Source: Methylacidiphilum kamchatkense Kam1 (lineage in GTDB: Bacteria; Verrucomicrobiota; Verrucomicrobiia; Methylacidiphilales; Methylacidiphilaceae). Taken from it: a stretch of 64,000 bases of DNA. Shown here one piece after another: positions 1 through 64,000 of this stretch. The translations under genes were made by a program, and so were the position numbers. The stretch lies in assembly GCF_007475525.1 (NCBI RefSeq), contig NZ_CP037899.1, positions 62,001-126,000 on the forward strand, in the 5' to 3' direction. The notes under the pieces were generated by a model. That model did not search any database and had not been told where the DNA came from. It worked only from the letters and a program-made list of their open reading frames with translations. Position 1 is the stretch's first letter; each line of letters starts with the position of its first letter.

Positions 1-969
1 TACGAGGGAATTCCAGTGAGACTATCTGGTCAAGACAGTCGGCGTGGGACTTTCAGTCAAAGACATGCGGTACTTTATGATACTAAAGTTTCTAAGAAAT
101 ATGTTCCCTTAGCGAATATCCATCCCAACCAGGCGATATTTTGTATCTACAACAGTCCTCTTTCTGAATATGCTGTTTTAGGTTTCGATTATGGCTATTC
201 TCTAGATTATCCTGAGGCTTTAATTATTTGGGAAGCTCAATACGGTGATTTTGCTAACGGAGCTCAGGTTATTATAGATCTATACCTCGTTAGCTCTGAA
301 TCGAAATGGGGGGTTACATCGAACATCGTGTTGCTATTGCCGCATGGATATGAAGGACAGGGTCCTGAGCATTCTAGCGCACGAGTGGAGAGATTCCTTC
401 AAGCATGTGCTGAAGATAATATCGTTGTTGCTAATTGTACTACCCCAGCCAATTATTTTCATATCTTAAGAAGACAGGTTTTGCGAGGCTTTTCTAAGCC
501 CTTAATCCTTTTCACACATAAAAGCCTTTTACGCAACCCACAATGTGCCTCTACCATTCCAGAATTTGTTCAAGGGTCTTTCGAAGAAGTCTTGGCGGAT
601 CCTCAGGTCAATCAACCAAGCTCAAAAGTTATCTTGTGCACTGGAAAAGTCTATTATGATCTAATAGACTACAGAAGCCGGCTTGGAAGGATGGATATTC
701 CTATTGTTCGAATCGAGCAGCTGTATCCCCTGCATGAAAAGAAGCTCAAAGAGATTGTTTTAAGGTATCAACCCAAATCCCTTGTTTGGTGTCAAGAGGA
801 GCCAAAAAACATGGGCGCTTGGAGTTATATGTTTCCTAAACTTAACGATATTTTTTCTCTTCCTGTCCTTTATGCCGGTAGGGAGGCCTCGGCCAGCACG
901 GCTACTGGTTCAATGGCTTACCATCGGCTTGAGCAACAAAAGCTTCTTTCAGATGCCTTTGGTAGATAA
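1..969 (+). CDS. sucA: 2-oxoglutarate dehydrogenase E1 component, C-terminal part
   Basis: The reading frame is open from base 1, so the gene begins upstream of the window and about 322 C-terminal residues are visible. They match the end of the thiamine-diphosphate E1 subunit, which decarboxylates 2-oxoglutarate and passes the succinyl group to the E2 lipoyl arm. Recognisable blocks are [19 protein letters not shown] at the left edge, the [16 protein letters not shown] block, and the late segment [12 protein letters not shown]. The following genes are E2 and E3 of the same complex, 40 bp downstream on the same strand, so an operon is likely. The in-frame ATG-like position at base 16 is internal, not a start. 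Confidence 0.93.
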
Positions 970-1009
970 CCCTTATGTCAATTTGTTTTAACCTAGGAGC
1001 TAGGACACA

Positions 1010-2200
1010 ATGGATATAAAAATGCCTTCTGTTGGTGAATCGATTGAATCTGGATTGATTGGCAAATGGCTGAAAAAAGAAGGAGAAAGAGTACAATCTG
1101 GAGATGCCTTGTGTGAAATTGAAACCGAGAAGATTACTACTGAAATTTACGCTGAGAAAGAAGGAATATTGCATATTCTTGTCAAAGAAGGTTCAGAGGT
1201 GAAGGTTGGGCAAACCATTGCTCAATTAGAAGAATTGCCTTCGGAAAAGATGGAGCAAGAGCCTAGTGCAAGTATCAAAGAAAAAGAAGAACAAGAGGAA
1301 AAAACAGTTTTAGAACCGCAGAAAGAGTCAATAGAGCCAGTAAAAAAGAAAGAGGAGGAAGAAAAGGCTTCTGTAGAGGCTCCTCTGATGCGTCCTGGTA
1401 GGATAACCAAAGAGATGGCGCTACAATTGATGGAGGAAGAAAAAGAAGAAAAGGAAGAAAAAAAAGAAGAAGCAAAAGAAGTCGAGTCTTTTGCTATAGG
1501 TCCTCAAGAAAAAAGAAAACCACTGAGTCCTATCCGCAAGAAGATTGCTCAGCGTTTGCTGGAAGCCCATATTGGCACCGCTCATTTAACTACGTTCAAT
1601 GAAGTCGACATGAGTACGGTGCTAGAATTAAGAAAAAATTATGGGAAGAGATTCGAAGAGAAATATGGGGTCAAACTGGGACTGATGTCCTTTTTTGTTC
1701 GAGCGGTAGTGGAGGCTTTGAAAAAAATACCAGAGGTCGGTGCGCGGATTGAAGAGGATGAACTCGTTTATCCTTCCACTTTGGATCTAGGAATAGCTGT
1801 TGCAACAGAAAAAGGGTTGATCGTACCAGTGATTCGTAGCGCCGAAAATCTAAGTTTTGCTCAGATTGAAAAAACGATTCAAGAACTAGCTATAAAAGCC
1901 AGAAGTGGGAAAATTACACTCGAAGACATTGAAGGAGGAGTCTTTACGATAACCAATGGCGGTGTCTTTGGCTCTATGCTTTCTACGCCTATACTGAATC
2001 CGCCTCAAAGCGGCATTCTTGGAATGCATGCTATTAAAGAAAGGCCTGTAGCAATCAATGGGAAAGTGGAAATCAGACCCGTTATGTATCTTGCTCTTAC
2101 CTACGATCATCGGGTGATTGATGGGAAAGAAGCTGTCAGCTTTTTAGTCCTTGTCAAAGAGTTTATCGAACAACCCGCCTCTGTTCTTTTGGAAGTGTAA
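1010..2200 (+). CDS. sucB: Dihydrolipoamide succinyltransferase (E2 of 2-oxoglutarate dehydrogenase)
   Basis: This 396-residue protein moves the succinyl group from the lipoyl arm to CoA in the cytoplasmic 2-oxoglutarate dehydrogenase complex. Residues 1-75 form one lipoyl domain; the lipoylated lysine should be Lys41 in [11 protein letters not shown]. Residues 80-165 are an extremely Glu/Lys-rich linker that replaces the usual Ala/Pro hinge. A short E3-binding-like segment ([11 protein letters not shown]) follows, then the catalytic acyltransferase domain. The active-site motif is DHRVIDG, with His367 and Asp371. The gene follows sucA by 40 bp and precedes lpdA by 32 bp. Succinyl rather than acetyl specificity is inferred from the adjacent sucA. 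Confidence 0.92.
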
Positions 2201-2232
2201 ATGTTGGTTTTATAGAAAGCGAAAAGAAAAGA

Positions 2233-3633
2233 ATGGATACATTTGATGTAGGCGTCATTGGATCTGGTCCTGGTGGCTATGTAGCCGCCATTCGAGCAGC
2301 TCAGCTCGGCTTGAAAGTGGCAATTATTGAGAAAGACAAGACTCTTGGAGGTACCTGCCTGAATGTGGGATGTATTCCGAGTAAAGCCCTCCTGTCTCTT
2401 TCTGAATATTACCATTTTGCCAAGACAAAGTTTGCTGAAAATGGATTGCTCGTTGACAATCTTCGCTTCGATCTCGATAAACTCATGAAGAAAAAAGACC
2501 AAGTCGTCTATAAGCTGGTCAAGGGAGTGGATTTTCTCATGAAGAAAAACGGGATTGAAGTATTTCATGGGAAAGGATCGCTTGTAGATCCTCAAACGAT
2601 CTTCATAGCCGAAGAAAATGAAGGAGAACGTAGAATTAAAGCTAAAAATATTATCCTTGCTACAGGTAGTGCACCAGCTTCTCTGTCTTTTCTGCCTCCC
2701 TTTAACGATCAGATTGTGGATAGCACATCAGCCCTTCAGTTTAGTTCTGTTCCCAGAAGTATGGCTGTTATAGGTGCTGGAGCTGTTGGACTAGAGCTAG
2801 GATCTGTGTGGAGTAGACTTGGATCTAAAGTGTATGTTATAGAGCTTTTGCCAAGAATTTGTCCATTGATGGATCATTCCGTATCCAGCACTTTAGAAAC
2901 CTTTCTTCGAAATCAAGGAATAGAATTTTTTCTTAATACCAAAATCATCTCTGCAACGAGCAATACAAACGAAGTCTTACTTGAATTAGTTTCAGGATCC
3001 AAGACCTACTCGCTCAGTGTCGAAAAAGTACTCGTGGCCGTAGGGAGAATTCCTTATACTCATGGCTTGAATTTGCAACAAATAGGCATCAGTACTACAA
3101 AGAAAGGCAGTGTAGAGGTAAATGCATGGTGGCAAACAAATTTTGCCCATATTTATGCAATTGGCGATTTAGTGGAAGGGCCGATGCTTGCTCATAGAGC
3201 TCAACTAGAAGGAATAGCGGTCGCTGAAATCATTGCTGGGCTTCGGTTCCCACAACTCAACTATGCGCTCATCCCCTCTATTATTTATACCTCTCCTGAA
3301 GCAGGAGGAATTGGCTTTACAGAAGAAGAATTGCAAGCAGCTAAAAGAGACTATAAAAAGGGTTTATCGAAGTTCTCTATTAATGGAAGGGCATTGGCTG
3401 GGGATGTCGGCGAAGGATTTGTAAAAATTTTGGTGGATACCAAAAATGATAAGATTTTGGGAATCCATGGAGTGGGACCCGTTATTTCCGAGCTCATTTC
3501 GATGTCGACCCCATTGTTTTTAAGAAAGGTTAGCGGGGTGGATTTCCTAGACCTGCCATTAGCGCATCCTACGCTTTCTGAAGTGCTTCGTGAGGCAGCG
3601 CTTGATGCCTATAAACGGTCGATTCATTCATAA
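2233..3633 (+). CDS. lpdA: Dihydrolipoyl dehydrogenase (E3)
   Basis: A full-length (466 aa) flavoprotein that reoxidises dihydrolipoamide with NAD+ for the 2-oxoglutarate dehydrogenase complex. It has the FAD-binding GSGPGGY at residues 10-16 and the redox-active disulfide Cys42-LNVG-Cys47. A second Rossmann motif, GAGAVGLELG, binds NAD, and the C-terminal His445/Glu450 pair sits in AHPTLSEVLREA. It is the last gene of the sucA-sucB-lpdA operon. Its last 10 bases overlap the 3' end of the convergent alanine racemase gene. Confidence 0.94.
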   Translation: MDTFDVGVIGSGPGGYVAAIRAAQLGLKVAIIEKDKTLGGTCLNVGCIPSKALLSLSEYYHFAKTKFAENGLLVDNLRFDLDKLMKKKDQVVYKLVKGVDFLMKKNGIEVFHGKGSLVDPQTIFIAEENEGERRIKAKNIILATGSAPASLSFLPPFNDQIVDSTSALQFSSVPRSMAVIGAGAVGLELGSVWSRLGSKVYVIELLPRICPLMDHSVSSTLETFLRNQGIEFFLNTKIISATSNTNEVLLELVSGSKTYSLSVEKVLVAVGRIPYTHGLNLQQIGISTTKKGSVEVNAWWQTNFAHIYAIGDLVEGPMLAHRAQLEGIAVAEIIAGLRFPQLNYALIPSIIYTSPEAGGIGFTEEELQAAKRDYKKGLSKFSINGRALAGDVGEGFVKILVDTKNDKILGIHGVGPVISELISMSTPLFLRKVSGVDFLDLPLAHPTLSEVLREAALDAYKRSIHS

Positions 3634-4793
3634 TAATGCACGGAAGCATTAGAGCAGGAAAGAAAATGCCGATACTGTCTTGGAATGTTTGAATGGATAT
3701 TAGTGAGTATTTCATAGGAAATTGTTCCAGCAAGCTTGGCCAGTTCGTCTGCATTAATGGATTCTTTTCCTTGCGTACCGATCAATACCGCCTCCTCGCC
3801 AATTTTACATGAAGACAGTTCGCTGATATCCACCATGATCTGGTTCATTGTAACCGCTCCACGGACTGGACATCTTTTTCCTTTGATAAGTACAAAGGCT
3901 TTATTAGAAAGCGATCGGAGATAGCCATCGCCATAACCGATGGAAAGCACTGCGATCTTAGAAGGTTTTTTAAGTCTGTAAGTAGCTCCATAGCTGATTG
4001 GATGGTTTTTGGGAAGCTCTTTTATAAGCACGACTTTGCATTTCCAGCTCATAATTGGTTTAAGAAGCCTTCGTAGGAATGACATGGGGGCAAGTCCATA
4101 TAGGGCAAGACCGATCCGTACATAATCGCAAGCATAAACGCTTTTCCGCCATAAAGCCGCACTATTGGCAACATGAATGGGAAGGCCTTTGAAATACTCC
4201 TTTAATTTTAATAGCTCAAGCCACTGCTTCTCAGTCGCTTCTATATCTGCATCTGCTTGGGAAAAATGGGTGCACACTGCACCGATACAGACAGAAGAAA
4301 GTTTTTTTATTTTTTCCATCTCTTTAACAAAATTAGAAGGGATAAATCCAAGTCTTCCCATCCCTGTATCTATTTTAAGATGAATTATTGCCTTTTTGCC
4401 TAAATGTTCTGCTGCTTTATTGAGCCATTTTGCCTCATTGAATGAAGAGACAACCACCCAGGCATTATTGGCGATCACAAGTGGAGCTTCCGGAGGCAAT
4501 ATAGGACATAAGATTAATAAAGGATTTTGGATACCAGCATTTCTCAGTTCGATAACCTCATCGACGTTGTTGATTCCAAGAACTTCGATCCCAGATTGCA
4601 CAAGTTCTCTGGATATAGGAACAAGGCCATGGCCGTAGGCATTAGACTTAACAACAGCAATAATTTTTGTTTTTTTGGGAATCCTGTTTCTTGCCACGCG
4701 GATATTAAAGCGCAAAGCCTGCCCATCAATTTCTACCCAACTACGGGGTAGAGGCGCAGCCGAAAAAAAAGGATAGTAATTCTTATAGCTCAT
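3624..4793 (-). CDS. alr: Alanine racemase
   Basis: A 389-residue PLP enzyme interconverting L- and D-alanine for peptidoglycan synthesis. The PLP lysine is Lys49 in AVVKSNAYGHG. The C-terminal domain carries the catalytic tyrosine region ISYGATYR and the conserved GYGDGY and MNQIMVD motifs. Length is slightly above the usual 360-380 because of about 15 extra N-terminal residues. The 3' end overlaps convergent lpdA by 10 bp. Upstream, tsaB lies only 7 bp away on the same strand, so the two are probably co-transcribed. Confidence 0.93.
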   Translation of the reverse strand: MSYKNYYPFFSAAPLPRSWVEIDGQALRFNIRVARNRIPKKTKIIAVVKSNAYGHGLVPISRELVQSGIEVLGINNVDEVIELRNAGIQNPLLILCPILPPEAPLVIANNAWVVVSSFNEAKWLNKAAEHLGKKAIIHLKIDTGMGRLGFIPSNFVKEMEKIKKLSSVCIGAVCTHFSQADADIEATEKQWLELLKLKEYFKGLPIHVANSAALWRKSVYACDYVRIGLALYGLAPMSFLRRLLKPIMSWKCKVVLIKELPKNHPISYGATYRLKKPSKIAVLSIGYGDGYLRSLSNKAFVLIKGKRCPVRGAVTMNQIMVDISELSSCKIGEEAVLIGTQGKESINADELAKLAGTISYEILTNIHSNIPRQYRHFLSCSNASVHYYE

Positions 4794-4800
4794 TTTCTTA

Positions 4801-5376
4801 TTAAACAGGGCCTCTTAAATAGATAGGTTCTGGGAAAGGGGTGTTATCGAATGGAGGACAATTTTCTGGAAGTAGAAAAAAGTCTTCGGCTCTTGGAAAA
4901 ACTTGAGTCATGTTGTCATGTAGGGCTTCTGGACTAACCGCTAAATCAACCGTTTTGATTATTTCTGTCAGTTTTTGTTGCTCAATAAGATAAGGCCCTT
5001 GGACGAGTTTGCCATAAGAAAAGAGGGAACAAAAAAGTTCTCCTCTTCTGGCATCAGAAAATATTCCCAAGGAAGGAATATGAGAAAATTGAAGGCCTAT
5101 AGACCAAATGCTTGGAATGGAAAGAATTGAAGCATTTTTGGCTATGCTGATTCCTTGTGCGGCTGCAATGCCTACCCGGATAGAGGAAAAAGATCCTGGT
5201 CCTGTTCCAACAAAGATCTTTTCGATCTTCAAAGAGGCCAAATTTAATTTTTCCAGACAATCAAATAGAGAAGAAAAATGGCGTTTTCCTTTAAAATAAG
5301 AGCGCCAGACAACTTGGTGATTTTCTGCCAAAGCCACACTGCCTATTTCTGAAGAGGTATCAATTGAAAGGATCAT
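4801..5376 (-). CDS. tsaB: tRNA threonylcarbamoyladenosine synthesis protein TsaB
   Basis: This 191-aa protein belongs to the ASKHA-fold TsaB family, the partner of TsaD in making t6A37 on ANN-decoding tRNAs. The N-terminal motif MILSIDTSSEIGSVAL and the family-defining GTGPGSFSSIRVGIA block are both present. It is at the short end of the family, with a reduced C-terminal half. It lies between tsaE (46 bp upstream) and alr (7 bp downstream), so two t6A genes are neighbours here. TsaC and TsaD are not in the window. Confidence 0.9.
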   Translation of the reverse strand: MILSIDTSSEIGSVALAENHQVVWRSYFKGKRHFSSLFDCLEKLNLASLKIEKIFVGTGPGSFSSIRVGIAAAQGISIAKNASILSIPSIWSIGLQFSHIPSLGIFSDARRGELFCSLFSYGKLVQGPYLIEQQKLTEIIKTVDLAVSPEALHDNMTQVFPRAEDFFLLPENCPPFDNTPFPEPIYLRGPV

Positions 5377-5422
5377 AAATTATATGAACAGATGGGGATG
5401 TTCTAAAATAACAACAGAGGGA

Positions 5423-5869
5423 TCAACGAATGCGTTTAATTTTTCTTTCATTTTGAGCTATGATTGTAATTTCCCAATACTGGGTCCAAGAAGGTAATAG
5501 TTTTTCTATTTTTTGGGGCCATTCTACAAAACAAATCGCTTCTGCATACAAGATTTCTTCCAAATAATGAGATAAGATAGAAGGCACGTTTTCTACTCTG
5601 TACAAGTCAATATGAAAAATATCGAACTTTTCTCCTTTATAACAGTGGACCAAACTAAAAGTAGGACTCGTTACCTCGCCTTTAAAACCTAAAGCAAGAG
5701 CAGCACCTTTGACAAGTTGGGTCTTACCCGATCCCAACTCGCCGATCAATGCAAACACTTCTCCACCCTGGCAAGGCCTTACCAGTTCTTTGGCAAAATT
5801 AATAGTCTCCTCTGGACTTTTGGAAATGATCGAAGCCTCTGTATCCATCCTGAAATTCCATTTTTCCAT
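5423..5869 (-). CDS. tsaE: tRNA threonylcarbamoyladenosine ATPase TsaE
   Basis: A P-loop ATPase of about 148 aa that drives the TsaB-TsaD cycle in t6A synthesis. The Walker A motif is GELGSGKTQLVKG, followed by the family segments SPTFSLVHCYKG and FHIDLYRV, and FVEWPQKIE near the C-terminus. Start is uncertain: TTG at 5887, ATG at 5869 or ATG at 5848 are all possible, and homology only begins near the last. Every choice overlaps the 3' end of thiL (5799) by 50 bp or more in another frame, which suggests translational coupling. Confidence 0.88.
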   Translation of the reverse strand: MEKWNFRMDTEASIISKSPEETINFAKELVRPCQGGEVFALIGELGSGKTQLVKGAALALGFKGEVTSPTFSLVHCYKGEKFDIFHIDLYRVENVPSILSHYLEEILYAEAICFVEWPQKIEKLLPSWTQYWEITIIAQNERKIKRIR

Positions 5870-6746
5870 TTTTGCTAAAAGTTCCAATTTTTTTTATAGG
5901 AACCTCGAAAGGCCAATTTTTTATAAGATCTATTTCTTTTTCTTTTGCGACAGAAAAAAGCAATTCATAATCTTCTCCATCGGTTAAGGCATTGTGAAGG
6001 CCATAGTTTTTTCGCACTGGAATTGCCTCATAATCGATTTCAAAGCCAATATTGGAAGCTTTTGCCATCCTGGGTAAATCGGTAGCCAAGCCATCACTTA
6101 GATCCATCATCGCCTTTGCCCATTGGCCTTTGGCAAGCCATTGGCCTTCTTGTATTCTGGGGATAAATAATAGATGGTGGCCAGAATCATAGCTGCCTCC
6201 AAGAACTCCTGTAACAAACAAAGAGTCTCCATCTTCTGCTCCCGATCTCAATATTGGCTTATAGCCATCGGTTTTTCCCCATACCGTTACTACAATAAAA
6301 AGTTGGTTTGACTTAGTGGTTTCTCCTCCAATAAGATCCATTCCGATAGCACGAGCCAAATCAGTTAATCCCTTATAAAGTTGCTTTATTCTTTCTACTT
6401 TCTCTGTTCTGTTAACTCCAAGACCTACGAGGGCATAGAGCGGTTCTCCGCCCATAGAGGCGATATCAGAGAGAGCCCTTGCGAGCGCTTTCCGTCCAAT
6501 CCATTCTGGAGGACTTGATGGATCAAAGTGCACATTTTCTACGGTTGCATCCATTTTGAAAAGATAATAGAGCTCTTTTTTTTCTGCTTGGATTACTGCA
6601 CAGTCTTCTGCTATGGAAGCGATGACTTCTCTTTTGCTTTTTCTCCACCCTTCAACGAGAAGACTGATGAGCTGCTCTTCGCTGAGATCAGAAACGAGAG
6701 ATTCCGATGTTAAAGAAAATGGGATATTGGTTTTCTTACTTTGCAC
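5799..6746 (-). CDS. thiL: Thiamine-monophosphate kinase
   Basis: A 315-aa kinase of the AIR-synthase/PurM-like superfamily that phosphorylates thiamine monophosphate to thiamine diphosphate, the cofactor of the SucA and IlvB enzymes in this window. Family features are the Asp-rich metal site (EDCAVI near residue 48), FKMDATVENVHF, ALSDIASMGGEP, GGETTKS and MDLSDGLATDL. The N-terminal 25 residues are not conserved, so the true start could be slightly downstream. The 3' end overlaps tsaE. Confidence 0.91.
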   Translation of the reverse strand: MQSKKTNIPFSLTSESLVSDLSEEQLISLLVEGWRKSKREVIASIAEDCAVIQAEKKELYYLFKMDATVENVHFDPSSPPEWIGRKALARALSDIASMGGEPLYALVGLGVNRTEKVERIKQLYKGLTDLARAIGMDLIGGETTKSNQLFIVVTVWGKTDGYKPILRSGAEDGDSLFVTGVLGGSYDSGHHLLFIPRIQEGQWLAKGQWAKAMMDLSDGLATDLPRMAKASNIGFEIDYEAIPVRKNYGLHNALTDGEDYELLFSVAKEKEIDLIKNWPFEVPIKKIGTFSKNGKMEFQDGYRGFDHFQKSRGDY

Positions 6747-6830
6747 TATAGATTCCCAAAAGTAATAGGATTTTAGCTTTAATTTCTTAGAAATGTCATA
6801 ATGGGGTTCTAAAGAGTCAATAGTTTTTCT

Positions 6831-7610
6831 TTAACCGAATTTTGCTAAAAGAAGAAGGCATGCTGTAAAACCATTGAACCAGAAATGAATGGCCATAGAG
6901 AGGATCAAACAACCACTGAATTCATAAACGGCTGCTAATATCATGCCAAAGATAAAAAGAGGGAGAAAAGTGATCCAATGAATGTGAAGCAAAGCAAAGA
7001 TAAGGCCACTCAGTACTATGGCACTTCTTTTTGTAAGGCGACTTCTAAAAAATTGATAAAGAAATCCCCTGAAAAGAAGCTCTTCTCCAATAGGAGCAGC
7101 CACAAGAATTAAAGCTAAAAGAACAGCAATTTCACTGGGCTTTGAGGCATGTAAAAAAAGATCGACTGCGGGCTGTCTTGGAACGGGAAGATGGAGTGCT
7201 TTCCCAATATTCTCACTGAGTCCGGCAATCATTTGAAGGGGCAGGTAGGCAGAGAGACATATCCAAAAACTGAGGATGGCAATTTCCCATGGATTAAACT
7301 GAGAGATCCCTAAGAAGTCCGAAAGAGAATACCCGTGAAAACGGACCAAAAGGACAATAAGAATAATAGAAAAAATGCTCAATCCAGCAGCGACACCAAG
7401 CAAAATGCCTGAGAGAAGAAAGAGACATACGGCAACAAGTTCCAACCAGCTAAAAGGAATTGGAAGAAATTCTCTAAAAGGAGCAAAATCGGTTTTTTTC
7501 CACCGATAAAGAAAAATCCCCATTGCCAGATCCGCCAGAAAGGTAAGCAATAGGAAGCAAAGGATCAACGGCTTATAATGAACAATGAGTCTTTGTGTTA
7601 GTTCATCCAC
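6831..7610 (-). CDS. CPBP-family intramembrane metalloprotease
   Basis: A 259-aa very hydrophobic protein with about seven predicted membrane helices. It carries the two hallmark motifs of the CPBP/CAAX-prenyl protease 2 (ABI) family: EELLFRGFLYQFFRSR, with the catalytic Glu-Glu and Arg, and the later histidine motif ALLHIHW. Bacterial members are membrane proteases of mostly unknown substrate, sometimes linked to bacteriocin self-immunity. No bacteriocin-like gene lies nearby; neighbours are thiL and sppA. The family call is firm, the role is not. Confidence 0.85.
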   Translation of the reverse strand: MDELTQRLIVHYKPLILCFLLLTFLADLAMGIFLYRWKKTDFAPFREFLPIPFSWLELVAVCLFLLSGILLGVAAGLSIFSIILIVLLVRFHGYSLSDFLGISQFNPWEIAILSFWICLSAYLPLQMIAGLSENIGKALHLPVPRQPAVDLFLHASKPSEIAVLLALILVAAPIGEELLFRGFLYQFFRSRLTKRSAIVLSGLIFALLHIHWITFLPLFIFGMILAAVYEFSGCLILSMAIHFWFNGFTACLLLLAKFG

Positions 7611-7774
7611 GTTTTGCTATCCTACTCTTTGTTGCTAGCATTATGCCTAAAGCAAGCTATGCAGTCTAGTTTCTTGAATGATCTACCCTTTTGAAAATTC
7701 CAACGCTAGATAGAAATGGAATGGTTCCTGTGACAATTCCACGGTCTTCGTTAAAAACAAACTTCCAGCCTTTA

Positions 7775-8767
7775 TTAATTCAAACCAAAAGCTTGAGGAT
7801 AAAGATAGTATAGGTGTCCTGATGATATTGGCCATTGGAACGGTTGGGGGCTCAGTTTGATATTCGGGATCATTTCCTTGGAAAAAAGGCGAAACAAATT
7901 AGAAAATTTAAAGGGAGGTACATAACGAATGAGCCGAGCGGATGGAACTTTAGAAAGCTCCTTGCATTTGTTAAAAGCATCTTCGAAATACCCAAGTCCA
8001 TCAATCAGCCCATTTTTTAAAGCATCTTGACCCATGAAAATTCTTCCATCGGCAAGATTGTTTTTCAGCTTATTGATATCCATATGTCTTTCTTTGGCTA
8101 CTATGGACACAAACTTATTATAGGTTTCATCAATTAATCCTTGGACAAAAGCTTGTTCTTCTGGGGTCATTTCTCTTGTCGGATTTAACAGATCTTTCAT
8201 TTTTCCTGATTTAAATGTGAGGGCTTTTATTCCGACTTTTTCCATTAAATCTTTGACGAGAAAAGATTCCATAATGACTCCAATGCTGCCGGTAATCGTC
8301 AGGTCATTAGCCATAAGATAGGTGCCACCAACCGCCGAGTAATAGCCCCCAGAAGCCGCCATAGACTCCATATAGATCACCACGGGTTTTACATTACGAG
8401 TCAATCGGATTTCATGATAAATGACATCACTAGCGTTAACTTCTCCTCCAGGGGAATTAATGGCAATAATGATTCCTTTGACTTTTTTATCTTCTCGAGC
8501 TGCCTTCAGTTGCACTTTCATGTCTTCGACAGTGTTTTGAGTGAACGTTCCTCCTTCATCCTGACTTATTAGTCCACGAAGATGGATAAGAGCAATTTTA
8601 ACATCTTTCATGGCGAAATCACCGCCGACAAATTCTTCTTCTAGAGCGAGCGGAGCGGATGGTGCCTTTTTAGTTTGTAAAATGGATATAAAAATAAGAT
8701 TCAAAAGTAGGCTAAAACATAAAACTAAAATTAAAAACACGCTAAAACAGCCACCTTTCTTATTCAT
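7775..8767 (-). CDS. sppA: Signal peptide peptidase SppA (S49 family, short form)
   Basis: A 330-aa membrane-anchored serine protease that degrades cleaved signal peptides. An N-terminal anchor helix (residues 8-30) precedes one S49 domain. The nucleophile serine lies in ESMAASGGYYSA, the oxyanion region in ITGSIGVIM, and the catalytic lysine in FKSGKMKDLLNP. This is the single-domain form typical of Gram-positive and many other bacteria, not the double-length E. coli type. The C-terminal 45 residues are not conserved. Confidence 0.9.
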   Translation of the reverse strand: MNKKGGCFSVFLILVLCFSLLLNLIFISILQTKKAPSAPLALEEEFVGGDFAMKDVKIALIHLRGLISQDEGGTFTQNTVEDMKVQLKAAREDKKVKGIIIAINSPGGEVNASDVIYHEIRLTRNVKPVVIYMESMAASGGYYSAVGGTYLMANDLTITGSIGVIMESFLVKDLMEKVGIKALTFKSGKMKDLLNPTREMTPEEQAFVQGLIDETYNKFVSIVAKERHMDINKLKNNLADGRIFMGQDALKNGLIDGLGYFEDAFNKCKELSKVPSARLIRYVPPFKFSNLFRLFSKEMIPNIKLSPQPFQWPISSGHLYYLYPQAFGLN

Positions 8768-8852
8768 AGTGACAATCCTTTTCTGTGCTCAGAGTAAATC
8801 ATTTCCTCCGTTCTGCAATACTAAAATAAATAAGTAGCTATTCATTTCCGTG

Positions 8853-10390
<1,538 letters not shown>

Positions 10391-10556
10391 TTAGTTTGCA
10401 TTGTATGTTTTTTTTCCTCATGAAACTTTTTCTATGAATATTCTTGAGAAAAAAGAAAATATGTTAACTTTTATTTTGATCATTATCACTTTAGGCACAT
10501 AGTTAAAAGAGGGAGAAGAAGGGACAATCCTCTGGAAAAGAAGAAAGTAATATGAT

Positions 10557-10894
10557 ATGGGGAATTTAACAAGAAGAGATTTAGTCGTCAAGGTTGCGAT
10601 GAAAACAGGTTTGCCACAACAAGAAGTGGCAAAGGTCTTTGAGGAGATCCTTGATGTTTTTATGGAAGTTTTCAAAAAAAAAGAGACGATTGAACTGCGC
10701 AATTTTGGGGTTTTTGAAGTTACTTTAAGAAAAGCTAGAATAGGACGCAATCCACGAAATCCCGAGCGGGACATTCTTATACCCCAAGAGCTGTGGTTCG
10801 ATTTAAACCAGGAAAAGAAGTTAAAGGCATTCTCAATGCGATTACAAAAGATCTCCTTAAAGAGGAAGAATTAAAGAAGAAGAAAAAGACATAA
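10557..10894 (+). CDS. HU/IHF-family DNA-binding protein, frameshifted near the 3' end
   Basis: The protein starts GNLTRRDLVVKVAMKTG and follows the HU/IHF fold: two helices, then FGVFEVTLRKARIGRNPRNP, the beta-arm region that enters the DNA minor groove. After DILIP the frame is lost. Adding one C to the four-C run at 10782-10785 continues the family sequence as PPRAVVRFKPGKE, then NAITKDLL and a Lys/Glu-rich tail, ending at 10894 (about 112 aa). As read, translation ends at 10874 with an unrelated tail. Family members bend DNA and organise the nucleoid. HU versus IHF cannot be decided here. A GGGAGAAGAAGGG stretch lies 25-45 bp upstream. Confidence 0.82.
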
Positions 10895-10948
10895 TTTTGC
10901 TTTTCTTTTTTAAAAAACTGAGTTATTGCCTCTAAGCTATTTTGTTTT

Positions 10949-12166
10949 ATGCAGCCTCTCCCTGGATTTCGTGATTTTTATCCTCCCGACTTTGCTTTTA
11001 GACAATTAATATTTTCTCGCTGGAGAGAAATATGCAGGCGTTTCAATTTTGTCGAATATGATGGACCGGTATTAGAGTCTTTAGAACTGTATCAAAAAAA
11101 GTCTGGAGAAGAGATACTCAATCAAATTTATCATTTTTTGGATAAAGGTAATCGGATTGTTGCATTAAGACCTGAAATGACGCCAACACTAGCCAGAATG
11201 ATTGAGGCCCATTATAAAGAATATAAGAAGCCTATTAAATGGTTTTCTATTCCCCAACTTTTTCGTTACGAACGAGCTCAAAAGGGGAGGTTGAGAGAGC
11301 ATTTCCAGCTTAATTGCGATATTATTGGAGAAGCTGATCTGGAAGCTGATATTGAGCTGATTAATCTTGCAATAGACATTCTCCGTTCTTTTGGCTTAGG
11401 CAAGGAAGATTTTATCGTTCGGATTAGTGACCGGCAGTTTTGGTCTGAATTCCTAACCAAAAAAGGAGTTGCCATAGAAGAATGGTACCAGTTTTTCCAG
11501 GCTATAGATAAGATCGAAAGAGATCCAAAAGAGGAGATTGAACGCCGATTAGGAGGATTAGCAAAAGAGGTATTTGAGTTAATTGAAAAGCCATGCCATT
11601 GGGAGAGATTCGAAGTTGTCTTAGAGGGGCTTCGTCATAGAAAGCTTGAAGAATATGCTCAGATAGATCTTAGAATCGTCCGAGGTTTGGCCTATTATAC
11701 GGGAATCGTGTATGAAATTTTTGATAAAGCTGGGAAATTTAGAGCTATTGCAGGAGGAGGGCGATATGATGATCTGCTTAAGCTCTTTGGAGGAGAAGAT
11801 ATCCCTGCGGCAGGATTTGGAATGGGGGATGTCGTTCTTGGCGAAATTCTTAAAGAAAAAAAACTTTTAGAGCCTTCTTTCCCACGGCTTGATGTGTATG
11901 TTGTTTTCCCAGAAGAGAAAAAAAATCCTCTTGGGCTCCTTTTGATCGAAGAATTACGGAGTAGTGGGTTTTCTGTTGAGTATTCATTCCATCCCTTGAA
12001 AATAAAGAAGCAACTGGCACAAGCCCAATCCCTTAATGCCCGATTTGCGCTTTTTGTGTCCGAAAAAATTGCAGAAGGATTCGTAGAACTAAAGAATATG
12101 GACGAAAGAAAGCAGTTTGTGGTACCGGTAGAACAATTGGTTGGATTGCTAGAGAAAAAAGACTAA
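10949..12166 (+). CDS. hisS: Histidyl-tRNA synthetase
   Basis: A 405-aa class II aminoacyl-tRNA synthetase charging tRNA-His. Motif 1 and the N-terminal signature LPGFRDFYPPDF, motif 2 RYERAQKGRLREHFQ, the histidine A loop RGLAYYTGIVYEIFD and motif 3 AIAGGGRYDDLLKLFGG are all intact. The C-terminal anticodon domain (from about residue 310) is present, which argues against the paralog HisZ. It opens a run of plus-strand genes with aspS and pyk. Confidence 0.9.
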   Translation: MQPLPGFRDFYPPDFAFRQLIFSRWREICRRFNFVEYDGPVLESLELYQKKSGEEILNQIYHFLDKGNRIVALRPEMTPTLARMIEAHYKEYKKPIKWFSIPQLFRYERAQKGRLREHFQLNCDIIGEADLEADIELINLAIDILRSFGLGKEDFIVRISDRQFWSEFLTKKGVAIEEWYQFFQAIDKIERDPKEEIERRLGGLAKEVFELIEKPCHWERFEVVLEGLRHRKLEEYAQIDLRIVRGLAYYTGIVYEIFDKAGKFRAIAGGGRYDDLLKLFGGEDIPAAGFGMGDVVLGEILKEKKLLEPSFPRLDVYVVFPEEKKNPLGLLLIEELRSSGFSVEYSFHPLKIKKQLAQAQSLNARFALFVSEKIAEGFVELKNMDERKQFVVPVEQLVGLLEKKD

Positions 12167-12210
12167 AATGAGGGCTCGGTAGTTTTTTCTTTTTCTTTTC
12201 TTTTTTGGGA

Positions 12211-12345
12211 ATGGACTTTTTAAAAGGATTTTCATCGCAACCGGATTGTTTTGAAACAACTAGGACGGTAGAGCACACGGTGGTGATGAAGCTTGCAGGC
12301 AGCTGTAAGACTTCCTGTTTGAGAATGAAATTGAGGTTTAAATGA
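12211..12345 (+). CDS. Possible 44-codon ORF coupled to aspS
   Basis: A short ORF beginning MDFLKGFSSQPD lies in the hisS-aspS gap and ends in TGA at 12343-12345. That stop overlaps the aspS ATG (12342) in the classic ATGA arrangement, the usual mark of translational coupling. A purine-rich TTGGGA directly precedes its ATG. The peptide is basic with three cysteines, has no signal peptide, and I recognise no family. It could be a real small protein, a leader peptide controlling aspS, or chance; the evidence is positional only. Confidence 0.3.
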   Translation: MDFLKGFSSQPDCFETTRTVEHTVVMKLAGSCKTSCLRMKLRFK

Positions 12346-14164
12346 AAAAAAATTTTCAGCAATATAGGACTCATTTATGTCATGAGCTTGGTTTGAAGGA
12401 TGTTGGGCAAAAGGTAAGTCTATGTGGCTGGGTACAATCGAAAAGAGATCATGGTGGTCTTTTATTTATTGATCTTCGAGACAGAGAAGGCGTAACACAG
12501 GTTGTTTTTCATCCGGACAAAGATCCTGTCCTTTTTGCTTCTGCAAAACAAATTAAAGATGAGTTTGTAATCAAAGTAGAAGGCGTAGTAGTAGAAAGAC
12601 CAGCGGGGACCAAAAATGCAGCTATACCTACTGGAGAAATCGAACTGGAAGCTGAAAAACTTGAAATTTTGAACCCTTCGCTACCCTTGCCTTTTAACTT
12701 AGACGAACCAATTGAAAATGAGGAATTAAGATTATCCTTCCGTTTTCTTGATTTAAGGAGGAAAAAACTCCTGAATGCTTTAAAACTTCGTCATCAAGTG
12801 ACCTATGTGGTCAGAGATTATCTTACAAGCAAAGGTTTTCTAGAAATTGAGACCCCTATTTTATCTAAAAGTACTCCGGAGGGAGCCAGAGATTTTTTGG
12901 TACCAAGCCGACTCTCTCCTGGTAAGTTTTACGCGTTGCCTCAGGCTCCGCAACAATATAAACAATTGCTTATGGTGGCGGGCATTGATAAGTATTTTCA
13001 AATTGCTCGCTGTTTCCGAGACGAAGATTTGCGTTCTGACAGACAACCCGAGTTTACCCAGATAGATATAGAAGCCTCTTTTGTAGTTGTTGATGACATT
13101 CTGCAGTGGGTTGAAGAAATGATTCAGCAGATTTTTTCAAAGGTACTTGGCATTGAACTTTCTGTTCCTTTTGCTCGTATTACTTACAAGCAAGCATTGG
13201 ATCTTTACGGTTCTGATAAGCCCGATCTGAGAATAGCTTGGCAAATACAAGATGTTGGAGAGGTGTTTGAGAATACGGAGTTTAAAATCTTTCGTGAAGT
13301 CCTTGCCAAAGGAGGGGTCATTAAAGCAATAAATGCTAAAAAGGCAAGTCCAATGGTTGGTCCAGCGGGAATAGCAGAACTGGAAGAATTGGCTAAGTCA
13401 ATGGGAGCAAAAGGATTAGCTTATATTCGAATTGAAGATAGAGAGTGGAAATCACCCATAGTTAAGTTCTTTTCTATGGAGGAACGGAAAAGGCTAGAGA
13501 ATGTTCTTGGGATAGAACCTGCTGATTTGATTTTGTTTAGCGCTGGTCCATGGGAGCAGGCTTGTCAAGTGCTTGGAAAAGTAAGGTTGCAATTGGCAGA
13601 AATGACGCGCAGTGTGGCACCAAATGAATGGAAATTTGTCTGGGTGACGGATTTTCCTCTTTTTGAATACAGCCCCTAGAACAGAAATGGAATAGTGTTC
13701 ATCATCCTTTTACTAGACCCTGTCAAGAAGATGTAGGCAAACTGGATAGTGGTAGATATGATGAGATTCGAGCGCTTGCTTATGATATCGTCTTAAACGG
13801 TGTGGAACTTGGAGGAGGAAGTATTCGAATTCATGAAAGAGAACTTCAAGAGAAAATATTTTCCATTCTTGGTATTGATAAAGAACGACAGAAGCTACTT
13901 TTTGGTCATCTCCTTAAAGCTTTTCAATATGGAGCCCCGCCTCATGGTGGGATAGCCTTAGGGCTAGATAGGTTTGTTATGCTCCTGAGCGGAGCTGAAA
14001 CGATCAGAGATGTCATAGCTTTTCCAAAAAACCGGCATGGAGTTGATCTTCTTACTCAGTCTCCTTCGGAGGTGGACTCTCAGCAGCTTAAAGAACTTCA
14101 CATTAAGCTGAATTTCCCTTCCTTAGATTCCAGACTACGGCAAGAACCTGAAATAGAACCTTAA
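12342..14164 (+). CDS. aspS: Aspartyl-tRNA synthetase, interrupted by a -1 frameshift
   Basis: The bacterial-type AspRS has an OB-fold anticodon domain (CGWVQSKRDHGGLLFIDLRD), class II motif 2 (FQIARCFRDEDLRSDRQPEF), the GAD insertion domain and motif 3 (GGIALGLDRFVMLL). The frame stops at 13679 just after DFPLFEYSP. One extra C in the four-C run at 13673-13676 reads on as SPLEQKWNSVHHPFTRP, the expected sequence, and continues to 14164 for about 607 aa, the normal length. The enzyme is essential, so an assembly error is the simplest explanation. Bacterial AspRS of this type may be discriminating (Asp only) or also charge tRNA-Asn; sequence alone does not settle this. Confidence 0.9.
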
Positions 14165-14207
14165 GGCTGAAAATGAGTTTATATGAGCAAGAGAGGGAGC
14201 AACAAGA

Positions 14208-15638
14208 ATGATTCCATTTAAAAATTGGAAACGTCGAACTAAATTAATAGCGACTCTGGGACCGGCCACAGAATCAGGAGAAATGATTTCTTCTTTGATA
14301 GAAAGCGGAGTCGATATTTTCCGTTTCAACATGTCTCATGGGAAACCTGACTGGGTTAGAGAGAAAGCGGCTCTTATTCAGGAGTTTTCAAGAAGGGCTG
14401 GAAAGTATGTTGGTATGCTCCTAGATACACAAGGACCAGCCATTCGCACGGGTGATTTGCCTGATCAAATGCAATTGAAGCCGGGAGATATCTTTACTTT
14501 TACTGTTCGAGGAGAAAAGGTGGAAGATCAGCATTCCGTTTCTGTCAATTATGATGACATTGTCAATGATATCCAAGTCGGAGATGTCGTTCTGGTGGAT
14601 AACGGAAATATTCAAATGAAAGTAATTTCGAAAGAAAAGAATTTTTTGCGCTGCGAAGTGTTGACTCCAGGGGTTATGAAAAGCAGACGGCATATTAATA
14701 TTCCTGGGGTTCGGATTAATTTGCCACCATTGACTCAAAAAGATCTAAGAGATATTCAGTTGGGAATCGAGTGTGGAATGGATTTCTTTGCCTTATCTTT
14801 TGTAAGGGAAGCAAACGATTGTGATTTGCTGCGTCAAATTCTCATTTCGAAAGGATCTAGCGGAAAAGTTATTGCTAAAATAGAGGATCAGCTAGCCGTT
14901 AAAAATCTTTTCCAAATTATCGATTCTTCAGATGCCATTATGATTGCCCGTGGAGATTTAGGCATAGAATGTCCTTTTGAAGAACTACCTATTATCCAAA
15001 GACGGATCGTTAAATCCTGCATCCAGAAGAGAAAACCGGTGATCGTTGCCACACACCTCCTTGAGAGCATGATTGTGAATCCTGCACCTACCCGTGCTGA
15101 AATTACAGATATAGCCAATGCCGTTTATGAACAGGCTGATTGTCTCATGCTATCTGGGGAAACAGCTTCAGGGAGATATCCTGTAGAATGCGTCAAAATT
15201 TTGGATCGTGTGGCTGTGAGAACTGAGAAAAGCGGTGGGGCAGGATATGCTTCACTTGTTGAACTTTTGGGAGACGAAGAAAAATTAGCTAAAACAGCTG
15301 TTCATCTTGCGGACGATGTTGGGGCTCCAGCTATATGCGTGTTTACTCGTTTTGGATTTTTAGCAAGTTTAATTGCGGGGCTTAGACCTCGATACTCAGT
15401 GATCTATGCTTTCTGTCCCGATGAAGAAGTATGTCGAAAACTCACCTTAAATTATGGGGTCGAACCTTGTTATGTAGTCTTCCCCAAAAGCCAGGAAGAG
15501 AGCATCGAATTGGTTGAAAAATTTTTAAAAACAAAAGGCATAGAGAGTGGCCAGAAAATTGTCTTGATCTCTGAAGTGCCTTTAAAAGGAGAAAGAGACC
15601 GGTTTATATTACTTCATCAACTCCATTATATTGAATAA
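14208..15638 (+). CDS. pyk: Pyruvate kinase
   Basis: A 476-aa glycolytic enzyme making pyruvate and ATP from phosphoenolpyruvate. It has the N-terminal ATLGPATES and FRFNMSHG motifs, the active-site signature IAKIEDQLAVKN and the Mg/K-binding region IMIARGDLGIECPFEELP, followed by HLLESMI and SGETASGRYPVE. The C-terminal regulatory domain is complete. A GAGGGAGC Shine-Dalgarno lies about 10 nt before the ATG. The SDR gene follows after 17 bp. Confidence 0.94.
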   Translation: MIPFKNWKRRTKLIATLGPATESGEMISSLIESGVDIFRFNMSHGKPDWVREKAALIQEFSRRAGKYVGMLLDTQGPAIRTGDLPDQMQLKPGDIFTFTVRGEKVEDQHSVSVNYDDIVNDIQVGDVVLVDNGNIQMKVISKEKNFLRCEVLTPGVMKSRRHINIPGVRINLPPLTQKDLRDIQLGIECGMDFFALSFVREANDCDLLRQILISKGSSGKVIAKIEDQLAVKNLFQIIDSSDAIMIARGDLGIECPFEELPIIQRRIVKSCIQKRKPVIVATHLLESMIVNPAPTRAEITDIANAVYEQADCLMLSGETASGRYPVECVKILDRVAVRTEKSGGAGYASLVELLGDEEKLAKTAVHLADDVGAPAICVFTRFGFLASLIAGLRPRYSVIYAFCPDEEVCRKLTLNYGVEPCYVVFPKSQEESIELVEKFLKTKGIESGQKIVLISEVPLKGERDRFILLHQLHYIE

Positions 15639-15655
15639 TTGAATTCCTTCCACTT

Positions 15656-16507
15656 ATGAAATCTTTCAGAGGAATGACCGCCTTGGTTACTGGGGCTTCT
15701 TCTGGATTAGGTTCTGAATTTGCTCGCCAGCTAGCTCAGGAAGTCAGCCAGCTTTTGCTCACTTCTAGAAGAGCTGAACGTTTGCATGCTCTTACGGAAG
15801 AACTTCAAAAGCAATCGCCTCATATCCGAGTTTTTTCTATTCCAGCTGATCTAAGTTGTCAAAAGGGGAGAGAAATTCTTGCTGATTGGTTAGCTGCAGA
15901 AAAGACAGAAGTGGACATTTTGATTAACAATGCGGGCTGTGGAGATTATGGTCCTTTTGAAGAATGTCAATTCGAACGAGTGCGTTCGCTCTTGGAACTT
16001 AACATTGTTTCTTTAACTTATTTAACTCGATTGGTTCTCCCGGATATGCTTAGGAAAAAAAGGGGGGTAATTATCAATATTGGTTCGATCGTCGGCAGAA
16101 AACCTCTTCCGACATGTGCTGCCTATTCTGGATCCAAAAGCTATGTTCATGCTTTTTCTGAAGCCTTAAGATGGGAAATAGAAGGCAGTGGGGTGACTCT
16201 GACTGTCATTGCTCCAGGACCGTTGGAGACGGAATTTTTTATAAAAGCATCCAGAAAAGGAACGGATACAAAACCTTTTGTCCCGCCTTTTATGTGGGTA
16301 CCTTTAAAAAAAGTGGTTCATGAGTCTTTGATGGCGGCTAAAGCAGGGAAAGCTTTTTATGTTCCTGGTTTCTGTACCCGTATCGCTTCTTTTTTGCATT
16401 ATCTAACCCCTTCTAGTTTGCTGCGATATATTTATCAGCTGATCTTACCTATAAAATGTCGAAAAGACTCTTCAAAAGAAGAAAAATTTACCTGTAGCTT
16501 GGACTAG
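15656..16507 (+). CDS. Short-chain dehydrogenase/reductase
   Basis: A classical SDR of 283 aa. The NAD(P)-binding TGASSGLGSEFA is at residues 12-23, the NNAG motif is at about residue 90, and the catalytic Ser and YxxxK appear in the YSGSKSYVHAFSEALRWE segment. The Arg-rich SRRAER after beta-2 suggests NADPH preference. Proteins of this subgroup often reduce keto-acyl or sugar-like substrates, but the substrate cannot be read from the sequence. It follows pyk by 17 bp. Confidence 0.87.
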   Translation: MKSFRGMTALVTGASSGLGSEFARQLAQEVSQLLLTSRRAERLHALTEELQKQSPHIRVFSIPADLSCQKGREILADWLAAEKTEVDILINNAGCGDYGPFEECQFERVRSLLELNIVSLTYLTRLVLPDMLRKKRGVIINIGSIVGRKPLPTCAAYSGSKSYVHAFSEALRWEIEGSGVTLTVIAPGPLETEFFIKASRKGTDTKPFVPPFMWVPLKKVVHESLMAAKAGKAFYVPGFCTRIASFLHYLTPSSLLRYIYQLILPIKCRKDSSKEEKFTCSLD

Positions 16508-16607
16508 CAAAGAACTATCTTGTGCTTCCTTTTTATTATAGCAGCCTGCGAAGGATCTTTTTAGAGAGTCTTGACACTCAAAGTCTCACCCATTAAAAAG
16601 GGATTAT

Positions 16608-17351
16608 ATGAAACATTCAATTCCTACTGAAATTCGTAACGCCCAAGGGGAACGGTTGGATTTTGTGTATATTCCTGGCTTAGAAGAAAACAATACATTG
16701 GTAATTATTGCCCATGGGATTACTGCACATAAAGATCGGCCAATGCTTGTCGAGTTATCAAATCATTTAGCAAAAAATGGGATTCATTCTCTCCGCTTTT
16801 CCTTTTCTGGACACGGAAAATCTGAAGGCAAATTTGAAGAATTTACCCCCACAAAAGAAGTTGGGGATCTGCAGTCGGTTATTGATTCCTTGCCAGGATG
16901 GCGGTATGGGTATGTCGGGCATAGTCTTGGTGCTGCAGTAGGCGTTTTATTTGCTAGTAAAGATCCAAGGATCTCTTTTTTGGTCTCCTTGGCGGGAATG
17001 GCTTATACAGCTGCCTTTGCTCAACGAGAATTCGGAAACGTTACCCCCGGGGAAGGATGCATGTGGGATATGCCAGAATTTCCTCTTTCTAAAGCATTGA
17101 TAGAGGATATGAATAGGATTGATAATGTAATAGAGGCAGCAAAAAAGATTCGAGTACCTTGGCTTTTTATTCATGGTCTGGCAGATGATGTTGTACCTCC
17201 TCAAGATTCCCGAGATTTGTTTGCTATTGCATCGGAACCAAAAAAATTGATTGAAATTCCTGGGTGTGATCATCTTTTCCCTCCGCCTCATGACGCGTTT
17301 ATGGCTGAAGCGGTTGTCAATTGGTTAAAAGAACTCCGATTGATATCCTAA
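16608..17351 (+). CDS. Alpha/beta hydrolase
   Basis: A 247-aa serine hydrolase of the alpha/beta fold. The nucleophile elbow is GHSLGA (Ser in YVGHSLGAAVGV), the acid is probably the Asp of FIHGLADDVVPP, and the late histidine is in PGCDHLFPPP. The oxyanion HGIT motif lies near residue 35. It resembles the cinnamoyl-esterase/dienelactone-like acyl esterases that act on soluble esters. No signal peptide, so cytoplasmic. The physiological substrate is unknown. Confidence 0.86.
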   Translation: MKHSIPTEIRNAQGERLDFVYIPGLEENNTLVIIAHGITAHKDRPMLVELSNHLAKNGIHSLRFSFSGHGKSEGKFEEFTPTKEVGDLQSVIDSLPGWRYGYVGHSLGAAVGVLFASKDPRISFLVSLAGMAYTAAFAQREFGNVTPGEGCMWDMPEFPLSKALIEDMNRIDNVIEAAKKIRVPWLFIHGLADDVVPPQDSRDLFAIASEPKKLIEIPGCDHLFPPPHDAFMAEAVVNWLKELRLIS

Positions 17352-17524
17352 GTCCCCTATTGCTATAAAATAAGGGGAGGATGGAAGGTCCAAGCCCTTT
17401 CTTCCTACAAATCAGTTTATTGATCGTCGTGTTTGTGAATTGAAAACATTATGAGTAGGTATGATATTCAATTGAATCATTGGCTTTCTATTTATTTAAA
17501 ATAGGTGCAAAGGAAAAACAGAAA

Positions 17525-18094
17525 ATGGGCGTGCATTCTGATGATTGGATCCGGCAGATGGTAAAAAAAAATCGAATGATTGAGCCTTTTGAAGAATCGC
17601 AGGTTCGAAAGAAAGCGGATGGCTCTCTGGCTATAAGTTTTGGTCTTTCAAGTTACGGGTATGACTTAAGGGTCTCTAGGGAGTTTAAGATTTTTACAAA
17701 TGTTTTTAATACAGTTGTCGATCCTAAGGCTTTTGATTCTCGTTCTTTTGTTGAGATCGAATCAGACTGTTGTATTATTCCTCCTAATTCTTTTGCTTTG
17801 GCTAGAAGTGTTGAATATTTTAGAATTCCTAGGGATGTTATAACTATCTGTCTTGGAAAATCCACTTACGCTCGTTGTGGAATCATCGTCAATGTGACCC
17901 CTTTCGAACCTGAATGGGAAGGGTATGCAACCCTAGAAATTTCAAATACTACCCCACTACCAGCAAAAGTCTATGCTGAAGAAGGACTTGCTCAGGTCAT
18001 TTTTATCCAAGCCTGCGAACTCTGTTCGACCTCTTATGCGGATAGAAATGGGAAGTATATGCATCAGCAAGGCGTAACGGTTCCAAGATTATAA
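17525..18094 (+). CDS. dcd: dCTP deaminase
   Basis: Converts dCTP to dUTP, feeding dTMP synthesis by ThyA (60.0-60.8 kb). The ATG at 17525 gives 189 aa and the expected family N-terminus [11 protein letters not shown]. An upstream in-frame start at 17480 would add 15 unconserved residues. Signature regions are [24 protein letters not shown], the active-site [36 protein letters not shown] and the C-terminal [11 protein letters not shown] monofunctional, not dCTP deaminase/dUTPase, enzyme is likely but not provable by eye. Confidence 0.92.
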
Positions 18095-18129
18095 TTTGAT
18101 CTTTCTTTTATTTCCCTAATATTCTAAGT

Positions 18130-19218
18130 GTGAAACATATTCTTGATCAGTTACCCTCTGAATGGGAACTTTTTGATTCCCTGCCTGAGTATCGGAAAAC
18201 CCAGGTTTTGGATTGGATCTTCAAAAAGAAAGTTTTTTCTTTTTTTTCTATGACCAACCTCCCCTTAACACTCCGAGAGAGGCTTACTGAAAACTATGTG
18301 ATCAAAACATTGGAGTTAGAAAAAGAAAACAATTCTCAAGACGGAACGAAAAAGTTTTTATGGAAACTTTCTGATAGCCAATACATTGAGTCAGTCCTTA
18401 TCCCCGCTTCTGATGGTACAGGAAGTTTGAGACGTTTGACTCTTTGTGTTTCGACTCAGGTTGGTTGTCCTTTAAAATGCGGATTTTGTGCCAGTGGGCT
18501 TTTTGGGTTTAAAAGAAATCTTAGCTGTGGCGAAATTGTTGAGCAAGTGCTCCTTTCAGAAGCAATTGCTAAAGAAAGAATAAGCCATATAGTCTTTATG
18601 GGCATGGGGGAACCCCTTCTCAATTACGAGCAACTTATCCAAGCCATTCGATTGATTACCTCTTCTTGGGGATTGAGCATTAGTCCAAGAAGAATAACTA
18701 TTTCCACAAGTGGCATCGTCCCTAATATCCTTAGATTGGCAAACGAATCCTTACCATTTCGGTTGGCTATTTCTTTGCATGCTACCACCGACGAATTACG
18801 AAATAAGCTGATGCCAATTAATAGGAAATACCCATTGCGAGACCTTTTAAAGAGCTGTGAAGAATTTTGTTCTAAAAGAAAACAGAAAATCACCCTAGAA
18901 TATATCTTAATTGCTGGAGTGAATGATCGGATGGAAGATGTTGAACGACTTGCAAAAATTGCCCAATCACTGAAGGCCAAAGTTAATCTTATCGCCTACA
19001 ACCCTATATTGCAGATGCCATGGAAGACGCCAAAGCAAAAGGAGATCATGACCTTTCTTCGTAAACTACAAATAAAAGGCGTACAAGTCTCTCTCAGACA
19101 AGAGAGAGGAAGAGACATTGATGGAGCTTGTGGACAGCTAAGACTAAGACAGATCGAAAACCAGCTATTAAAAAAAGATGAAAAGCCTTTTTCTCAGGAC
19201 TTGCTCATCGCCGATTAA
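18130..19218 (+). CDS. rlmN: Dual-specificity 23S rRNA/tRNA adenine-C2 methyltransferase RlmN
   Basis: A radical-SAM enzyme of 362 aa that methylates A2503 of 23S rRNA and A37 of some tRNAs. The cluster motif is CPLKCGFCASG (CxxxCxxC), followed by MGMGEPLLNYE. A C-terminal cysteine in DGACGQL and an internal cysteine provide the methyl-transfer pair. The start is a GTG. The gene closes the plus-strand run from hisS and is convergent with the DUF3088 gene. Confidence 0.92.
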   Translation: MKHILDQLPSEWELFDSLPEYRKTQVLDWIFKKKVFSFFSMTNLPLTLRERLTENYVIKTLELEKENNSQDGTKKFLWKLSDSQYIESVLIPASDGTGSLRRLTLCVSTQVGCPLKCGFCASGLFGFKRNLSCGEIVEQVLLSEAIAKERISHIVFMGMGEPLLNYEQLIQAIRLITSSWGLSISPRRITISTSGIVPNILRLANESLPFRLAISLHATTDELRNKLMPINRKYPLRDLLKSCEEFCSKRKQKITLEYILIAGVNDRMEDVERLAKIAQSLKAKVNLIAYNPILQMPWKTPKQKEIMTFLRKLQIKGVQVSLRQERGRDIDGACGQLRLRQIENQLLKKDEKPFSQDLLIAD

Positions 19219-19250
19219 ACTAGAAACGATATCCTCTTTCTGTTTTATTA

Positions 19251-19595
19251 TTAGAAATGTGGTCTTGGGATTTTGAACTCCTTGGATAGATAAATGCCTA
19301 TTTCTTCAGGTTCATTTAGGAAAAACTTATTCCCATGTTTTTTCGCTTTAAAAGGAATGGATGGATCCATGGGATGGTCAAAAATAATAACTGGACAGGA
19401 TTGGTTTTCCTCTCCGATTAGATCGATGATTTCTTTTCTAGGTTTTTCAAAGGAAACATAGCAAACTTTTAAACTGTCTTTTAATTGCGGATAAGTTTTT
19501 AAAACCCCTTCAAAGATCATACAATAAGGACAATAATAAGGATCGCCTGGCCCATCATAAAATCCAGGCTTTAGCAAGTACAATAGTGGTTGCAT
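19251..19595 (-). CDS. DUF3088 family protein, thioredoxin-like
   Basis: About 114 aa from the ATG at 19595 (QPLLYLLKPGF). A start at 19631 is possible but adds unconserved residues. The segment DPYYCPYCMIFEGVL carries a CPYC pair like a glutaredoxin or thioredoxin active site, and SCPVIIFDHP resembles the cis-proline loop. It matches what I know of DUF3088, a family without an assigned function. A redox role is inference. It ends 36 bp before the porin start region on the same strand order. Confidence 0.7.
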   Translation of the reverse strand: MQPLLYLLKPGFYDGPGDPYYCPYCMIFEGVLKTYPQLKDSLKVCYVSFEKPRKEIIDLIGEENQSCPVIIFDHPMDPSIPFKAKKHGNKFFLNEPEEIGIYLSKEFKIPRPHF

Positions 19596-19631
19596 AGAAT
19601 ACCCTTTCCTTTCAAAAAATAATCTACTCAC

Positions 19632-21272
19632 TTAGAAGCTATAGACAAATTCCAAGCCTACGAAGTAGACAGGTCCATTAGAGGTTCCTAGGAGGGCTGT
19701 CGGACTGCCCGTTGGGTTTTGGAAAGGAAAGCCGTAGTAGCCAAGCACCCCTTTGCCCCAATCCATCCTGTACTCAAGCCGGATCATAAAATTATCCGCT
19801 AGATCAAACGCAAGCGTTGCCGTGTAGGCCCAAATGTCGGTGGGAGCATTGTGCCCAGCCAGAATAGAATTCCATCCTGATTCCACCCAGTCCGCTCGCT
19901 GGGCAATGCTAATAATATCCGTAATTTGGTATTTCATGTGAATGGCAGCCCCATACCAGTTCGAAGGCCCACTCGATAAATCGACAGGTAGCCCACTAAT
20001 GGCTCCAGGAACCACCGTCACGTTGTTGTTGTAAAATCCCCCTGTAAATTCAAAGCCCAACAGAAGCCTGTCCCGAGCAAACTTCGGAGCCCACGATCCC
20101 CATACATCCCCCAGTAAAAACGCATTGTTCTGGTTGAATGGGCCTTCTGCCCTTATCCCCTGCGCTATCCCATAAGGCTGCGCTACCCCATTGATCGGAG
20201 AGGCTCCAAAGCCCGGCGGATTGACCCCATTAAACCCATACATTAGAGTGCCGCTGATCGTCGCATTCTTCCCTTTGGCCTCCCATTGGCTATTCAAAAA
20301 CAATAAATAGGCATCGCTGTTGTCGATCATGTTGTTGATGTAGCCAAAATATTCCATCCCCCCTCTCGACACGTTAAAGCCCCCATCGGCTATCCCAAAA
20401 CGGCTCGTCCATTGGTCATCCCACCGGTAGATCGCTTGTAGCCCTGTAAGAGTGGTCGGCAAAAGATTCGCAAACAAAAGCCCATAAGTAAAATCCAGGT
20501 TCACTGGCCGCTCCACTACTTCGTAGCCAGCCGGATCCACAAACTTCCCTATCTTGATGTCCAACCCATTGCCGATAGGTGCCCGAAAAATCACGTAAGC
20601 TTGCTCTAACCAAAAACTCGACGTGTTGAACGAATACCAGGAACTAGAAGGAACCCCTAAGCCAGTGATCGCATCCGGTGCCCCTACGACCGCATCCTGC
20701 CCCACTATAAGATCTGCCCGAAAGCCTGCCTGCCACCGGTTCTCTTCGGTCAATGGCTTCTCCAAGGCTAGCTTAAAGGCGTTCATGTTAAAGCCTCCCC
20801 CAGGAATCGCATCCACAGGCTCTCGACCTGGAATCGCCGGATAGCCCTGAGCAAAACCAGCCGCGTTGGTCGGCCCTACGTAACCCGGCGGAGGAACAAA
20901 TCCAGGCACCCTATTGAAAGCCGGAGCGTTGATAAAATTATAGGTATAGCTAGCATCCACATACCCACTCAGCACTATCCCCTTGGTGTTCGCTTGGACC
21001 GGTATCCCTTGATCCTCTAGCTTCTTGGTTAGCTCCTCTATCTGCTTGTTCTTCTCTTCAAGCTGTGCGGAGGCATCAGAAAGAGGTTCATGATTGGGTT
21101 TGGATTTTTCTTTTTTAAGCGCCTTTTTTTTAGTCGAGTGAGAATTTTGCGAAGAAGTGGTATCGGCGATGGCTCTAATCGAAAAAAATGAAAAAAATAA
21201 AAAAATAAGTAAGCCAAAACAAAAATATGGAAAAGAGGCAACAGAAAAGCGGTTGATAAAACTAAATTTCAC
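19632..21272 (-). CDS. Outer-membrane beta-barrel porin (OmpL/BBP2-like)
   Basis: A 546-aa exported protein. It has an N-terminal signal peptide with a long hydrophobic stretch, a Lys-rich spacer, then a coiled coil (SAQLEEKNKQIEELTKKLED) like a peptidoglycan-facing stalk. Next comes a barrel beginning GIVLSGYVDASYTYNF and ending in alternating aromatic strands with a terminal Phe (GLEFVYSF). The layout matches putative beta-barrel porin-2 proteins. The barrel part is visibly GC-richer and Gly/Pro/Asn-rich compared with neighbours, suggesting codon selection in a highly expressed gene or a different origin. Substrate unknown. Confidence 0.82.
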   Translation of the reverse strand: MKFSFINRFSVASFPYFCFGLLIFLFFSFFSIRAIADTTSSQNSHSTKKKALKKEKSKPNHEPLSDASAQLEEKNKQIEELTKKLEDQGIPVQANTKGIVLSGYVDASYTYNFINAPAFNRVPGFVPPPGYVGPTNAAGFAQGYPAIPGREPVDAIPGGGFNMNAFKLALEKPLTEENRWQAGFRADLIVGQDAVVGAPDAITGLGVPSSSWYSFNTSSFWLEQAYVIFRAPIGNGLDIKIGKFVDPAGYEVVERPVNLDFTYGLLFANLLPTTLTGLQAIYRWDDQWTSRFGIADGGFNVSRGGMEYFGYINNMIDNSDAYLLFLNSQWEAKGKNATISGTLMYGFNGVNPPGFGASPINGVAQPYGIAQGIRAEGPFNQNNAFLLGDVWGSWAPKFARDRLLLGFEFTGGFYNNNVTVVPGAISGLPVDLSSGPSNWYGAAIHMKYQITDIISIAQRADWVESGWNSILAGHNAPTDIWAYTATLAFDLADNFMIRLEYRMDWGKGVLGYYGFPFQNPTGSPTALLGTSNGPVYFVGLEFVYSF

Positions 21273-21462
21273 GGTGAAATCGATGCTTTAAATAATCAAA
21301 AAAGACCACCATATTGTCAATAAGTAAAATAGAATGTATGGGATTAAGAAGCATTTAGCTTAAGACTTAGCATTTGAGCAAGTTAAATGTGGCAAATTAA
21401 TTTCCAAAACATAGCGCAATTAAGTTTTGAAATTGCAAACAAATGGCAATGTCCGAGTTGGA

Positions 21463-22855
21463 ATGGTATACGGGAAGTTAGGAGCTATTAGTTTATTATT
21501 TTTTCTTTTTGTTCATTTCTTCAGGCCCAGATAGTCAAGGATGGGAAAGAGCTTGTTTATGTGATTCCTATTAAGGATGAGATTGAACAATCTATGGTTT
21601 ATGTGGTGAGGCGTGGAGTAAACGAAGCGATTAAAAGCGGTGCCAAAGACTTGATTATTGAATTAAATACCCCAGGGGGAGAAGCGGAGTCGATGGAAAA
21701 AATCATTCAGCAGATTGAACGTTTCCCATTACAGGAAAATACTTTTGCCTTTGTCAATCATAAGGCCTATTCTGCAGGTGCTTTTGTGGCAGCTGCCTGC
21801 AGGCATATTTATATGGCTCCGGGTTCGGTTATTGGTGCGGCAACCCCTGTGATGTTTTCTCCTCAAGGTGGCATTCAGAATTTACCGGAAAGCTATGAGA
21901 AAAAAATTCTTTCTGCCTATCAAGGACTGATTCGAGCCATTGCTGAACGACACGGCCATAATCCTGCTGTTTTTAATGCCATGGTGGACAAAGATAGTGG
22001 ACTTGTCATAGATGGCAAAGAAATCCTTCCTAAGGGAAAAGTCTTAACCCTTACCGATACAGAAGCCATTAGGCAGTATGGAAATCCTCCTAAGCCACTT
22101 TTAGCCGAAGGCATTGTTCCTAGTTTAGAGCAATTGGTCGAAAAAGTTATAGGGACAAAGGCAATAATTATCCAATTGAAACCTACCGGCTTCGAAAGAA
22201 TAGGCAGGATTATGACTATGCTAGGTCCTCTTTTTTGACTCTTGGTCTGCTGCTAGCCTATTTAGAACTTCAGACAGGGGGCATTGCTCTAGGAATACTT
22301 AGTCTTTTCTGTTTTTGCCTTTATTTTTTGGGTCATTATCTAGCAGGATTAAGTGGTTTTGAGCCGTTTTTCCTTTTCCTCTTTGGTGTTTCTTTGGTAT
22401 TGGCTGAGGTTTTTTTCTTTCCTGGATTAGTCATCCCAACTCTCATTGGACTGTTCATGGTAGTCATTGCAATCCTATCGGCATCGGCAGAAAAATTACC
22501 GACAGAAAATGTGGGAAGTTGGTTTACTAGGATGAAAGAGGGTTTGATATCTTTGACAATTGCCCTAGTTTCAGCCTTTCTACTTATATTTGCTTTTTCC
22601 CGTTTTATTCCAAAAAGAGTTTCGATTGCGTGGAATAAAGAGCCGCAACAAAAGAATGAGCAGACCAACGAGCTGTTTGTTGGTATGGAAGGGCAAGCGG
22701 TCACCGTCCTTAGACCAAGTGGTTTAGGAAGATTCAATGGGAAGGTAGTAGATGTCGTAAGTCTTGGGGAGTTTATTTCTGAAGGCACTCCAATTCGGAT
22801 TGTTCGAGTCGAGGGGATCCGGATAGTTGTCGAAGCAGTGGATGGGAAGAGTTAA
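21463..22855 (+). CDS. nfeD: Long NfeD protein (ClpP-like protease + membrane + OB domain), two frameshifts
   Basis: Three frames join into one family-typical protein. The ATG at 21463 gives a signal peptide (MVYGKLGAISLLFF). One added T in the run 21499-21504 links it to LQAQIVKDGKELVYVIPI, the start of the ClpP-like serine protease domain. The presumed nucleophile serine lies in NHKAYSAGAFVAAAC and the substrate-side motif is ELNTPGGEAESM. One more T in the run 22231-22236 links to four or five membrane helices and the C-terminal OB-fold NfeD domain (GMEGQAVTVLRPSG). As read, the frames break at both places. Full-length NfeD partners flotillins, and floA follows. Confidence 0.83.
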
Positions 22856-22873
22856 ATTAACCGAAGTCATGCG

Positions 22874-23344
22874 GTGAAACTCTTGCTTTTGATATTGATC
22901 ATTACGGGCGGTCTTGGGCTATTCATTGAATCTTTTTTCCCAGGCTATGTTCTGGCATTGTTAGGTTCTTCTTTGTTGTTATCAGCTATCGTCTTAGGTT
23001 TTGTCTTTTATGGTCTAATGGGAGGATTAACAGTATTTGGGGTTGAACTTATTGTCTTGCTCTTAATCTTTTGGTTGTGGATCGTAATTTTCCCCAAGAC
23101 TGGCCTAAAAAAGAAGATGGAGCTTTTGGTGACCAATAAGGAAGAAGAAGGCAATGAGGCCAATTTGTATCTAGGAAAAGAAGGCAGATGCGAGTCTCCA
23201 TGCAAGCCGCATGGTTTTGTTCGCATAGATTCAAAAAGAGTAGAGGCAGTATCTGAAACAGGATATATTGAAGAAGGAGTGAAGATAAAAGTTGTAGGAA
23301 TCAAGGAAGGGAAAGCAATTGTAAGAGCTATAAATACTGAATAG
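22874..23344 (+). CDS. Short NfeD-like membrane protein
   Basis: A 156-aa protein with a GTG start. Two or three membrane helices (residues 2-75) are followed by a small OB-fold NfeD domain (LGKEGRCESPCKPHGFVRID, then GVKIKVVGIKEGKAIV). It lacks the protease domain, as in NfeD1b-type short forms. It sits 18 bp after the long nfeD and 76 bp before floA, so it probably acts in the same membrane microdomain. Its last codons and stop are included in a 24-bp tandem duplication. Confidence 0.8.
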   Translation: MKLLLLILIITGGLGLFIESFFPGYVLALLGSSLLLSAIVLGFVFYGLMGGLTVFGVELIVLLLIFWLWIVIFPKTGLKKKMELLVTNKEEEGNEANLYLGKEGRCESPCKPHGFVRIDSKRVEAVSETGYIEEGVKIKVVGIKEGKAIVRAINTE

Positions 23345-23378
23345 TTTTTTTTCTTAAATACTGAATAGCTTTTTTCCT
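23331..23378 (+). repeat. 24-bp tandem duplication over the nfeD stop codon
   Basis: Two adjacent 24-bp copies (23331-23354 and 23355-23378) share 22 of 24 bases and both begin TAAATACTGAATAG. The first copy contains the last sense codons and TAG stop of the short nfeD gene. The second repeats the same codons and stop in the same frame but downstream of the real stop. Confidence 0.9.
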
Positions 23379-23420
23379 TATTGATACTAAGCCTGTTTAA
23401 ACAATAAACAAGGGGATTGT

Positions 23421-24428
23421 GTGATAAGCTGGATTTTGATTGTTTTTTTGCTCATTGTTCTGCTGATTGTTGCAGCGATCCTATTCAATTTTATTGGGTT
23501 GTGGATAAAGGCAATGATTACAGGAGCTGCTGTCAGCTTACTGAATCTCGTTGCTATGAGGCTTAGAGGAATTCCTCCCTCGTTGATTGTTAACACAAGA
23601 ATCACCGCGGTCCGTTCAGGTCTATCTATTTCCACAGCTCAATTAGAATCCCATTATTTGGCAGGCGGTAATGTGGAGCATGTCGTAAGAGCGTTGGTAG
23701 CAGCGGATAGGGCGGGGATACCCTTAACATTCAACAGGGCCTGTGCCATTGATCTAGCAACCATAGGGACCGGGAAAAGTGTGTTTGAGGCTGTTCGCAC
23801 AAGCGTTAATCCTAAAGTAATCGATTGTCCTTTCCAAGTTGGAGGGCCAACCTACATTGCAGGAGTAGCTAAGGATGGAATAACCGTAAAAGCCAAAGCT
23901 CGGGTGACCGTTAGAACAAATTTGGAAAGGTTTGTAGGAGGGGCAACGGAAGAAACCATTATTGCTCGAGTAGGAGAAGGCATAGTGACGACCATAGGAA
24001 TGGCTAATACCTACAAGGAAGTATTAGAACATCCTGATCGGATATCAAAAATCGTGCTTCAGAAAGGATTGGATTCTGGGACAGCTTTTGAGATCTTATC
24101 AATAGATATTGCCGAAGTAATTATAGGCGATAATGTAGGAGCAAAACTTCAAGCCGAGCAGGCAGAAGCAGATAAAAGGGTAGCGCAGGCAAAAGCAGAA
24201 GTCAGAAGAGCGGCCGCTGTAGCTCTTGAACAGGAAATGAAAGCTAAAGTCGAAGAGATGAGAGCCAAAGTGGTGGAAGCTGAGTCTCAGATCCCCATGG
24301 CCATTTCTGAAGCTCTTAGAAAAGGCTATCTTGGAGTGATGGATTATTATAGGTTACGTAACCTTCAAGCGGATACTCAAATGCGAGAGAGCATTTCTGG
24401 AGAAACATCTTCTACAACTTCCCCTTAA
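23421..24428 (+). CDS. floA: Flotillin-like protein FloA
   Basis: A 335-aa bacterial flotillin starting with GTG. An N-terminal membrane hairpin (residues 2-30) leads into an SPFH domain ([18 protein letters not shown] and [20 protein letters not shown]-like blocks). A long Ala/Glu-rich coiled coil follows ([20 protein letters not shown]). Flotillins scaffold membrane microdomains and work with NfeD proteins, two of which lie directly upstream. A purine-rich AAGGGGAT lies 5-10 nt before the GTG. Confidence 0.92.
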
Positions 24429-24448
24429 GATTACTTCTCAAACGGCTT

Positions 24449-24937
24449 ATGAAAGACTTCGTCCCTTTCCTCTTTTTTCTCCTTCTTGTTGCTTTACAGG
24501 TCTTCTATGGATTGAGAAGAGGGAGGAAAAACAAGACTTCCTCTAGCCGTGTTCCTTTTCCTTGGGAAAAAGAGAAGCAGCCATCAGAGGAAAAACAACA
24601 CGCTTCTATGGCAACAAACGAAGAAAGTACCAAGGTATCCATACCCCTGTCGGTAGAAACAGAGTTGCCTGTCATTTTTTCAGAGTCAGAGAAAGTAAGA
24701 ACATCGCAGAAAGAAGCATCCCTTCCAAGGGAAATAATGGGGACAAAAGAGAACTGGGATATTTTTTCTTATGAGGAAAAGAAACTAGTGAAAAAAGGGA
24801 TTTCTAAAAAAGAGCTGGTAGCACTTCTCAAAGAAGCTAGTAATTTAAGAAAAGTAGTGATCTTAGCTGAAATTCTTGGGCCTCCTCTTTCCATTTCAAG
24901 CAGGCAAAAGGGTATGTTTGGGGAAAATGAGTTGTAA
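24449..24937 (+). CDS. Unknown single-pass membrane protein of the flotillin operon
   Basis: A 162-aa protein of no recognised family. One N-terminal helix (residues 4-21) is followed by a basic stretch, a Glu/Ser/Lys-rich low-complexity region of about 75 residues, and a compact C-terminal segment near residues 110-150 (KKELVALLKEASNLRKVVIL, then AEILGPPLS). The ILGPP segment resembles the end of small membrane proteins in which a leucine-rich helix precedes a Pro-Pro turn. It starts 20 bp after floA, so a role with the flotillin is likely by position only. Confidence 0.7.
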   Translation: MKDFVPFLFFLLLVALQVFYGLRRGRKNKTSSSRVPFPWEKEKQPSEEKQHASMATNEESTKVSIPLSVETELPVIFSESEKVRTSQKEASLPREIMGTKENWDIFSYEEKKLVKKGISKKELVALLKEASNLRKVVILAEILGPPLSISSRQKGMFGENEL

Positions 24938-24992
24938 AGAATAATTTCTTTGTTTGTGAGAATAGTTGTTCTACAGTAAGACATTCTTGGTC

Positions 24993-26383
24993 ATGGTCAA
25001 AAGAAAAGGTTGGCAGAATTTCTTATTTTTCTTTGGCAGCCTTTCTTTCTTTTTTGGTTTTTTCTCTGCACCATTCAAGCAGAAGAAAAAAAGGGAGAAG
25101 TTCTCTATTATACCTGCACGATGCACCCCAGCGTCAAATCAAAAACCCCAGGAAAATGCCCTATTTGTTCAATGGACCTGGTGCCCGTCTATGCTTCCAG
25201 TTTTGAAACAAAAGCTGAGCAAAAGATTCCAAAAGAAACCCCGGAAGCCTCTCCCTTTTTTATTCCTCCAGAAAGGCTTCAGGCTATTGGAGTAAGGACC
25301 GAGGAGGTACAAGTCCGAAAGTTGAAACTTGAAATTAATGCCCCCGCCATTGTTTCAATCAACGAGTCAAAAATCTACGATATTAACGTTAAGGCGGGCA
25401 ATGGGTATATTATCAAATTGAATGCCAACTATGTGGGCAAGCATTTTTCCAAGGGAGAAACACTGGCCACTATATTAAGCCAGGATTGGGTTCAGGCGCA
25501 GATGGATTATATAAAGGCTTACAGAGCATGGCGGAGGAGCCTTTTAGTAAAAAAAGATAATCCGATACTGCTCGACCAACAATTTTATCACATTCGTGCT
25601 AGGCTGCGAGTTTGGGATCTTAATGAGGATCAAATTAGGGAGCTTGAAAAGTATGCTTGGTCAATGTCTGTCAACGATGTGCGAACAGCAAAGGGTATTC
25701 GTGGAACCTTTGAACTCCGTTCTCCTATAGATGGGCATATCCATGAAAAAAATGTTTACGAAGGGATGTATTTTACAGCCGGTCAGTCCCTACTCAAGAT
25801 CGTTGATCTGCAAAATGTGTGGATTTTGGCTGAACTACCAGAAGATCAGGCTCGATATATTTCGATTGGTCTTCCTTGTCTGATAAGTTTCCCTGCTCTG
25901 CCTGAAAAAACATTCGAAGCCAAAATTGATTTTATCCAACCTCATTTTGTTGAAGAGACTCGCCGATTGCAAGTGAGGGTTGTTCTGCCTAACCCCCATC
26001 ATATTCTGCATCCAGGAATGTACGCTGATTTTAAAACGACAATAGATTTTGGAACTAGACTTGCTGTAGCTGAAGATGCGGTGATACCCACAGGAGAACG
26101 CTACGTAGTTTTTCTCGATCATGGAGGAGGCCACTTGGAGCCAAAATTTGTGGAAATTGGGGATAAAATAGAAGGCTATTATATTGTCCGAGGGGGACTA
26201 AAAGAGGGGGATCGAGTGGTCAGTAGTGCTAATTTTTTAATCGATGCAGAAGCCAGGGTTCAGGGAGCCTTAAAAATATGGAGCAGCGACCATTATCATA
26301 AAAGAGAATCAGGAGAGAAAAAAGAATACCAACCGATGCCTCCTTCCCATATGCATCATATGCATGGGATGCCAGGAATGTAA
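24993..26383 (+). CDS. cusB: CusB-type efflux membrane-fusion protein with heavy-metal-binding domain
   Basis: Periplasmic adaptor of an RND copper/silver exporter, about 463 aa. An N-terminal heavy-metal-binding domain is marked by YTCTMHPSVKSKTPGKCPIC. Barrel-sandwich and alpha-hairpin regions follow, and the tail is Met/His-rich (PPSHMHHMHGMPGM). The best signal peptide starts at ATG 24993 (MVKRKGWQNFLFFF), but it joins the mature frame only if one T is added near the T runs at 25050-25063. Without that, a TTG at 25010 gives a weaker N-terminus. cusA starts 6 bp downstream. Confidence 0.86.
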
Positions 26384-26389
26384 ATACCA

Positions 26390-29300
26390 ATGATCAGCCG
26401 GATTATTCTTTGGAGTGGAGAAAATCCATTTGTGGTTCTCCTATTTGTTTTCTTTAGCCTTTGTCTTGGGCTTTATTCGGTAGCGCACGTGCCTCTGGAT
26501 GCCATTCCTGATCTTTCTGACGTTCAAGTGATTGTTTATACTGAATGGCCTGGGAGAAGTCCTACTCTTGTTGAGGATCAAATAACCTATCCGATTTCAA
26601 CTCGTTTTATTTCCGCTCCGAAAGTCAAATTCGTAAGGGGAGAGTCGATGTTTGGTAAGTCTTTTGTCTATGTGATCTTCGAAGATGGAACAGATCTTTA
26701 CTGGGCAAGATCGCGGGTTCTTGAATATTTGAACTCGGTTCGATCCTCTCTTCCCGCCAATGTCAATCCGACATTAGGCCCCGATGCGACGGGAGTAGGC
26801 TGGATTTATGAGTATGTTCTCCTAGATACATCGGGCAAGCATACCCTCTCTGAACTTCGTTCTTTTCAGGATTGGACGTTACGGTATGCTCTCTCTACCG
26901 TTCATGGAGTTTCGGAAATCGCCAGTTTTGGTGGGTATGTTAGACAATATCAAGTAAATATCGATCCTAATAAGCTTTTGGCCTATGGGATCCGTTTTGA
27001 TGAGGTTGTTCAGGCAATACAGAAGAGCAATCAAGATGTGGGAGGGAAAAGCCTAGAGGTTTCTACAGTCGAATTTTATATACGAGGCAAGGGGTATTTC
27101 AGGAATTTAGAAGATATCAGTCAGGTGGTCGTAAAAAGAGACAGGCAGGGTATTCCTGTTGTGGTAAGTCAGTTGGGAGACTTGACGATTGGAGGAGATA
27201 TTCGTTTTGGTGTCACTGATTATAACGGCATTGGAGAAGCTGTCGGGGGTATAGTCATCATGCGATATGGTGAGAATGCTCTCCAGGTGATTAATGGAAT
27301 AAAGAAAAAAATCAAGAGTCTAGAACCTTCTTTCCCTCAAGGAGTCAAATTGGTGCCCGTGTATGATCGATCCGAACTAATTTACAAATCTATTGAAACA
27401 TTGAAAAAAAAGCTTTTTGAAGAATGCCTTATCGTTAGTGCCGTCTGCGTTGTTTTTTTATGGCATCTGCGTAGCTCATTGATTCCTATTTTTATGTTGC
27501 CAGCCGCTGTTATCTTATCATTTATCCCTTTTTCTAATTTCCATTTGACAGCCAATATTATGTCTTTGGGTGGCATAGCCATTGCCATAGGAGCCATGAT
27601 TGATGCAGCCATCATCATGGTGGAGAATGCGCATCGTTCTCTTGAAGAATATAGGATATTGACCGGCAACGATCCCCAGGGGATAATCCGAAAGGAGTTG
27701 CTACTGAAAGCGTCTCAAAATGTAGGCAGACCCCTTTTTTTCTCTCTTCTTGTAATTACTGTTTCCTTTTTGCCAATCTTTGCTTTGGAGGCTCAAGAAG
27801 GCAGATTATTTAAGCCACTTGCTTTTACAAAAACCTTTTCCATGTTTTTTGCCTCTCTCCTCTCTATCACTCTTGTTCCAGCTCTTATGAACAGCTTTAT
27901 CCGAGGCAAAATCATTCCTGAACAAAAAAATCCTATCAACCGGTTCCTTTTTTTTCTCTATAAGCCCGTTCTTGAACAAGCTCTTAAACATAGAGCTATT
28001 GTTTTGATTCTGGCTCTACTGATTCTTCTCTCTACTTATTATCCATTATCCAGATTGGGCGCAGAGTTCATGCCTCCTTTAAACGAAGGAACAATCCTTT
28101 ATATGCCGACAGCTGTTCCTGGAATAAGTATTTCTGAAGCGGAGAGATTTCTCAATCTTCAGGATCGTTATCTAATGACATTTCCAGAAGTGGAATCGGT
28201 TTTTGGTAAATCAGGACAGGCAGATACAGCCACCGATCCGGCTCCTCTTTCAATGACTGAAACGATCGTCAACTTAAAACCTAAAGATAAATGGAGAAAA
28301 GGAATGAATTGGGATAAGTTGATTGCTGAAATGAATCAGAAACTCCATTTCCCTGGGGTGGCGAATGTGTTCTGGATGCCCATTCAAACACGAATTCAAA
28401 TGCTGACCACAGGGTTTCGCTCCGTTTTGGGGATTAAAATTTTTGGCAAGGATCTTGAGGAGTTGAATAGGCTTGGGGAACAAATCGAAAAAGTCTTACT
28501 AGAGATGCCTGAAACAAGGAGTGCTTATGCAGAAAGAATTGAGGGTGGAAATTACATCGATATCATTGTGCGCCGAGATAAACTTGCCCGTTACGGACTG
28601 ACTGTCGAAGATGTCAACCAAACGATTGAGGGAGCCATTGGAGGGAATACGGTGACGACCACCATCGAAGGTAGAGAGCGCTACCCTGTAAATGTCAGAT
28701 ACCATAGAGATTTTAGAAAAGACGTGGCTTCTCTTTCAAGGATTCTTGTCCCACTGCCGCCTCAAGCCTCATTACAGAGGCAAATGGCTGGTAATCCAAC
28801 AATGGTTATTGCTTCCTCACAAATTCCATTAGGTGAAGTAACAGACATTCGTTATAGTCAAGGCCCCCACTTGTTAGAAGTGAAAATGCGCAACTGGTGA
28901 ATTTTGTTTTTGTTGATACGCCTGCGAAGGATTTAGTGGGATATATTAAAAAGGCGGGACAAAAAATTGGGACAACAATCTCATTTCCACCTGGTTATTA
29001 CATTGAATGGGCCGGTTCTTATGAATATTTTCTTCGAGCGAAAGCTAAATTTTCACTACTTATTCCTTTGACTTTGTTTATCATTTTTGTCCTGATCTAT
29101 TTTAATACCCATTCTTTAAAGAAAACTCTTATAGTGCTTCTTGCTTTTCCTTTTTCTCTAGTGGGGGCGTTTTGGTTCATTTATCTCCTTAATTATAATT
29201 TGAGTGTGGCAGTTGCTGTTGGTTTGATTGCTCTAGCGGGAATCGATGCAGAAACCGGTGTTATTATGCTACTTTATCTTGATCATGCTTTCATGGAAGC

Positions 29301-29598
29301 AAAGAAAACGGGGAAAATGGGATCGATGGCCGATCTTTTAGATGCCGTTAAGGAAGGAGCAGCAGGAAGAATAAGACCCAAAATAATGACTGTTTGTGCA
29401 ATTCTTTTTGGCCTTCTGCCTATTTTATGGAGTCAAGAAACAGGAGCGGATGTAATGAAACGGATCGCCGCCCCTATGGTTGGAGGAGTTATTACCTCCG
29501 CCTTATTGGAGTTGATTATTTATCCAGTTATCTATATATACCTTGAAAAGCATTCCATTAGCCAATCCAAAAAGGTTACTGAAAAGGCTCGCATCTAA
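26390..29598 (+). CDS. cusA: CusA-type heavy-metal RND efflux pump, interrupted by a -1 frameshift
   Basis: Inner-membrane proton-driven pump of about 1,069 aa for monovalent copper/silver. The N-terminal frame holds HVPLDAIPDLSDVQVIVYTE, the first membrane block with MIDAAIIMVENAH, and the central periplasmic domain. It stops at 28900. Adding a C to the five-C run 28864-28868 gives GPPLVRSENAQLVNFVFVD, exactly the family sequence, and the frame continues through the second membrane block (GIDAETGVIMLLYLDHA) to 29598. No CusC-like outer-membrane factor and no CusRS regulator are adjacent. Confidence 0.9.
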
Positions 29599-29938
29599 AA
29601 AAAGCTTTCGGCTGTAAAAAAGCTGCATAAGATCTCAAATGCTAGTAATTAAAACAATATTTATCCCTTTGGGGGAGGGTAGGCAAGGAGTCAATTAGTG
29701 GATTTTATGCTGGTAACAGCCAAAAGCTTGTGAGATTTGGCTACCAACATATTTTCTTCTGGCAATTTGGGAGCGTCATAGCAGTTAAGACTCTACAATA
29801 TAGTTTTGTCAGAAATAAGGGAATAAGAAAATGTTTTAAAAAAAGTAATGATAATACCAAGCAATTTATATGCGAAATCTTGTCAATTTGCCTTGGTATG
29901 TGCTATTGTTTTTTCACAACAATTAGAACAGGAGAAAA
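29599..29938. other. Intergenic region between cusA and the DUF883 gene
   Basis: About 340 bp with no convincing gene; short frames here lack family features or a ribosome site. The right half contains the promoter and inverted repeat listed separately. A GGGGGAGGG stretch at 29671-29679 is preceded by CCCT, forming a small hairpin. Confidence 0.6.
29855..29909 (+). promoter_or_regulatory. Sigma70-like promoter with overlapping inverted repeat upstream of DUF883 gene
   Basis: TTGTCA (29880-29885) and TATTGT (29904-29909) are 18 bp apart, a good match to -35 and -10 boxes. An inverted repeat, TACCAAGCAA (29855-29864) against TTGCCTTGGTA (29888-29898, one bulged base), has its right arm inside the spacer. 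This is where an operator would sit. AGGAG at 29930-29934 is the ribosome site for the ATG at 29939. Confidence 0.4.
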
Positions 29939-30247
29939 ATGATGAATGAATTTGTAACCAGGGAAAAACTAGTTAATGATATCAAAGCTGTACTTCATGA
30001 TGCTGATATTCTCCTCAAAACGACTGCTGGTGATATTGGAGAAAAAACAAAGGATGCCATTGACAGGCTAAACACCAAATTAAATTCTTTAAGAGATTAC
30101 TTAAGCAATTCAGAAGATTGGCTTGTCGATAAAGCAAAAGAAAGAGCCAAAACTACAGATGAAATTATTCGGAAAAATCCTTATCAATCGATAGGAATTT
30201 CATTATTGGTGGGTATTGCTATTGGCATTATCCTTGGCAGAAAATAA
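29939..30247 (+). CDS. DUF883 (ElaB/YqjD-like) protein
   Basis: A 102-aa protein with an amphipathic helical N-terminal part and a C-terminal membrane anchor ending GIAIGIILGRK. The segment IIRKNPYQSIGISLLVGI is the hallmark of the DUF883/ElaB-YqjD family. E. coli members are tail-anchored, ribosome-associated stationary-phase proteins. A strong AGGAG site lies 5 nt before the ATG, and an own promoter is visible. Probably a single-gene transcript: a T-rich hairpin (TTGGTC...AAACCAA) follows the stop. Confidence 0.85.
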   Translation: MMNEFVTREKLVNDIKAVLHDADILLKTTAGDIGEKTKDAIDRLNTKLNSLRDYLSNSEDWLVDKAKERAKTTDEIIRKNPYQSIGISLLVGIAIGIILGRK

Positions 30248-30257
30248 GTAGCTTTGT

Positions 30258-30289
30258 TGGTCTTTTTTTTTTTGAAAAACCAATAAGAC
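30258..30289 (+). terminator. Weak terminator-like hairpin after DUF883 gene
   Basis: TTGGT followed by a long T run pairs with AAAAACCAA a few bases later, with one bulged C. The stem is AT-rich and carries its T run inside rather than after it, so this is only a weak candidate. Confidence 0.25.
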
Positions 30290-30488
30290 TAAACCATGTT
30301 TTTTTTCTATTATCAAAAAGAAATACGTAATGGGCATATTTGACTGTCTATTGATTCTGTATTAAATAATATAGGCTTTTGGGCAAGGATTTGGTGGAAG
30401 ACGATATAAAAGACTTGATTTATTTTAGAAAACTATATTTTTCTTGAGAACATTTCTTCTATTTTTTTTTAGAAATATATAATTGCTT

Positions 30489-31190
30489 ATGATTCAATTT
30501 TTTTTAAAAGGCGGACCAATCATGTGGCCAATTCTGGCCCTATCCGTTATAACTCTCGCTGTCATATTCGAGAGATTGCTTTTTCTGATTGAAATAAGTC
30601 GCAATAGAAAACGCAAGCTAGTGACGAAATTCCTAGAACTTGTTGGGCATGGAAGATATGAAGAGGCATTAGCTATAGCTGAAAAAAACAAAGATTACGT
30701 TCTCAAAGTCTTACAAGAAGGGTTGAAGCATAAAGATGGAGCCTTAGAAGATGCTCTGCTTGAAGCTGCCAGCGAGCAGTTGGAAAGGTTTAATAAGGGG
30801 CTCGTTGTCCTTGATACAGCAGTAACTCTAGGACCGTTATTGGGGCTTTTAGGAACGGTTACTGGGATGATGCATGCATTTAGTATTGTGGGCTCTGGAG
30901 AGATTGCCGGAAAACAAGCTGCTATTACGGGAGGTGTTGCCGAGTCTTTGATTGCTGTTAGCTTTGGTCTTGCCGTAGCCATTGTAGCTATCATTCCTTT
31001 AAATTTTTTCAATGCTCGAATGGATAGAGCAAGAAGAAGAATAGAAGAAGCTTCTACGCGTCTTGTCTTGCTTTTAAGAGGGCAAGAGGAGGCAGAGGGG
31101 ACAGCTAGCAGACCTACCATTGGGAATCCTTCTTCTTTGGAAGGAATTTCCAATTCCAAAATTCAATCCAGTTCTTCGGTGTTGCCATAA
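30489..31190 (+). CDS. exbB: ExbB/TolQ family proton-channel protein
   Basis: A 233-aa inner-membrane MotA/TolQ/ExbB-family protein that powers TonB- or Tol-type outer-membrane processes. It has an N-terminal helix (GGPIMWPILALSVITLAVIF) and the conserved pair of later helices with DTAVTLGPLLGLLGTVTGMM and GVAESLIAVSFGLAVAI. A TTG at 30483 is the other possible start. exbD follows after 36 bp. ExbB rather than TolQ is a positional guess; no tonB or tolA is near. Confidence 0.85.
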   Translation: MIQFFLKGGPIMWPILALSVITLAVIFERLLFLIEISRNRKRKLVTKFLELVGHGRYEEALAIAEKNKDYVLKVLQEGLKHKDGALEDALLEAASEQLERFNKGLVVLDTAVTLGPLLGLLGTVTGMMHAFSIVGSGEIAGKQAAITGGVAESLIAVSFGLAVAIVAIIPLNFFNARMDRARRRIEEASTRLVLLLRGQEEAEGTASRPTIGNPSSLEGISNSKIQSSSSVLP

Positions 31191-31197
31191 AGGCAAC
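31181..31197 (+). promoter_or_regulatory. Hairpin across the exbB stop codon
   Basis: GTTGCC (31181-31186) pairs perfectly with GGCAAC (31192-31197) around a 5-nt loop that contains the TAA stop of exbB. A T6 run follows about 12 nt later. It could lower exbD expression relative to exbB or only stabilise the message. Confidence 0.3.
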
Positions 31198-31226
31198 AAG
31201 TTGCTATCTTTTTTGCACATTGAACT

Positions 31227-31646
31227 ATGCAAATAGTATCTCCTAGAAGAAAAAGACCTAGACTAGAAATCATTCCTTTTATTGATGTAATGTTTTTTTT
31301 GCTAGCTACGTTTATGATGGTTTCCTTAGCAATGATTAAAAACGAAGGTCAAACCGTTAATTTGCCGTTTGCAAAGAGCTCATCTTCTATCGAAAGGAAA
31401 GAAAAAGAAACTACCATTACCATTACTGATAAAGGAGACATTTATTTTAATAAAGAGCAAGTTACCATAGAATCTTTACCAGCAAAAATTATGGAATTAA
31501 AAAATCAAGAGGCAGATCCAAGAGTTTTTCTCAACGGGGATTGCAAGGCAACGTTTGAAAAAGTAACGGCTGTATTAGATTTGATCAGAAAACAGGGAAT
31601 AACTAAGATAGCCATTCAAACGACTAAAGAAGCCAAGGGGAAATAG
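31227..31646 (+). CDS. exbD: ExbD/TolR family protein
   Basis: A 139-aa partner of ExbB. The N-terminal helix includes LEIIPFIDVMFFLLATFMMV, whose single membrane-embedded Asp carries the proton. The periplasmic domain ends VLDLIRKQGITKIAIQT, the usual ExbD/TolR fold. ATG start 36 bp after exbB; the two form a unit that energises outer-membrane transport. Confidence 0.88.
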   Translation: MQIVSPRRKRPRLEIIPFIDVMFFLLATFMMVSLAMIKNEGQTVNLPFAKSSSSIERKEKETTITITDKGDIYFNKEQVTIESLPAKIMELKNQEADPRVFLNGDCKATFEKVTAVLDLIRKQGITKIAIQTTKEAKGK

Positions 31647-32021
31647 GAAGAAGATTTTTTGGAAGATTTGTGTATAATCCTTTGCAATCCGAAGCAGAGA
31701 GGAACCTCTGGAGAGTACCCAGAGTCAATCCAGATTAGTAGCGGCGGATAAATGGTGATATAAAGAAACCACTAGCTGTCTAATGGTAGATAGAAGTTGT
31801 AGAAGAATCTGTCCTTTAGTTTCAGAATCATCTTCGAAAAGAAAAGGAAGCAAGATTGCATTCTTTATCCAGCCATTGCAAGTAAAAATAACAAAAGCTT
31901 ATTAAGGATCGGATATAATTTTTTCCGATCCTCCTTAGATGTTGTAATTGCAATAAATATGTCGCTTGTTCCTCTCGAGAGGCTTCTTTATTGCGGGATT
32001 GAAGGCAAGAATGGAAGAAGG
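31647..32021. other. Intergenic region with structured elements
   Basis: About 375 bp between convergent exbD and the Cys-rich gene, without a supported ORF. It contains a CTCTGG/CCAGAG hairpin (31706-31711 with 31719-31724), a GTAGCGGCGGATAAATGG stretch resembling part of the 23S rRNA 5' domain, and a strong terminal hairpin (listed separately). An unannotated RNA is possible but unproven. Confidence 0.4.
31906..31931. terminator. Probable bidirectional terminator between exbD and Cys-rich gene
   Basis: GGATCGGA (31906-31913) pairs perfectly with TCCGATCC (31924-31931) around a 10-nt AT-only loop. It lies between two convergent genes, where a bidirectional terminator is expected. On the minus strand a T-rich stretch follows the stem. 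Confidence 0.5.
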
Positions 32022-32207
32022 CTATGAGCAATCACAATCTTTTCCCTTGTGTACCGCACAATCTTCTTTCTTTGCACACTTATCTGCACAGCCACATTTG
32101 ACTTTCTTTTTTGCAATTTCGATGGCTTGTGAAGCATACAAAGAAGAAACAGAAATTAAAGAGAGGGAAACAAAAAGAATAGAACTTAATTTAAATAGGT
32201 TTTTCAT
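32022..32207 (-). CDS. Small secreted cysteine-rich protein
   Basis: The ATG at 32207 gives a 61-aa precursor: a clean signal peptide (MKNLFKLSSILFVSLSLISV, then an SLYA|S-type cleavage site) followed by a mature part of about 37 residues. The tail holds six cysteines and a histidine in KVKCGCADKCAKKEDC and HKGKDCDC (spacing CxC-x3-C-x5-C-x7-CxC). Such spacing suits metal binding or disulfide packing, like a metallothionein-type peptide. No family is recognised. It ends at the 31906 terminator. It is 2.4 kb from the copper pump genes but on its own transcript. Confidence 0.6.
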   Translation of the reverse strand: MKNLFKLSSILFVSLSLISVSSLYASQAIEIAKKKVKCGCADKCAKKEDCAVHKGKDCDCS

Positions 32208-32306
32208 TCTGCAAATTGATAGGAAAAGCGCAAAAAAAGTCAAGGTTTTTAGGAATAAAAAGCAAAGATCCAAGATCTTATAGTTTTATTTCGATAAAAT
32301 AGATAC

Positions 32307-32672
32307 ATGAATAGATTTGTAATCCAGGAGCATTATGCGCGCCGCCATCATTATGATTTGAGACTTGAAAAAGATGGAGTGCTTAAAAGCTGGGCAGTTC
32401 CTAAAAGTTTACCATTGTCTGGTGAAAAAAGGCTAGCGATTCAGGTAGAAGACCATCCACTGGATTATATTGGATTTGAAGGAAAGATTCCTCAAGGCGA
32501 ATATGGAGCCGGAACAGTAATTATATGGGATCAGGGAGAATATGAGCCAGTAGAATGGGGAGAGGATAAAATTCTTTTTGTTCTTCACGGAAAAAGATTA
32601 AAAGGAAAATATGCTCTGATCCATTTAAAAAAAACAACCCCTGGCCATTGGCTACTTATGAAACTAGATTGA
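32307..32672 (+). CDS. Stand-alone LigD-type 3'-phosphoesterase domain protein
   Basis: A 121-aa protein equal to the 3'-phosphoesterase (PE) module of bacterial DNA ligase D. It has the metal/active-site motif HYARRHHYDLRLEKDG, then WAVPKSLP, the second histidine in VEDHPLDYIGFEG and IPQGEYGAGTVIIWD. In NHEJ ligases this domain trims 3'-phosphates and ribonucleotides from ends. Here it is alone, with no ligase or polymerase domain attached and no ku gene in the window. Either NHEJ parts lie elsewhere or it works as an independent end-cleaning nuclease. Confidence 0.88.
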   Translation: MNRFVIQEHYARRHHYDLRLEKDGVLKSWAVPKSLPLSGEKRLAIQVEDHPLDYIGFEGKIPQGEYGAGTVIIWDQGEYEPVEWGEDKILFVLHGKRLKGKYALIHLKKTTPGHWLLMKLD

Positions 32673-32890
32673 TGCATAATACACTAGAAATGATTTACGG
32701 AGAAAACTTGCTAGAAAGCTTAGTCCTACAAACATAATGTCTATGTAGATTCTAAAAACGTAGGGTGTAGGTAGCTCCGAACTAATGGCTATGGAGCGGG
32801 GGGCTGGGTTCTCTTTAAATATCCATGCAAAACCTTTTGACCAAAGCAAAATCCCCTTGATGAAGCTAGAGGAGAAGGACACATTGTGAA

Positions 32891-33469
32891 ATGACCCCAA
32901 TCGATTCGTCTTCTGGGATGCAACACTTAGGGCTACGTCCAGAAATACCTCGATTTGCACTGACAACAGACTGTGTTGTCATCGGATTTATGCCTGATAG
33001 CTTGCATCTACTACTTATTCAAAGGCGAAATCCACCTTTTCAAGGCATGTGGGCTCTGCCAGGAGGTTTTGTTGAGGAAAATGAGGATTTGGAAGAAGCA
33101 GCCTTACGAGAACTTAAGGAAGAAACAAACATAAGCCCCTCACGAATAGTTCAAATTGGTGCGTTTGGGAAACCTGGCAGAGATCCTCGAGGTAGAGTCA
33201 TAAGTATAGCCTTTTTATTAGTGATGCCTTTTGAGAATCTCAAACCAACTGCTGGGGATGATGCCAAAAAAGCGTGTTTTTTCCCATTAAATCAATTACC
33301 CCTCCTTGCCTTTGATCATCAATCTATTATTGCGCAAGGTTGTCAAAAGTTGCTGTTTCTCTTAAACGGAGAAAAAGAAGATAACCCTTTTGCTTTGGAA
33401 AAAGTCGATAAGAAAGTTTTTCAAAAAATATTAAAAGAAGCATTGGATAAAATGTCTAAAAAGAATTAG
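32891..33469 (+). CDS. Nudix hydrolase
   Basis: A 192-aa protein whose Nudix box reads GGFVEENEDLEEAALRELKE followed by ETN, matching Gx5Ex7REUxEExGU with an Asn in place of the last Gly. The domain starts at ALTTDCVVIGF and resembles the ADP-ribose pyrophosphatase/NrtR-type group. A C-terminal helical tail of about 50 residues is present, but I do not see a clear winged-helix regulator domain. The N-terminal 20 residues may be too long. Confidence 0.85.
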   Translation: MTPIDSSSGMQHLGLRPEIPRFALTTDCVVIGFMPDSLHLLLIQRRNPPFQGMWALPGGFVEENEDLEEAALRELKEETNISPSRIVQIGAFGKPGRDPRGRVISIAFLLVMPFENLKPTAGDDAKKACFFPLNQLPLLAFDHQSIIAQGCQKLLFLLNGEKEDNPFALEKVDKKVFQKILKEALDKMSKKN

Positions 33470-33506
33470 GATTAGGCTAGACTAAGCTAAAGAATAAAAA
33501 GGACTT

Positions 33507-33863
33507 ATGCAAAGCTTTCTGAAAGAATTTAAAGAATTTGCTTTCAAAGGCAATGCAATAGATATGGCAGTGGGGGTTGTTGTCGGGACGGCTTTTAATC
33601 AAATCGTTAGTTCTTTTGTAAACGATATTATCATGCCTCCACTTGGAGTGCTTATAGGGGGAGTCGATTTTAAAAATCTCCAGTTGGTCTTAGTCCCCAT
33701 ACGCAAGGACGCTTTGGGCAAAACCATTCCTGAAGTAGCTATTCATTATGGGCTTTTCATTAATGCCATCGTGCAATTCTTTATTATTTGCTTGAGTGTT
33801 TTTATAGCAATCAAATTTGTCAATAAGATGCTCTCTATGCGCCTCCCTCAAAAAGACCAATAA
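33507..33863 (+). CDS. mscL: Large-conductance mechanosensitive channel MscL
   Basis: A 118-aa inner-membrane channel that opens at near-lytic tension in osmotic downshock. The amphipathic N-terminus FLKEFKEFAFKGNAIDMAVG, TM1 with VVVGTAFNQIVSSFVNDIIMPPLG, and TM2 from HYGLFINAIVQFFIICLSVF are all typical. The C-terminal helix is short. ATG at 33507; downstream is the palindrome CTTTTGCGCAAAAG at 33881-33894. Confidence 0.93.
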   Translation: MQSFLKEFKEFAFKGNAIDMAVGVVVGTAFNQIVSSFVNDIIMPPLGVLIGGVDFKNLQLVLVPIRKDALGKTIPEVAIHYGLFINAIVQFFIICLSVFIAIKFVNKMLSMRLPQKDQ

Positions 33864-33880
33864 AAGGGGAATCTTCTTTG

Positions 33881-33894
33881 CTTTTGCGCAAAAG
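33881..33894. repeat. Perfect 14-bp palindrome after mscL
   Basis: CTTTTGCGCAAAAG is its own reverse complement and lies 18 bp after the mscL stop, between mscL and the convergent secreted-protein gene. It could act as a small hairpin; there is no T run after it on either strand. Confidence 0.5.
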
Positions 33895-34006
33895 ACTCCT
33901 TCATTCTTGTTTGTGTAGAGTTTTGTTCTGAATGAGCAATTTCGTTCTAAGGGCTCTTAGCTTTTCTCTTTTCAAGTATTGAGAGGAAAGATATGTGGGT
34001 AGGAAT

Positions 34007-34627
34007 CTAACGAGGCAGGGGAGGAGGAGGAGATTGATTCGATTTTTTAGGAATGTTTTTGCTCATATCAATGATTTGATAGTCTTTGGGTGGATCGAAT
34101 AATTCTGGCGGTTGTGGCCCTTTTTGGTAATTAATCCACTCTACAACATTTTTCCCATCTTCGCTGCTAAGACGGAGGGGTGAACGATTTTCTTTACTAA
34201 TCCAAAGGAAAGCTTTCCCAAAAGACCCGACCACTTCAAATTTATCGCAAACGACCTCATTCAGGGTTTCTGTTCCTTCTGGAGTAATATTGCTAAGGGT
34301 ATTAGAGGCTATAGGGTCTTTCTCTTTCAGTTCTTGCGAATATGGGATGACAAAACAAAGTTTCCGATTGGGCATGAGGCTATAAATGACGCCTAGATCG
34401 GATCTGTAAATCATGACATTTTCCTTTTCTTCTTCCAGCAGCTCTAGCCTCATTTTCTTGTCATCAACAAATACTCTTTGTTTTCTGGGTGGAAAGCCTG
34501 CACCATGGATGATTTGCAGAACACTAAATTGTGTGTCTTCTTTGAAAGGAATGCCTCCATATGTCTTAAAGCATAGAAGCAAAAAAAGAAGCTGGATACT
34601 CAGCGTGCATGCAATCTGTAAAGACAT
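34007..34627 (-). CDS. Secreted LolA-like/DUF4412-like protein
   Basis: A 206-aa protein with an N-terminal signal sequence (TLSIQLLFLLLCFKTYG). The mature part runs as alternating beta strands with DDKKMRLELLEEE, VIYSLMPNRKLCFVIP and AFLWISKENRSPLRL, the pattern of the LolA/LolB-like or DUF4412 fold that binds lipid in the periplasm. It ends in a Pro-rich tail (QSPPPPLPR). Family assignment is by pattern only. It ends 12 bp before the inositol phosphatase gene on the same strand. Confidence 0.6.
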   Translation of the reverse strand: MSLQIACTLSIQLLFLLLCFKTYGGIPFKEDTQFSVLQIIHGAGFPPRKQRVFVDDKKMRLELLEEEKENVMIYRSDLGVIYSLMPNRKLCFVIPYSQELKEKDPIASNTLSNITPEGTETLNEVVCDKFEVVGSFGKAFLWISKENRSPLRLSSEDGKNVVEWINYQKGPQPPELFDPPKDYQIIDMSKNIPKKSNQSPPPPLPR

Positions 34628-34638
34628 AGAAAACCAAA

Positions 34639-35397
34639 TTAATCAAAAGTTACAAAATCGAGATTCAATGATCCATTAGTTGCTTTGAGGGAAAAAGTTT
34701 TTCCTTCAATAATAGGTTTTGTCATAATTTTGCCTCCTGACTTTTCTACAAGCAGAATGCCTGCAGCAATATCCCAAATTTGAATTTGTTGCTCTATGTA
34801 AAAATCCAATCTGCCACAAGCTACATATGCAAGATCTAGCGCAGCCGATCCTGTAAATCGGATTTTTCTGACTTTTGGAACGAGATTAAAAAACAGGTCT
34901 GTGGCTTTAGCAATGGTTTCTTTTGTCCGAGAAAAACCGATCACTCCAACTGATTCTGAAAGAAAAGATCTTTGACTAGATTTAATTACTTTTCCGTTAA
35001 GTTTTGGATAACCAGGCTCACTCGCCGTGAAAAGTTCTTCTCTAATTGGATCGTATATGACGCCAGCAATCGTTTCCCCTCTTTTTTGAACCGCTATGGA
35101 AATACAAAAGTGAGGGATCCCATAAGTAAAGTTAACCGTTCCATCAAGGGGATCGACAATCCAACATATTTCAGAGTCTTTAGAACCTATGGATCCTTCT
35201 TCGCCAATAATTTGATGATCAGGATAATCTTTTAGAATGGATGCAATGATTTTTTCTTGGGCAAGATTATCAAGTTCAATCTTAATATCATGAGAGAATT
35301 TTTCAGCTATTTTTATATCAGTTCCGAAATGACGCCGAAGAAAATCTCCAGCTTCCAGTGCCGTTTCAATAGCGGTAGAAAGAAAATCGTTGGGCAT
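34639..35397 (-). CDS. suhB: Inositol monophosphatase family protein
   Basis: A 252-aa Mg-dependent phosphatase of the SuhB/IMPase family. Metal-site motifs are GEEGS, then WIVDPLDGTVNFTYGIP (DPxDGTxNF) and the late IWDIAAGILLVEKSGG (WD-x-AAG). It hydrolyses inositol-1-phosphate or related sugar phosphates; in some bacteria SuhB also acts in rRNA antitermination. The gene name is provisional because the family has several close functions. Confidence 0.87.
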   Translation of the reverse strand: MPNDFLSTAIETALEAGDFLRRHFGTDIKIAEKFSHDIKIELDNLAQEKIIASILKDYPDHQIIGEEGSIGSKDSEICWIVDPLDGTVNFTYGIPHFCISIAVQKRGETIAGVIYDPIREELFTASEPGYPKLNGKVIKSSQRSFLSESVGVIGFSRTKETIAKATDLFFNLVPKVRKIRFTGSAALDLAYVACGRLDFYIEQQIQIWDIAAGILLVEKSGGKIMTKPIIEGKTFSLKATNGSLNLDFVTFD

Positions 35398-35510
35398 GGT
35401 TGTGAGAAAGGTTTGCTCTTGTTGTTTTCTTTTTAAAGATCTATCCGTTACGTGTTATTTCAAAACAAAAAGATCGGTTTATCAAGTGCTTAATGAGACT
35501 GATGGAACAT

Positions 35511-37031
35511 TCAATTTTCTGATCGAGAAGCAGAAGGGAGGGAAGAAAGCAGCCAAATGGTGTAATATTCTATTTTTTTCCCTTTATATTCTCTCCAGAA
35601 ACCACCGGAATGTTCTATCTTTGAGAATTCTTTTTTGAGACATTCTGGAAGAAGGCCATTTTGATCGTTTGAAATATAGATTGCTTTGGCATTATGCTGA
35701 ATTGGATAACTCTCCCAAAAGGCAAATTGTGTTTGTGCTTGAAGGCAAGTAGGAATAAAGACTTTGGAGCTTTGAATTAAAAATTGCAACTCGCTTGCCA
35801 AAGCATAGTCGTTGGCAATGAAATATTCAGGATGGAACTTCTTCTGGATTTCGTTTAGCTTGACCGCAACGCTTTGCCATCCTCTGGGTCTCAAAAGAGG
35901 ATCTTTTTCTGGCTTTATCCCAACAAAAGAAAGATCTTCCCTATGCAGCAGGGCGGTTTGTAAAAAACTAATAGCCAATCCACTGAGCAAAAGCACTTTG
36001 ATGTGTGGAAGATGAAAAAGCCTTACCATTATATAAGCTAAAAGAATCATCCCTCCAGAAACGGCTGTGACTGTCCAATTGCCTTTTGCTGCTTGATGTA
36101 GACTTAGAAAAGTATAGAAGAGAAAGACAGGAAGAAATAATGTAAGAAGAAAAAGGGTTTGTGAAGAACGAAAAGAGGGTGACCAAAGGACCAGAATGAC
36201 AGAACTAATAATGCCTATGAATAGGAATGGGGAATAGCTCAAAAGCTGTTCTTGGAGAAATTTAATAAGTTCGGTTGGTTCTATAACGAAAGAAGAGGTT
36301 AAGCCGCCGCGATGGAGGAGATGATGGACTGTAACCCATCCATGAGTGGCGTTCCAGAGCCATACAGGTAAAGAAAATAAAAAAGAAAAAAGAAGGAAAT
36401 AGGCATAATTTTGTGATAGTAAGAGCTTTCTTTTGTCTGGATAGAACAATAAATAAAGGCTAAAGCAAAGGAGCTCAAATGCATTCACATATTTAGCCAG
36501 AAAACCTATTCCCAAGCTCATCCCAGTAAAGATCCAGTATTTTCTTTTGTCTTGCACAAGCGCCTGTAGGAATAGAAAAGCAGAAAGCAGCCAGAAAAAT
36601 AAGGATGGCGAATCGATTGTCATAAGCACAGAGCCAATCGAAAAAATAGGACAACTGGCTGCAAACAAAACAGAAAGCAAAGCTGTTCGAGAATCAAAAA
36701 GTTTTTCAGCTAAGAAATAGATTAACACTCCACTTCCAATGCTGAACAATAGTGCCATGAATCTAATAGCCAAAATGCTGTCTCCAAAAAAAAGGGAACT
36801 AATGGCTATACACCAGGCAACGACAGGTCCCTTAGTGGCATAGGAAAGGGATGGATGTTTCGACCATAGCCAATAGTAGGCTTCATCTGGGACGAGCCAA
36901 AATGTTGTGGAAAACCACAAATGAAAAAAAAAACCTGCAGCAATGACTCCGAAAGCAATGATTCGGTAAAAAGGACGATGATCCAAAGAAAGGGAGTTTG
37001 ATTTGGTCCCTTTTGTTATCTCTTTGAGCAT
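35511..37031 (-). CDS. GT39-family integral membrane glycosyltransferase
   Basis: A 506-aa protein with about 11 hydrophobic segments, N-terminally bearing the first-loop acidic motif LVPDEAYYWLWSKHPSLSYA. This is typical of PMT_2/ArnT-like enzymes that transfer sugars from polyprenyl phosphate to lipid A or protein. Positions of ATKGPVVAW and SPSLFFWLLSA match the family. The acceptor is unknown. A large C-terminal soluble part (from about residue 390) is present. Confidence 0.83.
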   Translation of the reverse strand: MLKEITKGTKSNSLSLDHRPFYRIIAFGVIAAGFFFHLWFSTTFWLVPDEAYYWLWSKHPSLSYATKGPVVAWCIAISSLFFGDSILAIRFMALLFSIGSGVLIYFLAEKLFDSRTALLSVLFAASCPIFSIGSVLMTIDSPSLFFWLLSAFLFLQALVQDKRKYWIFTGMSLGIGFLAKYVNAFELLCFSLYLLFYPDKRKLLLSQNYAYFLLFSFLFSLPVWLWNATHGWVTVHHLLHRGGLTSSFVIEPTELIKFLQEQLLSYSPFLFIGIISSVILVLWSPSFRSSQTLFLLTLFLPVFLFYTFLSLHQAAKGNWTVTAVSGGMILLAYIMVRLFHLPHIKVLLLSGLAISFLQTALLHREDLSFVGIKPEKDPLLRPRGWQSVAVKLNEIQKKFHPEYFIANDYALASELQFLIQSSKVFIPTCLQAQTQFAFWESYPIQHNAKAIYISNDQNGLLPECLKKEFSKIEHSGGFWREYKGKKIEYYTIWLLSSLPSASRSEN

Positions 37032-37057
37032 TTGAACGGCGGTTATGAGCTTTGGTT

Positions 37058-37708
37058 TTAAGAAAGTTTTTTATAAAGTCTTACAATTTCTTCTCCTTCT
37101 CTTCCAGGATAACAGAAAGAAGGCAACCATTCAGCCTCTAACTGGAAATAGGGATCAAAATGACGATCTATTTCACTTAAAGTAAAGCAATATGGAGGAG
37201 GTTCGTCGGAGCTTTCGGTATCAAGAAAAAAAATTCCAAGAAAAAGCCCATCGGACCTCAACATATTATACATTGATTGGACATAATTGGGTCTTTTACT
37301 TGGTGGAATAGCACAAAAACAAGTGTGCTCCCAAATTAGATCAAAAGATCCGTGGAACTGCTGCGGAAGAGAAAAAATATCACCCAGAATATACTTTTCA
37401 AAAGGAGAATGCGCCTTTTTTTTGGCCGTCTCAATAGCTGAGGGAGCAAAATCGATACCTACGGCTTCAATCTTTAGGCTTGCTAAATAACGGACATCAT
37501 TGCCAGTTCCACATCCTGGAACAAGCACCCTTTTGGGTGGAGGGAGTAGACGTATGACTTCTATAAGTGCAGGAGAAGGTGCCCCTCTATCCCAGCCTGT
37601 TTCTCCAGATTGATATTTCGATTCCCAATATAAATAATCATCCAGAGGAGGGGTAGGAAAGTTTGGATCCATTGGTCTAATAAATTGAATGATCAGCCGG
37701 TTTGTCAA
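37058..37708 (-). CDS. TPMT-family SAM-dependent methyltransferase
   Basis: A 216-aa class I methyltransferase of the thiopurine/thiol methyltransferase family. It has YWESKYQSGETGWDRGAPSP at the N-terminus and the SAM motif VLVPGCGTGNDV, with IDFAPSAI and the tail motif EEIVRLYKK. Bacterial relatives detoxify thiols, selenium or tellurium compounds; the substrate here is unknown. Two starts are possible: TTG at 37708, which overlaps the purQ stop, and ATG at 37672. Neither has a clear ribosome site. Confidence 0.83.
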   Translation of the reverse strand: MTNRLIIQFIRPMDPNFPTPPLDDYLYWESKYQSGETGWDRGAPSPALIEVIRLLPPPKRVLVPGCGTGNDVRYLASLKIEAVGIDFAPSAIETAKKKAHSPFEKYILGDIFSLPQQFHGSFDLIWEHTCFCAIPPSKRPNYVQSMYNMLRSDGLFLGIFFLDTESSDEPPPYCFTLSEIDRHFDPYFQLEAEWLPSFCYPGREGEEIVRLYKKLS

Positions 37709-38424
37709 TCAACAAGACAATAGTTTTTCTCTTTGACTTCAATGTACCTGCAAACTGATTCAAAAATCTTTTTCCCGTCAACAGAACCCAATTCGTTTTC
37801 TGATGCCCTTTCAGGGTGTGGCATCAAGCCAAGGATATTTCCTTTGAGATTACGAATGCCAGCAATGTTCCTCAGAGACCCATTGGGATTGGATTGATGG
37901 CTAATATTCCCTTTAGCATCGCAATAGCGGAGCAGGATCTGCCCTTCCGATTCCATTTTTTGGAGGGTTTGTGGGTCCGCATAAAAACAGCCTTGCCCAT
38001 GAGCGATAGGGATTTGAATGACTTCCCCAGAATAAAAAAGGGAAGTAAAGATTGACTCATTTGTCTCTACTCGTAAATAAACAGGAGAGCAGATGAAACG
38101 AAGGCAACGGTTAGTGATCAAAGCTCCAGGGAGAAGCTTTGATTCGCAAAGAATTTGAAAACCGTTACAAATTCCAACAATGGGAACCCCAATGCTAGCT
38201 GCTTCTTTAACCGCACCCATAATATTCGATAAGGAGGCTATCGCTCCACTTCTGAGATAATCTCCATAAGAAAATCCTCCTGGAAGGATGATAGCATCTA
38301 CAGAGGGTATTTTTTTTTCTGTATGCCAGAGTAGCGTTGCTTTGTGCTTAAGCACTTTTTCAACGACATAAACACAATCAGGGCCGCAATTTGAACCAGG
38401 AAACTCGATAATCGCCCAATTCAT
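37705..38424 (-). CDS. purQ: Phosphoribosylformylglycinamidine synthase, glutaminase subunit
   Basis: A class I glutamine amidotransferase subunit of about 239 aa that supplies ammonia to FGAM synthase in purine synthesis. The nucleophile cysteine is in VGICNGFQILC, and the late His/Glu pair is in LMPHPERASE. The N-terminus MNWAIIEFPGSNCGPD from the ATG at 38424 is typical; a start 18 bp earlier would add nothing conserved. That ATG overlaps the purS stop by 3 nt (ATGA), so purS and purQ are translationally coupled. PurL is not in the window. Confidence 0.92.
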   Translation of the reverse strand: MNWAIIEFPGSNCGPDCVYVVEKVLKHKATLLWHTEKKIPSVDAIILPGGFSYGDYLRSGAIASLSNIMGAVKEAASIGVPIVGICNGFQILCESKLLPGALITNRCLRFICSPVYLRVETNESIFTSLFYSGEVIQIPIAHGQGCFYADPQTLQKMESEGQILLRYCDAKGNISHQSNPNGSLRNIAGIRNLKGNILGLMPHPERASENELGSVDGKKIFESVCRYIEVKEKNYCLVD

Positions 38425-38675
38425 TGTCCTTCCTTTTCCCATTCTATTTTATACTCTTCTATTATGGGATTGGATAAAAAATTTTTGGTGATCTCTTCTA
38501 CTTTTCGTTTCAATTTTTCTTGGTCGGCCTCTTTAAATTCGATCACAATTTCCTTGCCTACTCGGACCGATAGGGTTTCTTCAAGCCCTAAATGAATCAG
38601 TGCATTTCGGACCGCTTCTCCTTGAGGATCAAAAACTCCCTCTTTAGGAAGAATCAGTATTTTAGTCCTAGTCAT
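38421..38675 (-). CDS. purS: Phosphoribosylformylglycinamidine synthase subunit PurS
   Basis: An 84-aa PurS, the small subunit of the three-part (PurLQS) FGAM synthase. The fold-defining motifs KEGVFDPQGEAVRNALIHLG and VRVGKEIVIEF are present. ATG at 38675 overlaps the purB stop by 8 nt; an earlier in-frame start at 38705 adds 10 unlikely residues. Its stop overlaps the purQ start, so purB-purS-purQ form one coupled transcript. Confidence 0.9.
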   Translation of the reverse strand: MTRTKILILPKEGVFDPQGEAVRNALIHLGLEETLSVRVGKEIVIEFKEADQEKLKRKVEEITKNFLSNPIIEEYKIEWEKEGQ

Positions 38676-39999
38676 GTTCGTGGGATGTAACGGGTTGGTC
38701 TTCAATTTTTACTCCGCATCGATGGAAAAGAGTAGGGACATTTTTCAGATAAAAGTCAAGGGAGCAAAGAGAATTGATCTCTTTAGGCTCAAGAAGAGTC
38801 GAAATGAAGGGATGAGATTTAGCATAAACACTCAATGGGAGGTCGCCTTGCCAACAACTCATTGCTACTTGCTGTACCGCTTCATATGCTTCTTTTCTAC
38901 TTATACCCTTTTGAACGAGAGCCAACATCAGCCCTTCTGATGCAAAGAGCTCACGACTGGCTAGGATATTTTCTTTCATTCTTTCTGGATAAACAGTTTG
39001 ACCTTTGAGGACATCCGAAAGCAATGCAAGCATGTAATCAAGCAGGATGGTGGCATCAGGGAAAGCCACTCTTTCTACAGAGGAATGGCTGATGTCTCTT
39101 TCATGCCAGAGGCTTATATTCTCCATAGCAGAAAGAGCGTAGCCTCTCAGAAGCCGGGCTAGGCCGCAGAGTCTTTCGCAAAGAATGGGATTTTTTTTGT
39201 GTGGCATGGCACTGCTACCTTTCTGCTTTGGCTTGAATGGCTCTTCGACTTCGAGGACTTCAGATCTTTGTAAATGACGAAACTCTGTAGCCCATCGCTC
39301 CACAGAGCTCCCAATAAGAGCGATGCAATTTAGAAAAAAAGCGTGTCGATCCCGAGGGATCACTTGAGAGGAAATAGGCTCAACTTTTAATCCAAGTTTT
39401 TTTAGCACAATTGCTTCGACCTCCGGATCCAAGTGGGCATACGTCCCAACCGCACCAGAAATCATGCCATAAGAAATTTCTTCTTTAGCCTGCAGCAGTC
39501 GGCTACGTGCTCTTTTAAATTCTTCAAGCATCTGCAGCAGCTTTAATCCATAAGTCGTAGGTTCGGCAAATACCCCATGGGTTCTTCCAATCATGGGGAC
39601 AAAGGCATACTGGATGGCTTTCTCTTCGATCACTTTAAGCAGAATGTCGATATCAGAAAGGAGAAGCTCTGCGGCTTCTTTCAATTGGAGAGCAAAGGTG
39701 GTATCAAGGATATCTGAAGAAGTTAAACCAAAGTGGAGATACCTTCCAGCCGGACCAATCTGTTCAGCAAGTGGTTCAAGGAAAGCAAGAATTTCATGCT
39801 GAGTGATCGCTTCGCGTTTCTTAATTTCCTCGAGGCCAATTGATATATTTTTCTGAATGTCTTTTGTTTCTTCTCTTGGTAAATAGCCCAACTCAACCAG
39901 AGTTTCTAAAACGAGAAATTCAATTTTAATCCAACTGTCAACTCTTTTTTGTTCGCTCCAAATTTGGAGCATGGGTTCGCGAGAGTACCGATCGATCAT
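38668..39999 (-). CDS. purB: Adenylosuccinate lyase
   Basis: A 443-aa fumarase/aspartase-superfamily enzyme catalysing two steps of purine synthesis (SAICAR and adenylosuccinate cleavage). The start ATG at 39999 (MIDRYSREPMLQIWSEQ) gives the usual N-terminus; a 37-residue upstream extension from 40110 is unconserved. The signature loop GSSAMPHKKNPILCE contains the catalytic serine, and GRTHGVFAEPTTYG carries the catalytic histidine. First gene of purB-purS-purQ. Confidence 0.93.
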   Translation of the reverse strand: MIDRYSREPMLQIWSEQKRVDSWIKIEFLVLETLVELGYLPREETKDIQKNISIGLEEIKKREAITQHEILAFLEPLAEQIGPAGRYLHFGLTSSDILDTTFALQLKEAAELLLSDIDILLKVIEEKAIQYAFVPMIGRTHGVFAEPTTYGLKLLQMLEEFKRARSRLLQAKEEISYGMISGAVGTYAHLDPEVEAIVLKKLGLKVEPISSQVIPRDRHAFFLNCIALIGSSVERWATEFRHLQRSEVLEVEEPFKPKQKGSSAMPHKKNPILCERLCGLARLLRGYALSAMENISLWHERDISHSSVERVAFPDATILLDYMLALLSDVLKGQTVYPERMKENILASRELFASEGLMLALVQKGISRKEAYEAVQQVAMSCWQGDLPLSVYAKSHPFISTLLEPKEINSLCSLDFYLKNVPTLFHRCGVKIEDQPVTSHEHD

Positions 40000-40307
40000 A
40001 GAAAAGCTTACAAAGAATGAGGAAGAATTGAAAATAAAAAAATCTTTTTGGCAAAGAAAATTGGAGGCAAGAAAAATAATGCATTCGTTAAACTTTTTGC
40101 TTCTAGCCACCTACCAAGCGCATGAGGGCTATGTCCTCTCTTAGGGGGAGGAATTTATCCTATGTTTGGCTTAACAAAGTTGGCAAGCGCTTCCGTAGAC
40201 TCTGGCCTAGTGGTGAAAAATAGGAATTTTTAGTGTTATTTCCCACTCAAAGAATGCATAGGGCCAGACGCAGATCTATGGTCTTAATGGTTGGGGCTAC
40301 ATCGCAT
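40000..40307. other. Gene-free stretch upstream of purB
   Basis: About 308 bp between divergently placed coding ends: the first 110 bp are an in-frame but unconserved extension of purB. Beyond it I see a CCTC...GGGGGAGG hairpin-like element at about 40134-40152 and no gene or tRNA. Confidence 0.4.
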
Positions 40308-40928
40308 TCATTCTGGCTTCAATGAGTAACTCCAAATTTTTGTATAATGACTTCCTGAAGGTTTCAGTTCAGACCGTACTAAATGCAAAGCCTCTATTGT
40401 TAGTTCGAAAGGTGTAGGCAGAGCGATGGTTTGGTTTTTTTTCATATTACTTGGTACGCTCTTATTAGAAACATGGCGAAAGACAGTGATATGTGGAATA
40501 AATTTATCGTAAGCCTGAAAGGAAACTTTATTATCGATCATAAGCTGGATAAGTTTTTTGATCAATTTTTCTAGGGCTAAAGGCACCAGAGTGGCTTCAA
40601 ACCATATAATACCTTCTTTCCCTTTCTTTTTAAAAACAGCTTTATCGAAATAGAGAGAGAGCGGAAACCCCTCAGGTTTTAAAAAAGAAGGGATCTGTTT
40701 TGTAATTTCATCCATAAGGCTTGGTAAATGCCAACCTAAGAAAAGAACAGTTACATGAAGAGAATCTTGAGGAATGGCTCTCCCTTCAATTTTTGGAAAT
40801 AAATCCTTTGCGAGCTTACTTAAAAGGGATTGTAGATTTTCATCCGGCCAAAAAGCAAAAAAAAATCTTTCTTTTTTTTCTTCTTCTTTGAAATCAGTTG
40901 AAAGATTCATTCGACAAGTCTGCACCAA
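40308..40928 (-). CDS. thpR: RNA 2',3'-cyclic phosphodiesterase (2H family)
   Basis: A 206-aa 2H phosphoesterase that opens 2',3'-cyclic phosphates at RNA ends. Both catalytic HxTx motifs are visible: SLHVTVLFLGW and PHITVFRHV. An AGGAGG ribosome site at 40940-40935 lies 6 nt before the TTG at 40928 and 9 nt before a GTG at 40925, so one of these non-ATG starts is favoured over the ATG at 40910. Confidence 0.87.
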   Translation of the reverse strand: MVQTCRMNLSTDFKEEEKKERFFFAFWPDENLQSLLSKLAKDLFPKIEGRAIPQDSLHVTVLFLGWHLPSLMDEITKQIPSFLKPEGFPLSLYFDKAVFKKKGKEGIIWFEATLVPLALEKLIKKLIQLMIDNKVSFQAYDKFIPHITVFRHVSNKSVPSNMKKNQTIALPTPFELTIEALHLVRSELKPSGSHYTKIWSYSLKPE

Positions 40929-41507
40929 AGTGCGCCTCCTCTAACTGGCACAGTATTGTAGGATAGGAGTGAAATGGCCAAAAAGTTTTTTGGGAAATTA
41001 TAATACAAAATTGTTCTAGTGCAAAACTCATCTTTTGCTTAGATCCTCCCCCAAGCTCTGACTACGGTGCGACAACAGCCGCGATGAATCTATTGATAGC
41101 TATAGAAGCTACTCCTGGATGAATGCCATAAAGCTTGTTAGGAAGCAACAGGTTTCTGTGGTCCTTTCCCTAGTTCAAATTTTAACCAGCAGAATCTAGT
41201 ATAGGGGAGTGGCAATGGACTTCTAAAAGCTCTCATCCCGCTCAGAAACCATCGATATGGTATAGAGGGAATTAGGAAAACACAAAGAGAAGCTCTTCAA
41301 TAGATATATGAGCCGAAGTATTTTTCAGGCATTTCCTGTTCAACCGACGAATATACTGCTTGAGATTCGGATTTGCCTGAAAAAAGGCTTTGCTATAGAG
41401 AAAGACTTTCAGCATACTAGAGTAGATCATTGAAATATAATAAAAAACTTTTTTTTTCTAATGAGTAATGGCAATAGTAAAAGATAAAAAAGGGGTTTTT
41501 TATTGTT
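40929..41507. other. Gene-poor region between thpR and nuoA
   Basis: About 580 bp without an intact gene. On the minus strand near 41300-41440 a short, stop-free reading (about 40 codons, including NPNLKQYIRRLNRK) looks protein-like, and another near 41060-41130 reads LYGIHPGVASIAINRFIA before stops. These may be decayed gene fragments; no family was recognised. Confidence 0.35.
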
Positions 41508-41921
41508 ATGAGTTTATTTTTAGCACAATCACAGCCTTTATCAGAACAAATCAACACGCTTGCCTTTGTGTTTCAATTTCTGGCTGCCCTTCTTGTTGCT
41601 GCTGGAATGCTTGGCGTTGCTGCTCTAATTGGGCAAAAAGGGAGGAAAACAAAAGAAAAAGATATTCCCTATGAATGTGGAAAGGATCCAATAGGTCCTC
41701 AGAATCCACGATTTTCTGTAAAGTTTTATATGGTGGCAATGCTTTTCATTCTTTTTGACATCGAGACAATTTTTTTCTTTGCTTGGGCTATATCCTATCA
41801 AGACCTTTTGTCTCAGGGAATAGGAGCGTTGTTTGTTATTCTATTTTTTCTGTTTTTGCTTGGGGTGGGTTTTGTCTATGAAGTTCAGAAAAAATCTTTG
41901 GATTGGACTCAAAGAGGATAA
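41508..41921 (+). CDS. nuoA: NADH-quinone oxidoreductase subunit A
   Basis: A 137-aa membrane subunit of complex I with three helices. The conserved loop DIPYECGKDPIGPQNPRFSV and the block FYMVAMLFILFDIETIFFFAWA are diagnostic. Other nuo genes are not adjacent: the next 577 bp are gene-free and the next gene is ilvB on the other strand. NuoA is normally first in a nuo operon, so here it is an orphan copy or the operon is split. A weak AAGGGG is found about 14 nt before the ATG. Confidence 0.9.
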   Translation: MSLFLAQSQPLSEQINTLAFVFQFLAALLVAAGMLGVAALIGQKGRKTKEKDIPYECGKDPIGPQNPRFSVKFYMVAMLFILFDIETIFFFAWAISYQDLLSQGIGALFVILFFLFLLGVGFVYEVQKKSLDWTQRG

Positions 41922-42498
41922 GGTTCTCCAAAGACGTGTTTTTTTTGGTACAAATGCTCTATTGACATATATTCCCCACTTATGGAATTTCCTCCCATCT
42001 AGAGGTGTATTGTGGGATGTTCCTTCGTTCCTCTTTTTACTCTGTGAAACCTCTTTGTAGTAACAATCTCTAGATGTAGTCGAACTTCTGAGTTGCCTAT
42101 CAGTCGTAATATCCAATTCTCTTGATATTAAGTCATTCAATCTTTCCTATGCGGATAGCCCATTAACCTGGGCTTTGGCTAATAGGGGCGTTTTGAGTTT
42201 ACTTTTTACTGAGCCCTTTTTGGCTTTGTAAAATACTCGAGAGAGAAGCATAGTTAGAGAAGATGCCGAAAGGACCCAGGAATTGCAGGACCTCTTTGTG
42301 ATTACTTTTTGCTCCCTTTAATACTCTATTAAGGAAAGCTTATAAGAGGTTTGTTTGACTTGGAACACTAAATTGCTTACTCAGTTTACTCCCCTTGAGA
42401 TAGGGGGAGGAGAAATTTCTTAGAGATGCGAATCTAAAAAACACCTATCCCATTTATACAAACGTAATATCCTATTGTTAGAAGTTCTTTTTTGATTA
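41922..42498. other. Gene-poor region between nuoA and ilvB
   Basis: About 577 bp with no supported gene. Hairpins are AGCCCA/TGGGCT (42157-42174) and CTCCCC/GGGGAG (42389-42409). No nuoB-like frame or tRNA is present. Confidence 0.4.
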
Positions 42499-44268
42499 TC
42501 AATCGTTATCAATAATAATGTCCTTAACAGTCATTCCTGCAGGAATCATAGGCAAAACATGCTCGGTATAGGGAACGACTACGTCAAGGACATATGGTTC
42601 TTGAGCCTCAAGCATTCTTTTTAGAGCTGGAACCAATTCCTCAGGTTTTGTTACTCTTTCTGCTTTGACTCCAAAGCCTTTGCAGATCTGAGGGAAATCA
42701 GGATAAATCATCTTTTTGTTATTCGGGCATCCAAGAAAAGTATGGGCTCTGTTACTATCATAGAACCGATCTTCCCATTGTACTACCATTCCAAGGTGTT
42801 GATTATTCAAAATAACAGCCTTAACAGGTATTTCTTCGGTAACTGCAGTGGCAAGTTCCTGAATATTCATTAGAAAGCTGCCATCCCCATCGATATCTAT
42901 GACAGTTGCATCAGGAATCGCTATTTTTGCACCTAGCGCAGCCGGAAAACCGAATCCCATCGCTCCCAGTCCACCGGATGTCAAAAAGGTCCGAGGATGA
43001 TGAAAGTTATAGAATTGTCCAGCCCACATCTGATGTTGGCCCACTCCAGTGGTTAAGATCGCTTCCCCGCGAGTCAGCTTGTAGATCTCTTCAACAACCA
43101 TTTGAGGAAGAATATGATCTTCTGTTTTTCTGTAACGAAAAGGAAATTTCATTTTCCAAGCTTGGATTTCTTCATGCCAAGTGGAAAGGTCTGGAGGATG
43201 CCATTTTGTTTCATTGATAAGCTGGTTCAACGTAGAAAGGGCCTCTTTTATATCAGCCAAGACCGCTAAGTCGACTCTTTTGTTCTTATTTAACTCAGAG
43301 TTGTCGATGTCGATATGTACGATGAGTGCTTTTGGAGCAAAGGCTTCTACTTTCCCTGTAACCCGATCGTCGAATCTTACCCCAAAGGCTAGGAGCAGAT
43401 CACACTGATCGACCGCAAAATTCGCATAAACTGATCCATGCATGCCAAGCCACTTGAGGGATAGTTTATGATTCTCGGGAAAGGAGCCAATACCCATCAG
43501 TGTGGTTGTGACTGGAATGTTTGTTTTTTCAGCGAATTTTAAAAGTTCAAGATGAGCGCCACTGGAAATAATGCCTCCGCCGACGTACAGCACAGGTCTT
43601 TTAGCTTTTCCTATCCAATCGAGAATCGTCTTAAGTATGGAACGATCCAAAGGAGGGGGAGCGAGTTTTGATTCCAAGCCTGTAGAAGTGGGGAAAAAAG
43701 GTTTAAATACAGCTTGTTGGACATCCTTAGGAATATCAATAACGACTGGCCCTGGTCTGCCGGACCTTGCGATCAAAAGAGCCTCTTTTATGATCTGTGG
43801 AATTTCTCTTGGATCTATGACCAAATAGCTATGTTTAACAATGGGTAAGGTAATCCCAAAAACATCCGTTTCTTGAAAGGCTCCTTTCCCAATCATATCT
43901 TTTTTGACTTGTCCCGTGATTGCAACTAACGGAACCGAATCCATATAAGCATCAGCGATACCGGTGACAAGATTGGTGGCTCCTGGCCCAGAAGTTGACA
44001 TGCATACTCCAACTTTTCCCGTGGCTCGAGCATAGCCTTCAGCCATAAAAACTCCACCCTGCTCATGTCGAGGAAGTACGGTTCTAAGGGATTTAGCTCT
44101 CGTAAGAGATTGGTGCATCGGCATACTTGCACCGCCAGGATAAGCAAAAATGGTAGTTACGCCTTCTTTCTCAAGTGAAGCGACTACACAATCTGCTCCA
44201 GACATCTCTGGGCCAACTGTACCTTCTTTTGAAGAAGGCAATTGAATGGAAATCGAACCAATGGCCAT
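42499..44268 (-). CDS. ilvB: Acetolactate synthase, large subunit
   Basis: A 589-aa thiamine-diphosphate enzyme making acetolactate or acetohydroxybutyrate for valine, leucine and isoleucine. It has the N-terminal catalytic Glu region ([15 protein letters not shown]), [14 protein letters not shown], and the ThDP-binding motif [20 protein letters not shown]. The small regulatory subunit IlvN/IlvH is not adjacent, unlike most ilvBN operons. The ThDP for this enzyme depends on ThiL encoded at 5.8-6.7 kb. Confidence 0.92.
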
Positions 44269-44417
44269 AATAACTGAATAATGGTTAAAATTTTAGTTTA
44301 TTTTTAAATACATCATGATAAAAAAATACAGTTATTTTATCTTTCTTCCTCTTTTAATATAAGGATTAGTTAAAATGGATTATTGCAATGATTTTTTCAA
44401 CTGATTAGTATCCAAGT

Positions 44418-44765
44418 ATGCCATATTTATCAATCGAAACGAACGTAGCTTTAACTGAGGCTCAACAAAAGGCTCTAGTTGAGTCAGCCAGTCATTTTAT
44501 TGTTGAAAAACTAAAAAAACCGCAAAGTTATACGATGATTAGTTATTCGGGAGCAAAGCGATTCCTTTTCTCTGGAAATGAAGAACCAGCAGCCTTTGTG
44601 GAATTGCGTGCTATCAATCTTCCTGTTAACAATTGCGGAGAGTTTTCAAGCGAAATTTGTGCATTGATAGAAAAACATTGTAAGATAAAACCTGATCGAA
44701 TTTTTATTAATTTTTTTGACGTTCCTGCAAATTTATGGGGTTACAATAAAACGACATTTGGATAA
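44418..44765 (+). CDS. MIF/phenylpyruvate tautomerase family protein
   Basis: A 115-aa protein of the macrophage migration inhibitory factor family, in the tautomerase superfamily. Pro2, exposed after Met removal, is the catalytic base (MPYLSIETN). The segment GNEEPAAFVELRAINLP and the C-terminal RIFINFFDVPANLWGYNKTTF match the family. Bacterial MIF homologs are known but sparse. Role unknown; the gene lies between ilvB and the ribosomal operon, with its own upstream AT-rich region. Confidence 0.82.
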   Translation: MPYLSIETNVALTEAQQKALVESASHFIVEKLKKPQSYTMISYSGAKRFLFSGNEEPAAFVELRAINLPVNNCGEFSSEICALIEKHCKIKPDRIFINFFDVPANLWGYNKTTFG

Positions 44766-44856
44766 ATGCGAATGGCTCCATGCAGACTTTTTCTTAAAAA
44801 TTCATGAAGTTAATTCCTTGACAGGCGAACGAAAAGGAACAATTGTTTTTTCCTCA

Positions 44857-45288
44857 GTGAAAACATATTTTCAAAAGCCAACAGAAGTTAGTCGCAACTG
44901 GTATCTTATTGATGCCAAGGATCAGGTAGTGGGTAAAGTTGCTGTCAAGGCAGCTACCCTCCTTAGAGGGAAGGGGAAGGTCATCTTTACCCCTAACGTA
45001 GATACTGGAGACAACGTTATTATTATCAATGCCTCCAAAGCTATTTTCAGTGGGAAAAAAGAATTTCAAAAAAGATATTCTACCTATTCTGGTTATATCG
45101 GAGGACAAAAGAATTATACTCCACAAAAAATCCGTTTAAAACGGCCCACATTTTTAATTGAGCATGCGGTCAGGGGGATGATTCCACATAACAGGCTTGG
45201 TAGGAAAATATATACCAAACTTCATGTCTATGAGGGGGCTGAGCATCCTCATACAGCGCAGAAACCTATTCCAATTTCAATAGATTGA
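44857..45288 (+). CDS. rplM: Ribosomal protein L13
   Basis: A 143-aa L13 from the GTG at 44857, giving the expected N-terminus VKTYFQKPTEVSRNWYLIDA. The open frame extends upstream to 44716, overlapping the MIF gene, but that part is not L13-like. Conserved blocks: DNVIIINASKAIFSGKK, IRLKRPTFLIEHAVRGMIPH and LGRKIYTKLHVYEGAEHPH. It precedes rpsI as in nearly all bacteria. Confidence 0.92.
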   Translation: MKTYFQKPTEVSRNWYLIDAKDQVVGKVAVKAATLLRGKGKVIFTPNVDTGDNVIIINASKAIFSGKKEFQKRYSTYSGYIGGQKNYTPQKIRLKRPTFLIEHAVRGMIPHNRLGRKIYTKLHVYEGAEHPHTAQKPIPISID

Positions 45289-45295
45289 GACTACG

Positions 45296-45700
45296 ATGAC
45301 AGCGATTCCTCATAATATGCAGATTCAAGCCACTGGAAGAAGGAAAACGGCAACAGCGACAGTTATTCTTAAACCCGGAAAGGGAGATGTAAAAATCAAT
45401 GGGAAAGATATAGAATTTTATTTCCCAACTTTTGTTCACAGATGGGAAGTCGTAAAACCTTTGGAAGTGGTCGAAGGGACGAAAAAATTTGATATCATTG
45501 GAAAGGCTACTGGAGGGGGATTGATGGGCCAGGCCCAGGCTATGAAATTGGCGGTGGCTAGAGCGTTAATAAAGTATGATAGTTCTTATCGGAGTTTGTT
45601 GAAAAAAGAAGGGCTCTTGACACGTGATCCGCGAATGAAAGAGCGGAAAAAAACAGGACAGCCTGGAGCAAGAAAAAGATTTCAATTCTCCAAGCGTTAG
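45296..45700 (+). CDS. rpsI: Ribosomal protein S9
   Basis: A 134-aa S9, 7 bp after rplM. IQATGRRKTATATV starts the family domain; GGGLMGQAQAMKLAVARALI and the C-terminal RDPRMKERKKTGQPGARKRF, with the SKR tail that reaches the P-site tRNA, are all intact. About 8 residues before the domain are variable. Followed by a terminator-like hairpin. Confidence 0.95.
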   Translation: MTAIPHNMQIQATGRRKTATATVILKPGKGDVKINGKDIEFYFPTFVHRWEVVKPLEVVEGTKKFDIIGKATGGGLMGQAQAMKLAVARALIKYDSSYRSLLKKEGLLTRDPRMKERKKTGQPGARKRFQFSKR

Positions 45701-45704
45701 TTTT

Positions 45705-45724
45705 TGCTTTCAAAGCACCTTTTT
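45705..45724 (+). terminator. Rho-independent terminator after rpsI
   Basis: TGCTT pairs with AAGCA around a 3-nt loop (45705-45717) and is followed by CC and a T5 run (45720-45724), just after the rpsI stop. The stem is short, so partial read-through into argC is possible. Confidence 0.4.
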
Positions 45725-45775
45725 AGTAGCCTTCTTTTAAAAAGCTTATAAATAAGACCCATTCAGGTTTTTGTC

Positions 45776-46813
45776 ATGTCTCCCATCCGAGTCGGTGTCA
45801 TTGGGGCCTCAGGGTATTCAGGAGAAGAATTAGTAAGGCTGTTGGCCAATCATCCTGGAATTACTCTCCGGATAATTACTTCCAGACAATATGAGAATAT
45901 GTCCCTTGGTTCAGTGTTCCCAAACATTGGTCAGTATGGGAACCTGCTCTTTAGTAATCCAGACGAGTTAGAAACCATAAGTAAAGAAACCGATGTCGTC
46001 TTTCTTGCTTTACCGCATGGCAAAGGTTTGCCTTATGCTCATTATCTGTATGAACAAGGCAAGGTTGTCATTGATTTAAGTGCAGATTTTCGTCTTCAAA
46101 ATCCTTTGGATTATGAACTTTATTATAAATTTTCTCATCCCTACACAGAGCTCTTGAAGAAGGCTGTTTATGCCTTACCGGAAATTTACGAAGAACAGAT
46201 CGGCTCCTCAAACCTATTAGCCATGCCGGGTTGTTATCCAACCGGTGTACTGCTATCTATTATCCCTTTACTAAAGAAAGGGTGGATTGATCCTCAATTG
46301 ATCGAAGTTTTTGCGATCAGCGGGACTACGGGTGCGGGAAAGACTTTGGATTCCAAATTATTATTTAGTGAAATCTCCGAAAATTTGAGACCGTACGGTT
46401 TTCCTAATCATCGCCATGTCCCTGAAATTCTACAAGAAATAAAGAAAGTGGCAATGGGGAAGCCTGCAGGAGTGCTTTTTGTGCCGGTTTTGGCTCCTCT
46501 TTGTAGGGGCATTCTACTGAGCATCACTGCGACTCTAACCGCTAACATTTCGCAACAAGAAGCAGAAGATGCGGTATTGGAATTTTATAAAAAAGCTCCC
46601 TTCATAAAAGTCTTGAGCCATGGGATGATGCCGGAGCTGAAATTTGTGCTTCGTACCAATTATTTATATTTTTCCATTCACTTGTTCACTGAAAAGAATA
46701 AGTGTCTAGTAATAGCAGCGATTGATAATCTAGGGAAAGGAGCAGCGGGACAGGCTATACAGGCAATGAACATAAGGTTTGGATTAGCTCAAACCACTGG
46801 ATTAGGCCCATGA
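45776..46813 (+). CDS. argC: N-acetyl-gamma-glutamyl-phosphate reductase
   Basis: A 345-aa NADPH enzyme, the third step of arginine synthesis. The Rossmann start VGVIGASGYSGEELVRLL and the catalytic cysteine in AMPGCYPTGVLL are clear, as are FSHPYTELLKKAVYALPE and NHRHVPEI. The last bases overlap the argJ ATG by 4 nt (ATGA). Confidence 0.94.
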   Translation: MSPIRVGVIGASGYSGEELVRLLANHPGITLRIITSRQYENMSLGSVFPNIGQYGNLLFSNPDELETISKETDVVFLALPHGKGLPYAHYLYEQGKVVIDLSADFRLQNPLDYELYYKFSHPYTELLKKAVYALPEIYEEQIGSSNLLAMPGCYPTGVLLSIIPLLKKGWIDPQLIEVFAISGTTGAGKTLDSKLLFSEISENLRPYGFPNHRHVPEILQEIKKVAMGKPAGVLFVPVLAPLCRGILLSITATLTANISQQEAEDAVLEFYKKAPFIKVLSHGMMPELKFVLRTNYLYFSIHLFTEKNKCLVIAAIDNLGKGAAGQAIQAMNIRFGLAQTTGLGP

Positions 46814-48024
46814 AAGAGGAATCTATCGAATTCATTAAATCTGGAGGTGTAACGGCTCCTCGAGGCTATCTTGCTTCTGGGATAAGTTGCGGCATAAAAC
46901 CTGGTAAAAAAAGCGATTTGGCTTTGGTGGTTTCTCAACAACTTGCAGATATTGCAGGGGTGTTTACACAAAACAAAGTGAAAGCAGCTCCCGTTATTGT
47001 ATCCATGCAAAGGGTGAAAAAAGGCAAAGCGAGGGCTGTCGTTATTAACTCCGGTAATGCCAATGCGTGTACGGGATCTAGGGGCATTGAAGATGCTGAG
47101 CAGATGACTACTGTGACAGCCTCCTTTCTTGGTTGTTCTCCAGATGAAGTTTGTGTCTGTTCGACAGGCAGGATTGGAGTGTATCTTCCCATGAAAAAAA
47201 TTATCCGAGGGATAGAAAAGGCCTGTAAGCAGCTCAATGTGGAAGGAGGGAAAGATGCCGCTGAAGCGATAATGACTACCGATACTGTCCCCAAACAGGC
47301 AGCTTTAAAAGTAAAAATAGAAGACAAGGAAATTATTATTGGAGGAATGGCCAAAGGGGCTGGAATGATTGCTCCCAACTTAGCAACAACCCTTGGAATA
47401 ATAACCACAGATGCCTCTCTTTCTCCCGAATACCTTAACAGTGTCTTACACAGTTGTGTACAGGAAACCTTCAATAGGATCTCTATTGATGGAGAAACCT
47501 CCACCAACGATACCATTTTAGTGTTCTCAAATGGGCTAGCAAAAAATACAACGATCGGCATGGATAGCCCTCATAAAGGAATTTTCAAAAATGCTTTGCG
47601 ACTGGTTCTGGATCGGCTTGCCAGGGAGGTGTTAGAAGATGGTGAAGGGGTAACTAAAGTCGTTGAAATTTTGGTTCAAGGTGCTGCTTCAGAAAAAGAA
47701 GCGGAGCTTGTGGCCAGGTCCATAGGGAATTCTCTGCTGGTGAAATGTTCATGGAATGGTGAAGATCCCAACTGGGGAAGGATCCTGTGTGCCATTGGGT
47801 ATTCTGGGGCGAATGTGGATCAGAATAAAATTGATCTTTTTTATAATGGTTTTCAGGTTGTTGCTTCTGGGGTAAGAACCGAAACCAAGGAAAGCCTGAT
47901 TAAAAAAACTGTAAAAATGCCAATGTTTTCTCTTCTAGTAGATCTTCATATTGGGTCAGGACAATATAGGTTTTTTACAACGGATATTTCTGAGCGTTAT
48001 GTGAGAATTAACAAAGGAGAATAA
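46810..48024 (+). CDS. argJ: Glutamate N-acetyltransferase/amino-acid acetyltransferase (ArgJ)
   Basis: A 404-aa Ntn-type enzyme that recycles the acetyl group from acetylornithine to glutamate. The self-cleavage site is in KGAGMIAPNLATTLGIITTD, between Ala and Thr of LAT. Other landmarks: VINSGNANACTG, CSTGRIGVYLPM and the C-terminal SERYVRINKGE. Its presence means the cyclic acetyl route is used; ArgA and ArgE are not in the window. Overlaps argC by 4 nt; argB follows 11 bp later. Confidence 0.94.
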   Translation: MKEESIEFIKSGGVTAPRGYLASGISCGIKPGKKSDLALVVSQQLADIAGVFTQNKVKAAPVIVSMQRVKKGKARAVVINSGNANACTGSRGIEDAEQMTTVTASFLGCSPDEVCVCSTGRIGVYLPMKKIIRGIEKACKQLNVEGGKDAAEAIMTTDTVPKQAALKVKIEDKEIIIGGMAKGAGMIAPNLATTLGIITTDASLSPEYLNSVLHSCVQETFNRISIDGETSTNDTILVFSNGLAKNTTIGMDSPHKGIFKNALRLVLDRLAREVLEDGEGVTKVVEILVQGAASEKEAELVARSIGNSLLVKCSWNGEDPNWGRILCAIGYSGANVDQNKIDLFYNGFQVVASGVRTETKESLIKKTVKMPMFSLLVDLHIGSGQYRFFTTDISERYVRINKGE

Positions 48025-48035
48025 AGAGCAATTCA

Positions 48036-48925
<890 letters not shown>

Positions 48926-49037
48926 TAAAAAACACAATGTAATGGGAGTGGAGCTGTCGGATTAATAGAAAGCTTCTATGTAGCTGGAGAAAAAAGGTAG
49001 GCTATCGAAGAGATAGAAATTAGCTGGTTAAGAATAA

Positions 49038-50260
49038 ATGCAGGAAATTAGCGAAGAACAATTAATTTTTGATGGATATCAACAACATATAGTTCCTAGC
49101 TATCGCAGACTGCCACTGGTGGTAGATCATGGGGAAGGAAGTTATCTCTGGGATATCAAAGGCAAGAAATATTTGGATTTTACTGGTGGCATTGCTGTTA
49201 ATGTTTTAGGCCATAGCCATCCGGTTATTCGGGAAGCTTTGCAGCACCAATCGGGAAAACTCATCCATTGCTCTAATCTCTACTTTCATGAGCCTGCCTG
49301 GAGGCTTTCTCGAAAAATTGTTTCTCTTATTGGCCAAGGTAAAGTATTTTTTTCAAATAGCGGAGCCGAAGCCAATGAATGTCTTTTTAAAGTAGCTAGA
49401 AGATATGGAGAGTCTTCGAATAGATTTGAAATTCTTTCTTTTGAAGGCTCCTTTCATGGTAGAACCTTGGCTGGAATAGCTGCAACAGGACAGCAAAGAA
49501 TCAAAAAAGGCTTTGGTCCTCCAATACCTGGATTTCGAACGATACCAAAGGCAGGGGCTAAAGAGTTTGTAGAATTTCTTTCAGAACAGACGATAGCCCT
49601 TATTGTTGAGCCTATTCAGGGGGAAAGTGGGGTGCATGTTTTTCCATCCCAGGATTTAATTGAGATAAGGCAGATCTGTTGGAAGAAAAAAATTCTTTTT
49701 TTATCGATGAAATCCAATCTGGGATATGGCGCACAGGTCAGTTTCTTGCATGGCAGAGCCTGGTCGCTGACAGAATGACTTATCAAAACCTTCTTCCTGA
49801 TGGGGTATCCCTCGCTAAAGGATTAGGAGGAGGCTTCCCAATAGGAGCTAGTTGGATTAACAGTGAATATTGCGATGTATTGGATGAAGGATCACATGGG
49901 ACAACCTTTGGTGGTTCTCCTTTGGCTTGTCATGTGGCTCTCACTGTGCTGGAAGAGATTGAAAGAAAAGGCTTTAACAAAAATATCCTAGCAATGGGGA
50001 ACTATCTTCTTTCTTCTCTTAAGAAACTAGAAAAAAAGCCTCAAAGCCTATTGCAAGAAGTTAGAGGGATGGGCGGAATGCTTGGACTGGAACTATCGGT
50101 TCCTTCTTTTCAAGCAGCCATAGCTTTACTGGAAAGAGGTCTTCTTGTAGCCCCCTCAAGCGGCAATACAATAAGGTTGTTGCCTCCACTGAATGTTTCT
50201 TTTGAGCAGATTCAAGAGGCAGAAAGCATTCTAAAGCAATTTTTGTTTTCTGTGTTATAA
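49038..50260 (+). CDS. argD: Acetylornithine aminotransferase, interrupted by a -1 frameshift
   Basis: A PLP class III aminotransferase of about 407 aa converting N-acetylglutamate semialdehyde to acetylornithine. The N-terminal part has DFTGGIAVNVLGHSHP and FFSNSGAEANECLFK. After ICWKKK the frame shifts. One added T in the run 49696-49702 gives ILFFIDEIQSGIWRTG, then the PLP lysine region PDGVSLAKGLGGGFPIG and TFGGSPLACHVAL. As read, the two pieces overlap in different frames. Upstream spacing from argB is about 110 bp. Confidence 0.88.
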
Positions 50261-50340
50261 AGACAAGCTTTTGTAATTGAAAAGGATAAGATTAATGGAA
50301 CCTTCAGCCACTTCGATAAGCGTCGGAAAGGGTTAATTCT

Positions 50341-51258
50341 ATGAAGCCGCTACGCCATTTTCTTTCTATCAAAGATATCAGCGAAAAAGAAGCACGATTG
50401 ATTTTTAAAAAAGCTTCGGAATTCAAAACAAACAGAGGCAAAAATGCTCTCTTTTTTTTGAGCTCCCAGACTTGGGCTTTGATTTTTAGAAAGCCTTCTA
50501 CTCGAACCCGTTTATCATTTGAAGTGGCGGTCCGGGAGCTTGGAGGAGAAGCCCTTTTTCTCAACAGTCAAGATCTGCAATTATCTCGTGGAGAGTCGAT
50601 AGAAGATACCGCGCAAGTTTTTGGAAGAATGGTACACGGTATCATCATGAGAACTTTTTCGCAGAAAGAACTAGAACTTTTTGCCCTCTATGGGAACATT
50701 CCCGTCGTCAACGCTCTAACAGACGAAGAGCATCCCTGTCAGGTCCTTTCAGATATCTTTTCTTATGAAGAAAAAAGAGGATCGATAGAAGGAAAAAAAA
50801 TTGCATTTGTAGGGGATGGCTGTTGTAATGTTGCTAGATCCTGGGCATTGGCTGCCGAAATCTTTAGGTTTAATCTTTCGATTGCTGCTCCCCCACTCTA
50901 TTTTTCACCCATCGATAATCCTTTTGTCACAAATACCACTTCGATCGAGGAAGCCTGCCAGGATGCTTCGCTTCTTTATACAGATGTTTGGACTTCTATG
51001 GGTAAAGAAGAAGAGATGCAGAAACGACAGGTCGACTTTTCTGGCTATCAGCTCAACGAACATGCTGTGAAAGTTGCTTCTAAAGACGTGTTGGTTTTCC
51101 ATTGTCTGCCAGCGTATCGCAATAAAGAGATCTCTACTGAATTATTCAAGGAAAGAGCAGAAGACATATATACCCAGGCAGAGAACAGGCTGCATGTGCA
51201 AAAAGCCCTATTGGCATGGCTTGTTGGAAAACTTGACGATTCGCTTCCAAGCGAATAA
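50341..51258 (+). CDS. argF: Ornithine carbamoyltransferase
   Basis: A 305-aa enzyme making citrulline from ornithine and carbamoyl phosphate. The carbamoyl-phosphate motif is FRKPSTRTRLSFEVAV (STRT), with HPCQVLSDIFSYEE and the ornithine-side motif FHCLPAYRNKEIS (HCLP). No frameshift. It ends the arginine run; argG and argH are not in the window. A small AAGCC/GGCTT hairpin follows at about 51286-51300. Confidence 0.94.
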   Translation: MKPLRHFLSIKDISEKEARLIFKKASEFKTNRGKNALFFLSSQTWALIFRKPSTRTRLSFEVAVRELGGEALFLNSQDLQLSRGESIEDTAQVFGRMVHGIIMRTFSQKELELFALYGNIPVVNALTDEEHPCQVLSDIFSYEEKRGSIEGKKIAFVGDGCCNVARSWALAAEIFRFNLSIAAPPLYFSPIDNPFVTNTTSIEEACQDASLLYTDVWTSMGKEEEMQKRQVDFSGYQLNEHAVKVASKDVLVFHCLPAYRNKEISTELFKERAEDIYTQAENRLHVQKALLAWLVGKLDDSLPSE

Positions 51259-51335
51259 ATAAAGTATTGTTTTAAGGTGCGGATAAAAGCCCTGAGGCTT
51301 AAGGAGAGCCTAACCAAAGAGATCTCCAAAGTGCT

Positions 51336-51671
51336 TTGCTGCCCTCAGCCGATCCCTTAGTTCCAATTTCTATTTTAAAAGCTTTTGGCTCAATCTTTTC
51401 TCTTTCAAATTTTCCCGACTATGATAAGCTTGCCAAAAGCTCGAGTGTCCAACCTTCGTGCGGGAAGCCTATTGCGTATCGAGCAAAACGAACCGTCGCC
51501 AGAGTGGGGCTGCGCCCTCTCTACATCTTTGGGCTGGGGAAGAAAGAAGAAAGCCTCTGTTTCCTCCAAGAAACCCTATTTCCTTTTAACTGGCTTGAGT
51601 CTGCCCGTTCCATAGGCTATCCGGTCGCCGAGTTGCATCGGCAAAACGCTTTACTTCGGAAGCAACTCTGA
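51336..51671 (+). CDS. Uncertain 111-aa ORF, possibly a gene remnant
   Basis: An open frame in the argF-OMP gap with a non-ATG start. The C-terminal half (YIFGLGKKEESLCFLQETLF, then ELHRQNALLRKQL) looks protein-like, but I recognise no family. The N-terminal half looks random. From about 51440 the base composition shifts to GC-rich like the neighbouring outer-membrane gene, so it may be part of a transferred or decayed segment. A second frame on the same strand overlaps it. Confidence 0.3.
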   Translation: MLPSADPLVPISILKAFGSIFSLSNFPDYDKLAKSSSVQPSCGKPIAYRAKRTVARVGLRPLYIFGLGKKEESLCFLQETLFPFNWLESARSIGYPVAELHRQNALLRKQL

Positions 51672-51707
51672 AATATCCAAGCTAAAAGGCTAGGGGAAAG
51701 ATAAGGT

Positions 51708-52517
51708 TCAAAAGCGGTAGCCGATCTCGAAAAGAACGAGGGGCACGTAGAGCCAATGACCTTCTAAGCCGGCATGCGGTGTCTCGTTGAAAGTAGATTC
51801 AGCAGAGGGGCCTTTAAACCCATTGAGGGCTCCAACAAACCGGAAGATCCCTTCGATCCCTATCGACCAACGCGTCCCTGGGAGATAATAGCGGATTCCG
51901 CCCCGCGGAGCGAACCAATAGCCCCAAACCTCTCCTAGATTGACGCTTGTCGATTCCACGTTCACGATCGCCCCACCTCCGGCGAAGCCGACAAACGGTT
52001 CGAATCGATCCTGTCCGATTCGGTAGCCAACGGAGCCTCCAAGACCCAGGAAGCCTAAATTGGTTTGATCCCTCTGTAACAAAGCAGAGGTCCCCGTCCC
52101 AAGATAGGCGCCAAGAAATCCCACATCGAAGGACCAATGACCCCAGCGTCGCAGGTCGAACCAGCGGAAGCCGGCAGAGAAGAGCGAGGTGAAGGCAAAG
52201 TCGGCATTGAACTTCATTGGCGTTACCGCACCGGTGAGGTTATTGACGATCTCTCCCCTGTCAAATTCTGGAAAGGCCGACCCGGCCCCGAAGGTGAGGA
52301 ACCAATTACCAGGTGGCTCTTGCGGAGGCTTGGACGGATTTTTCGAGAATAAAGAAGGAAGAAGCGCATGATCGATTACTTGTTGTTGGACAGCGACTCC
52401 GTCTTCTTCCTGCTCCTGGCACAAAAGAGTTTGGGGAGTAGAGAGGAGTGTGCTAATTAAAAAAACAGTAAAAGTGAGAATGCAGCGATGGATCGAATCC
52501 GGATGAAAGCTCTCCAG
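51708..52517 (-). CDS. Outer-membrane beta-barrel protein (OmpW/OmpX-size)
   Basis: The mature part begins after a signal peptide (ILTFTVFLISTLLSTPQTLL). A short acidic and Pro-rich N-region (KNPSKPPQEPPGNWFLTFGAG) precedes about eight amphipathic strands, and the last residue is the barrel-type Phe (VLFEIGYRF). No ATG, GTG or TTG lies at a sensible place; the given start is a CTG with GGAGAG just inside, and the open frame continues upstream to 52718. The true start may be a rare codon or hidden by an indel. The gene is much GC-richer than its surroundings. Confidence 0.65.
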   Translation of the reverse strand: MESFHPDSIHRCILTFTVFLISTLLSTPQTLLCQEQEEDGVAVQQQVIDHALLPSLFSKNPSKPPQEPPGNWFLTFGAGSAFPEFDRGEIVNNLTGAVTPMKFNADFAFTSLFSAGFRWFDLRRWGHWSFDVGFLGAYLGTGTSALLQRDQTNLGFLGLGGSVGYRIGQDRFEPFVGFAGGGAIVNVESTSVNLGEVWGYWFAPRGGIRYYLPGTRWSIGIEGIFRFVGALNGFKGPSAESTFNETPHAGLEGHWLYVPLVLFEIGYRF

Positions 52518-53270
52518 CGAAGTTGCAAATAATGATAAATTATGTGTCGCCAGAGAGAGCGTATCGGCAGACCAAGAATTGGATGTGCTGGTCGGCAATG
52601 ATACCTCCCGCCGGAATCCCCCGGAACAAGTATCAGGGTAGCGCTTTGGTCGAAGGATCGAGGTGACAGCTCCGGAGGTCTGAGCTTCTGAAGAAACAAA
52701 CATGAGAGGTAGATCCAAAGAAGTCTCAAAACGAACGATGGCAACTTCTGCTGAATTAGAACATCACAGCCCATAGACGATCTAAGCCGCTGCTTGGCTT
52801 TCCATACGAGAGTTTGAACTGCTGACGCTTGAGTTGTGGATTCTTGGCCGAATATGTAGAGTTTGAACATGACTGCTTCGACAAATCCATATATAAATAA
52901 AAAAAAATCACAGCTTTGCACTCTAGCTCACGCTCCTTACCACATTTTGTTGAATATTTTTCCTTCGCCAATCCCTAAACAAATACTAGGAAGATCGATT
53001 TTGCTATTTTGCCCTTGCGACAAAAAATAGGGGAGGAGGCATAACGGGCAGATGTTCGAACTTTTCTTTGGCTGCTGCGCTTTGAAGCGGGACGGGTCTT
53101 TGTCATCAAAGAAGCCAAGACCATTGAAGTGCTCATGCTAAGTTAAGGTAAGGAGACGACCTTCAAGGAAAACTAGCCTTAAGAAAGCAGAAAATCAGCT
53201 TTAAACCAGTGTGAATAAGGAATGAGTAAGTCTGATAGAAAGGTCCAATGATTCTCTGTTATATTTAAAA
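52518..53270. other. Gene-poor region upstream of the outer-membrane gene and NDH-2
   Basis: About 750 bp with no supported gene. The open frames here lack family features. The left third is GC-rich like the outer-membrane gene, and the rest is AT-rich. A GGGGAGGAGGC stretch lies at 53030-53040. The last about 50 bp should hold the ndh promoter. Confidence 0.4.
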
Positions 53271-54536
53271 ATGAGTACCTTTCATGTTGTCATTGGGGGT
53301 GGGGGATTTGGCGGATTGACGGCAGCAAAAACTTTAGGCAAAGAGATCCAAAAAAGGAAACTTTCCTGTAAGCTCACCTTAATCGATAAAGAAAACCACC
53401 ATCTTTTCCAACCTTTGCTATATCAAGTAGCGACGGCAGGATTAGCTGCTACAGATATTGCAGTGCCGATTCGCTCTATTTTGAGTAGGATTCCAGAAGT
53501 GGAGGTGCGGATGGATACTATTGAAAGAGTAGATTTGGAGAAAAAAATGCTCTTTTGTTCAAAGGGAATCCTTCCGTATGATTTTTTGATTCTTTCTTTA
53601 GGAATGCGGGTTAATTATTTTGGTCATGAGGAATGGAGCTCTTTTTGTTTGGGTTTAAAGACTCTTGGAGATGGTCGTTCGATTCGAAATGTGATTCTCA
53701 ATGCATTTGAACAGGCTGAGATTGAAACTAATCCTAAAGAGCGAGAAAAATACATGACATTTGTTATCGTAGGAGGAGGGCCTACAGGGGTTGAATTAGC
53801 AGGAGCTCTAGCTGAACTTTCTAAAAAGGCGCTGAAAAAAGATTTTCGAAATATTGATCCAGCAAACACTCGAATCATTTTACTGGAAGCCGCCCCTAGA
53901 ATTCTTCTTTCCTATAATGAAAGACTGTCTGCATTAGCACGCAGCCGTTTAGAAACAATGGGTGTAGAGATAATGGTTTCAAAACCAGTAGAGAAGATCG
54001 AAAAAGGAAAGATTTTTTATAAAGGGGGTATGATTGAAGCTTCGACAATTTTATGGGCAGCGGGAGTACGTGCGGTGGATCTGCCTGGGTTAGACGTGCC
54101 AAAAGCAAAAGATGGGCGTATAAAAGTCTTAGCAGATCTTACAATACCTGGGCATCCTGAGGTCTTTGTTATAGGCGATATGGCAATGGTCCCTGGAGTT
54201 CCCGCAGTAGCTCCTGCGGCTATCCAGATGGGCAGATATGCCGCCTATGAGATATCTAGGAGAGTGGCTTGTCTAGTGGGAAAAAGCACTGGTCGAGATT
54301 GTTTAAAACCGGGAGCGTTTCATTATTTCGATAAGGGTATGATGACGACGCTGGGCAGGGGAAAGGCAATAGTTCAATTCCGTAATTTTGGATTTAATGG
54401 GTATCTAGCTTGGATTGTTTGGCTGCTTGTTCATATAATTACTCTTATCTCCTTTAGAAACCGACTGGCTGTTTTGATTCAGTGGGCTTGGGCTTATTTC
54501 CGATTCAAGCCAGGAGCAAGACTGCTTTCTAAATGA
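53271..54536 (+). CDS. ndh: Type II NADH dehydrogenase
   Basis: A 421-aa non-proton-pumping NADH:quinone oxidoreductase. The N-terminal FAD motif is VIGGGGFGGLTAAKTLGK and the NADH motif VIVGGGPTGVELAGALAEL. LFVIGDMA-type residues (VFVIGDMAMVPG) and a C-terminal amphipathic membrane region (LAWIVWLLVHIITLISFRN) are present. With the orphan nuoA, the window shows both complex I and NDH-2 parts. Convergent with the cyclase gene. Confidence 0.91.
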   Translation: MSTFHVVIGGGGFGGLTAAKTLGKEIQKRKLSCKLTLIDKENHHLFQPLLYQVATAGLAATDIAVPIRSILSRIPEVEVRMDTIERVDLEKKMLFCSKGILPYDFLILSLGMRVNYFGHEEWSSFCLGLKTLGDGRSIRNVILNAFEQAEIETNPKEREKYMTFVIVGGGPTGVELAGALAELSKKALKKDFRNIDPANTRIILLEAAPRILLSYNERLSALARSRLETMGVEIMVSKPVEKIEKGKIFYKGGMIEASTILWAAGVRAVDLPGLDVPKAKDGRIKVLADLTIPGHPEVFVIGDMAMVPGVPAVAPAAIQMGRYAAYEISRRVACLVGKSTGRDCLKPGAFHYFDKGMMTTLGRGKAIVQFRNFGFNGYLAWIVWLLVHIITLISFRNRLAVLIQWAWAYFRFKPGARLLSK

Positions 54537-54547
54537 ATGATTGTCAG

Positions 54548-55264
54548 TTAGGGGATAAAACCAAGGACTCGTACAGGAAACCCAGTAGCACCTTTTAAGG
54601 GAATCGTGGCCACAAGAATCCACGCCCCAGCTGGAGGCAACTCCTTAAGATTACACAAACATTCCAAGCCCCACTTTCCTGCTGCTAATAGCGTTTTGTG
54701 TACCGGATAATCCTGGCTTTTCCCACAATCAATAGAAAGAGTATCAACACCAATGCCAGCAATCTTTCTTTCATGAATTAAAAACTGAACGGCTTCTAGA
54801 GAAAATCCGGGAAAATGCAACAGCCCATCTTCTTTTTTATTGCAAAAAAAGGGAGTTTGTATCCATTTTTCCCATCCGCTATACATCAAAACAACGCTAT
54901 TTTCTGGGATACCCCCATACCTTTCTTCCCACAGTCGAATATCCTCTAAAGTTAAGAGCGTATCTGGATTATGGGTTGTATTTTCCGAAATGTTGATAAG
55001 AACTAAAGGAGAGAAAAGATCAGGAAGTTCTATATCCCCAACCGATTTGCCGCTTTTAGAATAGTGTAAGGGAGCATCGAAATGCGTTCCCCAGTGTTCT
55101 GGTATTTCCCATCTGTTAGAAGCATAACCGTCTTCTTTGGTTGTTTGGAAGCATATATGACCTGGTGAGCCCTGACCTGGGAAAATGGGAAAATTCGAAT
55201 GAAGGGGATGGGTAAGATCAACGATTGTATGAAAGTGGCAAGCAGTAGGAAGAAGATAGCGCAT
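54548..55264 (-). CDS. Cyclase-family metalloenzyme (kynurenine formamidase-like)
   Basis: A 238-aa protein of the cyclase/KynB-like family. The metal motif HWGTHFDAPLHYS (HxGTHxDxPxH), the N-terminal VDLTHPLHSN and the later GIGVDTLSIDCGKS are diagnostic. Family members hydrolyse amides or lactones. Without other kyn genes in view, the substrate is not known. It is convergent with ndh, 11 bp apart. Confidence 0.85.
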   Translation of the reverse strand: MRYLLPTACHFHTIVDLTHPLHSNFPIFPGQGSPGHICFQTTKEDGYASNRWEIPEHWGTHFDAPLHYSKSGKSVGDIELPDLFSPLVLINISENTTHNPDTLLTLEDIRLWEERYGGIPENSVVLMYSGWEKWIQTPFFCNKKEDGLLHFPGFSLEAVQFLIHERKIAGIGVDTLSIDCGKSQDYPVHKTLLAAGKWGLECLCNLKELPPAGAWILVATIPLKGATGFPVRVLGFIP

Positions 55265-55381
55265 AGCTCTCTATAATGTTTTTTTTTATAACCAGATTAG
55301 AAAAAAAAAGAATAAAAAAGAAGGAAAAGCCTATAAAAAATACCCGTTTTGAATGTTGAAAGAAATAGGGTTCTTTATACT

Positions 55382-55909
55382 ATGCTTTTAAGAATAGTCT
55401 ATTGGAGCAAAAACTCTTTAAGCTTTCTCCTTGTGATTTTATTGTGTACATTAGCCGATCTCTCTGCCCATTCAGAAAATGGGAAAGCGCTTTATCGGGA
55501 GCATTGCTCAAGCTGTCATGGTCTCAATGGGGAAGGATTAGGATCTAATCCACCGTTGAAAAATTCTTCTTGGGTAACCGGAGACCCTCAAAGATTGATT
55601 CGGCTTGTCTTAAATGGTTATTCTGGAAGAATCGAAGTTGATGGAGAGATATATAGAGGAAATATGCCAGCTTGGAGGACAGTATTAAACGACAAAGAGA
55701 TCGCTTCTATTTTATCTTATCTGAGGTCCAATTGGGGTGGAGGACCAATCACCCCACAAGAGGTTGCTACTGTCAGAGGAAAAACTAAAAACGAGCCTAC
55801 CACGGGCGCAATCTCTGGATGTAGAGGAAATAGGATGGGAGCGATGCATTCCAGATCTATGGGAAGAGGGATGCGGGGAGGTATGGGTTGTGGGGGTTGT
55901 GGGCAGTAA
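55382..55909 (+). CDS. Secreted c-type cytochrome with Gly/Met/Cys-rich tail
   Basis: About 175 aa from the ATG at 55382; a TTG at 55349 would add 11 residues. A signal peptide (LSFLLVILLCTLADLSAHS) leads to a class I cytochrome c domain: heme-binding CSSCHG, then the axial Met in GNMPAWRTVLNDKEI. The tail departs from the family: GAISGCRGNRMGAM, then RGMRGGMGCGGCGQ, with three cysteines and many Gly and Met. The last 53 bp overlap the 3' end of glgA on the opposite strand. Likely an electron carrier in the periplasm; the tail might bind metal. Confidence 0.83.
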   Translation: MLLRIVYWSKNSLSFLLVILLCTLADLSAHSENGKALYREHCSSCHGLNGEGLGSNPPLKNSSWVTGDPQRLIRLVLNGYSGRIEVDGEIYRGNMPAWRTVLNDKEIASILSYLRSNWGGGPITPQEVATVRGKTKNEPTTGAISGCRGNRMGAMHSRSMGRGMRGGMGCGGCGQ

Positions 55910-57521
55910 TGGAGGAATATTTTTTTTGAACTATTCTGATGTAAAGCTCTTCATACTTTTTTGCGGACTCCTCCCAGCTAAAATTTTTCCTCATGCCATT
56001 GATTCGAGCTGTTTGGATCAATGGAGGATCGTTTTTCCAAAGGTCTAGAGCTGTTTTTAAAACCTCTAAAAGGGCAGAGGCTTCTGGTTGATGAAACAAA
56101 AGGCCCGTTCCGCTGGGGTCTTGACGAATATCTAGGACGCTGTCAACTATTCCTCCTGTTGCTCTAGCTATGGGAACTGTGCCATAAATCTGGGCATAGA
56201 GTTGTCCTAGCCCACAGGGTTCATAAAGGGAGGGCATAAGGAAAAAGTCGCTTCCAGCAAAGATAAGATGAGCTAATTCTTCAGAAAAACCGATAAAGGA
56301 AGCTGCTTTCCCTGAAAATTCCATAGAGAGCCTTCTAAAAAAATCTTCAAACTCTTTTTCTCCTTCGCCCAATAAAACAAACTGGAAATCTTCTGTTGCT
56401 AACGCTTCCCTGAGAATGGATTTGAGAAGCGAAATTCCTTTCTGGACATGAAGCCGTGTGACCATCCCAACAATTGGAACATTAGTGGATTTTTGAAGCC
56501 CGAATTTTTCCTGTAGTGCTTCCTTGCATAGCCGCTTGCCTTTAAGATCCGTTTTATCATAATTAGCTGGGATCAAAGGATCTATTTTGGGGTTCCATAC
56601 CTCCATATCCACCCCATTAAGGATACCCATAAGCGTATCGGCTCTTTTTCTAAGTATTTCAGAGAGTCCTGCTCCACCAATAGGCTCGAGAATTTCCTTT
56701 GCATAAGTGGGCGATACCGTCGTTATAAAATCGCTGTATACGATGCCAGCTTTTAAAAGGTTGATTTGGCCATAATCTTCAAAAGTATCAGCAGTAAATA
56801 GTTTCCAATCGATTCCTAGATAAGGAAGGACCATGGCATCGTACTTGCCTTGATAACAAATGTTGTGAATGGTTAGAAGAGAGGCGGATTTTTTAAATGG
56901 GGAAAGAAGATTAGGCCATATCTTTAAAAAGACGGAGACAAGAGAAGTCTGCCAATCGTTAACATGAAAAACATCCGGAATCCACCCCATTTCTTTACAT
57001 ATTTCAAGAACGGCTTTGGAGAACATACCAAACCTGTAAGCATTGTCTTTGTATTCCCCACCGGGTTCATCATAAATTCCTCTTCTATTGAAATAGTCTG
57101 CATATTCAACAAGCCAAAGTGGTATGTTCCCATCTAAAGAGGTCTCATGCAATCCAATCCAATGTTCACAGTTGCAGCCCATGTGCACACAAGCAGAGCC
57201 GAGGAATCGGATATTATAAAGAGATTTATCAATAACCGAATAAAAAGGAATAATGACTTTTACGTCATGTCCCAGCTTTGCTAAGGAGCGGCTTAAGGAA
57301 AAAATCATATCGGCTAGCCCTCCTACTTTGGCAAAGGGGCTACATTCAGAAGCAATAAGCAAGATTTTAAGCCTAATTTTTGTCTCTTTTCTCTCCTCCT
57401 TCTCCAACTCTTTGACCGGTTGTTGATCCTTTTGGAGGGCTGTTGCTTTTTTGGAAGAAGTGCCTTTTGCTGTTTTTTTGGTGGCAGTCGTTGTTTTTCT
57501 TTTGGGTGAAGCTAAAGCCAT
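55857..57521 (-). CDS. glgA: Glycogen synthase with basic N-terminal extension
   Basis: A 554-aa GT5 glycogen/starch synthase using ADP-glucose. After about 50 residues the family starts at KILLIASECSPFAKVGGLAD, the ADP-binding KVGGL motif. VNDWQTSL, LTIHNICYQGKYD and the C-terminal PSLYEPCGLGQLYAQIYGTVP follow. The first 48 residues, starting ALASPKRKTTTATKKTA, are Lys/Thr/Ala-rich and resemble a histone-tail-like or nucleic-acid-binding segment; normal GlgA starts at the KILL motif. The 3' end overlaps the cytochrome gene antisense by 53 bp, adding about 20 unconserved C-terminal residues. Confidence 0.9.
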   Translation of the reverse strand: MALASPKRKTTTATKKTAKGTSSKKATALQKDQQPVKELEKEERKETKIRLKILLIASECSPFAKVGGLADMIFSLSRSLAKLGHDVKVIIPFYSVIDKSLYNIRFLGSACVHMGCNCEHWIGLHETSLDGNIPLWLVEYADYFNRRGIYDEPGGEYKDNAYRFGMFSKAVLEICKEMGWIPDVFHVNDWQTSLVSVFLKIWPNLLSPFKKSASLLTIHNICYQGKYDAMVLPYLGIDWKLFTADTFEDYGQINLLKAGIVYSDFITTVSPTYAKEILEPIGGAGLSEILRKRADTLMGILNGVDMEVWNPKIDPLIPANYDKTDLKGKRLCKEALQEKFGLQKSTNVPIVGMVTRLHVQKGISLLKSILREALATEDFQFVLLGEGEKEFEDFFRRLSMEFSGKAASFIGFSEELAHLIFAGSDFFLMPSLYEPCGLGQLYAQIYGTVPIARATGGIVDSVLDIRQDPSGTGLLFHQPEASALLEVLKTALDLWKNDPPLIQTARINGMRKNFSWEESAKKYEELYIRIVQKKYSSITAHNPHNPYLPASLFP

Positions 57522-57699
57522 AACTTTATTGCTACTGGAAAGCTATCTGTAAGCCAAGTAATAATAAGATGCTATTCTTACAATTTATTTATAAGCAATC
57601 TTTTTAGTCTTTATTTAAGTTTGACAGAGGATTCCGAGGGAAATATCATGAGGGAGGGGATGGGACAGTTAAAGGATCGAACTACATCATATATGGAAG

Positions 57700-58320
57700 A
57701 TGAGCGATAAAAGAAAGTTTAGGGAAAGCTTAAAAATAGGCAGGATTTCTTCCCATGATCTGGGGCATGAACAAATTCCTATAAGAGTCGTTGCCTATGG
57801 CTATAAGGGAGATCGGATTGATACCAATACAGCTTTGGGTATTGGAGCTTTTAATAATAGATTAGGTCCTTTTAGCTTTGCTTTAAGCCATTCTTTAGAA
57901 AAAAAACTTGCGTTAAAAAAAGGGGACACTCTTCTTTTGCACTTTTCCAATGGGAAGAAAATGGTTGGACAATTCGATGATAGGATTCCAGCTTCAAGCA
58001 TTTGCAAGCTAATAAGAAAACATGGGAAAGGAGCAAAATTGACAATAGATGTCTACATGCCTTGGGGAAACAAAAAGGAAGCTTACAGTCTTCCAGAACT
58101 AGCGAAGTTAGAGGTCTTAAAGAAAGGGACTGACCCAATGCAACTAGAAAAGCTCTTAATAGAAAAGGGGCTTCCTGTATACGAACGAGCCAATCGGTGG
58201 CATCGATGGGTTGAGGCACAAAGGGCTCATGAAAAAATGAAAGAAAGTTATTCCAAGCATTCATTTTTTGATAAGCACATCAAAAGATCTTCCTTTAACT
58301 TTTTTGATCGGGAAATTTGA
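57700..58320 (+). CDS. Unknown protein with possible 3D/RlpA-like beta-barrel
   Basis: A 206-aa protein with no signal peptide and no family recognised with certainty. Residues about 25-125 run as IRVVAYGYKGDRIDTNTALG, LALKKGDTLLLHFSNGKKMV and TIDVYMPWGNKKEAYSL. That order recalls the 3D (Asp-Asp-Asp) or double-psi barrel domains of cell-wall-acting proteins. The expected third Asp and export signal are missing, so this is tentative. The C-terminus is a basic helical tail. It sits alone between glgA (divergent) and the desaturase. Confidence 0.6.
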   Translation: MSDKRKFRESLKIGRISSHDLGHEQIPIRVVAYGYKGDRIDTNTALGIGAFNNRLGPFSFALSHSLEKKLALKKGDTLLLHFSNGKKMVGQFDDRIPASSICKLIRKHGKGAKLTIDVYMPWGNKKEAYSLPELAKLEVLKKGTDPMQLEKLLIEKGLPVYERANRWHRWVEAQRAHEKMKESYSKHSFFDKHIKRSSFNFFDREI

Positions 58321-58641
58321 TTCGTTTTGTCAACAAGTGCCTTCTTAAAACAGCTGTGCAGGACGTAGTTTAATATCGCCCTACTTTCTTCTTAGCGGTT
58401 GTACTACCTTTAAGCTCCAAGGCAATGGGATTAGACAACTTTAAAATGGCCTTTTGATCGCTATCCTATAGCTAGAGACGGGATAATCCAGGACCGTTTA
58501 CTCTTTTTAGAAAAAAAGAAAAAATCTTTGTTTTCGCTTAAAAGCTATTATATTATAAAATCACAGTATAAAAAACTTATCGTTTTATTAAGCTTTTATT
58601 TTCGAACAATTTGAATAACCTTCTCCCCTTTCTATCTACTC
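58321..58641. other. Intergenic region before the desaturase gene
   Basis: About 320 bp, strongly AT-rich in the right half (58540-58620), where a promoter for the desaturase would sit. No gene, tRNA or clear structured element is seen. Confidence 0.5.
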
Positions 58642-59682
58642 ATGACTCCCCAACAGATTCCTATTCGCAGCGCTAATCCTGAAACGACTATCCATTCCTG
58701 GAAAGCCAAAGTTCTTGCCTACCAAAAGCCTTCCCTATGGAAAAGTCTCTGGCAACTTGCAAACACACTCATTCCATATGCAGCATTCTGGTATCTCATT
58801 TATTTAAGTCTGCCTGTATCTGTCTTTCTTGTCTTGCCTCTTATTGTGCTCTGTGCGGCTTTCCAAATCCGTATATTTTCTCTGTTCCATGATTGTTGCC
58901 ATGGCTCCTTTTTTAAGTCGAAGAAAGCCAATGAAATCATTGGTACCTTCCTTGGCATTCTAGTGTTTACTCCTTATCATCATTGGAAATGGGAACATTC
59001 CATTCATCATGGCAATGCGGGCAACCTTGACAAAAGAGGCGTTGGAGATATGTGGACATGGACGGTCAAAGAATATTTGGCCTCTCCATGGTGGCGGAAG
59101 TTAATCTATAGAATACTTCGTAATCCCATATTTTTGTTTGGAATTTCTCCACTTGGTCTTTTTCTTATTAAAAACAGGTTTGCTTCGAAAAACGCTGGGA
59201 AAAAAGCGCGGCAATCAGTTTTGATTACTAATATTGGTATTTTAGCCCTATGCGTAGCTCTTGGATTCTTATTTGGTTGGCAAAAATATATTCCTATCCA
59301 ACTAATGGTTGTTTTTCTTGCAGGTTCTGCAGGCATTTGGCTCTTTTATGTCCAACATCAATTTGAAGAGGTTTATTGGGAAAGAGGGAAAAAATGGGAT
59401 TTTCAGTCTGTTGCTCTAGAAGGGAGTTCTTTTTATAAACTTCCAAAGATTTTAGAATGGATTACCGCCAGTATTGGATACCACCATGTCCATCATTTAA
59501 GTCCCCAAATACCCAATTACTTGTTAGAACAATGCCACAAAAACGTACCCATTTTTGAAAAAGCAAAGACTCTGACGCTACTATCTAGTTTGAAAACTCT
59601 CAACCTTCATCTTTGGGATGAGGACCAAAGAAAAATGGTAAGTTTCAAATTTCTTAGAACTTTTTCTTCTTCAAAAAATTAA
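58642..59682 (+). CDS. Membrane fatty acid desaturase
   Basis: A 346-aa di-iron desaturase of the delta-12/omega-3 type. The three histidine boxes are HDCCHGSFF, HSIHHG (within HWKWEHSIHHGNAG) and HHVHH (IGYHHVHHLSPQIPN), with about four membrane segments between them. It introduces a double bond into membrane acyl chains; the exact position is unknown. ATG start, no close neighbour on the same strand. Confidence 0.88.
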   Translation: MTPQQIPIRSANPETTIHSWKAKVLAYQKPSLWKSLWQLANTLIPYAAFWYLIYLSLPVSVFLVLPLIVLCAAFQIRIFSLFHDCCHGSFFKSKKANEIIGTFLGILVFTPYHHWKWEHSIHHGNAGNLDKRGVGDMWTWTVKEYLASPWWRKLIYRILRNPIFLFGISPLGLFLIKNRFASKNAGKKARQSVLITNIGILALCVALGFLFGWQKYIPIQLMVVFLAGSAGIWLFYVQHQFEEVYWERGKKWDFQSVALEGSSFYKLPKILEWITASIGYHHVHHLSPQIPNYLLEQCHKNVPIFEKAKTLTLLSSLKTLNLHLWDEDQRKMVSFKFLRTFSSSKN

Positions 59683-60042
59683 CGCAGACAAGTTTTGCCT
59701 CAATTAATTCTCAAGCAGTCTGGAACAACTTATGCCCAGGCTTGATGAAGGCATGAGAAGAAGGTGGCTATAGCTTTCCTTCCTCTTGTTTTATTCCCTG
59801 GTTTCAAAGTATTACTTATAAAGCCTCACATGAATGGATAAATCCGTTTTGCAATCGCAAGGTCTTTAGCAGGGATTCTAGTTATTGGAGAGGCAGAAGT
59901 GTAAGCTCATAGGAGCTGCAAGAGGAAAAAGTTCTCAAGAGAGAAATCCTAAGGCGTCAAGTACCGCATCAAAAAAGTTTTTTTTCTGACAACATGAGCG
60001 ATGGTTAGAAACCTTTTTGCTTCAGAGGGTGAGGAAAGGATA
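59683..60042. other. Intergenic region between desaturase and thyA
   Basis: About 360 bp between two convergent gene ends. No gene, tRNA or hairpin with terminator features is convincing; an A6-G-T8 stretch near 59969-59984 could fold but is AT-only. Confidence 0.45.
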
Positions 60043-60837
60043 CTAGACGGCGACGGCCGCTTTTATTGGAGGATATGGATCATAATTCAAAAGCTCGATA
60101 TCCTCAAAGCAAACAGCATCGATGGACTTGAGATGTGGGTTAATTCGTAGAGTTGGTAATGGCCTAGGGGATCTTTGAAGCTGTAATTTTGCTTGAGACA
60201 CATGGGTTGTGTATAGATGAAGATCTCCAAAGCTCTGAATAAACTCTTTAGGGATCAAACCGCAGACATGAGCTATGAGGTGTGTAAGGAGAGAATAGGA
60301 AGCAATGTTAAAGGGTACCCCTAGAAAAACATCTGCGCTTCTTTGGTAAAGGTGACAGGACAGATAGGGGCCGTTGACATAAAACTGAAAGAGCACATGA
60401 CAAGGAGGAAGTGCCATTTCATCTAATTCGGAAGGGTTCCACGCACTAACAATTAATCGCCGGCTATTAGGATCTTTCTTGATTTGTTCAATAAGCCATC
60501 CTATCTGATCAACAGTTTTTCCATTGGCCCCACGCCAACTTCTCCATTGGGCGCCGTAGATTCTTCCAAGATTGCCGTTTTTATCTGCCCATTCATCCCA
60601 AATAGTGACCCCATTTTGATGAAGGAAGGAAAGGTTAGTGTCTCCCCTCAAAAACCAAAGGAGCTCGTAGACGATCGATTTCCAATGAAGTTTTTTGGTT
60701 GTAAGAAGAGGGAATCCCTTGGTAAGATCAAAACGGATCTGATCTCCAAAAATAGAATAGGTACCTACCCCCGTCCTATCTTTTTTAAGGACACCAAATT
60801 TTAATACTTTTTCTAAAAGTTGAAGATAAATCTGCAT
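60043..60837 (-). CDS. thyA: Thymidylate synthase
   Basis: A 264-aa folate-dependent enzyme making dTMP from dUMP. The start ATG at 60837 gives [16 protein letters not shown], and the open frame continues 94 codons upstream into mutS without conserved sequence. Landmarks are [39 protein letters not shown], the catalytic cysteine in [12 protein letters not shown] and [16 protein letters not shown]. It works downstream of dcd (17.5 kb). Divergent from mutS with only 40 bp between the starts. Confidence 0.94.
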
Positions 60838-60877
60838 CGTGACAACATATTCTAAAAAACTTTCGCCAAAATAGTAA

Positions 60878-63382
60878 ATGAAAGAAAAAGAAAATTTGAC
60901 TCCCATGATGCGGCAGTATTGGGAGATCAAACAAAAACTGCCTCCCGATGTACTTCTTCTCTTTCGTTTAGGAGATTTTTTTGAACTGTTCTTAGATGAT
61001 GCTAAGGAAGGAGCCAGGATCCTGAATCTCGTATTGACACAGCGGCAGGGGGTGCCGATGTGTGGGGTGCCTGTAGAGAATATCGAAGGGTATGTTTCTA
61101 AACTGGTCAAGGCTGGCAAAAGAGTGGCTTTGTGTGATCAGATGGAACAACCCAAGCCTGGACAACTTGTCAAAAGAGAAATCGTCAGAATCCTATCCCC
61201 TGGCAGTAACGGTTATAGTGCTAACCTTGATCCTAAAGAACACCAATTTTGCATGAGTTTGTACCGTTGGAAAAAGAAATTTGGCGTTGCTTTAATGGAT
61301 ATTACTACAGGGCTTTTCCTTTCTGGACAGCTGGATGACGAAAAAGAGATTATGGAGCTAATAAACCGCTATGGTCCCGTAGAAATTATCCTAGCGGAGG
61401 GAGCCGAATTTTTATTTATACGACAGAATGAGCATGGCAAAGAGATCATTGAAGGGATTAGCCAAGAATGTTATGTGCACCGATATTTTCCCTGGGCTTT
61501 TGATTTAGAAGAGGCGAAAAATTTTTTAATGGCCCATTTTAAGGTTTCCTCTTTAGATGGCTTTGGGCTCAGAGATATGGCTGCTGCGATTTGTGCTGCA
61601 GGAGCTTTACTTCGCTATTTCAGTGAGGTACTTCATCAAAGCATTTCCCATATTGTTACAATCCTTCAGCTCTCAAATAATGAGGTTCTTTGGCTTGACT
61701 CCATTGCTCAAAAGACTTTGGAGGTCATTCAAGCCAATTCCAAATCCGGAAAAAGCCTTTTCAATGCCATAGACAAGACATTGACTCCTGGAGGAGGCAG
61801 GCTTCTTCGAAGGTGGCTTTCTGAGCCTTCAAGATGCCTCCATGTCATTCAAGAAAGACAACAAGCCATAGCCCTTTGGGTCAACCATCAACAAAAAAGA
61901 GAACAGCTGCGTGAGATCCTTAAAAAATTTGGGGATCTGGAAAGACTTCTTTCCAAAGTTTCTCAAGGCTATGTGAATCCAAGGGAACTGTTAAGTCTTA
62001 AAGAGTCGTTGCAAAGACTACCCCTCATTACTGAACTACTTTCTGGTATCCAAGATGAAAAGTTAAGGGCCATGGCCCATGACATTTCCATTGAAAATGA
62101 TATTGTTACTGAGCTTGATAAGGCGCTAGAAGAAAATCCTCCTTTTTCCATAAAAGAAGGAGGGATAATCAAAAAAGGATATTGTGAGCAACTTGATGAG
62201 CTCCGAGATTTGTCCGAACAGGGACAGAAGTTGCTAATCGATTTTGAGCAGCAAGAAAGAGAAAAAACTGGTATTAAGACTCTAAAAATCAAATACAATC
62301 AAGTCTTTGGGTATTTAATAGAGATAAGCCATGCGCAGGCAAAATCCGTTCCCTCTTATTATGAAAGGCGGCAAACCCTAGCCAATGTGGAACGCTTTAT
62401 TACTAGAGAACTGAAGGAAATTGAACAGAAGATTCTGGGATCAAAAAATCGGGCTAATGAATTAGAACAAGAACTGTTTTCTAAATTAAGAGAAAAAATT
62501 AGCCTTAGAATCCCTGTTCTCCAAAAAACAGTCGATGTGATCAACAAGCTCGATGTTTTTTCTTCCCTGGCTTCCTTAGCTCAAGAAAAAAGATACTGTA
62601 GGCCATCGATAGTAGACGAACCTATAATAGAGATTGAGGAGGGTAGACATCCCATTGTCGAACAATGTCTTCCTTCAGAAGATTTCGTTCCCAATTCCAC
62701 CTTTCTTGGACCGGATAGTAGAATTTTGATACTCACTGGACCCAACATGGCTGGAAAAAGTACCTATATTAGACAAGTAGCTCTTATTTGTCTTTTAGCC
62801 CATACTGGTTCTTTTGTTCCTGCCAAACGAGCCAAAATTGGACTTTTAGACAGAATTTTTACCCGTATAGGCTCTAGCGATGATTTAGCCATGGGTCAAA
62901 GCACCTTCCTAGTAGAAATGAACGAAACGGCCAACATTCTTCATAATGCCACAGAGAGAAGTTTGGTAATCCTTGATGAAGTAGGAAGGGGAACAAGTAC
63001 CTTCGATGGATTATCTCTTGCATGGGCTATAGTGGAAGATTTGTATAAGACCAATAAATCACTGACGCTTTTTGCTACTCATTATCACGAGTTAGCCAAG
63101 TTAGCTGATTTCTATCCAGAAATTAAAAACTATTCAATGGCTGTGGTGGAAACAAATGGGAATGTGGTTTTCTTAAGAAAAGTTGTCCAAGGGAGCATGA
63201 ACAAAAGCTATGGGATTCAAGTTGCAAAACTTGCTGGAATCCCAGAAAGAGTGATAGAGAAAGCAAAAAAAATCCTCGCCTTGATGGAATCAGATAAAAA
63301 AAAGAAAACAGTTCCCAAAAAATTAAAAGAGGAAGCTGAAAGCCCATCGTTGTTTCCCCATCTATTCAATCAAAAGGAATAA
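60878..63382 (+). CDS. mutS: DNA mismatch repair protein MutS
   Basis: An 834-aa MutS. The mismatch-reading N-terminus is intact with RLGDFFELF, the Phe-x-Glu motif. Connector and lever regions precede the ATPase: Walker [14 protein letters not shown] (about residues 620-632), [15 protein letters not shown], Walker [15 protein letters not shown] and ATHYHEL. The C-terminal dimerisation tail is short. No frameshift despite its length. Note that MutS normally suppresses homopolymer slippage. Confidence 0.95.
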
Positions 63383-63560
63383 ATCTCCTCCAAATCAAAA
63401 GACCATCCACGGTAACAGACCAGCTCTATCTTTCTAGTTAAAATAATAGTGTCCATAATCAATCTACTCGTCAGTGAGCTTCTTGGTCTTGTATGAGGCA
63501 AAAAAATCTCTTTTCTTTTCTTTTCTTTCTTAGTTAGAATCAAGCAGTCTGAATTGAGCG

Positions 63561-63930
63561 ATGAATAATATTAAAATGGCACTTCCTGCTTTTCTAGGTG
63601 GTTTAGCTGTTATTATGGGGCTTATGGCGCACACGGACTCAAGCCTGCTGCCCAGGAATCTCATTTCATAGAAATGTGGAAAACAGCTGTCCAATATCAT
63701 TTTATCCATGTCTTAGCTCTCTTGTTTATTGGAAATCAAAGGAAAGGCTTTTGGATTCCTTTCTTTTTATTTTTTCTTGGGATTGTTTTTTTAGTGGCTC
63801 ACTTTATATTTTAGTTTTGTCGAAGTCATTCTATTGGGCGAAGTTTACCCCGATTGGAGGGGGATGTTTTATCTTTGGATGGGTATGGTTAGGATTTGAA
63901 GCCCTCTTCAAAAGAAATATTTCTGCATGA
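63561..63930 (+). CDS. DUF423 family membrane protein, two -1 frameshifts
   Basis: Three frames join into one small DUF423 protein of about 123 aa with four helices. It begins at ATG 63561. Adding a G at 63617-63620 restores GAYGAHGLKPAAQES, the family's GA(F/Y)GAHGLK motif, then MWKTAVQYHFIHVLALLF. Adding a T at 63786-63792 restores FFSGSLYILVLSKSF and the signature KFTPIGGGCFIFGWVWL. Every part matches the family, so the breaks look like sequence errors. Function of DUF423 is unknown. Confidence 0.78.
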
Positions 63931-63975
63931 ATAGTTTATTTCCGAAAAAAAATATAATGGACTAAAAGAAAAATA

Positions 63976-64000
63976 ATGAACCGATTTACAGAAAAAGCAC
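63976..64000 (+). CDS. Start of a gene running off the right edge, possibly clpB
   Basis: An ATG at 63976 preceded by an A-rich AAAAGAAAAAT begins MNRFTEKA and runs off the window. The first residues resemble the start of ClpB disaggregases, but eight codons cannot decide this. Confidence 0.3.

Follow-up and report, generated by a model that had tools for sequence, protein, structure and literature searches.

Bacterial metallothioneins are very small, Cys- and Lys-rich proteins with CxC motifs, few or no aromatic residues and a His that may serve as a ligand, and those of the PF02069 family are cytosolic and not known to carry an export signal. The former features recur in a short peptide encoded in a 64,000-nt stretch of the Methylacidiphilum kamchatkense Kam1 genome (the whole stretch analysed, hereafter the window). 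The peptide differs from SmtA/BmtA (PF02069) and from mycobacterial MymT, however, in that it carries an export signal and holds six Cys in 36 residues. SmtA and MymT are described in PMC7558416. The search for PF02069 gave no match to the peptide and none in the 13 family genomes (0/13), while the control search found the family in Synechococcus elongatus.

Csp1 and Csp3 (PF03860), as presented in PMC7558416, resemble the peptide as read here in being Cys-based Cu(I) stores of methane oxidisers, with Csp1 being exported. Csp1 is, however, a Tat-exported four-helix protein that binds 13 Cu(I) (PMC7558416), whereas the peptide consists of 36 residues and its precursor starts with MKNLFKLSS, without a twin arginine. 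PF03860 was likewise found in 0/13 family genomes, with the family being detected in Bacillus subtilis by the control search. Thus, a Cys-based buffer of the PF02069 or PF03860 kind was not found in any of the 13 genomes.

Bufferins/oxazolins share with the peptide a Sec-type signal peptide followed by a short Cys-containing mature part. According to PMC12452194, they are Sec-exported, copper-chelating Cys peptides, for which a role in buffering copper outside the cytoplasm is proposed. In that paper, 90% of Buf2 members contain six Cys, and a considerable fraction of the precursor genes lies apart from MNIO genes. In contrast to bufferins, the peptide has neither an MNIO nor a DUF2063 gene beside its own gene, nor the EGKCG motif. 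No bufferin family of Pfam or NCBIfam was matched, and Buf1 (DUF2282) is absent among the Pfam matches of 11 peptide members. The MNIO gene of the window genome lies about 1.2 Mb from the peptide gene, and no MNIO match was obtained in the stretches around the other A-type loci of the peptide. A bufferin-like cluster of Kam1 was observed at L077 (G000:C1 around 1332861-1333643), where an MNIO, its DUF2063 partner and a precursor candidate are encoded. The three MNIO loci inspected (L077, L082 and L083) harbour precursor candidates of 73–77 aa with a signal-like N-terminus, those of L077 and L083 containing SCKGKQSCKGKK. A literature search found no paper that treats MNIO or DUF692 in this genus. 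By the tests run, the peptide belongs neither to PF02069 or Csp nor to an MNIO-linked bufferin cluster.

A signal peptide followed by six Cys is also the layout of defensin-like peptides (AtDEF-like, PF25052). The peptide matches this family below its curated cut-off (19.8 vs 25 bits; 3/11 members, best E-value 0.00071, others up to 1), and its paralogue has His in place of one Cys.

Gene, precursor and putative control regions

The coordinates given for the gene in the earlier note are correct, and its strand, unstated there, is the minus strand (Table 1). The signal peptide, the Lys/Cys-rich mature part and the spacing CxC-x3-C-x5-C-x7-CxC plus His, all described in that note, were found in the translation. 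The precursor reads MKNLFKLSSILFVSLSLISVSSLYA-SQAIEIAKKKVKCGCADKCAKKEDCAVHKGKDCDCS, with the hyphen marking the predicted signal-peptidase cut. By sequence, the signal peptide is of Sec type, with a hydrophobic N-terminus and an L-x-A motif, in which L23 and A25 are invariant in 10/10 aligned homologues and A25 in 11/11. The mature part of 36 residues has a computed mass of 3.84 kDa and pI of 8.6; nine of its residues are Lys, six Cys and one His, while Phe, Trp and Tyr are absent.

Table 1. Positions, strands and supporting evidence of features in the window.
Feature	Position	Strand	Evidence
Heavy-metal efflux genes: membrane-fusion protein with HMBD domain, RND pump in two ORFs	25010..29598	plus	Pfam; synteny
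ExbB (30483-31190) and ExbD (31227-31646)	30483..31646	plus	Pfam; synteny
Downstream hairpin, 9-10 pairs	about 31904..31933	.	folding z -3.1 on minus strand, -3.6 on plus strand
CDS of 61-aa precursor, stop codon included	32022..32207	minus	translation; homologues in 11/13 family genomes; purifying selection
Mature part, 36 aa, six Cys and one His	32025..32132	minus	six Cys kept in 11/11 A-type sequences; composition
Signal peptide, residues 1-25 (predicted)	32133..32207	minus	cut inferred after L23-x-A25, from invariant residues in homologue alignment
Putative promoter: TTGACT (32243-32238), 16 nt, TATCAA (32221-32216), 8 nt to ATG	32216..32243	minus	conserved in 5 Methylacidiphilum loci
Conserved TTTTTATTCC-containing element, 5' of the -35 box	32244..32261	minus	conserved in genus loci

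No Pfam or NCBIfam family scored above its cut-off for the 61-aa peptide. The Cys pattern occurs in one of the 265 window ORFs of 40–120 aa and in none of 20,865 ORFs from 60 Markov-simulated sequences of 64 kb, so chance does not explain the peptide. It is a genuine small protein, lineage-restricted, under selection and bearing an export signal. The gene is presumably expressed, and its product presumably exported in vivo.

In the five Methylacidiphilum loci, the putative promoter consists of TTGACT, a spacer of 16–17 nt and a weak -10-like box located 6–8 nt before the ATG, and no Shine-Dalgarno-like sequence precedes the start codon; thus, the peptide mRNA may be leaderless. A generic promoter scan flagged nothing at this position. 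The TTTTTATTCC element has a single exact copy in the genome, and it was rejected as a regulon marker because its near-matches are no commoner than those of a control pattern (14 vs 13).

The peptide gene behaves as a single-gene unit. A strong terminator had been claimed for it; a hairpin does exist, but it lies about 90 nt past the stop codon, the sequence immediately 3' of the stop is not unusually structured (z 0.4), and the hairpin is not among the terminators reported by a scan. It may terminate exbBD as well as the peptide gene, with which they are convergent. In relatives L021 and L024, a downstream stem has a clearer T-run. The roughly 250 nt that separate exbD from the hairpin (31647-31900) align well among the three closest genomes and in no others. 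When the exbD–peptide intergenic stretch was considered as a small-RNA candidate, Rfam gave no match at gathering level and chance-level matches below it.

Distribution, constraint and genomic surroundings

The family sample comprised 13 genomes, five of the window's genus, seven of a second genus (presumably Methylacidimicrobium) and one of a third. The window's type of peptide, designated A-type, was detected in 11 of them (5/5, 5/7 and 1/1, respectively). According to the earlier note, loss of the cysteines in relatives would refute its reading; examination of the 11 A-type homologues revealed that all six Cys are kept in every one, as are CAxHK and the terminal CDC, and that the G012 homologue has one residue fewer between the second and third Cys. 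Within genera, dN/dS (NG86) ranges from 0.07 to 0.29 in 15 out of 20 pairs, these being the pairs with finite dS, and differences are greatest at third codon positions in all seven homologue pairs compared. The A-type peptide is under strong purifying selection.

In G005, a contig crosses the peptide's place but lacks the segment (~3.2 kb) that in G007 holds the peptide gene and an AAA-ATPase gene. At this site (L072; G005:C193, about 287-411) the absence of the segment is lineage-specific, with both flanks found on one contig. No A-type peptide was found in G004, a genome that is 83% complete and in which the contig stops short of the peptide's place.

In the rest of the order (49 of 62 genomes), the A-profile search gave no strong match, the best E-value being 0.048, while among 387 genomes of the phylum strong matches were obtained only in the six family members drawn, followed by a match with an E-value of 2.6e-4 in G310. 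The latter locus (L052, 1447-1698, plus strand) encodes a short Cys-rich peptide with a signal-like N-terminus, which was rejected as a relative: it has another Cys pattern and was found by protein search in 1/197 genomes of its order. At the six other weak phylum matches and at L043, L045 and L047 from the order, inspection revealed no peptide that combines export with the six-Cys arrangement, and no ORF of the six-Cys exported type is present at L018 (E-value, 0.136). Further weak matches were obtained in the order, and a second search gave five outside the family, three of them with an internal stop. The scan of named genomes yielded two loci, one in Methylacidiphilum sp. Yel (L019) and one in a Flavobacteriales MAG (L020), where the match is restricted to the signal peptide. 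A mobile-element origin of the peptide was rejected: searches of plasmid and phage records gave no match, and a relative is encoded at none of the 91 sites in viral contigs that fit the pattern. The PDB search returned four chance-level matches to the peptide (best E-value, 0.069) and no strong one.

The peptide gene is convergent with the ExbB-ExbD pair in all five Methylacidiphilum loci, and a gene with a DNA-ligase-D phosphoesterase domain lies on its other side in four of them. In the window, the latter gene (32307-32672) is divergent from the peptide gene and encodes a stand-alone DNA ligase D 3'-phosphoesterase domain protein (LigD_N by Pfam, 121 aa). In the second genus, the A-type gene has an AhpC/TSA-redoxin protein, a nitrite/sulfite reductase and an AAA protein as neighbours. 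Synteny analysis disclosed no metal regulator and no fixed metal-gene neighbour at A-type loci.

The peptide had been described as lying a few kb from a copper pump, which holds for the window (2.4 kb), but heavy-metal efflux genes are near the peptide at only three of 11 loci (the window genome, G009 and G011) and were not found in stretches of 9–20 kb around the other eight. The argument for metal handling from proximity to the pump therefore fails. The RND pump of the window (26390-29598) is divided between ORFs of 836 and 233 aa that overlap and differ in frame; in G009 and G011 it is a single ORF of 1069–1070 aa. The split stems from a frameshift mutation or from an assembly error, and an error of the latter kind is suspected in another gene, hyhL, by the Kam1 paper (PMC6688271).

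Readings of the conserved cysteines

The source genome also carries a B-type paralogue of the peptide (G000:C1:2001768-2001950), which is present in all five genomes of the genus. Comparison of the A and B profiles gave a probability of 95.9% and an E-value of 5.1e-9, to which the signal peptide contributes in part. When 17 sequences were aligned (11 A-type, five B-type and one diverged copy from G001), the first five Cys matched throughout, whereas at the sixth position 12 sequences have Cys and the five of B-type have His. The replacement of Cys by His can preserve a metal ligand but does away with a disulfide, and an odd set of five Cys leaves one unpaired, which is the main argument for metal: the exchange is easier to reconcile with a metal site than with three disulfides. 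On the other side, B-type dN/dS between close strains is 0.11–1.17 (5 of 10 pairs computable), so that the B-type looks less constrained than the A-type, which counts against this argument.

With a probability of about 0.5, the peptide may be a lineage-specific exported thiolate buffer for a soft metal, most likely Cu(I), which protects the envelope and perhaps holds copper for methane monooxygenase. In this scheme, the small preprotein would leave the cytoplasm through Sec and be cleaved behind L-x-A, giving the Lys-rich 36-residue peptide, whose six Cys and one His would bind the metal in the acidic periplasm. Thiolates of Cu(I) are more acid-tolerant than those of Zn or Cd. The peptide would then buffer free periplasmic metal and might keep copper for the copper-dependent enzyme. 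Metal binding, the identity of the metal and the physiological role are putative assignments. As for the secreted metallothionein-like peptide proposed in the earlier note, the sequence supports it better than any other reading, through the export signal, the conserved Cys and the Cys-to-His exchange of the paralogue. No catalogued metallothionein family was matched. Judging from sequence features, it is most likely that the peptide works like a metallothionein outside the cytoplasm.

A narrower version, according to which an unmodified extracytoplasmic metallothionein serves as a Cu(I)-thiolate store that supplies or protects particulate methane monooxygenase, in the place that Csp1 takes in other methanotrophs, is tentative, with the odds against it. 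PmoA-family genes are present in all 13 family genomes, G005 included; as this genome is without the peptide segment, the peptide is dispensable there, which counts against a strict link to methane oxidation.

An exported thiolate sink for Hg(II), As(III) or Ag(I) instead of copper would have an anatomy identical to that of a copper buffer. The literature reports mer and ars genes in Kam1, SolV and V4 and growth of Kam1 at 1 mM arsenite or arsenate (PMC6688271), as well as merA in six out of six verrucomicrobial methanotrophs (PMC8262016). Nevertheless, Pfam analysis of some of the neighbours identified none of them as mer or ars, and the copper-dependent methane oxidation of the family makes copper the likelier metal. 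Such a sink is unlikely.

Six Cys in an exported peptide, together with the subthreshold AtDEF-like match, might also indicate a secreted disulfide peptide with three Cys–Cys bridges, either a defensin-like antimicrobial or a signal. However, the match spans residues 8–53, mostly the signal peptide, and the paralogue has five Cys and His at the sixth position in all of its sequences. The strong purifying selection is also not the diversification expected of antimicrobials. This explanation is decidedly unlikely. AlphaFold2, supplied with two sequences only, predicted no fold (mean pLDDT, 52.4) and was uninformative.

A thiol redox buffer, or a substrate of a periplasmic oxidoreductase, that binds no metal would accord with the redoxin and reductase genes adjoining the peptide gene in the second genus, and with the gene for a Thioredox_DsbH protein adjoining the B-type gene. 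Such neighbours, however, vary by genus and sit on other strands or units, and the Cys-to-His exchange is unsuited to a dithiol. A purely redox function seems very unlikely.

The least probable explanation is a bufferin-like RiPP, i.e., an orphan precursor whose Cys are modified in trans by an MNIO encoded elsewhere in the genome: although MNIO (PF05114) occurs in 11/13 family genomes, nine of which are among the 11 bearing the peptide, each of the three MNIO loci inspected contains a precursor candidate of its own, and obligate MNIO modification is unlikely, as G010 and G012 have the peptide with no MNIO match and G005 has MNIO without the peptide segment. In some species, the peptide might nonetheless be modified in trans.

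Copper handling in verrucomicrobial methanotrophs

Our search of the literature on Methylacidiphilum metals, Cys-rich proteins and transcriptomes, with most subscription papers and supplementary tables outside its scope, found no paper on the peptide, and a search for 'periplasmic metallothionein' found no paper either. Passages retrieved with selected terms from PMC8764830, PMC3404531 and PMC4210602 contained no expression value for the peptide.

The PmoB of verrucomicrobial methanotrophs is without the usual copper sites, according to PMC6688271. With such a PmoB and no Csp match in the 13 family genomes, copper storage and buffering in these bacteria are puzzling, and the exported thiolate buffer proposed here is a directly testable candidate. 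Should the peptide bind Cu(I) under acidic conditions, it would represent a metallothionein-type system beyond the cytoplasm, as well as an acid-stable metal-binding peptide.
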